From: Desulfurococcales archaeon
GTDB taxonomy: Archaea; Thermoproteota; Thermoprotei_A; Sulfolobales; AG1
DNA length: 43,750 nt
Assembly: GCA_015521765.1 (NCBI GenBank)
Contig: WANO01000059.1
Coordinates: 1-43,750 of the forward strand
Direction of reading: 5' to 3'
Both the position numbers and the translations under genes were made by a program. How positions within the stretch are numbered: the first letter of the stretch is position 1; each line of letters begins with the position of its first letter. The notes under the pieces are model-generated. The model saw nothing but the letters and a program-made list of their open reading frames with translations, was not told the origin of the DNA and ran no database searches. Shown one piece after another: positions 1 through 43,750 of this stretch.

Positions 1-11
1 ACGTAAAGGTT

Positions 12-335
12 GTGTTGGATTTCGTTGGTTCTCGGGGATCTATAGAGACATATATGGATCTTCTAGCCCCAAGAGGGCTATACGTTATCGTGGGCCTGGG
101 CTCTGCATATGGCCCAAGCATTCCTGTGCACCACATGGTTATTAGGGAGCTGTCTATATCCTCTGTGTTCTATGGCTCGATCCACGATCTCAGATCCGTT
201 GTGGACCTGGCCAGAAGAAAGGTGATAAACTATAGAGACTTCACCACGAAGATCACGCTGGACAGGGTTAATGAAGCCATGGAGAACCTCCATAGAGGCA
301 GAGCTGTGGGTAGGCAGGTAATAGAGTTTCGATAG
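12..335 (+). CDS. Zinc-type alcohol dehydrogenase-like protein, C-terminal part (gene truncated by window start)
   Basis: 'GSRGSIETYMDLLAPRGLYVIVGLGS...LARRKVINYRDFTTKITLDRVNEAMENLHRGRAVGRQVIEF' resembles the C-terminus of MDR alcohol dehydrogenases; ORF begins at window edge. Confidence 0.75.
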   Translation: MLDFVGSRGSIETYMDLLAPRGLYVIVGLGSAYGPSIPVHHMVIRELSISSVFYGSIHDLRSVVDLARRKVINYRDFTTKITLDRVNEAMENLHRGRAVGRQVIEFR

Positions 336-396
336 GTATCAGCGGTATATTTATTCTAGTTATTAGTAGCGATACACAATATTCACATCGGGTGTT

Positions 397-1593
397 TTGG
401 TGCTCATAGATCTAGAGGAGGCCCACAGAAGGATCAGGGAGGCGGGCTTTAGAGAGCCAAGTACCATAAAGCTGAAGACCCACGAGAGCTACGGAAAGAT
501 AATTGGGGAAGACATCAAGGCGCCTAAGGATATACCTAGCCACCCAGTATCGGCGATGGATGGCTACGCCATAAATAGCAGGGATCTAGCTAGATACGGC
601 AGGCTAAAGATTAGAGGGAAGATCTTTATAGGGGACACGCCGCCAGAGCTCAAGCCTGGAGAGGCATACTATATAGTTACTGGAGCACCGCTACCCTATG
701 GCGCGGACTCCATAGTTAGGGTGGAGGCCTCCAGGGTGGAGAATGGGTATATAGTTCCCGTTGAGAAGGTGTGGCCGGGCAAGGATGTTGTTTCTCCAGG
801 CGACGTGGTTAAGGGTGGTATGTACCTAGCTAGAAGAGGGGATCTTGTCGACCCCTACATGGTTTCCCTCCTACTCTATTCAGGAGTGTATGAGGTTCAT
901 GTCTATAGCTATAGCGTTGGGGTTCTAGCCGTGGGTAGCGAGCTCGCGAGGTACGACTCGGTGGAGGAGATAGGTGGATCTGGATCTATGGGGAGTAAAG
1001 TTGATAGCATATCACCCCTCATAATTGGTTTGCTTGGCTTCGGGTTCCCGAAATACCTGGGTGTATCGGTAGATAGTGAGGAATCCATATCAGAGGCCAT
1101 ATCGTCGGCGTTAGCGGAGCTCTATTCAGTTATAACTATAGGGGGGACCTCAGTCGGCGAGCGGGACCTCGTGAAGAAAGCAGTTAGAGAGCTGGGTGGG
1201 GAGCTGCTTTTTGAGGGTGTTAATGTTAATGTGCTGAAGAGAGGGTCTATAGGTGTTGTGGACGGGAAGCCGATAGCCATGCTTCCGGGACAGTGTGTCG
1301 CTGCAGCGGTCTTTTTCCATGAGTTCTACCTCCCTATAGTCTCTAGAGTTACCGGGTTGAGGCTTAATCTAGACGTGGCTGGCGTTTTAGGTGAGGATGT
1401 AGAGGTGGTTAGGAAGATGGATAGTCTCTACCTATTTAGGTATGGAGACGATGGTATGGTGTATCCGCTGAGGTGGGGTCCCGGGAGGTGCTTTGAGCTG
1501 GCTCAGGCATCCCTGTATGGGGTCTTGTCCAGGGGTAAGCTATATAGGAGGGGCTCTAAAGTTAGCTTGAGGAAATTGATTAGGTATGTCTAG
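397..1593 (+). CDS. moeA: Molybdopterin molybdenumtransferase MoeA
   Basis: 'HPVSAMDGYAI', 'IVTGAPLPYGADSIVRVE', 'GGTSVGERDLV', 'AMLPGQCVAA' are MoeA motifs. Confidence 0.9.
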   Translation: MVLIDLEEAHRRIREAGFREPSTIKLKTHESYGKIIGEDIKAPKDIPSHPVSAMDGYAINSRDLARYGRLKIRGKIFIGDTPPELKPGEAYYIVTGAPLPYGADSIVRVEASRVENGYIVPVEKVWPGKDVVSPGDVVKGGMYLARRGDLVDPYMVSLLLYSGVYEVHVYSYSVGVLAVGSELARYDSVEEIGGSGSMGSKVDSISPLIIGLLGFGFPKYLGVSVDSEESISEAISSALAELYSVITIGGTSVGERDLVKKAVRELGGELLFEGVNVNVLKRGSIGVVDGKPIAMLPGQCVAAAVFFHEFYLPIVSRVTGLRLNLDVAGVLGEDVEVVRKMDSLYLFRYGDDGMVYPLRWGPGRCFELAQASLYGVLSRGKLYRRGSKVSLRKLIRYV

Positions 1594-2275
1594 GGTATAT
1601 AGCTATATAGATGTAGCCGGTATAGTGCTTGCTGGGGGAGCCTCCAGCAGGTTTGGTGTGTATAAGTGTTTGAGGGATATAGATCTTAAGCCCATGCTTC
1701 TGAGGGTTGTCCATGCTCTAGATCACGGTGTCGTCGTCGCTAAGAAAGGATACAGGCTTGGATATGTTGAGGATCTGCTTCGTAGATCCGGCTTCAAGAT
1801 AGTTTACGACGATACAGACAGCTATAACCCCATACACGGTATAAGGGCCGGTATAGAGTATGTGGAATCCGAAAGAGTATTTATTGCTGCATGCGACTAC
1901 CCATACCTCAAGATGGAGGTCCCCCGCTATCTCTGCTCAAAGGAGTTCGATGCCGTGGTCCCCTACGATATCGATATCCATGTTCTTCTTGGGTGCTATA
2001 GCTCAGACGCGTTGAGGATGCGGGTTCACAGTCTAGGTAGACCACTGGATATGCTTGTTTTATTCTCCAGGGTCTATCTCGTGGGTACTGAGGAACTTAA
2101 GATGATTGATCCCTATTTGAGATCGTTGATAAATGTGAACTATCCGAACTACGTGTCTAGCTATAGGTACGATGTCTCGACACCCTCTCTCGCTCTCTAC
2201 AGTAGGTACGATGTAGCCGCTGTGGTGAGGAGAATTAGATCTATGGCAAGGGCGCTTGATCCCATGGAATATTAA
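1586..2275 (+). CDS. MobA-like molybdenum cofactor nucleotidyltransferase
   Basis: 'GIVLAGGASSRFGVYKCL' NTP-transferase motif, 'IAACDYPYL'; overlaps the moeA end. Confidence 0.75.
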   Translation: MSRVYSYIDVAGIVLAGGASSRFGVYKCLRDIDLKPMLLRVVHALDHGVVVAKKGYRLGYVEDLLRRSGFKIVYDDTDSYNPIHGIRAGIEYVESERVFIAACDYPYLKMEVPRYLCSKEFDAVVPYDIDIHVLLGCYSSDALRMRVHSLGRPLDMLVLFSRVYLVGTEELKMIDPYLRSLINVNYPNYVSSYRYDVSTPSLALYSRYDVAAVVRRIRSMARALDPMEY

Positions 2276-2374
2276 TAAATTAATACCATGTGTCTAGAGG
2301 GCGGGCTGGGTTCTTACCCATGATAGATTATATTGTGGATATGTATGGAGCCAATATATTAGGTGGTGCCACCC

Positions 2375-2686
2375 ATGATTATAGTGAGGACCAAGCTTAA
2401 CTCGGAGGATTATAAGCTGTTTAAGAATCTCTGTGAGAGTAATGGGCTCACTATATATGAGTGTGTGAGAAGAGCTATCCTAACCTATATGCAGGTTGAG
2501 TATTCGAGGCATCCTCTAATTAGATCTGTTTCATTGAGCGGTGACGAGGATAGGGATAGCGATCTCGACAGCTATAACGATCCTCTGGCCATAAACAAGT
2601 TTCTCTATGATCTCGATAGAAGGATCAATAATATAGAGAGCAAGCTAAGCATGCTTATCTATTCTTTAAATAGATCTAAAAAATAG
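2375..2686 (+). CDS. Small ribbon-helix-helix (CopG-like) candidate DNA-binding protein
   Basis: N-terminus 'MIIVRTKLNSEDYKLFKNLCESNGLTIYECVRRAILTYM' fits the RHH pattern. ORF track starts at GTG 2363; ATG at 2375 preferred. Confidence 0.5.
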   Translation: MIIVRTKLNSEDYKLFKNLCESNGLTIYECVRRAILTYMQVEYSRHPLIRSVSLSGDEDRDSDLDSYNDPLAINKFLYDLDRRINNIESKLSMLIYSLNRSKK

Positions 2687-2691
2687 CCGGT

Positions 2692-3462
2692 TTACTCATA
2701 TATATTTAGATCCAGATCGTTTATGAAGTCCGTGTATTCGCGGTCCCTTATAAGCTTCTGGTATGCTTCATCATAGTTTTTCGATGTTACGATGTATTCG
2801 CCAAGGTATCTAGCTATGAATCCAGCTATATCCTCTATTCTATCCAGGGGTATCTCGCCATCAAGTAGCAGGTCTAGAAGCTCTACCGGTGTAGGTATGA
2901 GCGGCTTTTTGGCGAGTAGCTTTCTGTGTGTTTTTAGTGTTTTTAGTGCGTTTTTGAAGAGCTTGTACTCGTCCAGGATAATCAGATCGTTGCTTCTCAC
3001 AGATTTAAGTATGTCTGTCTGGTCATCTCTAGATCTATATATCTTGATCCATTCGACAGGCTTAACCCCCCTACCGCCAGTGATCCTGTACCTGAGTACA
3101 AGCTCAGCCAACCTATAGCCTATCTCCTGGGATCTAATATAGCTCTGATCACTAAGATAGCAGTTGAGGTCTTTGTGCGGATACTGATTAACCATCTGGG
3201 AGATCTTGACTAGAAGCTCCCTCCACACCCTTAGATGGGCCCTACCCATATACCTTAAAGCTATCTCGTTGAGGTCACTGTATGTCGCGTCACTCCTCCT
3301 CAGACCGGCCAGAGCTATTTCATAGCATAAGTTTCTCGGTAGAGGTAACGCTATTGTTTCTACATGGTCTAGATAGCTGTCCAGAATCTCCGTTACTCTA
3401 TGTACAGCGGACTCTATAAAGGGCATTCCAACAACGAGCTTGTCTTTGGTCATGACCAGCAT
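2692..3462 (-). CDS. Conserved hypothetical archaeal protein (256 aa)
   Basis: Long ORF with protein-like composition; function not recognised. Confidence 0.6.
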   Translation of the reverse strand: MLVMTKDKLVVGMPFIESAVHRVTEILDSYLDHVETIALPLPRNLCYEIALAGLRRSDATYSDLNEIALRYMGRAHLRVWRELLVKISQMVNQYPHKDLNCYLSDQSYIRSQEIGYRLAELVLRYRITGGRGVKPVEWIKIYRSRDDQTDILKSVRSNDLIILDEYKLFKNALKTLKTHRKLLAKKPLIPTPVELLDLLLDGEIPLDRIEDIAGFIARYLGEYIVTSKNYDEAYQKLIRDREYTDFINDLDLNIYE

Positions 3463-3537
3463 TTTTTATTTGTTATAAAGAGGGTTTAAATACTTTATAT
3501 ATTATTACTCGATTATCTATTTTGAGGATGTCCGGCT

Positions 3538-3816
3538 ATGAAGGTTATTAAGAGAGACGGATCTAGAGAGGAGTTCGCTGTCGAGAAGGTTGTTGTGAGC
3601 TGCATGAAGACTGGCGCCCCTCTCGATGTGGCTAGGAAGATTGGTAAGATTGTTGAGGGCAGGCTGCTTGATAAGGGTGTTGAGGAGGTTTCGGCTAAGG
3701 AGCTTACGAAAATGATCCTTGAGCTCCTTAAGAGGGAGAACGAGGAGTGGTATAGGAACTGGATAGTGTTTGATAGAGCCGTTAAGAGGAGAAGAACCGA
3801 GGAGGAGCTGAAGTAG
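3538..3816 (+). CDS. Stand-alone ATP-cone domain protein
   Basis: 'MKVIKRDGSREEFAVEKVVVSCMKTGAPLDVARKIGKIVEGRLLDKGVEEVSAKELTKMILELLK' matches the ATP-cone pattern (KRDGsrE.F...Ki). Confidence 0.75.
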   Translation: MKVIKRDGSREEFAVEKVVVSCMKTGAPLDVARKIGKIVEGRLLDKGVEEVSAKELTKMILELLKRENEEWYRNWIVFDRAVKRRRTEEELK

Positions 3817-3912
3817 AGTTTAAACAGATACATATTGCCTAATGTGCTTAGTGCGTGTAGCTTAGCTATATTTATCTATCCTCTTAAATTATTTAATTTC
3901 TAGGATGTGGAT

Positions 3913-4476
3913 ATGATAAGGGCTTTTATAGCTGTGGAGATCGAGGATAGCGATGTTCTTTCAAGGATAGTGAAGGTGAAGAACGAGATAGCCTCGTCTG
4001 GGGCTGATGTGAAGCCTGTTGAGGACGAGAATATACACCTCACCCTAAGGTTTCTTGGCGAGTTCCCTGAGTCGGATCTATCGATTGTCCAGGGCGTTAT
4101 GGAGGATCTTAAGCGGTTTAGAAACTTCAAGATGCATGTTAAGGGTGTGGGTGTTTTTCCAAGCATACTTAGGCCCCGTGTCGTCTGGGTTGGCGTGTCC
4201 GAAGGTACCGATCAGCTTAGAGCCATCAGGAGGGCGATTGATACAGGGCTTGTTGGTGGTAGATTCCATAGGGATCAGCATGAGTTCACCCCACACATAA
4301 CTCTGGCTAGGGTTAGGGGATCTAGAAATATAGATAAGCTGATCGATGTAGTAAACATGTTCAGAGACCACGACTTCGGGTGGTCCCCAGTAACTAGGGT
4401 TGTGCTGAAGAGAAGCACCCTAACCCCTAGAGGGCCTATATATAGCGATATCATGGGTGTCGATCTGATTGAGTGA
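3913..4476 (+). CDS. thpR: RNA 2',3'-cyclic phosphodiesterase (ThpR/LigT)
   Basis: Two HxT motifs: 'ENIHLTLRFLGE' and 'EFTPHITLARV'. Track start GTG 3907; ATG 3913 also possible. Confidence 0.88.
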   Translation: MIRAFIAVEIEDSDVLSRIVKVKNEIASSGADVKPVEDENIHLTLRFLGEFPESDLSIVQGVMEDLKRFRNFKMHVKGVGVFPSILRPRVVWVGVSEGTDQLRAIRRAIDTGLVGGRFHRDQHEFTPHITLARVRGSRNIDKLIDVVNMFRDHDFGWSPVTRVVLKRSTLTPRGPIYSDIMGVDLIE

Positions 4477-5884
4477 GAAGCTCAAAAAAATCATCGAAGA
4501 CGCTAAGCCTAGGCTTAGGCCTAGCAGCGATGAGGTTGAGCGCGGCAAAAAGGTCTATAGCCTGATCGAGTCGAGACTGAAGGAGGCTTTCAGAGACTAC
4601 GGCTTCGAGATAACCCTTCAAGGGTCTTTCGCTAAGGGAACGGCTTTATCGGGAGATCTGGATCTAGACGTCTTCGTGCTTATCCCGAAGGAATACGGGA
4701 AAAAGTGGATTAAGGAGAACTTCATCTCTATGGCTCTAGAAGCCGTCAGGGACCTCAACCCTGGGGTTAGGTATGCTGAGCACCCCTATATCAGGGTGAG
4801 TGTCGATGGTGTTGAGGCCGATATTGTTCCAGCATTGAAAGTTTCAAGGGGCTCCGAGGCTGAGACAGCTACGGATAGGACCCCTTACCACACAGAGTTT
4901 GTTTTGAGGCATATGGATGAGTCGCTTAGAGATGAGGTTAGGTTGCTGAAGAGATTTATGAAGGTCGCCAACGTTTATGGTGCTGAGGTGAGGGTTGGGG
5001 GCTTCTCAGGGTACCTGGTTGAGCTTCTAATCATCAAATACGGATCATTCATTAGGGTTGTGGAGGACGCAGCATACAGGTGGAGGATCCCTGTAGAAAT
5101 ATATTTGGAGGGGTACTCGGATGCGATGGAGGATATCAAGAACATATATAGGGATTCAGCTATGTTTTTCCCCGACCCCGTCGATCCAAAGAGAAACGTC
5201 GCCGCCGCTGTATCGAGGAAAACACTATCTAAATTCATTGTTGCCTCGAAGCTCTTCCTCGATGATCCAAGCGACTCCTACTTCTTTCCAAAAGAACCTG
5301 GGCTGGATGTGGGCTCCATAGAAAAGATCTACTGTAGCGGAAGCCAATGCACCTGTCCAGTTGGTGTAGTGGTTAGGCTCAACAGCAGTGAGTCGCCAGA
5401 CAACATATGGGGTGAGATCAAAAGGATCGCCAGAAGACTATACAGGTCTCTAGAATCAGAAGGCTATGAGCCCCTCAGATACGGCTTTTTCTGGAACGAG
5501 CAGGGGGATCTTGGATTGATATACGTGGAGTTTAGGGACTGCATGTTTAGAGATCGGAAAATAGTTACTGGCCCCCCAGCACACGCTAGAGACTCGCTCA
5601 GGTTCATTAAGAAGCAGCTTAGCGGTGGATACGGGTTCTGGATAGATGATAGCGGGAGGGTTAAGGGTTACAGGAGCTGGAGATATGGATCGGTAACTGA
5701 TCTTATAGAGGCTAAGAAGCATCTGTTCACGGGTAAAAACATATATGGTGTTGCCAAAGTGGTTACTGGAATTAGAGATCTAGCTAAACTATTCGGAGAT
5801 AGAAGCTATAGGGAGTGGCTTATAGAGGAGGTTCTTGGCATACCCAAATACCTCTGGGACAGGTTCCAGCAGACGCTAATGTAG
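4469..5884 (+). CDS. cca: Archaeal (class I) CCA-adding tRNA nucleotidyltransferase
   Basis: 'LQGSFAKGTALSGDLDLDVFV' nucleotidyltransferase motif plus archaeal CCA-enzyme architecture; TTG start overlapping the thpR stop. Confidence 0.9.
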   Translation: MSEKLKKIIEDAKPRLRPSSDEVERGKKVYSLIESRLKEAFRDYGFEITLQGSFAKGTALSGDLDLDVFVLIPKEYGKKWIKENFISMALEAVRDLNPGVRYAEHPYIRVSVDGVEADIVPALKVSRGSEAETATDRTPYHTEFVLRHMDESLRDEVRLLKRFMKVANVYGAEVRVGGFSGYLVELLIIKYGSFIRVVEDAAYRWRIPVEIYLEGYSDAMEDIKNIYRDSAMFFPDPVDPKRNVAAAVSRKTLSKFIVASKLFLDDPSDSYFFPKEPGLDVGSIEKIYCSGSQCTCPVGVVVRLNSSESPDNIWGEIKRIARRLYRSLESEGYEPLRYGFFWNEQGDLGLIYVEFRDCMFRDRKIVTGPPAHARDSLRFIKKQLSGGYGFWIDDSGRVKGYRSWRYGSVTDLIEAKKHLFTGKNIYGVAKVVTGIRDLAKLFGDRSYREWLIEEVLGIPKYLWDRFQQTLM

Positions 5885-6039
5885 CTTTGCTCTGTATCCA
5901 TGTATCTACAGTGATCTCCAGACATTGCTGCTCACATCGGCGACACCTAAACCAGTTACGGATCAACATGCAAGGAAGCTAGCCGCCTCAATAGATTTAG
6001 GCATCTTCAAAGATACAGGGGCGGTAACGATAAAGATAT

Positions 6040-6843
6040 CTAAAGCTCCTTGTGGAGGTCCTCAAACACCTCGATCTCCTCTGGATTTCTAGCTAGATGC
6101 ATCAATCTATCCGCTATACACCTTATAGCCTCAGCCAGAACCTCTCTATTATCGTAGCCCTTCAGCAGGTTCTCAAGGGACCCCCTACTATGGTTCCTCA
6201 ACCTCGCCACCTCCCTAATCAACGCATCTAGAGCCCTAACGACATTATCTACAATAGTTATGTTTGCCATTCTCGCTGTTCTAGACAGTGGATTAAGATC
6301 TATAGCAACAACAAACTTGCCCAGCCTTCTAAGAGCCTCAGTCCTGTCCCCGTCCTCAAGCATAACCAAAACGACATCAGCTTTCAGTATTCCTCGAGAG
6401 CTCACAAGCCTTCTATCGCTAGATAACCCAGGAACACCCTCAACAACATCATCCACACCTACAACATCTCTAGCCCCAAACTCAGCTAGCTTCTCAGCGA
6501 TAAGCCGTGCACGTCTCTCGCTTCTGTGGAAGAGATTAACCTCTATAACAGCATCAATAGCTTTAGATAGCCTAACTATATGTTCAGCGGCTAGAGCGGC
6601 CGAATTACCGTTCACGCTTATCACGGGGTACGATGCCATCAGGAGTGATGCGGCAGCAGCCCTAATAGCCTTCATCGCCGGCTCGATCGTTTTCTCCCCT
6701 ATAAGGTAGTCGAAGCACTCCCCACGACCATGCGCTATGAGTCCTTGCGGAACTACGATGCCTTTTCTAAAGTCCTCGACAAGCTTCTCCCTAAGTATGA
6801 GAGACTCTCTTCTCGGGTGATCCTCTGGTATGTGGCTCAACAC
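6040..6843 (-). CDS. 4-phosphopantoate--beta-alanine ligase (archaeal phosphopantothenate synthetase, PPS)
   Basis: 'IPEDHPRRESLILREKLVEDF', 'GLIAHGRGECFDYLIGEKT', 'ADVVLVMLEDGDRTEALRRLGKFVVAIDLNPLSRTARMANITIVDN'. Confidence 0.9.
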   Translation of the reverse strand: MLSHIPEDHPRRESLILREKLVEDFRKGIVVPQGLIAHGRGECFDYLIGEKTIEPAMKAIRAAAASLLMASYPVISVNGNSAALAAEHIVRLSKAIDAVIEVNLFHRSERRARLIAEKLAEFGARDVVGVDDVVEGVPGLSSDRRLVSSRGILKADVVLVMLEDGDRTEALRRLGKFVVAIDLNPLSRTARMANITIVDNVVRALDALIREVARLRNHSRGSLENLLKGYDNREVLAEAIRCIADRLMHLARNPEEIEVFEDLHKEL

Positions 6844-7762
6844 TCTCTACCCTGAATCTCTTTCGTGTCAGCCTGTATATACCCAGGTAATCCAGATCTA
6901 GATCCCGCGCAACAGACAGTATAGGTTCGGAAACACCACCCACATCTCTACGGCCATAGACAAATATTAGGAGGAGCCTCTTTTTAACGAAGTACCCCGC
7001 AACCTCCCCCCTTCTAATTGAAGATCCCAAATGCTTCTTCAGCAAGTCCTCCAGATCGCTGGTTAGAAAGCCCACATTCCTAGAGAATCGCTGGGACTCT
7101 CCAATGAATCTATCTATAGATGGATCACGGATAAAAGAGCTGAATGCACGCTCCCCATACAGCTTGAACCTATCCATCAAACCCCTAAGCATATCCCTGG
7201 TGCTGTAGCCGCTCCTAAACCCCAAAACAAAAACCAGGAGCCCCTCACCAGGATCTATAGAGATAACCTCTCCCACCCCGGGACCCCCGGGCTTCAACCT
7301 AACAACCAGGCCGCCTCCAGTAGTTAATGCAGCCACATCCCCCAAGCCCGTGAGGGAGTAGACCTCATATATATGTGCGTATCTCGATGCTTCGCTATAT
7401 AGCTTGGAGGGGTCCCCTGAACCTGCGCTAGTGGATAGAGCTGAGTATATGTAGCTCAGCGAGGATACAGCACTGAGAGCGCCCCCATAGCCTATGGGTA
7501 CGGGAGAGTCTATATATATAGATACCTTGGCCAGCCCCCTGAAGTCTTTGGCAAATCTCTCTACGGGATCTATATGGATACATCTATTATTGATGTAGGT
7601 ATAGCAGATCTCTCTCCCACCCAGATCCTCTAGAACCACAGACCCAGCACTGATTTCTGGTGCTAGAAGCACACCAGCACCGATAGAGCCTGACTTGAGA
7701 GGATCACTGTCTATGGCTGGCTTCCAAAAACCGGAAACATGTAGCGGTGCCCTATATATCAT
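6791..7762 (-). CDS. Pantoate kinase (PoK, GHMP family)
   Basis: GHMP-like glycine/serine-rich loop 'PVPIGYGGALSAVSSLS', 'GLGDVAALTTGGGLVVR'; located between PPS and panB. Confidence 0.85.
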   Translation of the reverse strand: MIYRAPLHVSGFWKPAIDSDPLKSGSIGAGVLLAPEISAGSVVLEDLGGREICYTYINNRCIHIDPVERFAKDFRGLAKVSIYIDSPVPIGYGGALSAVSSLSYIYSALSTSAGSGDPSKLYSEASRYAHIYEVYSLTGLGDVAALTTGGGLVVRLKPGGPGVGEVISIDPGEGLLVFVLGFRSGYSTRDMLRGLMDRFKLYGERAFSSFIRDPSIDRFIGESQRFSRNVGFLTSDLEDLLKKHLGSSIRRGEVAGYFVKKRLLLIFVYGRRDVGGVSEPILSVARDLDLDYLGIYRLTRKRFRVESVEPHTRGSPEKRVSHT

Positions 7763-8604
7763 TGGCCCCCTCTCTTCAGACCATTAACTATTCTTCTCAA
7801 CGTCTTGATCCCTTCCTCATCGAGGCTCCAAAAATGATCCTGTGAAGGAAAGGCTCCCCTCTCGATCTCATCTATATAGCTTCTTAACGCATCAGACACC
7901 ATCTGGTAGAGGTTCAAGTATCTCTTGGCAAATGGTGGCGGGTTAGGGTTGAGCCCAACCAGATCGTGGAAGACCAGGATCTGGCCATCGCACCAGGGCC
8001 CCGAGCCTATACAGATCACCGGTATGCTGAGGAGTCTAGCAAGCTCCCTAGCTATATCGCTATATGTGAACTCGACAATAATTGAGAAGGCACCGGCCTT
8101 CTCCAGCTCTAAAGCAGACTCGAATATATATTTCATTTCATCTTCATCTCGACCCCTAAGCCTCAAGCCTCTAAGAAGAGCTCTCTGGGGATTGAGCCCA
8201 ACATGCCCCATAACTGGTATACCAGCATTGATCATTGCCTCAACCTTATCAATGATCTCTAAGCCACCCTCAACCTTAACAGCGTCGGCACCATGCCTAA
8301 TCAACTCTCCAGCATTTCTCACAGCTTCCCTCTTATCTACCTCATACGTTAGAAAAGGCATGTCAGCAACGATCAGGGATTTAGGGTTGGCGTTCACCAC
8401 ACCCTTTAAATGGTGCACAACCATATCCAGGGTTACCGGGTGAGTAGATCTGAATCCAAGAACAACCATGCCTAGGGAATCCCCAACAAGCAAGCCATCT
8501 ATACCTGCCTCATCCGCAATCCTGGCCTGGAAGTACTCGTAGGCCGTAACCATAGCTATCCTGCGGCCCTTCCTCTTCAGCTTGATGAAATCATGTGGAT
8601 TCAT
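7759..8604 (-). CDS. panB: 3-methyl-2-oxobutanoate hydroxymethyltransferase (ketopantoate hydroxymethyltransferase)
   Basis: 'MVTAYEYFQARIADEAGIDGLLVGDSLGMVVLGF', 'GHVGLNPQ', 'GIGSGPWCDGQILVFHDLVGL'-type motifs. Track start 8628; ATG at 8604 (MNPHDFIKLK) preferred. Confidence 0.93.
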   Translation of the reverse strand: MNPHDFIKLKRKGRRIAMVTAYEYFQARIADEAGIDGLLVGDSLGMVVLGFRSTHPVTLDMVVHHLKGVVNANPKSLIVADMPFLTYEVDKREAVRNAGELIRHGADAVKVEGGLEIIDKVEAMINAGIPVMGHVGLNPQRALLRGLRLRGRDEDEMKYIFESALELEKAGAFSIIVEFTYSDIARELARLLSIPVICIGSGPWCDGQILVFHDLVGLNPNPPPFAKRYLNLYQMVSDALRSYIDEIERGAFPSQDHFWSLDEEGIKTLRRIVNGLKRGGQ

Positions 8605-9523
8605 CTTTCTCTCTGGCAAAACAATCACTGTAATGGATATACTTAGCTAGATTATATAGCACCCTATTAGCTTTAAGATCCATGTTGAGCCTCTCAGCAA
8701 CCCTTATGAAGTACCCGTTTAGATAGTCTATCTCTATCTCCCTACACTTCAATCGATCTATAAGCATAGAGGAATAATTATCCCCTGTGGCCTCTGCGAT
8801 CCTTAATGTTTCTCTATAGGGGTCCACAGGAAGATCTATACCCACCCTCTCAGCAAGATCTATGAGCTCGCCGACAACAAGCTTCACGATCTGTTTGAGG
8901 TCCTCACTCAATATAGATCGATTCCTAACCCCAGCTATCATGGTTAATGGATTTATAGCCGAATTCACTATAGCTTTAACCCATCTATAAGGCTCGATAG
9001 ACTCTACTGGAGCTAGTTCGAGGTCCCTGAGGTCCCTTACAACGGCCTGGATAAACCGATCCGGCTTTGAGGATACCGGACCTATATAGCTTTTGGATCC
9101 TCCTACAACCATGTATTTATGGTCATTAAGGGGATACGCCCCATGATTAACAACGATGCTGAGAACCCGATCTCCATATCTATCCCTCAACGTCTCAAAT
9201 GCTCCAAACCCGTTTTGTGTAGCTATAATTATTGTGTCGCGACCCAGCTTATCTAGATGCATCAATAGGCTACCTATGCTGTATGATTTAACAGCCAACA
9301 CGACAATGTCTGAATCATTAATCCAGTCCTCAGAATCCAGTACTGTGGGTACCCCTCTAACTCTATGCCCACTGCTCCTTCTTTTATCAAACACCTCTAT
9401 ACTTCTTATCCTAGACCTGTCTCTGAAAACCAGATAGGGTTCGATACCGGATCTGTTTAGATAGTACGCGATCATAGATCCAACAGAACCAACCCCAATA
9501 ACGGCGTATCTAACGCTAATCAC
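8591..9523 (-). CDS. panE: 2-dehydropantoate 2-reductase
   Basis: 'YAVIGVGSVGSMIAYYLNRSG' Rossmann motif, 'LAVKSYS', 'TQNGFGAFE', 'RWVKAIVNSAINPLTMIAGVRN'. Confidence 0.88.
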   Translation of the reverse strand: MISVRYAVIGVGSVGSMIAYYLNRSGIEPYLVFRDRSRIRSIEVFDKRRSSGHRVRGVPTVLDSEDWINDSDIVVLAVKSYSIGSLLMHLDKLGRDTIIIATQNGFGAFETLRDRYGDRVLSIVVNHGAYPLNDHKYMVVGGSKSYIGPVSSKPDRFIQAVVRDLRDLELAPVESIEPYRWVKAIVNSAINPLTMIAGVRNRSILSEDLKQIVKLVVGELIDLAERVGIDLPVDPYRETLRIAEATGDNYSSMLIDRLKCREIEIDYLNGYFIRVAERLNMDLKANRVLYNLAKYIHYSDCFAREKDEST

Positions 9524-9569
9524 CCAGTAACTATATATAGTTAGAGGACTCTAGATATTAAATGGTAGA

Positions 9570-10037
9570 ATCAAGATTATAAGGCTTGGAAAGCCACCTA
9601 GGATAAAGATTCTTGAGGCTCTTGGGGCTTTGGGGGATGGGAGGATAGAGGTTATCGATGATAAGAGGGCCCATGTATATAGCTCTGAGGGGGATAGAAG
9701 ATATACTGTGTACCTAGATACCGATAGGGGCCTTGCGTATAGCGACGATAACGGTACTGTATACAGGAACTATGTTGGCTACCCTATACTGGCTTTCCTA
9801 ATGTATAAGGGGGTCCTCCCTAAAGACGATAGGTTAGTGCAGGCTCTCAAAGGGATCAGGTGGAGACAGCTTAATGAGAGGTATAAGAAATACTATATTG
9901 TTGAGAGGGTAGTGCTTAACATACTTAAGGCTAGAGGCATAGATCCCGAGACTGTGAAGCGGTATATCGATGAGACATACAGGGAGCTGGCCAGGATTAA
10001 TTTATATAAACTGGAGAGGCTGGAGATCGAGAGGTAG
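9570..10037 (+). CDS. Conserved hypothetical protein with an apparent non-canonical 5' end
   Basis: ORF track starts at TTG 9630, but the same frame continues upstream as 'IKIIRLGKPPRIKILEALGALGDGRIEVID' with no ATG/GTG/TTG; start drawn at ATC 9570 as a hypothesis. Confidence 0.55.
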   Translation: MKIIRLGKPPRIKILEALGALGDGRIEVIDDKRAHVYSSEGDRRYTVYLDTDRGLAYSDDNGTVYRNYVGYPILAFLMYKGVLPKDDRLVQALKGIRWRQLNERYKKYYIVERVVLNILKARGIDPETVKRYIDETYRELARINLYKLERLEIER

Positions 10038-10068
10038 GGAGCGGGGTAGGCGATCTGCGGTGGTTTAG

Positions 10069-11046
10069 TTGAGGATCTTGGTTACGGGAGGCCTAGGATT
10101 TATAGGGTGCTACACCGTATCCGCACTATCCAAGCTTGGGCATCGTGTTTTTGTTGTGGATAACTTCTCGAGATCTAAGATGTGGTGTGAGAGGTATATA
10201 AAGGATAGAGGTTTAGATGTTGTGTTGTTAAGGAGGGATATTCTAGATTTGGAGAGAGGGGACCTCCCCAGCGGGTTAGATGCCGTGGTTCATCTGGCTG
10301 CTTTGATAAATGTCGATGAGTCCATAGAGAAGCCTGAGCTCTACTATAGGATCAATGCATTGGGTACAGTTAGGCTCTACAGCCTGTGTTCAGGAGTGTG
10401 CGGCAGGTTTATCTTTATAAGTTCGGCGAGTGTTTATGGGGACTCCGTGAAGATCCCTGTAGATGAGGATCACCCATACAACCCCATAAATCCCTATGGC
10501 GCGTCCAAAGCCTCTGCTGAGATTGGGATCAGATCCATGTATAGGTCGGGGCGTGGTTCAGAATATATGATGCTTAGGCTCTTCAATGTGTATGGTGTCG
10601 GCCAGAGCATCGAGTATGCTGGGGTTATAGCTAGGTTTGCTGAGAGATTATCTAGGGGTGAGCCTCCCGTGATCTATGGGGATGGACTACAGGTGAGGGA
10701 CTTTATCCATGTTGTTGATGTGGTTAGGGCTATAGCTAGAGCTATCGATGCTGAGGACGGGTTGAATGAGACCTATAATATCGCTTCGGGTAGGGGGGTT
10801 AGGATAAGGGACCTCGCTTACATGATGATCGAGTTAAGCGATCTAAAGATAGAACCCATATATATGGATGCGAAACCCGGTGATGTGCGGATTAGTGTTG
10901 CTTCGATCGCTAAGGCCACTAACGTGCTTGGGTGGTCCCCTATTATGGATTTCAGGTCTGGGATCATGGAGGTGCTTAACTACCATAGATACAGGGATGA
11001 TGATCGCTTATTTAGATCTTTGGATGATATTCCTAAATATATTTAG
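10069..11046 (+). CDS. NAD-dependent epimerase/dehydratase (UDP-glucose 4-epimerase-like, extended SDR)
   Basis: 'MRILVTGGLGFIGCYTVSAL', 'YGASKASAE' (YxxxK), 'FNVYGVGQ', 'RDFIHVVDVVRAI'. Confidence 0.92.
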   Translation: MRILVTGGLGFIGCYTVSALSKLGHRVFVVDNFSRSKMWCERYIKDRGLDVVLLRRDILDLERGDLPSGLDAVVHLAALINVDESIEKPELYYRINALGTVRLYSLCSGVCGRFIFISSASVYGDSVKIPVDEDHPYNPINPYGASKASAEIGIRSMYRSGRGSEYMMLRLFNVYGVGQSIEYAGVIARFAERLSRGEPPVIYGDGLQVRDFIHVVDVVRAIARAIDAEDGLNETYNIASGRGVRIRDLAYMMIELSDLKIEPIYMDAKPGDVRISVASIAKATNVLGWSPIMDFRSGIMEVLNYHRYRDDDRLFRSLDDIPKYI

Positions 11047-11105
11047 TGTATTTAGATGGCTTATTTAATTTATAGAGACGGGGAGATCAAGAAAATAATT
11101 GATAC

Positions 11106-11588
11106 TTACACAAACATGGTGAGGAACTCTAGGCTCGACAGTATGATGAGCGATGCTATGGCTACCCCTATCTCGATTGCTATAACGGATCTGGCGAAGC
11201 TTAAGCCCAGCAGGTGTGCGGCTAGGCTCCCGCTCCAGGCACCTGTGGTTGGGAGGGGTATAGATACAAACAGTATCAATCCGGGGACCCCGTAGCGGTC
11301 CACATACTTCTTTGCTCTAGATCTAATCCTTTCCGTTATGTATAGGTAGAGGTCCCGGACAAAGGGTATCTTCCCGCTCACTATTAGGGCTTCAAGCTTC
11401 TGTAGCATGATCAGTATGAGTGGGGCCACAGCCATGTTTCCGGCTATAGCTAGGGCTACCCCTGTGTATCTGCATAGGCTTTCGGATTCTCCGAAAAGTA
11501 TGTATGATAGGGGTATTGCTCCCCTAACCTCGCTTACTGGGAGGATCCCGAGAAGGGTTATGTAGGCTAGGTTTGCGGGACTACACAT
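11106..11588 (-). CDS. Small multi-TM membrane protein (COG2426-like)
   Basis: 'LLGILPVSEVRGAIPLSYILFG', 'VPGLILFVSIPLPTTGAWSGSLAAHLLGL' typical of this family. Confidence 0.75.
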   Translation of the reverse strand: MCSPANLAYITLLGILPVSEVRGAIPLSYILFGESESLCRYTGVALAIAGNMAVAPLILIMLQKLEALIVSGKIPFVRDLYLYITERIRSRAKKYVDRYGVPGLILFVSIPLPTTGAWSGSLAAHLLGLSFARSVIAIEIGVAIASLIILSSLEFLTMFV

Positions 11589-11645
11589 ACTTCTGGACCA
11601 TGGATCATGTTTGGCTTGGTTGTTTTACGGCTGTGTGCTATAGAT

Positions 11646-13187
11646 CTAGAAGTACTCCCAGACTCCTGCACCCTTGTAGTTGTATACTATTGTTTTGTAT
11701 GCGGTTATATACTCGATGGCGTATCCGATGCCCTCTCTTCCTATACCCGATCTTTTTCTCCCCCCGAAGGGGTAGTACCCTATCCCGTGTCTTGGGAAGT
11801 CGTTGATATATACAGCTCCAACCTCTAGGAGTCTTATCGCCTTCCTGATTTTGGATATGTCCTTACCGAAGATCGATGCATCAAGCCCGTAGGGTCTCCC
11901 GTTGCTTAGCTCGATCGCCTCATCTATATCGTTCACCTTCACCAGGAGGGATACAGGGGCAAACACCTCTTTCCAGTATAGGATGGCTCTCTTAACGTTT
12001 GTCTTGCTCATCTCTATTAGTGTGGGCTCCACATACGTTTCCCCAAGCCTCTTGCCGCCATAGAGTATCTTTCCTCCAAGGGCCTTCGCGTCTTCGATCG
12101 CCTTCATCATCTCATCCGCTACCGAGGGGTCTATAAGGGGTCCCATATCCGTCTTCGGGTCCCTGGGGTCCCCGACCTTAACTTTGGCTAGTTGCTCAAC
12201 GATATGCTTCTTGAACTCATCATAAACCGGTTCCTCAACCAGGATCAGCTTTATAGCGTCGCATCTCTGCCCTGAATAGCTGTAGATCCCTCTAACTATC
12301 CTTTCAGCCGCATACTTCGGGTCTGCATCATCCATAACTATAACGGGGTCCCCTCCACCGAGCTCCATGATATAGTGCTTTATCCCGCCCTGCCTGAGGA
12401 CCTCCTCGCCCGTCTCGCTGCTTCCAGTTAGGCTCACCGCCGCGATCCTGCTGTCGGCAACTATCTTACCCATCTCTCTGCCGGGAACGGTTAGCACCGC
12501 TAGAGCATTGGGCGGGTAGCCCGCCTTCTCAAGTAGCTTGGCCAGGAGTATAGCCGGTATAGGGTCTGCCGACGCCGGCTTTATAGCTACAGCATTGCCT
12601 GAGAATACTGTGTAGGCTATCTTGTTTACGGCATCAAACAGTGGGTAGTTGAATGGCGTGATTATAAGAACAACCCCTAGGGGCTCTCTTCTCACAAGCG
12701 CCTCCGTCTCTAATGTCTCCTCGCTCCAGTCTCCTGGTATATAGTCTCCTCTAAGGTTTCTTATGTCGAATGCGGCTTCCTTAAGCCTCTCTATAGATCC
12801 GTGGACCTCGCTCTTGGCTGCCTGGAGCGGCTTTCCGGCGTTCGCTACCAGGACCTGAGTTAGCTCTTCAGAGTATTTATCCATCAGCTCCGCTGTCTTC
12901 TCCAGGATCTTCAACCTCTTGGCTCCGGGGGTGTTTCTTATTGTCCATCTTCCTATTCTGTACAGTATCTCTATGGCCTGATCTATTCTGCTGAAGCTTA
13001 GTTTAGGGACCCTGGCTATTGTGGACATGTCTATCGGTGATTTCACATTGCTGTACTGCTGATCCTCGACCCAGCTTCCGGTAAGGAAGGTTTTAAATAC
13101 TGGGATTCCCTCCTCGTCGATTCTATAGATCTCTTTAAATATATCCGAGGTGAGCTCTAGCTTTACTTTATTCTTTATATCCACCAT
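11646..13187 (-). CDS. gapN: Non-phosphorylating NAD(P)-dependent glyceraldehyde-3-phosphate dehydrogenase (GAPN)
   Basis: Aldehyde dehydrogenase family: '[31 protein letters not shown]', '[16 protein letters not shown]', '[14 protein letters not shown]', '[26 protein letters not shown]'. Confidence 0.88.
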
Positions 13188-13408
13188 GATTCATCAATAA
13201 TATGTTTAGTAATATAGATATTATAGATTATATATCTCTGGACTAACATAATGTTTGGTTTCCGTATCCGTAATGGGTGTTTATCTATCTTGAACCTAAA
13301 GCTATTTCTAGGATGCAGATTTTATGTTGGGCTATTCAGATAGGGAACATTGTTTTGTATAAAGGTATCGATTTTTAAACTCTCGTGGCTTTTAATCATT
13401 ATTGGTGC

Positions 13409-13840
13409 GAGTTGTTGTCTTCTTTAGATAGTAAGGATAGAAAGATACTTGAGATCCTTAAGATGAATTCTAGAGCCTCATACACTGAGATAGCCAGGCT
13501 TATCGGGTTGAGCGAGACGGCCGTTAGGAAGAGGCTTGCGAAGCTTATTAGTAGGGGTGTGATTAAGAGGTTCACTATAGAGTATAGCCTCGAGGGGGAG
13601 GTTCAGGCTATAGTTCTGGTTAAGACACAGATGCCTCCTCAAACACCCGAGATCTCTTCAAGGATAAGATCTATACCTGGAGTGGAGTTCATATACGAGG
13701 TTACTGGCGAGTACGATATTGTTGTTCTGGTTCGGGGAACCAATATCAACGAGATCAACTCCCATATAGATAAGATAAGATCTATACCTGGCGTGGCTTC
13801 CACATACACCATGATTGTGTTGCGTAAAATCTATGAGTAG
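13409..13840 (+). CDS. Lrp/AsnC family transcriptional regulator
   Basis: 'LDSKDRKILEILKMNSRASYTEIARLIGLSETAVRKRLAKLISRGVIKRF' HTH plus RAM domain. Track start GTG 13385, but a TATA-like ttttaaa lies just upstream, so TTG 13409/13412 may be the real start. Confidence 0.85.
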   Translation, partial: ELLSSLDSKDRKILEILKMNSRASYTEIARLIGLSETAVRKRLAKLISRGVIKRFTIEYSLEGEVQAIVLVKTQMPPQTPEISSRIRSIPGVEFIYEVTGEYDIVVLVRGTNINEINSHIDKIRSIPGVASTYTMIVLRKIYE

Positions 13841-13894
13841 ATCCTATTGTATAGCTATAGAAATATTATAAGTTACCTAACGAATAATAGAATC

Positions 13895-14563
13895 ATGAAG
13901 CCGACCGAGAAGCTGTGGAAAAGTATAGAGGATATATATAAAGCAATAATTACCCACCCATTCATAACTAAATTATCTGATGGAACGCTGGATTTAGAGG
14001 CATTCAAATACTACGTTATCCAGGACTCAATATACCTCAACGGGTTCGCCAGGGCGCTATCTATACTGTCGAGCAAGGCCTACAAGGCCGAATGGGTGAA
14101 CATGTTCGCTAGGCATGCATCCACAGCTATAGAGGTTGAGAGGGCTCTTCATGAATCGTTTATATCTGAGTGGGGTTTACCGAGGCAGCACCTAGATGTG
14201 GGCAACGCCTCCCCGGTTAATTTAGCCTATATAAACCACCTGCTCTCCACGGTTTCTCTCCAGAGCTTTAAGGTTGGCTTGGCCTCTGTGCTCCCATGCT
14301 ACTGGATATATCTCGAGGTTGGTAAATACCTCGAATCTAGGGGGTCGCCAAATAGGTATTACCAGAGGTGGATAGACACCTACTCATCGAAGGAGTATGA
14401 GAAAGTAGTTAGGGAGGTCCTCTCCGTTGCTGATGAGGTTTTTACCCATGTAGATCAGTTTGAGGAGAAGGAGATATATAGGGTATTCAGAATAAGCTCG
14501 ATATATGAATACCTATTTTGGGACTCGGCCTACAGGCTCGAGAAATGGGTTTTTCAGGTGTAG
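13895..14563 (+). CDS. TenA/thiaminase II family protein
   Basis: 'THPFITKLSDGTLDLEAFKYYVIQDSIYLNGFARALSIL', 'ASVLPCYWIYLEVGKYL'. Track start is upstream (13847). Confidence 0.88.
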   Translation: MKPTEKLWKSIEDIYKAIITHPFITKLSDGTLDLEAFKYYVIQDSIYLNGFARALSILSSKAYKAEWVNMFARHASTAIEVERALHESFISEWGLPRQHLDVGNASPVNLAYINHLLSTVSLQSFKVGLASVLPCYWIYLEVGKYLESRGSPNRYYQRWIDTYSSKEYEKVVREVLSVADEVFTHVDQFEEKEIYRVFRISSIYEYLFWDSAYRLEKWVFQV

Positions 14564-14619
14564 CGGTGCGCTAGATCAACAATCCGCTATATCGATACAG
14601 CCAGCACACAGCAAAATAC

Positions 14620-15426
14620 TTACCCCTTGAAGAAGTATGATGAATCAACTATCTTTAGATAGTCGTTAGAAACCTTGTCCGGGCCGAGCTCGCTATTCAC
14701 TTCGAGAACCGCCTGGTCCCAGTTCTTCCCCTCCAGCACCACCTTCTCTACAAGCCGCTTAATAACGTTATCCATGTGGTCCAGCACCACCACATCTCTC
14801 CAGCCGATAAACTTTGAAAGCCCTCTATTAATCAGTGTCTGTGCTATATCCAGTGTATACAGCGAGAAGCAGCTTGCAACAATCATTACTGAGCCCTCCA
14901 CGAACATGCCGTTTAGTCTCTCCTCAAAGAATTTGGGGAGAACCGCTAGATAGGCCTCTGTTGAGTTGAAGGGGAATGCTCTAGTGGCTATCCAGTTTCT
15001 CTTCAGCTCGTTGTATTCATCGCTCCATTTGAGGCCTGTGAACAGCCCGTTTATGGCTCTTAAATTGCCTTCTCTATCTCTATACTCCGCCTTACCCCCG
15101 TGTATTCTCAGTATTATTATCTCGTAGCTGGTTAGGTTCGCGTATAGGGATAGATCAACTTCCTCACCCAGATAGATGTCCACCTCATACCCTTTGCTCC
15201 TAAATAGATCCGCTATATAGTTTATCAGCTCGGGGTTCGGGTAATCGATGGAGAGGCTATCAGCAATCAAGACCCTTCCTTTAGCCGCTGTATTCCTCGC
15301 CTGGAGCTGTGGTTCCTGGGTGTATGTGGCTATATAGTATATCAGGGCGCCCGACACCACTATGGCTATGGCTATTAGAGCCATGAGCCTACTGGATCTT
15401 CTTACTATTCTGAATATGTGGCGCAA
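14620..15426 (-). CDS. Membrane-anchored protein with putative clan CD (caspase/CHAT-like) peptidase fold
   Basis: N-terminal TM 'LMALIAIAIVVSGALIYYIATY'; 'EIIILRIHGG' (His109-Gly) and 'GSVMIVASCFS' (Cys186) fit the clan CD His-Gly ... Ala/Ser-Cys arrangement. Confidence 0.5.
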   Translation of the reverse strand: MRHIFRIVRRSSRLMALIAIAIVVSGALIYYIATYTQEPQLQARNTAAKGRVLIADSLSIDYPNPELINYIADLFRSKGYEVDIYLGEEVDLSLYANLTSYEIIILRIHGGKAEYRDREGNLRAINGLFTGLKWSDEYNELKRNWIATRAFPFNSTEAYLAVLPKFFEERLNGMFVEGSVMIVASCFSLYTLDIAQTLINRGLSKFIGWRDVVVLDHMDNVIKRLVEKVVLEGKNWDQAVLEVNSELGPDKVSNDYLKIVDSSYFFKG

Positions 15427-15501
15427 TACGATAGCCCTCGCTATATATAATTAAACCTCGTGGTATAAAAATACCGGAGCTTCGCGATCGCTGTTTCCGG
15501 G

Positions 15502-16158
15502 CTAAAGGTTTCTGACCAGTATGTCCGGGTTGATCATGTAGGGGTTGTTGTTTTTCTCATGCCCTATACTGGTTGTGTTCCCGTGTCCGGGATACACCAA
15601 TAGATCATCTGGCAGGTTCCTAAGCATCCTTAAGCTCCTAACCATATCGTGGGGGTTACCCCCGAAATCAATCCTACCTATACCCCCGGCAAAGAGGGTG
15701 TCTCCCGTAAATATCACTCTAGAGCCCAGTATACATACACTCCCCGGTGTGTGCCCGGGTGTCTCTATTATTTTGAACTTCTCTCCACCAACATCTATGG
15801 ATGATAGCTCAACTATGTCTCTATCTATCTCTGGGGGGTCCCCAGGATCTATGCCGAGGTAGCTCCTGGCTATTGCGTATGATTTCTTGATTATCTCCTC
15901 GTCCTTCCTACTCATATAGAAAGGCGCGTCGTACAGCTTCTTCAGCATGTTTACGGCCATTATATGGTCGAAGTGGCCGTGGGTGGCTAGAATCATACCC
16001 ACCTCCAGGTTTAGCCCGTCTATAAGCTTGGCTATTCTATCTCCCTCATCGCCGGGATCTATAACTACAGCTCTCTTTCCGTCGTGTAGTATATAGCAGT
16101 TTGTTTCGAGAGCGCCAACAACTATGGTTTCTATCCTGTAGCCCTCTTCCCTCCCCAT
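15502..16158 (-). CDS. MBL-fold metallo-hydrolase (glyoxalase II-like)
   Basis: 'ATHGHFDHIMAV' (HxHxDH), 'ETPGHTPGSVCI', 'IFTGDTLFAGGIGRIDF', 'VYPGHGNTT'. Confidence 0.92.
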   Translation of the reverse strand: MGREEGYRIETIVVGALETNCYILHDGKRAVVIDPGDEGDRIAKLIDGLNLEVGMILATHGHFDHIMAVNMLKKLYDAPFYMSRKDEEIIKKSYAIARSYLGIDPGDPPEIDRDIVELSSIDVGGEKFKIIETPGHTPGSVCILGSRVIFTGDTLFAGGIGRIDFGGNPHDMVRSLRMLRNLPDDLLVYPGHGNTTSIGHEKNNNPYMINPDILVRNL

Positions 16159-16202
16159 GGTCTCATCTTCAAGCTACTGTTTCGTATACGCCACTGCATC
16201 AT

Positions 16203-17198
16203 CTATATTGGTTCTGACTCATCGAAGTTTATAACGCTTATCGCTTCGCCTATCTCGTGTCCGAGATAGTCCTTAATGATTATTGATGCTGATCTGGGAG
16301 GTATAATACCTATCTCAGTAACGATCGCATCGATATATTCAGGGGGTGTAGCATCGAAAGCAGGGTTCCACACCCTAACACCCATGGGCGGTTTCTCTAC
16401 AACCTCGCTAGCGTCCCTCTCCTCAATGAGCACGTACTCGCCGAAGTATGTTCTTGGGGAGAACTTGTATGTTTCCGCAGCAACTATAAACGGGATCGAC
16501 ATGTTTTTAGCTATAAGAGCTATCTGGGAGGTCCCCACCTTATTTATCAGTGCTCCATTTGAGGTTATTGTATCCGCCCCCACTATAACAAGATCCACAT
16601 TCCTGAGCGCGGTATATATGCCTGTATCCGTTATCATTCTGACCCTCACCCCATTGCTCGCTAGGACCCTCGCGGTTATGTATCCCTGGTACTTGGGTCT
16701 TGTTTCGGTGGCTATAACCTGTATGTCTTTGCCTGATTCATGGGCCCTAATCATTATCGATGCTGCAGCTGACGAGTTGCAGTGTGTGAGTATTACCGAT
16801 CCGTCCTCAACTATTCTTGCACCGAACTCAGCGATTTTTTCTATAGCCTCCTTGGAGTAGGATATGAACCTCTCCGCGGCATCTACAACAGCTCTAACAG
16901 CCTCTTCAACGCTGCTGAACCTACCTGTTTTTATCGGTTTGAGGGTTAGCGAAACAGCGTTCGGTAGCGATACGGCTGTGGGTCTAGTATTAACCAGCAC
17001 CCTACCCACATGCTCGATGTATCTGATGAAGTCCTCCACACTGCCTTCTCTATAGGCATATTTCGATGCGGCTATAGCTAGGGCTCTCGCTGCGTTTCTA
17101 GCTATGTTTCCCGCCCCTCTGATCCTCATGGTCTTTATGTCTTCAGCGATCTTTAGTACCTCTCCGGGGACCTCGAACAGCTTTTTGCTACTGGCCAC
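16203..17198 (-). CDS. Ribose-1,5-bisphosphate isomerase (eIF2B-alpha/R15Pi family), catalytic residues present
   Basis: 'IRGAGNIARNAARAL', 'VILTHCNSSAAASI' (catalytic Cys), 'VIVGADTITSNGALINKVGTSQIALIAK' (catalytic Asp). Confidence 0.85.
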   Translation of the reverse strand: MASSKKLFEVPGEVLKIAEDIKTMRIRGAGNIARNAARALAIAASKYAYREGSVEDFIRYIEHVGRVLVNTRPTAVSLPNAVSLTLKPIKTGRFSSVEEAVRAVVDAAERFISYSKEAIEKIAEFGARIVEDGSVILTHCNSSAAASIMIRAHESGKDIQVIATETRPKYQGYITARVLASNGVRVRMITDTGIYTALRNVDLVIVGADTITSNGALINKVGTSQIALIAKNMSIPFIVAAETYKFSPRTYFGEYVLIEERDASEVVEKPPMGVRVWNPAFDATPPEYIDAIVTEIGIIPPRSASIIIKDYLGHEIGEAISVINFDESEPI

Positions 17199-17204
17199 GG
17201 CCTG

Positions 17205-18155
17205 CTACACCCCTTTCTTCAGCTTTGATTTCAGTTCGCTATACATGGTTTCTAGGCTCTTGAGGTTGGGGGGCCACGATCCGTATACCTCCCTAACTAT
17301 GAAGGGTATCGCTTCCGGGGCTATGAATCCCCTTTCTGTCGCTATAGCGTCTATGAGGTCGGGGCTTATAGCCTCGAAGAGTGGGGTAATGTTTTTTACG
17401 CCCATCTCTTTCAGGTCGTTTGGGATCTCTTCCTCGACGCTTGGTAGTGCTATCATCTCTCCAAAGATAGTTTCCGGAAGGATCTTATATGTTCCAGCAA
17501 CAATATATAGCCTCACCCTAGCCTCTTTAGCGGCTAGAGCCAGTACAGCTGAACCCACCTTATTCACTACAGCACCGTTTGCCGCTATAGCCTCAGCCCC
17601 GAGCATCGCTTTTGTGGCTCTCTCTATAGATGCCCTTATCGCTGAATCTACTATAAGCGTGGTTTTAACCCCTATCCTAGCTAGGTGCTTTGCCATCTCG
17701 AGCCCCTCGCCTATGGGTCTGGATTCCGATACTATAACCTCGATCTCGCTCCCCCTATCATGGGCCCTCTTAATGGCTTTCAACACACTACCGCTGTATG
17801 ATAGCGTTATTATCACGTCTCCGTCCTCTATTCTCTTGGACATTATCTCCGCTGCTCTATCGGTTGCCTGGTTCACCTCATCTATAATCCTCTCAACCAT
17901 CTCGTCTATTGTTCTGGCTATATCCTCTATATTGTTTGGGTTCCCTGCCTCCAGAAGCTTCTCGAATATCTTCCTGGTTGTGTTTATGAGCAGAGCCGAA
18001 TATCTCCTTGTCTTGTAGGCTTTATATAGGTACTCTACAGCCTCTAGAACGCTACCCCTGTCTTTTCTGGATGATATCTTTCTGAAGTTATCTATTATAT
18101 TGATAGCGCTTTCCGTAGCCCCCAATACGTTTAGGAACTCTCTATGTGTATGCAT
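17205..18155 (-). CDS. eIF2B-alpha/R15P isomerase-like paralogue, catalytic residues substituted
   Basis: Aligned by eye to the previous ORF: 'VIITLSYSGSVLKAI', 'AMLGAEAIAANGAVVNKVGSAVLALAAK'. Confidence 0.8.
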   Translation of the reverse strand: MHTHREFLNVLGATESAINIIDNFRKISSRKDRGSVLEAVEYLYKAYKTRRYSALLINTTRKIFEKLLEAGNPNNIEDIARTIDEMVERIIDEVNQATDRAAEIMSKRIEDGDVIITLSYSGSVLKAIKRAHDRGSEIEVIVSESRPIGEGLEMAKHLARIGVKTTLIVDSAIRASIERATKAMLGAEAIAANGAVVNKVGSAVLALAAKEARVRLYIVAGTYKILPETIFGEMIALPSVEEEIPNDLKEMGVKNITPLFEAISPDLIDAIATERGFIAPEAIPFIVREVYGSWPPNLKSLETMYSELKSKLKKGV

Positions 18156-18156
18156 T

Positions 18157-19041
18157 TTATTTGCTTTCCCCGCTGGCTTTTAATACTTGTTTAACTAGGT
18201 AGGTATATATTTTTCCATAGTCCTCCTCGGCGTAATCTGTTCTCGATGCCTCAAGCAGCAGGTTTGCTGCAGCCGATACCAGGGGTGCGGGGTATCTGCT
18301 TCTGTTGAATGTGATCTCTGCATACGTCAGATCCTTCGCCGCGTTTCTGAGCGTGAACGTTTTGGGATGGTCCGGATCCTTGAATCTGGATAGGTACAGC
18401 TCTATTATCGGGCTGTATTTCGTTGATTTCAAAAGATCTACAAGGTGGTCCCCTAAGCCATAGGCCTCAGCCAAAGCCAGTATCTCGGCTGTGTATGTTG
18501 CTATCCCTATAAATATCGAGTTAGCTAGAAGCTTAAGTATAGATGCCCTCGGTATATCCCCGAGATAGATATGTTTCTCTCCTATATAGGCTAGATGTCC
18601 CTTCACCTTCTCATAAACACCCTTGTCCCCAGAGATCATCAGGATCAGCCTGCCCGCCTTCGCCTGCGACGGTCCGCCCACAACCGGTGATTCTAGGAAG
18701 CTGCATCCATGCCTCGCTACCTCCCTGTTGAGCCTCAGGTTCAGATCTGGAGTTACCGTACTTAGGTTCACCACCGTCTTCCCCTCTCTACAGTACTTCA
18801 TAAAGTCGGACCCAAATACTACGTCTTCAACAGCCTCATCGTCTGCGAGCATGAGTAGTATTAGATCGCTTAGGGACACAAGATCGCCCGGCGAGCTAGC
18901 CACCCTGACCGGAACCTCCTTGGATAGCTTCTCGGCTTTCTCTATTGTTCTGTTATATACAACAAGATCTATATTCCTCATAGCCAGATTATAGCCGATC
19001 TGGTACCCCATCAAGCCAAGCCCGATAAGCCCAACCCTCAA
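18157..19041 (-). CDS. 3-hydroxyisobutyrate dehydrogenase-like NAD(P)-binding protein
   Basis: 'VGLIGLGLMGYQIGYNLAMRNIDLVVYNRT', 'FLESPVVGGPSQAKAGRLILMISGD', 'LKLLANSIFIG', 'NAAKDLTYA'. Confidence 0.88.
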   Translation of the reverse strand: MRVGLIGLGLMGYQIGYNLAMRNIDLVVYNRTIEKAEKLSKEVPVRVASSPGDLVSLSDLILLMLADDEAVEDVVFGSDFMKYCREGKTVVNLSTVTPDLNLRLNREVARHGCSFLESPVVGGPSQAKAGRLILMISGDKGVYEKVKGHLAYIGEKHIYLGDIPRASILKLLANSIFIGIATYTAEILALAEAYGLGDHLVDLLKSTKYSPIIELYLSRFKDPDHPKTFTLRNAAKDLTYAEITFNRSRYPAPLVSAAANLLLEASRTDYAEEDYGKIYTYLVKQVLKASGESK

Positions 19042-19121
19042 ACTACATCACTTAAATAATTATTACTGTGGGCAAGAATTAAGCATTAATCAATAAGAAA
19101 TCCAGAGGAAAGGGATCTAGC

Positions 19122-19334
19122 TTACATAAGCCCCCCTTTCTCCATGTTCTTGATTTCTTCCTGTTTTATGCTATATTTTATTGGTGTATGTGGAGAACCA
19201 GTTATGAAAAGATAGCCGTAGGCCACGCGAGAATCAGCATTAATGATGAGGATATAAATACATTATAGAGACTCAATAACTTGCTCACAATTGCTGAGAT
19301 ATTCTCCTTTCCTGATATACCTAAGCACTTTCAC
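19122..19334 (-). pseudogene. Possible degraded small ORF (71 codons) with in-frame TAA
   Basis: Minus-strand frame reads VKVLRYIRKGEYLSNCEQVIESL*CIYILIINADSRVAYGYLFITGSPHTPIKYSIKQEEIKNMEKGGLM*; only one internal stop (19263-19265). Speculative. Confidence 0.25.
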
Positions 19335-19394
19335 TAACCCTTACGCATCATGCCGCAACCTTTTTAATCGATAAATACAATATGGATAAATGGT

Positions 19395-19495
19395 GGGCCC
19401 GTCGCCTAGCCTGGATAGGGCGCCGGCCTTCTAAGCAGAACAAAAACGCTGCGCGGGAAAGCCGGTGGTCCGGGGTTCGAATCCCCGCGGGCCCG
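19395..19495 (+). tRNA. tRNA-Arg(UCU) with a 26-nt intron at canonical position 37/38
   Basis: Acceptor GGGCCCG/CGGGCCC, anticodon stem CCGGC/GCCGG, loop CTTCTAA (anticodon TCT), T-arm CGGGG-TTCGAAT-CCCCG; intron agcagaacaaaaacgctgcgcgggaa; CCA not encoded. Confidence 0.92.
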
Positions 19496-19666
19496 CCTAG
19501 AGTTTTCAGACTTAGCTCAGTAATTCCGCTATAGTTTTATATATTTGTTGGGATCTAGGCCTCACATCTATATTTCTGGTGTTCTCTCTATCGATACGGT
19601 TTGATCTATATCTATATACACTTATATATTGTCTCTAACATGTAGATCATATTTGGGTGTATTATT

Positions 19667-20440
19667 ATAGATGATGATGAATGGTATAGGGATTTTTTCG
19701 ATAAGCTATACTATGAAACATATAGACATTTTCAGCATGAGGATAAAAACAGATTTGAGGCTGAATTCATTAGAAACTCTCTGGATCTCCCCGAGGGTTC
19801 AAGGATACTAGATCTTGGTTGCGGGTATGCCAGACACGCTGTCTATCTAGCTAAAATAGGTTACCAGGTTACTTGCGTTGATATTAGTGAGTATCTTTTG
19901 AATGTTGCGAGTTCGAGGATTAAGGAATTTGGTGTTGAGGATCGTGTCGAGATTGTTGCTAGAGATATGAGAGAGATTGATTATAGAGAGGAGTTCGATG
20001 GAGCATATATGTTTTTCACTACCTTCGGCTATTTTAGCGATCGAGAGAATATAGATGTAATAAACAGGCTTTCAAGAGCGTTAAGGGCTGGTGGCAGGGT
20101 TCTCATAGATCTATGGAATCCTGCGAGAACAATGCATATAGCATACGAGTATGGTGGACACGTCAATAGATGGTTTGAAGCTGGAGAATACATAGTTTTG
20201 GAGGATTCATCGCACGATGTCTTGAACGGTTTTGTTAGGGTTAAGAGGATCTATGTTGATAAAGAGTCTAGACGTATTGTTGCTGAAAGGGTTTTTAAGG
20301 TCAGGGTCTACATGCCCTGGGAGGTCAGAGAGATCTTTGAGGGGGCAAGCCTGAAGGTTCTTAGGTTTCTAGGAGACTATAGTGGGGGTGAATATAGCCC
20401 TTCAAGCGTGAGAATGATTGTTATTGGTGTTAAGACATAG
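19667..20440 (+). CDS. Class I SAM-dependent methyltransferase with no canonical start codon at the expected N-terminus
   Basis: ORF track starts at TTG 19898, but the same frame upstream encodes 'DDDEWYRDFFDKLYYETYRHF...LPEGSRILDLGCGYARHAVYLAKIGYQVTCVDIS', i.e. SAM motif I; upstream stop TAG at 19643; start drawn at ATA 19667 as a hypothesis. Confidence 0.75.
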   Translation: MDDDEWYRDFFDKLYYETYRHFQHEDKNRFEAEFIRNSLDLPEGSRILDLGCGYARHAVYLAKIGYQVTCVDISEYLLNVASSRIKEFGVEDRVEIVARDMREIDYREEFDGAYMFFTTFGYFSDRENIDVINRLSRALRAGGRVLIDLWNPARTMHIAYEYGGHVNRWFEAGEYIVLEDSSHDVLNGFVRVKRIYVDKESRRIVAERVFKVRVYMPWEVREIFEGASLKVLRFLGDYSGGEYSPSSVRMIVIGVKT

Positions 20441-20521
20441 ATCAGTTTTCTTTCTTGAATTAGTTAAGGGGAAAGTTAAAGAATATTAGGGTTGAACACT
20501 AACATCTAGGGTGAATTATAT

Positions 20522-21151
20522 ATGAAAAGATACGAGCTACCTCCACTCCCATACAGCTATAATGCTCTCGAGCCATACATTATAGAGGAGATCATGAGGC
20601 TCCACCACGATAAGCATCATCAAACATACGTTAATGGAGCCAACGCGGCTTTAGAGAAGATCGAGAAGCACCTCAAGGGAGAGGCACAGATAGATGTTAG
20701 AGCAGTGATGAGGGACTTCAGCTTCAACTATGCAGGGCATATAATGCACACAATATTCTGGCCAAATATGGCTCCTCCAGGCAAGGGCGGCGGGACCCCT
20801 GGCGGTGTTGTTGCCGACAAAATAAACCAGGCTTTCGGGAGCTTTGATAAGTTTAAGCAGCTGTTCACCTCGGTTTCGGCGACTGTCGAGGGTGTTGGCT
20901 GGGGCGTGCTTGCCTACGATCCTCTAACTGACGAGCTGAGAGTGCTGCAGGTCGAGAAGCACAACGTCCTAATGACGGCTGGGCTGATACCTATACTTGT
21001 TCTCGACGTGTGGGAGCACGCATACTATCTGCAGTACAAGAATAATAGGGCAAGCTATATAGAGAACTGGTGGAATGTGGTAAACTGGGATGATGTAGAG
21101 AAGAGATTGAATTCTGCTATAAACCACGGTAAGGCCTCCCTCAACCTATAA
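20522..21151 (+). CDS. sod: Superoxide dismutase (Fe/Mn family)
   Basis: 'YELPPLPYSYNALEPYI', 'HHDKHHQTYVNGAN', 'LDVWEHAYYLQYKNNRASYIENWWNVVNW'. Confidence 0.96.
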   Translation: MKRYELPPLPYSYNALEPYIIEEIMRLHHDKHHQTYVNGANAALEKIEKHLKGEAQIDVRAVMRDFSFNYAGHIMHTIFWPNMAPPGKGGGTPGGVVADKINQAFGSFDKFKQLFTSVSATVEGVGWGVLAYDPLTDELRVLQVEKHNVLMTAGLIPILVLDVWEHAYYLQYKNNRASYIENWWNVVNWDDVEKRLNSAINHGKASLNL

Positions 21152-21252
21152 TTTTTCCTATTTCCTCATCGTATCTCTCCCTACACCTCTAAAGATCCCG
21201 TACATCATATTTTAACCTCCCTAAGCAACACAATTCATTGGATGATGCTGGT

Positions 21253-21714
21253 ATGATTCTTATATTTATGCGTCACGGCAGAGCTGTAGACAGGTCTCTA
21301 GTTGATAGAGATGAGGATAGATGGCTTCTTCCTGAGGGTAGGGAGGAGATCGAGTTAGTGCTTAGGCATATAGATATCGGTGTCAAGAGAATATTCACTA
21401 GCCCCTATAGGAGGGCTAGAGAAACAGCCGAGGTTGTTTCGAGAATAGCTGGCGTAGATTTTGCTGTAAGCGACAATCTCGCGCCTGAGTCCCTAAATAT
21501 AGATTCGCTCAAGGAACTGAACCCTAGTGATGGAGACATGTTCATATCACACTCGCCATATATAGAGACGGTTATATCGGATCTTGTTGGGGGATGCAGA
21601 TTCAAGCTGAAGCCTGCAGGTGTGGCTATAGTTGATGTTGAAGAGGTAAAGCCTCTAGCTGGGCAGCTCGTGCTTCTGGTTAATCCTAACATGCTTGCTA
21701 GAACCCGATCTTGA
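21253..21714 (+). CDS. Histidine phosphatase superfamily (SixA-like)
   Basis: 'LIFMRHGRAVD' RHG motif, 'RIFTSPYRRARETAEVVS', 'DMFISHSPYIE'. Track start TTG 21238. Confidence 0.85.
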   Translation: MILIFMRHGRAVDRSLVDRDEDRWLLPEGREEIELVLRHIDIGVKRIFTSPYRRARETAEVVSRIAGVDFAVSDNLAPESLNIDSLKELNPSDGDMFISHSPYIETVISDLVGGCRFKLKPAGVAIVDVEEVKPLAGQLVLLVNPNMLARTRS

Positions 21715-21792
21715 TCTGCTGCGGATGTAGCAGGCGTAACGCTTATATATCGTTTTGCTTAGGTTTATTGTTGAGGGTTCGAATATGCGCCA

Positions 21793-22545
21793 ATGGATTT
21801 AGGCTCTAGGGATGGAGAGCTAGGAATATATATACCTATAGCCTATCCAAACCCCGAAACCTTTAGACGCGTTCTAGGAGAATCCTCCCAATATGTCGAT
21901 ATATTTGAGCTGGGTGTCCCCTCTAAGAAACCTATATATGATGGACCCTATATAAGGAGGATACATAGATCTCTGGTATCTAGCGGTGTGGATTATCTAA
22001 GTGTTGCTAGATCGATGAACAGGTCTTTAGATGGTGTAGATGTAGCTGTACTTGGCTACTATAGAGATCTGCTCGGGGATCGCTCTGGATTGTTCGATGA
22101 GCTGGCATCAACTATAGATAGCCTTAGATGTATCCTTATACCAGACCTACTTATCGAATATACAGACCACCTGGAGAACTATATCGATAAATCAAGCACC
22201 TATGGAATTGAAACATGCTTCTTCATATCATCTAAATTCCCCTATAGGCTTGTGTCTAGACTAGCAAAATACAGACCATACTTCATATACCTGGGGCTTC
22301 AAGCATCTACGGGCTCGGATCTTCCAATACATCTAGTAAGGAATATAGGGGTAGCCAGAAAGCTGATTGGCGAAGGGGTTAAGCTAGCTATAGGGTTTGG
22401 GATAAATAAGCCTGAAAAGCTCAGGAAGCTTCTAGCTAGCGGGGCAGATATAGCGTTCATAGGTACTGAGTTCCTTAGGAGGCTTTCTCAGGGTATCGAT
22501 TACGCGTTGGGTTTCATTAGATCTATGTATGAGGCATTGAGGTGA
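21793..22545 (+). CDS. trpA: Tryptophan synthase alpha chain
   Basis: 'DIFELGVPSKKPIYDGPYIRR', 'LAIGFGINKPEKLRKLLASGADIAFIGTEFL'. Confidence 0.88.
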   Translation: MDLGSRDGELGIYIPIAYPNPETFRRVLGESSQYVDIFELGVPSKKPIYDGPYIRRIHRSLVSSGVDYLSVARSMNRSLDGVDVAVLGYYRDLLGDRSGLFDELASTIDSLRCILIPDLLIEYTDHLENYIDKSSTYGIETCFFISSKFPYRLVSRLAKYRPYFIYLGLQASTGSDLPIHLVRNIGVARKLIGEGVKLAIGFGINKPEKLRKLLASGADIAFIGTEFLRRLSQGIDYALGFIRSMYEALR

Positions 22546-23846
22546 TCTCTTATTTGGTGCAGCACTCTAGGATTGATGAAAACACAGATATCGAGGTCCC
22601 CCGATACTGGTATAATATAGCTCCTGATCTACCTAAACCGCTACCTCCACCAATCGACCCGCTAGATGCTGATATATCCCTCATCAATAGGTTGAGGGAG
22701 CTTCTCCCGAGCGAGCTAATAGATCAGGAGTTCACATTCGAGAGATATATAGGTATCCCCAAGGAGGTTAGAGAGCTATATATAGAGATCGGTAGGCCAA
22801 CCCCGCTGGTTAGGGCATATAAGCTGGAGAAGAGTTTAGGGACGCCAGCAAAGATCTATTATAAGTTCGAGGGTGTTTTGGCTAGCGGGAGCCACAAGCT
22901 GAATACAGCTATTCCTCAGGCCTACTACAGCTATAGAGAGGGTTATAGCGAGCTGGTTACAGAAACAGGAGCTGGCCAGTGGGGCCTAGCTCTATCCATT
23001 GCGGGGAGCCTGTTTGGTGTGCCTTCAACGGTTTTCATGACTAGATCTAGCTATATATCCAAGGTTAAGAGGGTTGAGCTGATGAGGAAGCATGGAGCCA
23101 CAGTTATCCCTAGCCCCTCCAACATTACTAGGGTTGGTAGAGGTATCCTTGAAGATGAGCCTGATCACCCAGGATCGCTAGGAATAGCTATCAGTGAGGC
23201 CGTGGAATGGGTTATGGAAAAGCCTGAGTCCAGAAGATACCTCCCAGGCAGCGTTATGGAGTATGTGATTCTCCACCAAACAGTGATAGGGTTGGAGGCT
23301 ATAGAGCAGTTCAGGGCTATAGGTGAGTATCCAGACAAGATTATCGGGTGTGTTGGCGGAGGATCAAATCTAAGCGGGCTGGCCTACCCCTTCTACAGGG
23401 AGTATGTGGAGGGTAGGGCGAAGCTTCCAGAGATCATTGCTGTCGAGAGCTCACTTATCCCTAAAGCCAGTAGAGGTGAGTATAGGTATGAGCATCCAGA
23501 CGCCTATGGAGCGCTCCCCATGATAAAGATGTATACTGTGGGTAGACACTATAAACCCCCAGCCATAAAGGCTGCTGGATTAAGGTTCCATGGTCTGGCT
23601 TCAAGCCTATCACTTCTTATCCGTGAGGGTCTAGTTAGGGTTAGGGCATATGATCCCGATTCAGTCAGAGAGGCTGCAGAGCTGTTCTATCGATCCGAGG
23701 GAGTGTTGCCTGCGCCTGAGAGCTCACACGCTGTATTGGCTGCTATAGATGAGGCTCTAGAGGCTAAGAGAAGGGGTGAGGGTATCACTATACTGATCAA
23801 TTTGAGTGGGCACGGACTATATGACGAGGACTTCTTTAGGGGGTGA
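22542..23846 (+). CDS. trpB2: Tryptophan synthase beta chain, TrpB2 type
   Basis: 'GRPTPLVRAYKLEKSLGTPAKIYYKFEG..GSHKLNTA', 'ETGAGQWGLALS', 'GSLGIAISEAVEW', 'CVGGGSNLSGLAYPF'; long N-terminal TrpB2 form. Confidence 0.92.
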   Translation: MISYLVQHSRIDENTDIEVPRYWYNIAPDLPKPLPPPIDPLDADISLINRLRELLPSELIDQEFTFERYIGIPKEVRELYIEIGRPTPLVRAYKLEKSLGTPAKIYYKFEGVLASGSHKLNTAIPQAYYSYREGYSELVTETGAGQWGLALSIAGSLFGVPSTVFMTRSSYISKVKRVELMRKHGATVIPSPSNITRVGRGILEDEPDHPGSLGIAISEAVEWVMEKPESRRYLPGSVMEYVILHQTVIGLEAIEQFRAIGEYPDKIIGCVGGGSNLSGLAYPFYREYVEGRAKLPEIIAVESSLIPKASRGEYRYEHPDAYGALPMIKMYTVGRHYKPPAIKAAGLRFHGLASSLSLLIREGLVRVRAYDPDSVREAAELFYRSEGVLPAPESSHAVLAAIDEALEAKRRGEGITILINLSGHGLYDEDFFRG

Positions 23847-24875
23847 TTGGCTGTGAGGGAGTATATACATAAGCTTGCCGAGAGACAGGATCTTGAGGAG
23901 AACGAGGCCTATAGTGTATGTATGTCTATGCTTAAAGGATCCTACGACCCTGTGGAGGCGGCAGCCGTATTGGTTGGGCTAAGAGTTAAGGGTGAGGGCA
24001 TATCGGAGCTTAGGGGGTTCCTAAACGCTGTTCTAGATAATGCCTTAAGGATCAGTGTCTCTAGAAGGGTTATAGATATAGTGGGTACAGGGGGTGACGG
24101 CTTAAACACCGTTAATGTATCGACTTTGGCTTCGATAGTGGTTTCGTCCCTAGATCTTCCGGTGGCTAAACACGGTAATAAGGGGTTCTCAAGCATTATG
24201 GGTGCAGCAGACTTGATGCAGGCTCTGGGGTACCCGATTGATATGCCTCCAGAGAAGTCAGCCGAATTGATTGATGCTGTAGGATACGCCTTCCTCTTTG
24301 CTCCTATATACCATAGGGCCCTCAGGAATGTTGCAGAGATCAGGAGGAAGCTTGGTGTGAGAACAATATTTAATCTGGTTGGGCCTATAGCTAATCCTGC
24401 TGACCCACAGATCCAGGTTATAGGAACGTCGAATAGAGAGATCCAGGACAAGTTTTCACAACTCCTTAGCGAGAGACCAGGGGATAGAAGAGTTGCAATA
24501 GTTAATGGCTACCCAGGTATGGATGAGGTTTCTCCCTCGGGGCCAACTAGGGTTATCTTTGTATCCGGTGAAGGTGTAGATGAGGCAATTATTGAGCCTC
24601 GGGATTTCGGTTTCGATAGCATACCTCTTCACAGGATTACTGGATCATCCAGAGAGGAGCTTCTATCTAAAGCTATAGACGGTTTGAGAGGTGTTGATCC
24701 ATATGTCTCAGTATTTATAGCCATGAATGCTGGCGTCGCTCTTTATCTTGCTGAGTACTCCAGATCTATAGTCGATGGCTACCACACAGCTTTGAACCAG
24801 ATCAAGTCTGGTAAGGCGTGGAAGAAGCTTAATGATATAGTGAGCTACTCCAGAGAGATGATGCGCCATGGCTAA
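23847..24875 (+). CDS. trpD: Anthranilate phosphoribosyltransferase
   Basis: 'DIVGTGGDGLNTVNVSTLAS', 'KHGNKGFSSIMGAADLMQALG', 'TIFNLVGPIANPA'. Confidence 0.95.
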   Translation: MAVREYIHKLAERQDLEENEAYSVCMSMLKGSYDPVEAAAVLVGLRVKGEGISELRGFLNAVLDNALRISVSRRVIDIVGTGGDGLNTVNVSTLASIVVSSLDLPVAKHGNKGFSSIMGAADLMQALGYPIDMPPEKSAELIDAVGYAFLFAPIYHRALRNVAEIRRKLGVRTIFNLVGPIANPADPQIQVIGTSNREIQDKFSQLLSERPGDRRVAIVNGYPGMDEVSPSGPTRVIFVSGEGVDEAIIEPRDFGFDSIPLHRITGSSREELLSKAIDGLRGVDPYVSVFIAMNAGVALYLAEYSRSIVDGYHTALNQIKSGKAWKKLNDIVSYSREMMRHG

Positions 24876-25512
24876 GGTAAAGATATGTGGAATCAGTAAC
24901 GTCGCAAATGCAGAGCTAGCCGAGAAGCTGGGTGCTGATTACGTGGGATTCGTGCTTGATGATTCTTCTCCTAGGGGTGTTGATCTGGCTAAGGCCTCAG
25001 AGATTAGCGGTGTTCTATCTAGATCTTCACCCGTAGCTGTAGTAACCAGGAAGACGTCGAGAGCGATTAATGCTGATGCGATCAGCGAGGTTGCGAGGGT
25101 TGTCCAGATACATAGTGGGTTGGTGACAGAGGCTGATGTTCTAAAATATGTTGAGGTGGGTGTGAGGATTATACCTGTATATATCTATAGGGAGGGTTTC
25201 ACTGATCTATCAAGGTTTATCGGGATTGCTAGGTTATTCAGTAGACATATAGAATTCATCCTGATTGATGCTCCCAAAAGCGTTAATAGAAGGTATAGCT
25301 ATAATCTGAAGCTCCCTATAGAGGTATACAGGTACTTCTGTAGCTCTATTAGGCCCTGTGGCGTTGCTGGTGGTATAGACGATAGCAATGTCTATGTCTT
25401 TAGAGGCGTTAAACCTGATCTTATTGATGTGAGTAGTGGTATCGAGATTTCTCCAGGTATAAAAGATCCGGTTAAAATGAGAAGGATTATAGAGGTGGCT
25501 AAAGCTGTATAG
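24868..25512 (+). CDS. trpF: Phosphoribosylanthranilate isomerase
   Basis: 'VKICGISNVANAELAEKLGADYVGFV', 'VAGGIDDSNV', 'IDVSSGIEISPGIKDPVKM'. Confidence 0.92.
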   Translation: MAKVKICGISNVANAELAEKLGADYVGFVLDDSSPRGVDLAKASEISGVLSRSSPVAVVTRKTSRAINADAISEVARVVQIHSGLVTEADVLKYVEVGVRIIPVYIYREGFTDLSRFIGIARLFSRHIEFILIDAPKSVNRRYSYNLKLPIEVYRYFCSSIRPCGVAGGIDDSNVYVFRGVKPDLIDVSSGIEISPGIKDPVKMRRIIEVAKAV

Positions 25513-25522
25513 AGTTTCAAGC

Positions 25523-26881
25523 GTGGCCTATAGGATCCCTGACATATCATCTCTCATAGCTAAGATCCCAATACTCAAGAAACAGGGTTTAGTCCGTGAT
25601 ATAGCTATTTACTATTCAAGGAGCAGCGGTAACCATAGAGACTCTTGTGGCAACCTGATTATTGGTTTGGATTCTGAACTAAAGTATGTGCTGGGTCCCG
25701 ACGGTAGTCCCCATGTTTATGATGGGGATCTGGAGGTTTACGGTGATCCCTTCATAGACTTAAGATCTATAGCGTTTAAGGCATCAGGATTCAATAGATA
25801 TACTCCAGCATTGGGGTATGTCTCATATGAGTCCCTAGTATATAGTGAGCCCAGCCTAAAGAACAAGATACCATCAACAAGTGAGCCTCTAGCTATCTAT
25901 TTAATTCCAAAGATAGCTATAGAATACAACACCTGCACGGGCGGTGTCAGAATCGTGTATAGACATGGATGCTCGGACCATTTAAATAGGATCATGCTGG
26001 CTTTAGCGTCTCAGGAAGCAGGCTACGATCCAATCGAGGTCAAGCTAGTTAGACAGTCGCACTCTAGGTATGAGTTTATGGATATGGTTGAGAGGGCTAA
26101 AGAAAGGATCGTTGATGGCGAGATCTTTCAGATAGTGCTCTCAAGATTCAAGCTATATAGCTTCAAGGGTGATTTAGGTGTTTTACTGCTTAGGTTATCG
26201 TACCTTATGGATCACCTAATGTATCTCTACTATATCGATGTGGATTCCTACACCATAATTGGGGCTAGTCCAGAAACCCTGGTTAGAGGATACGGAAAGG
26301 TTGTTGAAACATACCCCATAGCTGGAACCCGTAGAAGGATTAGAAATCTAGAGAGTAGGATCTATAGACAGCTCGTATCGGACCCCAAAGAGAGAGCTGA
26401 GCACATGATGCTTGTTGATCTTGCGAGAAACGATCTGGGAAGAATAGCTGTTGCTGGAAGCGTTAGGGTCGAGAAACTGATGTATCCTCAGATACTGCCT
26501 AATGTGATCCATATAGTATCGAAGGTTGTTGGAAGGCTGCCTAAAAGCGATCTTTTGTTCGAGGCATTCAGACATCTCTTTCCAGCTGGAACAGTTACTG
26601 GAGCACCGAAACCTAGAGCCATGTATCTTATCGGCGAGTTTGAGAGGCATCCAAGAGGCGTCTATGCTGGGGCTGTGGGCTATGCGAGGAGAGATTATAT
26701 TGATTTCGCGATCGCCATCCGGACAGCTGTTGCGAAGGATGGCATCTTGAGGCTTCAGGCGGGTGCCGGTATAGTGTATGATTCGAAGCCTGGGCTCGAG
26801 TATTTGGAGACCGAGAATAAGATGAGGATTATTGAGAAGCTTCTGGGGGGTGGATCTATATATGAGGATAGCGTTAATTGA
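25523..26881 (+). CDS. trpE: Anthranilate synthase component I
   Basis: 'GEIFQIVLSRF', 'IIGASPETLVR', 'PIAGTRRR', 'ERAEHMMLVDLARNDLGRIA', 'LFPAGTVTGAPKPRAM'. Confidence 0.94.
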   Translation: MAYRIPDISSLIAKIPILKKQGLVRDIAIYYSRSSGNHRDSCGNLIIGLDSELKYVLGPDGSPHVYDGDLEVYGDPFIDLRSIAFKASGFNRYTPALGYVSYESLVYSEPSLKNKIPSTSEPLAIYLIPKIAIEYNTCTGGVRIVYRHGCSDHLNRIMLALASQEAGYDPIEVKLVRQSHSRYEFMDMVERAKERIVDGEIFQIVLSRFKLYSFKGDLGVLLLRLSYLMDHLMYLYYIDVDSYTIIGASPETLVRGYGKVVETYPIAGTRRRIRNLESRIYRQLVSDPKERAEHMMLVDLARNDLGRIAVAGSVRVEKLMYPQILPNVIHIVSKVVGRLPKSDLLFEAFRHLFPAGTVTGAPKPRAMYLIGEFERHPRGVYAGAVGYARRDYIDFAIAIRTAVAKDGILRLQAGAGIVYDSKPGLEYLETENKMRIIEKLLGGGSIYEDSVN

Positions 26882-27446
26882 CAACTATGACAGCTTTGTA
26901 TATAATATACTCCAGATGATTAAGAGTGTTGCTAACGTCGATATAGAGGTCTATAGGAACGATGAGATCGATCCGGAAAAGCTGGCCAATAGAGATCCAG
27001 ACGCGATAATAATCTCGCCCGGGCCAGGAAACCCAGCTAACCCCAATGATGTGGGTTACAGCATAGATATAGTAAAGGTGTTTTACCGCATAAAGCCTAT
27101 ACTGGGTGTGTGTCTTGGGCATCAGATTATTGGTTACGTCTTTGGTTCCGGGATCAGGAGGGCCTCAAGGATCTATCACGGAAAGACAAGCTTGATCAAG
27201 CACTTCAACGGCCCCTTATATAGGTATGTACCGAGGGTTTTCAGGGCTATGAGATATCATAGCCTAGTCATACATAACCCTCCAAGAGACCTTGTTGTCG
27301 ATGCTGTAAGCCTTGATGATGGAGAGATTATGGGTGTCCACCACTATAGGTATCCTGTATACGGTGTTCAGTACCACCCAGAGAGTATAGGCACGGATCT
27401 GGGTAAAAGGATACTTAAGACCTTCATAGAGATCGCGAAGAGGTGA
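26862..27446 (+). CDS. trpG: Anthranilate synthase component II (glutamine amidotransferase)
   Basis: 'IALIDNYDSFVYN', 'IISPGPGNP', 'GVCLGHQIIGYVFG', 'GVQYHPESIGT'. Track start 26832. Confidence 0.95.
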   Translation: MRIALIDNYDSFVYNILQMIKSVANVDIEVYRNDEIDPEKLANRDPDAIIISPGPGNPANPNDVGYSIDIVKVFYRIKPILGVCLGHQIIGYVFGSGIRRASRIYHGKTSLIKHFNGPLYRYVPRVFRAMRYHSLVIHNPPRDLVVDAVSLDDGEIMGVHHYRYPVYGVQYHPESIGTDLGKRILKTFIEIAKR

Positions 27447-28258
27447 TGCGTCTGAAAAGCTTCATAGCTGAACATAAGGAGTGGTATAGGAGCAAGGGGA
27501 TTCTAGAGCTACTGTCGAGGAGGAATAATTGCTTTATCTCTAACGGCGTGATGCACAGCTACTGGGAGAGGTTGTCTGACGCCATAGCTAGGGATAGAGT
27601 GAGGGGGAGAAAAACCATTATAGCCGAATATAAGAGGGCTTCACCATTAGAGATTATAAATCTACACTTACCCCTGAGAGACTTCTACCATGATGTAGCT
27701 GAACATGTATCTGCCTTCTCTATTCTGGTAGACCATATATGGTTTATGGGGTCCCCAACGGATATAGCTAGCTTGAGAACGCTTGGGTGGAAAGGGCCTG
27801 TATTGGCCAAGGGTTTTGTGTTCTATAGGGAGCAGATAGATCTCTATAGATCGTGTGGCGCATCAGCTGTGCTACTAATATATAGGGCTCTCGACCAGCA
27901 TGAGCTCGATCAGCTATACAGCTATGCCCTAGCCACAGGTATAGAGCCCCTGGTCGAGGTTAATACCCTGGGCGAGGCTCTAGAGGCTATAAATAGGCTT
28001 GAGCCCAGAATTCTAGGTGTCAATTCTAGGAATCTGGATTCCCTCGAGATCGATAGGGATCTCATGCTCTCTATCGTTAGCCGTATAAAGAGGGAGTATC
28101 CAGACATATATATAGTTGCTGAAAGCGGTGTTAGAAGCGTTGATGACCTCAAGAGATATATCGAGTCAGACGCTGATTCCCTGCTTATAGGAACGGCCCT
28201 CATGAGACCTGGAAGCTTTAGGGCCTCTATGCTGGATGCAATCTCTAGGTATAGCTGA
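27443..28258 (+). CDS. trpC: Indole-3-glycerol phosphate synthase
   Basis: 'IIAEYKRASPLEIINL', 'VLAKGFVFYREQIDLYRSCGASAVLLI', 'ILGVNSRNLDSLEID', 'AESGVRSVDDL'. Confidence 0.94.
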   Translation: MMRLKSFIAEHKEWYRSKGILELLSRRNNCFISNGVMHSYWERLSDAIARDRVRGRKTIIAEYKRASPLEIINLHLPLRDFYHDVAEHVSAFSILVDHIWFMGSPTDIASLRTLGWKGPVLAKGFVFYREQIDLYRSCGASAVLLIYRALDQHELDQLYSYALATGIEPLVEVNTLGEALEAINRLEPRILGVNSRNLDSLEIDRDLMLSIVSRIKREYPDIYIVAESGVRSVDDLKRYIESDADSLLIGTALMRPGSFRASMLDAISRYS

Positions 28259-28482
28259 CCTACTTAAGCTTTTAGTTCGCTACATGGATTAACAAATTAT
28301 GGGTGCGATGAAGAGGGTTAAAAGCGATGATCAGTGATTAACGCCCAGTGACTGAGCGTCCCACCCGGTATGTGCGAGTTGGAGCTGGAATTAATATTTG
28401 GTTATTGCCTGGGTAATTACCTCGTTGACCTCCTCTTAGTGGCTTGGGTGTTTTTCAACATCAATAATGCTTATAAGCATAG

Positions 28483-29223
28483 ATGAAGGAGAGCTTTATC
28501 TTCGAGGTAGATATGATGGTTCAAGTGGAAGATGTAGAGAAGTTTCTAGGATCAGAAGTGAGGGATCCATACGGAAGGGTTGTTGGAGTATTTGTCTCAT
28601 TCTACTCTGAAGTTGACGGCAATGTTACGGGTATAGAGCTGGTTAGGGGGGATGGTGCACCGATATATGTTGCTGGTGACAGGCTTGAGGTGACTCCAGA
28701 CACCCTGATAGTTATTCCGGAGTGGAGGATCGAGGCTGTTAGGGTGGAGAAGCAGCTTGACCGTGCTAGGAAGAGGGCTAGAGCTATAGAGGATCTATAC
28801 TCGAGCAAGGAGATAAATGTCCAGACATACGAGGAGATGAAGAAGAATATCGAGGTGACCATAAACAAGCTGAAGGAGAAGGCTAAGAACGTTAAGAACT
28901 TCCTCAGGAAGAGGCTCAACACGATCGAGGACGAGATACTGCATATAGATAAGGCCATAAACTACCTTAAGCTGGGGTACACCTCCGGCGAGGTCGTTGA
29001 GTCGAGATTCAAGACCGCTATAGACTCCCTGAGGTCGTCGAAGAACAGGTATGTTGAGGAGAAGAAGGATATTGAGAAGCATATAGAGCTTCTTGAGAAG
29101 CTCGAGAACGATGTTGGGTTAGCCCAGAAGATTGAGACTGTTGTTGAGCAGGCACAGCAGGCCCAGAGCCAGGAGAATGTTGCTGAGGCGCAGAAGCCTA
29201 TAGATGTTAGGGTTATAACTTAG
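28483..29223 (+). CDS. cdvA: CdvA, crenarchaeal cell division protein (PRC-barrel plus coiled coil)
   Basis: N-terminal 'FLGSEVRDPYGRVVGVFVSFYSEVDGNVTGIELVRGDG' PRC-like domain followed by a long coiled coil; directly upstream of cdvB/cdvC. Confidence 0.92.
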   Translation: MKESFIFEVDMMVQVEDVEKFLGSEVRDPYGRVVGVFVSFYSEVDGNVTGIELVRGDGAPIYVAGDRLEVTPDTLIVIPEWRIEAVRVEKQLDRARKRARAIEDLYSSKEINVQTYEEMKKNIEVTINKLKEKAKNVKNFLRKRLNTIEDEILHIDKAINYLKLGYTSGEVVESRFKTAIDSLRSSKNRYVEEKKDIEKHIELLEKLENDVGLAQKIETVVEQAQQAQSQENVAEAQKPIDVRVIT

Positions 29224-29253
29224 AGTATGCATTGATACACCTCGCAGTCTGAG

Positions 29254-30306
29254 GTGTATGGTTTGTCTATAACCTACGGTGGTGAGGTTGGCCGTAGAAG
29301 CCTGATCTTTAGCTTCGGGGATATATTCGGTAGGATCTTCGGTAGAAGAAACACCGCAGTGAAGAGGGTATTGGAGAATGTACTCGCTGAATTGGAGATG
29401 AATAGCGATGTCATTGAGGAGGTTGCCCGAAAGCTCAGTAGGAGATATCAGGAGCTGCATACACAGGCTCTCAGAGCCGTTACCCAGAAGAATAATGCTA
29501 GGGCAACCATCTACGCTAATGAGATGACTGAGATAAAGAAGATCCTTAAGAGGTTAAAGGTGGCTTTGATATTTATAGAGCAGCTTAGACTGAGGATAGG
29601 GACCCTCAGCGAGCTAGATAAGGTGTCTCCATCGCTGGCCAACTTCCAGAAGTTGCTTGAGGTGCTTAAGCCGCAGATCGCACCCATAGTCCCCAACGTG
29701 GCTGTCTCGCTAGAGAGGGTTATGGCGGAGATAAACTCTCTTACGGGTGCGACGGCCTCTCCAGAACCTCAGGTTGTTGAGGAGATCAAGCCAGAGAGCA
29801 AGGAGGCTTCGGAGCTGCTTAAGCAGATAATCCTCGAGGCGGAGAAAAGCGTTAACGAGTCTCTCCCAGAGATGTTCCCGGAGCTGGCTAAGCATGTGTC
29901 TCTGAAGGAGGCCAACGATGACCTGGTTAACCTGCCTGATGACGTGTTCGCTGTTCAGACGGAGGTGCCCGCGGTTAAGCAGGGTCAAAGGATCGAGGAG
30001 AAGCAGAAGATTAAGCAGGAATCGGGATCTAGGCAGCAGGCGCAGAGGATTAAGATACCGCAGAGGGGTAGGGAGCAGAATAATAGGCAGGGGATAGCCG
30101 TGAAGGTTAAGGGTTCCGATATAGAGAAGGTGCTGATAGACTATATAACATCGAGAGGCGGGTTCCTGGATATAAATGACTTCATTAAGACCTACGGGTA
30201 CAGCAGGGAGGACGTTATGAACGCTCTGAACAAGTTGGCTAATAAGAAGATGGTTAATATAGTGAACTCCCCCTCACAGGATAATAGGAGTCTTGTCCCA
30301 GCTTAG
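29254..30306 (+). CDS. cdvB: CdvB, ESCRT-III (Snf7) homologue with C-terminal winged-helix
   Basis: Basic ESCRT-III-like helical core; C-terminal wH-like 'VLIDYITSRGGFLDINDFIKTYGYSREDVMNALNKLANKKMVNIV'. Start may be TTG 29263. Confidence 0.92.
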   Translation: MYGLSITYGGEVGRRSLIFSFGDIFGRIFGRRNTAVKRVLENVLAELEMNSDVIEEVARKLSRRYQELHTQALRAVTQKNNARATIYANEMTEIKKILKRLKVALIFIEQLRLRIGTLSELDKVSPSLANFQKLLEVLKPQIAPIVPNVAVSLERVMAEINSLTGATASPEPQVVEEIKPESKEASELLKQIILEAEKSVNESLPEMFPELAKHVSLKEANDDLVNLPDDVFAVQTEVPAVKQGQRIEEKQKIKQESGSRQQAQRIKIPQRGREQNNRQGIAVKVKGSDIEKVLIDYITSRGGFLDINDFIKTYGYSREDVMNALNKLANKKMVNIVNSPSQDNRSLVPA

Positions 30307-30389
30307 CACTGGATCGTGGTGTTTTCTAGATTAACCCAGTCTGCTCTTTGTGTTTCTCTGTGGGAGTCCTAATCTACCTAGCCCAATAG

Positions 30390-31553
30390 GTGGTCAGATT
30401 GTCTGGGTATGCGATAGCTATAATGGAGAGAATGGCTAAGGACTACGCCGATAAAGCCATCATGGCGGAGAGGCACGGCAAGTATGAGGAGGCGATCAAA
30501 AGCTATCGGAAGGCTGCGGATATTTTGAGAAAGATCCTTAGACTCGACCCATACAACAGGCTGAAGGAGACCTACATAGAGTTCATAAAGACATATGAAG
30601 ATAGAGCCAACTTCCTCGAGAAGAACCTAGAGAAGATCACGGTAAGCGACGAGAACCCCCATAAGGGTGGGGGTTCGACGGCTGACGTGGATATAAGTGA
30701 GTACATCAAAGAGCCGCCCAAAATAACCTTTGAGGATATAGTGGATCTCGAATCAGTCAAAAAGGAGCTCAAGAAATCCATCCTCTACCCGGTTAGGAGG
30801 CCTGACTTATTCATAAACAAGATCGGGTGGGCCAAGGGAATCCTCCTCTACGGCCCCCCAGGAAACGGTAAGACGATGCTCGCGGGGGCAGTAGCCAACG
30901 AGGTTAAGGGTGCGTTCATAACTGTTGATGCCGCAAACATAATGTCTAAGTGGCTTGGCGACGCCGAGAAGAACGTGCACAGGATCTTTGAGGCGGCAAG
31001 GACACTGGCCAGGCAGGGGACCCCCGTCATATTGTTTATAGACGAAGTTGACTCGCTTATGGGTGTTTTCTCAAGCGAGGTCGGTGGGGAGGTTAGGGTT
31101 AGGACACAGTTCCTTAAGGAGATGGATGGCATTCAGAGCAAGGGTGTTAGTGAGCTCATATTCGTTATTGGCGCCACCAACAAGCCCTGGGTTCTCGATC
31201 AGCCGTTCCTGAGGAGGTTTCAGAAAAGGATCTATGTACCCAACCCAAACAAGGAGGTGAGGAAGGCTATGTTTCAGCATTACCTGAGAAATATCAGGGT
31301 TGCTGAGGATATAGATCTCGATAAGCTGGCTGAGATCACCGAGGGCTACTCCTCCAGCGATATAGTCGATATAGTTAGGGAGGCCTACAACAGGGTTGTT
31401 GATGAGCTCTTCGAGAGCGGGATGATAGATGACGAGCCCAGACCCATAAGGTTTGATGATCTGTTGGAGGTTATAAAACATAGGAGGCCGAGCGTGTCGC
31501 CAGAGCTGATAAAGGCCTATGAGGACTGGGCAAGCAAGTTTGGAACGATATGA
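30390..31553 (+). CDS. cdvC: CdvC, Vps4-type AAA ATPase with MIT domain
   Basis: N-terminal MIT 'KDYADKAIMAERHGKYEEAIKSYRKAADIL'; Walker A 'LLYGPPGNGKTMLA'; Walker B 'VILFIDEVDSL'; arginine finger region 'PFLRRFQKRIYVPNP'. Confidence 0.97.
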   Translation: MVRLSGYAIAIMERMAKDYADKAIMAERHGKYEEAIKSYRKAADILRKILRLDPYNRLKETYIEFIKTYEDRANFLEKNLEKITVSDENPHKGGGSTADVDISEYIKEPPKITFEDIVDLESVKKELKKSILYPVRRPDLFINKIGWAKGILLYGPPGNGKTMLAGAVANEVKGAFITVDAANIMSKWLGDAEKNVHRIFEAARTLARQGTPVILFIDEVDSLMGVFSSEVGGEVRVRTQFLKEMDGIQSKGVSELIFVIGATNKPWVLDQPFLRRFQKRIYVPNPNKEVRKAMFQHYLRNIRVAEDIDLDKLAEITEGYSSSDIVDIVREAYNRVVDELFESGMIDDEPRPIRFDDLLEVIKHRRPSVSPELIKAYEDWASKFGTI

Positions 31554-31569
31554 TCCTGGCTCGCTACGG

Positions 31570-32730
31570 CTATGTATGAATCTCTATAATGTCCCCATCC
31601 ATCAGAAGGTGATCCCCGCCAACACGCTCCCCAGGGTACTTGGCTGATGGCCCCCATATCTTTGCGTATTTGAATCCCCTATATAGATCTTTATGTATAA
31701 GCTTAGCCGCCTCAAGAACAGTTATCCTCCCCTTAACTATAAGAGGTTTTTTAGACACCTCCCCATTGGGTGGTTTAGTATATATCCTAACTATATTGAG
31801 CAGCTTAAACAACACATCCCCTAACCCATCTAGCCCCTCCCCCGTTAGTGCTGAGACACATAGAACTGGTATGTTGTTCCTGACCACCCTAGCTATCTTT
31901 TTGCAGTATGATCTGTCGGGATCCAGATCCAGCTTGTTGGCAACAACGATAGTCGGCTTATACATCACCACACCAAGGATCGATTCCTCGATATCGCTCA
32001 GGGTCACCTCCCCATAGATCTTTACATCAGCCTTATAGATCCTATAGGACTCCAGAAGCCTCCTAACATCATCGCTTGTACCGTCTAGAAGCTTTCCATA
32101 GTATATTACTCTAACACCTGGCGCATCCTGTGTTTTAGAGATCTCCACCATACCCCTAGGCCTAACCATCTTGATCCCCTCATTACTCAGCATCTCGGCT
32201 AGCTGCTTGAGCTGGAGGAGGGGGTTGTTTGATAGATCTACAACAACCATGATAGCATCAGCATTCCTGGCTAGCCCAATAACCCTTCTACTCCACACGT
32301 TTGATTCAGGCATTATGGAGGGTGTATCTATAAGCTGGAACTGGATATCCTGGTACTGAAGCATCCCCGGTTTAGGTAGCTTCGTTGAGAAAGGAATATC
32401 CGAGGGCTCAGCAGATGCGTTGGTAACCCTAGCCAGTATCGATGTCTTACCACTATTTGGGAGCCCAAGCATAACTATCTGTGCAGCTCCCTCCCTCTCG
32501 ATAAAGAACGAGGGACCTCCGGACCCCCGCTTCCTAGACTTTCTCTCCTCGATCTCCTCCTTGAGCTCCGCCATCCTCCTTTTAGCCCAGTACAGGAGGC
32601 CCTCCGTTCCCTTGTGTTTAGGTACAGCCGATATGAACTCCTTTAATGCCTGGAGCTTCTCTTCGGGGGTTCTGGCCTCCTGATACTTAGCGAATTTGGC
32701 TTTGGCTTCTTGAGGCAGGTTGGTTACCAT
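31570..32730 (-). CDS. DRG/Obg-type GTPase with C-terminal TGS domain
   Basis: 'IVMLGLPNSGKTSILARVTNA', 'LIDTPSIMPES', 'VVANKLDLDP', TGS 'LIVKGRITVLEAAKLIHKDLYRGFKYAKIWGPSAKYPGERVGGDHLLMDGDIIEIHT'. Confidence 0.9.
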   Translation of the reverse strand: MVTNLPQEAKAKFAKYQEARTPEEKLQALKEFISAVPKHKGTEGLLYWAKRRMAELKEEIEERKSRKRGSGGPSFFIEREGAAQIVMLGLPNSGKTSILARVTNASAEPSDIPFSTKLPKPGMLQYQDIQFQLIDTPSIMPESNVWSRRVIGLARNADAIMVVVDLSNNPLLQLKQLAEMLSNEGIKMVRPRGMVEISKTQDAPGVRVIYYGKLLDGTSDDVRRLLESYRIYKADVKIYGEVTLSDIEESILGVVMYKPTIVVANKLDLDPDRSYCKKIARVVRNNIPVLCVSALTGEGLDGLGDVLFKLLNIVRIYTKPPNGEVSKKPLIVKGRITVLEAAKLIHKDLYRGFKYAKIWGPSAKYPGERVGGDHLLMDGDIIEIHT

Positions 32731-32882
32731 TTGTCGACCTTCCTCTAAAATAATTATGTTTTGGGGTTTTAGATTTGTGTGGCTTCTGCCTATGTGTATT
32801 ATATATGGATGGGTTATCCATATATTAATTAGGGAGGGAAGATAAATTAAGTAGATATACTAGGGTTGAGGGAGCTGATACT

Positions 32883-33812
32883 ATGGCTGGTGAAGGTGAG
32901 GTAAGAAATATAGTCACTACAGAGCCCAGCTCGACAGAGATGGTTGCGTATCTAGACCAGAGTGTTGAGAGAATAGTTGGCGTGAGTGATAAATGCGATT
33001 ACCCCGTGGAGGTTATATCTAAACCCAAGGTTGTGAGAAGCCTGGTTGATATATCGGAGGATATGTCCTCTAGGGAGATTGATCGTGTAATAAGCATGTA
33101 TAAAAGATCCGGAAAACCCCTGTTCGAGATTGATTGGGACCTCATATATAGGCTGGACCCAGACCTAATAGTAGGGCAGACGCTATGCGATGTATGTGCG
33201 TTCCCCCTAAAAACAGGTTTAGGCGCTCCCGCTAGAGGGGCGTACACGATAAATAGGTTTAGGGTTATTAGGGTCGCCGAGTACAGCCCCCACAGCTTTA
33301 TGGCTATAGCTACTGAAGCGATTAGGTTATCAAGGATCATAGATAGAGTATCCAGAGCTGAGAGCCTATACCATGAATTCAAGAGAATCTATGATGAGCT
33401 GGAGGGGCTCGGTAGGGGAGTTAAAACAGCAGTTATTGAGTGGATAGATCCTCTCTACGCTGCTGGCCATTGAGTAAGCGATCTTGTTGAGAGATCGGGA
33501 TCCAGATCCCTACTCCCAGCAGGAGAGCCGGGGAGAAGAATAGACAATGAAACCCTGGTGAAATTTGATCCCGATATTATAGTTGTGGCTCCATGCGGGT
33601 TTGGTATTGAGAGGTCCCTCAGAGAGATCGATATCCTCACACATAAACCATGGTGGAGAAAGCTTAGGGCGGCTAGAAAAGGCAACATATACGTTGTTGA
33701 CTCGGCATATACGGCTAGACCATCACCTAGAACAGCTAGATTTGCGGAGTTCCTGATCGATATATACACAGGGTCCCAACCCTCAAGCGAAATCGCTGTG
33801 AAGCTCGAGTAG
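32883..33812 (+). CDS. BtuF-like cobalamin/substrate-binding protein interrupted by an in-frame TGA (33471-33473)
   Basis: Both ORF-track pieces (32883..33473 and 33558..33812) are in one frame; read through, they give 'AVIEWIDPLYAAGH[TGA]VSDLVERSGSRSLLPAGEPGRRIDNETLVKFDPDIIVVAPCGFGIERSL...'. Confidence 0.8.
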
Positions 33813-33823
33813 CTGGGTGAAGG

Positions 33824-34792
33824 ATGATACTGAATATAGACATACATACAGCCCTGAACCTCCTTATAGAGAGAGTGAAGGATGTATTTGAGAGGTATAG
33901 ATGTGACTGCATACTCCTGAGTGCTGGTATAGATACATCTTTTCTCGCAACAGTAGCTGTGAGAGAGCTTAGGCATAGGCTAACCGGTATAGTGGCGCTC
34001 TACAGCAGGGGGGTCCCCAAAGATATTTATTGGTCTAATGCTGTTTCTAGGGTTCTCGGCGTAGATCTATATGCACATATCTTTACAGATACAGAAGCCC
34101 TCGATGCCACAGACAAGGTTGTCTCCATCCTAAAGACTTTTGATCCTATGGAGGTCAGGAACGACATAACTATAGCGATAAGCCTCAGAAAGGCCAGGGA
34201 GCTGGGGTGTAGATGCATCTATACAGGAGACGCGGGAGACGAGCTCTTCGCTGGATACAGCTATATGGCGGGCATGACGTATGGTGAGTTGAGCAGGTAT
34301 ATAAGTGATCTAGCCACATATATGGAGTTCTCATCCCATGCTCTAGACAGCTATTTCGGTGTGGAGGTTGTCTCTCCATACAGCGAGGAGGGTGTCAGGG
34401 ACCTCGCTCTCGAGCTCCCTCCATACTGCAGGATCCCTATAGATGATCCTAGAAGACTGAACAAGTACATACTGAGGATATACCTCGAGAAACAGAACAT
34501 ACCCACATACATTAGAGAGAAGAACCCGATTGAGTATGGATCTAGCTCCACAATGGTTGCTAGACTCTGGGAATCGATGGTTAGAGATGAGGACATGGAG
34601 ATTGTATCAAGATACTTCAGGCCTAGATCTAGGGAGCAAGCCTATCTACTGAAGCGATACCTTGAGCTCGTTGGCTGGGAGGAGTACAGTGATGTAGCCC
34701 GAGACAAGCCTAGGTGCAGGTACTGCGGGGCACCCTTACTGAGGCCCAGAAGCAGATACTGCAGGAGATGCGGCTCCTATCCGGCTATATAG
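33824..34792 (+). CDS. Stand-alone asparagine-synthase-like ATP-pyrophosphatase domain protein with C-terminal zinc ribbon
   Basis: PP-loop 'CILLSAGIDTSFLA', 'IYTGDAGDELFAGYSYM', C-terminal 'CRYCGAPLLRPRSRYCRRCG'; no N-terminal glutaminase. Confidence 0.8.
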   Translation: MILNIDIHTALNLLIERVKDVFERYRCDCILLSAGIDTSFLATVAVRELRHRLTGIVALYSRGVPKDIYWSNAVSRVLGVDLYAHIFTDTEALDATDKVVSILKTFDPMEVRNDITIAISLRKARELGCRCIYTGDAGDELFAGYSYMAGMTYGELSRYISDLATYMEFSSHALDSYFGVEVVSPYSEEGVRDLALELPPYCRIPIDDPRRLNKYILRIYLEKQNIPTYIREKNPIEYGSSSTMVARLWESMVRDEDMEIVSRYFRPRSREQAYLLKRYLELVGWEEYSDVARDKPRCRYCGAPLLRPRSRYCRRCGSYPAI

Positions 34793-34830
34793 GGTGTTAG
34801 TTATGGAATCGCTAGCTGGATGGCGCGTCG

Positions 34831-35220
34831 CTACCTCTCTATGGATGCGCAGTAGTTATCGGTTTCACACACCTCCACATATATAACGCCCTTGATGCCG
34901 TGGTTCTCGAACATATCCATGAACCACCTGGCCAGCTCCTCGGCGGATGCTATCTTTATAGGTAGCCTCACGTTTTTCGCGTTGGGGACCTCCTCCTGGT
35001 CCTGGGCCAGTATGTATGCATGGTCCAGGTCTCTGGATATGTTGTTGAGTATCTCATATAGTTTATCTAGATCCATAACCCATGGGGTTTCACCATCTCT
35101 ACAGACCTTAACCCTAACCCTGTAGTTGTGCCCGTGGATATTGGAGCATTTGGTGCTGAGCTCTCTTGGCAGTCTGTGGCCGGCTATGAATGTGGATGAG
35201 ACCGATATGCATGTTCTCAT
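34831..35220 (-). CDS. 6-pyruvoyl-tetrahydropterin synthase/QueD family
   Basis: 'STFIAGHRLPRELSTKCSNIHGHNYRVRVKV' (HGHNY), 'VMDLDKLYEILNNISRDLDHAYI'. Confidence 0.9.
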   Translation of the reverse strand: MRTCISVSSTFIAGHRLPRELSTKCSNIHGHNYRVRVKVCRDGETPWVMDLDKLYEILNNISRDLDHAYILAQDQEEVPNAKNVRLPIKIASAEELARWFMDMFENHGIKGVIYVEVCETDNYCASIER

Positions 35221-35273
35221 TGTAGCACCTTATCATTTTAAATTAGATAAATATATTTAATTATAGATGCTGA

Positions 35274-35957
35274 ATGAAGGATGTTTTGGGCAGGCTTATA
35301 AATAGATCTGGTGAGAACCAGCTTATATCGATGCTTAAGGAGCATGTTGAATCGAGCATAAAGGCCTCAAAGATAATAATAGATATACTCAGTGGGTGCT
35401 GCAGCTCAATAGCCGATATAGAGAAGATGGCCAACGAGGTGATGCTTCTAGAGAAGAAGGCGGATTCTATAGCTGACAAGATAAACAGCATCATAACTAG
35501 GGGATCCGTCGCTCCCGCCATCATTAGCGATCTACAGTATATAGTCGATAAAACAGACGACGTGCTGGATGGTCTCTACTTCATGGGTATGGAGCTCTCG
35601 AGGGCCTACAGGCTCGGGATCAATAAGAATAAGATTATAGAGGAGATATATAGGGATATAACCAAGATGATATCTCTAGCCCAGCTTGGAATAGAGAAGC
35701 TGCTGGAGCTATATAAATCAGTATTCACAGACTATAAGAAGGCAACAGCTATAGTTAAGGATATAGATACCATCGAGGACAGGATAGACGAGGACAAGAA
35801 CATGGTTCTTGACAAGATCTATTCCCACCACAGGGAGCTCGATGCTATAGAGATGTTCCATCTAATAGAGCTAGTTAGAGTTGTAGACAGTATAGCTGAC
35901 GCGACAGAAGACGCTGCACAATCAACATTAAGAGTTGCCGGGGCTGTATACATGTGA
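35274..35957 (+). CDS. DUF47/PhoU-like phosphate transport regulator
   Basis: All-helical; 'IEKMANEVMLLEKKADSIADKI', 'IVDKTDDVLDGLYFMGMEL', C-terminal 'VVDSIADATEDAAQSTLRVAGA'; followed by a PiT-like gene. Confidence 0.85.
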   Translation: MKDVLGRLINRSGENQLISMLKEHVESSIKASKIIIDILSGCCSSIADIEKMANEVMLLEKKADSIADKINSIITRGSVAPAIISDLQYIVDKTDDVLDGLYFMGMELSRAYRLGINKNKIIEEIYRDITKMISLAQLGIEKLLELYKSVFTDYKKATAIVKDIDTIEDRIDEDKNMVLDKIYSHHRELDAIEMFHLIELVRVVDSIADATEDAAQSTLRVAGAVYM

Positions 35958-36001
35958 ACAGCGTATGTTGAGACCGTTAAAGCATTGATTGATGAATAAT
36001 C

Positions 36002-36925
36002 ATGCCGACAGATCCCTACCTACTGGCGGCTCTAGCCTCTATACTGGGCTTCATAACGATCGCTAATAATGCATCGATAATAACTGGTCCTCTAATAAAT
36101 TCTGGATACAGAATATACATATCTAAAATAATAGCCTCCACATCTGTTGCTGTAGGATCAATAATCTATGGAGTATTGATGAAACCCCCATACGACTGCG
36201 GGGATCCGTCAGGCATTCGAGATGTAGCCGTAACGGTCTATCTATCAACACTCATACCATTCATCATAGCTACAGCAATGAAGATACCCTTCTCGCTATC
36301 AATGGCAACGATATCCGCAGTTGTAGGATCTAGCGTTGTGTATGGGAGAGACATCTATTCATGGGCAACCAGCATCACCTCGCTCTGGCTTCTTTCAGCT
36401 ATTCTAGCCGTGGTTGCAGGGCTCTATATATATAGGTTCCTATCGAGCATCAGCTCGAGGCTGGGTATAGCTAAAGTGCTCTCGATATCCAGGATAGGTG
36501 TTTTAGCGTCTTCAGCTTGCTTAGGGGTTCTTCTAGGAGCCAACAACGTGGGGTTCATAAGTAGTATATCCTGCCACAGCTTTCTTCCGGCGGTGGCTGT
36601 TGCGGGTGGTCTAGCTATATTTTTTTCCAACATAACTCTGCTTGAAGGATTATTCAGGATGGTGTCTGTCAGGTATGTGTCTGTACTATCTATACAGCTA
36701 TCCCTGATCCTATTCACCCTGGTAGCAACGCTTCTGGGTTTGCCGGCTTCCCTGGTTTATATACAGGTGTTTACGCTGGTTGGATATAGATTGGCAACTC
36801 TACTATCTTTGGGTTTCAGGGAGCTTATGCTCAGGGTTCTTGCTGTGTGGGTTCTCTCTATAGCTTCCTCGATTATGGCTAGTATGGTTTTAAGCATCTA
36901 TATAAATCTTACATATGTGCGTTGA
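36002..36925 (+). CDS. PiT-like inorganic phosphate transporter (divergent)
   Basis: Multi-TM with two inverted-repeat-like signatures 'TIANNASIITGPL' and 'LGANNVGFISS'; paired with DUF47. Confidence 0.75.
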   Translation: MPTDPYLLAALASILGFITIANNASIITGPLINSGYRIYISKIIASTSVAVGSIIYGVLMKPPYDCGDPSGIRDVAVTVYLSTLIPFIIATAMKIPFSLSMATISAVVGSSVVYGRDIYSWATSITSLWLLSAILAVVAGLYIYRFLSSISSRLGIAKVLSISRIGVLASSACLGVLLGANNVGFISSISCHSFLPAVAVAGGLAIFFSNITLLEGLFRMVSVRYVSVLSIQLSLILFTLVATLLGLPASLVYIQVFTLVGYRLATLLSLGFRELMLRVLAVWVLSIASSIMASMVLSIYINLTYVR

Positions 36926-36963
36926 CGGCTAAAATATAATTTATTTCTAACCACATTAATTAA

Positions 36964-38298
36964 TTGATGTATATTATGCCCCCTAGAACAGGCCACGCTA
37001 GATTTAGCGGCACCGTCTTCTACAGGGCTATCATGATCGTGGTTGCATTATCTTTCTTTATTTTCCTCCTATACAATCTACAGCCTGTCGAGGGAGCTGT
37101 GGCCAACCTAACGTACTTCGGTAGACACTCCCTATCTTTTCCGGAGGCTCTAGGAGGCAAATCAAGTATCGAGGCCTACTCTCAGCTTATAAATGAGATA
37201 ATAAGGAACTTCAGGTCTATAAGCTCCCTGGAGGCGCTATCTGAAGCTCTGAACCTGGTTGAGGAGTGCCCAACACTCGAGTGCTTGGCGTATGAGCCGG
37301 AGCTAACCCAGAGGGTTACTGAGTCCCTCAGGAATCTATCTAGATCCAATATAGAGCCTAGGGATATAGCTGAGCAGGCTTTAACCGCTATAGAGGTTGT
37401 TGGGTTAACCGATAGCGAGCTCATAAACCTGATCGAGAATCCAGATCTTAGATCACGTCTAGAAAATCTAGCATCACTAAATAGGGAGAGGCTCTACGAG
37501 GAGATTCAGGAAACTATGAATCTAGCTAAATGGATGTATAGTGAGGGATCTATAACCTCTATAGAATATGCCGCTGCCCTGGAGCTTCTAAAGAGGATAT
37601 CCAGCTCGAGGGCTCTCGACGACCTAACGGTTATACTGTCTAGGGATCAGATCGATCTTATCAGAAACATCCTGACAGAAGCATTCCAAAAGAGTGTTCC
37701 GTATGAGGATATAAGGGACCCCTGGCTCCTCGCCACTGTAGGTGGTTCGGGGTACAGGTCCAGCAGTATAGATCTCATTGACAGAATAAGATCCGATAGG
37801 CCGCTATCCAGAGAATACCTATTCCCATCCCCCCATGCAGCATTCACTTCTGGACTCTCAATACTGTTTGGAGGCTCCTCATCAACCACAAATATGGCCT
37901 TAATGTTTCTTGGGATCCTCATAATAGGATTTCTCATCCTTGTTGAGTCGAACAGTATATCTAGAAATATAGATAGGATCCTGAACAGGGTATCCAGAAA
38001 CATATATAGCCTGAAGCTTAAGCGAGCGCTCATGGCCGGGACCCAGCCAAACGATATAGTATCTATATACTGGAAAGCTGTTGAGGTTTTATCGTCGAGA
38101 ACGCTTATAGCGATGAAGGATAATGAAACACATAGGGAGTATCTGGCGAGGATCGAGCCGAGGCTGAGCCTTTTTAAAGATCTGTTTAGAGAGCTAACCG
38201 AGATGTATGAGAGGAAGAGGTTCGGAGGCTACGATATGGGGGACAGTATAGCTAGAGCCAGGATACTTCTGGAACGTATAAGGAGAGTATATAGCTAA
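36964..38298 (+). CDS. Membrane protein with extracytoplasmic helical domain and C-terminal DUF4129-like domain
   Basis: N-terminal TM, internal TM 'MALMFLGILIIGFLILVES', C-terminal 'SIYWKAVEVLSSRTLIAMKDNETHREYLARIEP' resembles DUF4129. Confidence 0.6.
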   Translation: MMYIMPPRTGHARFSGTVFYRAIMIVVALSFFIFLLYNLQPVEGAVANLTYFGRHSLSFPEALGGKSSIEAYSQLINEIIRNFRSISSLEALSEALNLVEECPTLECLAYEPELTQRVTESLRNLSRSNIEPRDIAEQALTAIEVVGLTDSELINLIENPDLRSRLENLASLNRERLYEEIQETMNLAKWMYSEGSITSIEYAAALELLKRISSSRALDDLTVILSRDQIDLIRNILTEAFQKSVPYEDIRDPWLLATVGGSGYRSSSIDLIDRIRSDRPLSREYLFPSPHAAFTSGLSILFGGSSSTTNMALMFLGILIIGFLILVESNSISRNIDRILNRVSRNIYSLKLKRALMAGTQPNDIVSIYWKAVEVLSSRTLIAMKDNETHREYLARIEPRLSLFKDLFRELTEMYERKRFGGYDMGDSIARARILLERIRRVYS

Positions 38299-38322
38299 CG
38301 ACCTATAGAGCGTGCCAGGATT

Positions 38323-39444
38323 ATGAGGGAGCAGGTAATACTGAAAATAGTTTTTTCGCTGATCCCTAGACTGGCCATTCTACTTGTCTATGCAGACTAC
38401 CTAGCTGAGCTTACAGTCAGATTCATATACTTCGAGATAAACCCAGCAGTGTCGGAGGGGTCCCTACTTCTATCAATCATAGCTGTATCTATAATACTTC
38501 TCCTCCACTCTCTAGTGACCCTCTCACCCATATCCTATTCGCTTACCGCGGTAGTTGCATCCATACTCATCCCAGAGCTCGGACTCATATCGTCTCCCCT
38601 AACCATAGTAATCCTTATATATCTAATGATAGCCACAACATTCAGAACAACATATAGGGTTGGCCAGGCAGGATATATATATGTGCAGAACAAGAAGTCT
38701 CTCCTAATATCGGCTGTAGGCGTCTTCCTAGTTAGCGCGGCCATAGCCGCGGGCGTGGCGTTCTTCGCCTCCACACTTATAAACAGCATCAGGGTTGTCC
38801 AGGTATCTACAACATCACTCATACCCCTAGCGCTGTTTCTGAGCCAGAATCCAGTTGGCATATCGCTTGTTTTGGTTCCTATCCTCGCGGCAATATATAT
38901 ACTTCTCAACTCCTCCATATCGACACTCATACTCTACGTCTCCCCATCGAGGAACGTGGCTGTGAAGGAGCTATCTGAATTCGTGCAAGAGGATCACTGG
39001 GTTAAGCCCCCACTAATGTTTATTAGGAGAACCCTCCTCACCCTTCTCATCGCACCCCTCATATATAGCTTGATTAATGGCCTATTCACGATCTATCCAG
39101 AGCCGATCGAGAGGTTTAGGGAGGCTGTAACCTATATTAACCCTGATCTAGGGAGCTATACGGATTGGATAATATCTCTAGCCATATTTATAGCTACCTG
39201 GAGCATAGTAGCCCTATCCATAGATATATCTACACCAAGCATAGGTCTAAGAAACATAGCGGCGTCCACAGCGGCTATAGCTATGCTATATTTAGCCGCC
39301 TACCTGGTTCTCCTCCCGATAGCTGGGTTCGAACCCGGTTTAGAGGGGTTCGACAGGTATCTGTCCTCAACAATCTACACCTACTATACAGAGCTATTCA
39401 GCATACTAGAGCTCATACCTATACTTGGCGGTCTTGTCCCGTAG
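38323..39444 (+). CDS. Polytopic membrane protein of unknown function
   Basis: Many hydrophobic segments; sits in a tight + strand cluster. Confidence 0.65.
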   Translation: MREQVILKIVFSLIPRLAILLVYADYLAELTVRFIYFEINPAVSEGSLLLSIIAVSIILLLHSLVTLSPISYSLTAVVASILIPELGLISSPLTIVILIYLMIATTFRTTYRVGQAGYIYVQNKKSLLISAVGVFLVSAAIAAGVAFFASTLINSIRVVQVSTTSLIPLALFLSQNPVGISLVLVPILAAIYILLNSSISTLILYVSPSRNVAVKELSEFVQEDHWVKPPLMFIRRTLLTLLIAPLIYSLINGLFTIYPEPIERFREAVTYINPDLGSYTDWIISLAIFIATWSIVALSIDISTPSIGLRNIAASTAAIAMLYLAAYLVLLPIAGFEPGLEGFDRYLSSTIYTYYTELFSILELIPILGGLVP

Positions 39445-39564
39445 CTCCCTCCAGGAATACAGCAGATCGGAACCCATAGTTATCCGGAGAGCCTAGATAC
39501 TCTGGATCTAGGTATTAAGGTTAATAAATATATTATTGATAAAATACTTTGGTGTATCCCCACA

Positions 39565-39801
39565 TTGCGTGAGAGCGCTAAATGGGTTATATACCTGGTA
39601 TTCTCTATCGTTCTCGGAGTTTTCGCGGTCTTCTTTCTATCGACCTCCCTCAGCTATATGGAGAGAGCCATGATAGGCTCCTCGCTACTGTCGGCCCTAA
39701 TAGGCTTCACGCTCCTTTCGAGCTCTCTATACGCTTTAAGGATATCTGCATATGTCTATAGCTTGATCAAAGGTTCCGAGAATGAGGCTAGAAAGAGTTA
39801 G
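39565..39801 (+). CDS. Small membrane protein (about 2 TM)
   Basis: 'WVIYLVFSIVLGVFAVFFLSTSLS' and 'SSLLSALIGFTLLSSSLYAL'; overlaps the next gene. Confidence 0.6.
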   Translation: MRESAKWVIYLVFSIVLGVFAVFFLSTSLSYMERAMIGSSLLSALIGFTLLSSSLYALRISAYVYSLIKGSENEARKS

Positions 39802-41191
39802 GCAGTATTCTACGGTATCTGGGATAGTTCTGGGGGTTATGGTCCTTATAGCTATCGTATCCCTTCTAGAGGAGGGACCTCCGAGAATACTTCTATATAT
39901 CGGGCCATCACCCCTCAACACCGGGCCTATAGGGACGAGCGCCCTATACTACATGATGAAGCAGTACTACCTCAACACACATATAGTTCTCGACTGGTCC
40001 ATGGCCAGGGGCTTCGTTGGCGATCTGTGTAGGCGGGTAATGATTATAGTTGTGTCCCCCGAGGTCCCCTACTCCGATAAGGATATAGAGAATATAAACG
40101 AGATCGTTTCCCGATGCGGGGAGGCTGGTTTCCTTGTAGCCGATGAGAGTGTTGTGTCTAATAGGCTTCTAAGCTCTCTGGGCTCCACTATAAGGATAAC
40201 TGGATCAATAATTCTAAGTATAGATAGAAGCTTCTACCCGTCCGCAGAGATCAACACACCCTGGGGGTGGAGCGGCGAGATCCTCCTGGACATCCCATCA
40301 AAACTGATTATAGGTAATTCATCGCTTCAGGGATCTGTTGAGTCGGGGCTCCTGATTACTGGGAACAACTTTATACTTGAGTCAGATATAGCTGTGTCTG
40401 CGTTTGAGAGGATCGATCACCTCTACTTCTACGTTATTGGTGACGGATCGATATTTCTTAACCAGGTTATAGATAGCGATCGTGGAGCCGCATATAGGGA
40501 TCTGTTATTCAATATAGTTGACGGTCTGTGTGGGAGCGATCCGGAGTGCATTATTCTTATAGACGGCTCGAAATACCGTGGTCTCGACCCTTTAAAGATT
40601 CTTGAGGAGCCATCAAGCGATCCGCTAATAGCCTTCCTAACGCAAACACCCGAGTTCCTGTCTAGCGTTATAGCTAAAACGATCCATCCAGGATCATGGC
40701 TCCCTCAATTCATAAATATACTTGACTATAGGCTTCGAATACTTCTCGAGGAGCAGCCCATGTTCAAGGGTATCGCGGCCGGCATATTAACCTACCTCAT
40801 ACTCTCTATACTTTATTCGAGGGAGAGCTCAAGGGTTTTTGATAGACCTATAAGGGAGGGTGGATCTGGATCGCTGTCCACGTTCAGGGATCTAGAGATC
40901 TTTCTGGATAGAAGGCTAAGCTATACTGCAGAGGACTATAGATCTTTCTTCATCAAGCTAAACCGCTTTATCGAAGATCTCTTCGGGATAAACCTATACG
41001 ATCCCAGATTCACAGAGCAGGCGGCTGCGGCAGGCATCCCATACAGGAAAGCCGATAGGTTTAGAAAGCGAGCTGTGAAGTATATGGATATAGCTGAGGG
41101 CCGAGTAAGGATCCCGAGGATAGTTAGGTGGGGTAGGGCCATTGCCTCAGTATACAGGGACCTTCAAGACCTTCTTAAGGAGCTTAAATAG
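39782..41191 (+). CDS. DUF4350-like membrane protein
   Basis: 'ILLYIGPSPLNTGPIGTSALYYMMKQYYLNTHIVLDW...IVVSPEVPYSDKDIENINEIVSRCGEAGFLVADESVVSNRLLSSLG', C-terminal TM plus cytosolic tail; located before DUF58. Confidence 0.65.
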   Translation: MRLERVRQYSTVSGIVLGVMVLIAIVSLLEEGPPRILLYIGPSPLNTGPIGTSALYYMMKQYYLNTHIVLDWSMARGFVGDLCRRVMIIVVSPEVPYSDKDIENINEIVSRCGEAGFLVADESVVSNRLLSSLGSTIRITGSIILSIDRSFYPSAEINTPWGWSGEILLDIPSKLIIGNSSLQGSVESGLLITGNNFILESDIAVSAFERIDHLYFYVIGDGSIFLNQVIDSDRGAAYRDLLFNIVDGLCGSDPECIILIDGSKYRGLDPLKILEEPSSDPLIAFLTQTPEFLSSVIAKTIHPGSWLPQFINILDYRLRILLEEQPMFKGIAAGILTYLILSILYSRESSRVFDRPIREGGSGSLSTFRDLEIFLDRRLSYTAEDYRSFFIKLNRFIEDLFGINLYDPRFTEQAAAAGIPYRKADRFRKRAVKYMDIAEGRVRIPRIVRWGRAIASVYRDLQDLLKELK

Positions 41192-41214
41192 CTATAGGTG
41201 CCGCGTGATCGCTG

Positions 41215-42552
41215 ATGGAGGATATCCATATACAGCTTAAATCGATCAATGCAACCGGCAGACTGCTAGCGATACTCATGCTAGGAAGTATTTTGGTAGC
41301 GTTCGATATATTCTTCAACACGAACACGCTGGCTATAGGCATACTTCTGCTCACGCTAATAGTTATAGCTAGAGGGTACGTGTATCTCAGTCTGGCGCTC
41401 CTCAGTAAGCTCAGCGTCTCGTATAGATGGGAGGGTGATATAGAGGGTAACAGGATACATGTTGTATACAGTGTATGCAATAACCACTTTCTCCCCCTCC
41501 TCCTAAGTGAGGTATCTATAGAAGGCTACTCAAAGCTTAAGATAGTTGAGGGTGTGGACAGCGCAATAGTATCTATACCATCTAAATCATGCATCCACCT
41601 CAGGGTGGCTTTTGAGGCGAGGACTGGAAGGCACAGGATTGGGCCTTTGATGATTGTTGTTAGGGACCCTCTAGGGATGTTCAGATCCTCTGAAATGGCT
41701 CTAGGAGGAGAGTTCGAGGTATCGATCTATCCCAGCCAAAGCATGTTCGAGGTTAGAAGGATATATAGTATAGCTAGGTACTTTGGAGCTACACGAACAA
41801 GAACACCCGGCTACGGGGTGGAATTCTACTCAGTGAGAGACTATAGGGAGGGGGATGAGTTCAGGAAAATCGTGTGGAGAACAATAGCCCTGCACGGGGT
41901 CCCCTCAGTTAAGGAGTTTGAGCTGGAGTCATCTATGAACGTGATGTTCATTATCGTCTCATCGAGATCCATGTTTAGGGGACCCTACCGGGGGTCCCCG
42001 TACGAGCATATAGCCAGGGCTATAGCTACAGTCTCAAGGTTTCTGGCTTTCAGGGGGGATTATCTGTCTCTAATAATGATCGATTCCCAAAACGGCATCA
42101 GATCAACACCGGGATTCATGAGGGGCTACAGGACATATAGAAATATAGTTAATCTTATCTCCTCAGTAAACTATGGCTCCCATACCTCAGAGGACATCGA
42201 TGTCGTTGGAGAATTCACCAAGAAGATAGTGCCTAAGCTCCCCAGAGACAGGTTCCTCGCCTTTATATTTACTGGGTTCGACGGCCCCCTAAAGCTCATA
42301 TCGGATCTAGACAAGATGCTTAAGCTAAAAAACGCCTTGGTGTGGCTATATGTAACCTACCCGAAGCCGATCCCATCCACAGACCTAACCAATACCGAGC
42401 TGGAGCTGTATAGGGCTGGAAACAAGCTGTTTAGAGAGAGGATCGGGGGCTTCATAGATCAGGCAAGGAAAGCTGGTATAGCGGCAAAATTCATCGATCC
42501 GCTACTCATATCGAGCGAGATATCCAAAATCATCGAGAGATACAGATATTAG
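41215..42552 (+). CDS. DUF58 domain protein
   Basis: 'TGRHRIGPLMIVVRDPLGMF', 'YSVRDYREGDEFRKIVWRTIALHGVPSVKEFE' DUF58 signature; two N-terminal TM segments. Confidence 0.88.
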   Translation: MEDIHIQLKSINATGRLLAILMLGSILVAFDIFFNTNTLAIGILLLTLIVIARGYVYLSLALLSKLSVSYRWEGDIEGNRIHVVYSVCNNHFLPLLLSEVSIEGYSKLKIVEGVDSAIVSIPSKSCIHLRVAFEARTGRHRIGPLMIVVRDPLGMFRSSEMALGGEFEVSIYPSQSMFEVRRIYSIARYFGATRTRTPGYGVEFYSVRDYREGDEFRKIVWRTIALHGVPSVKEFELESSMNVMFIIVSSRSMFRGPYRGSPYEHIARAIATVSRFLAFRGDYLSLIMIDSQNGIRSTPGFMRGYRTYRNIVNLISSVNYGSHTSEDIDVVGEFTKKIVPKLPRDRFLAFIFTGFDGPLKLISDLDKMLKLKNALVWLYVTYPKPIPSTDLTNTELELYRAGNKLFRERIGGFIDQARKAGIAAKFIDPLLISSEISKIIERYRY

Positions 42553-42556
42553 AGCA

Positions 42557-43015
42557 TCAGCTCTTTAAATCTCTCTTCTCCCCAATAAGCTCTCTAGTCG
42601 AATATATAGTTACCTCACCACCTAGAATTTTAAGAAGCACATCTTTTTTCTCAACAATTCTCTTCCTAAGCTTCCAATCGCCTGTCACGAGCTCAGCATC
42701 TAGCTCATGGGAAACAGTAATGTATGATGCATCATAGAATGTGAGCCTAAGTTCATGGGCTAGCCTCAGCGTTAAAGCAACGTTACGGGGATACGCTATA
42801 TTCAGTATCCTGAATACACGCTCCATACTATTCATCAGTGATTGAGCCTCACTTATAGATAGCTTATTCATCAATGTAGTCTCCTTCCAAAGAGCGTTGC
42901 CAACTTCATACAGTGTGAGCGTTAGGATATAGCTACCTTTAAGATACTGGTAGGATTCTGTGCCCAGAAGCCTTATTACGTTCAGCAGTGCTGATGCATC
43001 GAAAACGCGATTCAT
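42557..43015 (-). CDS. vapC: VapC-type PIN-domain toxin
   Basis: 'VFDASALLNV', 'LTLYEVGNALWKE', 'LTFYDASYITVSHELDAELVTGDWKL': conserved acidic PIN residues present. Confidence 0.92.
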   Translation of the reverse strand: MNRVFDASALLNVIRLLGTESYQYLKGSYILTLTLYEVGNALWKETTLMNKLSISEAQSLMNSMERVFRILNIAYPRNVALTLRLAHELRLTFYDASYITVSHELDAELVTGDWKLRKRIVEKKDVLLKILGGEVTIYSTRELIGEKRDLKS

Positions 43016-43240
43016 CTCTCTTCACGGCTGCTTCTTACGGCGCTAACTATCTCGTTCCGGTGGGATCTTCGCTAGTGTCATCTGCACCTTTCTTAGTGCA
43101 TCCATGATTTCCTCTTCCTCTCTCTTTTTAACCTCATCTTCTAAAGCCCTCCTAATAACATCGCTAATAACTATGCCATACCTCTTAAGCTTATCATAAA
43201 GGTCTCTCCTTATCCTAGCTGAAACAGTAACATACTCCAA
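43012..43240 (-). pseudogene. vapB: VapB-type antitoxin with apparent single-nucleotide frameshift in the C-terminal tail
   Basis: ORF 43043..43240 ends '...AKIPPERDS*'; in the +1 frame the sequence continues 'NEIVSAVRSSREER*' overlapping the vapC ATG (ATGA). Removing one nt (plus-strand G about 43054) gives KIPPEEIVSAVRSSREER*. Confidence 0.75.
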
Positions 43241-43387
43241 TAGACCACACCCTACATAATATAATCATCATAATATAAATTCATAATACAGATAATGTAA
43301 TACACATCGCCACACTCTATTCAACGGAAAAATGAAAGCTTCTAATAGACAGCTCTGAATGCCTCTAATGCACACATACGTTAATAG

Positions 43388-43633
43388 TTAGGACTTCAGG
43401 ACTATGAGTAGTATTGTGGCTATTATTCCTGCGAATGTGGATATGGACGCTAGAGCTATGTAGTTTATTGTTCTCCTCAGTTCATCAATCTTGGTGTCTA
43501 TATATGCTCTAAGCCCCCTAATCTCCTCCCTGAGGTCGGCTATACCCCTCTCTATAGACTCCAGCCTCCTGTCTATCTGCTCGTAAGCCCCCTCAAGCCT
43601 CGCTAGACACTCCTTGATGCCCGGCTTAGCCAA
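43388..43633 (-). CDS. Small coiled-coil protein with C-terminal TM
   Basis: Heptad-like 'LEGAYEQIDRRLESIERGIADLREEIRGLRAYIDTKIDELRRTI' followed by TM 'IALASISTFAGIIATILLIVL'. Confidence 0.65.
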   Translation of the reverse strand: MAKPGIKECLARLEGAYEQIDRRLESIERGIADLREEIRGLRAYIDTKIDELRRTINYIALASISTFAGIIATILLIVLKS

Positions 43634-43750
43634 CTATACAGAGCCCAAGAACACCTAAAACACAAAACATATAAATCAAATATATCGCTCCTATGGATTA
43701 ATGATGGTGATGTTTTTGGGTTCTAGATATAGATTCCAGAATAGATGCGG

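Follow-up and report, generated by a model that had tools for sequence, protein, structure and literature searches.

An in-frame TGA at an invariant tryptophan codon interrupts a BtuF-like gene in a Desulfurococcales metagenome bin

A BtuF-like binding-protein gene in a metagenome bin of an uncultured, thermophilic Desulfurococcales archaeon is interrupted by a single TGA at a codon that specifies Trp in every relative aligned, and the most likely reading is that a TGG-to-TGA nonsense substitution has produced a real loss-of-function allele, recent or confined to the strain. Because relatives carry the gene intact and the genome uses TGA normally, the interruption almost certainly reflects either a recent mutation of an ordinary kind or an error in the consensus, and not a new reading of the code. 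The window, that is, the whole stretch of DNA analyzed, is a complete contig of 43,750 bases from the bin (G000; 1.23 Mb, 76 contigs, 64% complete). Within it, the gene runs on the forward strand from an ATG at 32883 to a terminal TAG at 33810–33812 (309 codons), and the TGA at codon 197 is the sole stop inside this frame, at the coordinates that a preceding sequence-only reading had given. The gene and its neighbors, with the corresponding features of a sister genome of the same genus (G001), are arranged as follows.

31570–32730, minus strand: DRG-type GTPase (MMR_HSR1 and TGS domains), upstream and divergent, intact; the same neighbor occurs in G001 (98.6% identity; 217 aa available for comparison)
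32883–33470, plus strand: N-terminal 196 codons of the BtuF-like gene (Peripla_BP_2, no signal peptide), from translation, 91% identity to the sister protein (L004) and the PF01497 match
33471–33473, plus strand: in-frame TGA at the invariant Trp, codon 197 (Trp in 7 of 7 aligned relatives)
33474–33812, plus strand: last 112 codons and terminal TAG, C-terminal lobe, still under purifying selection (dN 0.032, dS 0.227 against G001; PF01497 match across the TGA)
33824–34792, plus strand: asparagine-synthase-like ATP pyrophosphatase (PF00733), next gene, intact; the same neighbor occurs in G001 (95.7% identity)

The ATP pyrophosphatase (322 aa) begins 11 bases past the BtuF-like gene and carries a C-terminal Cys-rich CxxC...CxxC ribbon; its pairing with the BtuF-like gene is kept in G001, but the flank sampled in G002, a genome of the same family, did not show it. 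Farther upstream, window positions 29254–31553 hold an ESCRT/Cdv-like pair in which a Snf7-like protein precedes a Vps4-type AAA ATPase bearing an MIT domain. Such a pair is expected for archaeal cell division genes.

The two halves on either side of the TGA are, by sequence comparison, one BtuF-like protein, as originally proposed. Specifically, 282 of 309 residues are identical to the uninterrupted sister homologue, and a match to the Peripla_BP_2 profile (PF01497) spans the TGA, covering profile positions 1–234 of 235 with 40.3 bits; this exceeds the curated cut-off of 27.5 bits, which places the window protein in the family, and the sister protein itself scores 37 bits. An open reading frame encoding both lobes is present in G001 and G002, whereas that of the window is broken at codon 197, such that the product expected under standard decoding is the 196 N-terminal codons. 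The frame beyond the TGA is more than a chance opening, because it remains codon-periodic and selected for 112 further codons. A split into two separate genes was considered and rejected; the first in-frame downstream start is a GTG near codon 226, which would yield only ~84 residues and a single lobe. The window protein, which lacks a signal peptide, resembles the ~310-aa form of BtuF-like/COG0614 proteins (PF01497) that likewise has none, with 30–33% similarity over the whole length to proteins of Haloferax, Qipengyuania, Cyanobacterium, and Embleya, and with the common motifs GHW/GNW, EW.(D/E)PL, CDVCA, and PCG. These relatives are annotated as 'cobalamin-binding protein' or 'ABC transporter substrate-binding protein', and the ligand is putative, being taken from such annotation. 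The window gene differs from them in having TGA in place of the invariant Trp codon, a difference confined to this MAG.

The sequence-only reading had predicted that the TGA occupies a conserved Trp position and had called for alignment with BtuF homologues from relatives, which bore out the prediction. The sister contig (JALXCO010000151, a Desulfurococcales MAG) aligns with the window at 93% identity over 5.9 kb with synteny kept, and its gene (L004/L023; 91% identity) is uninterrupted with Trp at the site. G001 is the only other genome of the genus in the sample; in G002, the same-family gene (L005, 54–55% identity) is also uninterrupted and has Trp. The same residue occurs in five of five distant, plasmid-encoded bacterial and haloarchaeal proteins from Embleya, Haloferax, Qipengyuania, Cyanobacterium, and Alicyclobacillus (~29–33% identity), where it falls in the GHW/GNW motif. 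Across the phylum sample, a strong homologue was found in 57 of 250 genomes, and an internal TGA in the window MAG only. Because the relatives are open with Trp and no other homologue has the TGA, the ancestor carried Trp and the interruption is private to the window MAG. One distant phylum homologue (G154:C25:123552-124391) contains a single in-frame TAG.

Selection was evaluated against the sister gene on each side of the stop. Upstream of the TGA, dN is 0.042 and dS 0.230 (dN/dS 0.18); downstream, the corresponding values are 0.032 and 0.227 (dN/dS ~0.14), the 112 codons differing from the sister by 15 synonymous and 8 non-synonymous changes, in keeping with the earlier impression that the C-terminal half is under protein constraint. 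Both ratios are comparable with those of intact neighbor genes (0.02 to 0.18), and by these substitution patterns purifying selection is equal on the two sides. When G002 served as the outgroup, the window lineage could be assigned two amino-acid changes upstream of the TGA; downstream, no resolvable change besides the TGA itself falls on that lineage, and seven are of ambiguous lineage. Had the frame been drifting freely for most of the lineage, tens of changes would be expected (taking about half of the dS of 0.23 and roughly 250 non-synonymous sites), whereas eight are observed with both lineages summed. Therefore, the TGA is young, or absent from the organism, or read through. Insofar as selection is equally purifying on either side, the change would be very recent or not real, although downstream constraint is also what readthrough would give.

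For the preferred reading, a single TGG-to-TGA substitution would have struck codon 197 of an otherwise intact, cytoplasmic BtuF-like (COG0614/Peripla_BP_2) binding-protein gene. Under the standard code, the protein would end at residue 196 of 309 and lack one of the two lobes of its binding fold, the C-terminal one, probably making the allele null; the event would be too recent, or too confined to the strain, for the downstream frame to have decayed. We infer that the organism does carry the TGA base and that the shortened protein is non-functional. A second isolated stop in the bin, a TAA at a Glu codon of the sister near the N-terminus of L100 (G000:C27:10852, minus strand), indicates that private stops of other kinds occur there; in that case an ATG a few residues downstream of the TAA may rescue the gene as a start. 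The alternative that the TGA is a sequencing or consensus error, such that the organism has a Trp codon and an intact gene, is a substantial possibility, albeit the less probable of the two. The fragmentary and incomplete nature of the bin favors such an error, as do the restriction of the TGA to this MAG, the lack of any sign of relaxed selection on the gene, and the fact that a one-base transition suffices. However, consensus quality is not visibly poor; sampled G000 sequence compared with 308 G001 ORFs revealed no frameshift-like breaks, and the scan found nothing in either of the sampled genomes. As a positive control, two deletions were introduced, of which the one that was testable was caught and the other lay at a sister contig end.

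The remaining explanations invoke decoding of the TGA, and are of much lower probability. Site-specific UGA readthrough, in which tRNA-Trp(CCA) or another near-cognate tRNA acts part-time to give full-length protein, is consistent with the constrained downstream frame and with the identity of the lost residue, since near-cognate reading could restore Trp; the constraint is, however, explained equally by a recent mutation or a consensus error. Programmed readthrough is characterized by a conserved stop and a stimulatory downstream structure, but the TGA is conserved in no relative of the phylum sample, genus, or family, and the 120 bases from the TGA onward do not fold unusually (z –1.1; equaled or surpassed by 26 of 200 shuffles) and contain no Rfam family at or after the TGA. 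In addition, the only demonstrated cases of stop-codon readthrough in archaea concern selenocysteine and pyrrolysine (PMC8211752, PMC8037382). Site-specific readthrough is thus very unlikely, and the narrower proposal that a leaky UGA is decoded as Trp, yielding full-length BtuF-like protein despite a newly acquired stop, is marginally less likely still. Least credible of all is that UGA is read as selenocysteine, or as Trp throughout the genome, for which the in-frame TGA is the only indication. The homologues have Trp and not Cys at the site, no tRNA-Sec was found above cut-off genome-wide, and genome-wide SelB matches fell below cut-off and resemble ordinary translational GTPases (the genome being 64% complete); selenocysteine was rejected on these grounds. 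A genome-wide Trp assignment would entail loss of TGA as terminator and many genes with in-frame TGA at Trp codons; instead, in ~829 kb of the 1.23 Mb bin, sampled as stretches and compared with parts of G001, TGA terminates 39 of 140 orthologous ORFs, and 36 of these 39 also end in TGA in G001 among ORFs ending together. These conserved terminators rule out genome-wide reassignment. The further TGA-at-Trp genes that the sequence-only reading suggested seeking did not emerge, with no second case having solid homology on each flank in this sampled sequence (~54,700 aa aligned to G001 and ~50,000 aa to G002). One candidate, a TGA opposite a sister-frame Trp at window positions 4466–4476, was rejected as two overlapping genes in different frames (3907–4476, and 4469–5884 with a TTG start at 4469). 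Among the tRNA genes found in ~829 kb of the 64% complete genome there was no UCA anticodon; tRNA-Trp itself was likewise absent from them, so that at this completeness the negative carries little weight. Overall, of the options first put forward, nonsense mutation and sequencing error stand, genome-wide UGA as Trp is excluded, a selenocysteine system was not found, and specific readthrough drew no positive evidence.

Two apparent suppressor tRNAs called by ARAGORN were also set aside: by eye, 'tRNA-Pyl (cta)' (L066, G000:C74:417-511) is an intron-bearing tRNA-Arg(CCT), and 'tRNA-Stop (tta)' (L064, G000:C66:564-675, minus strand) is an intron-bearing tRNA-Lys(TTT). Such miscalls of intron-bearing tRNAs are a trap for suppressor-tRNA claims in archaeal MAGs. 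A tRNA-Arg(TCT) with a 26-base intron, at window positions 19395–19495, was found by Rfam and overlooked by the default ARAGORN scan.

The fucA1 gene of Sulfolobus solfataricus (PMC8211752) provides a partial parallel, in that one thermophilic archaeon carries a disrupted copy of a gene that is intact in its relatives; fucA1, however, depends on an experimentally shown –1 frameshift, whereas the window gene has an in-frame stop and no recoding evidence. The only cases of stop-codon readthrough listed in a review of recoding in archaea are selenocysteine and pyrrolysine, alongside the –1 frameshift of the fucosidase gene (PMC8211752). Only with a full-length BtuF-like protein in evidence would the case matter, since archaeal readthrough inserting a standard amino acid is undemonstrated according to that review (PMC8211752). 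If the TGA is real, as we consider most likely, a gene that parts of the phylum conserve would have newly acquired a loss-of-function allele, a case of ordinary microevolution.
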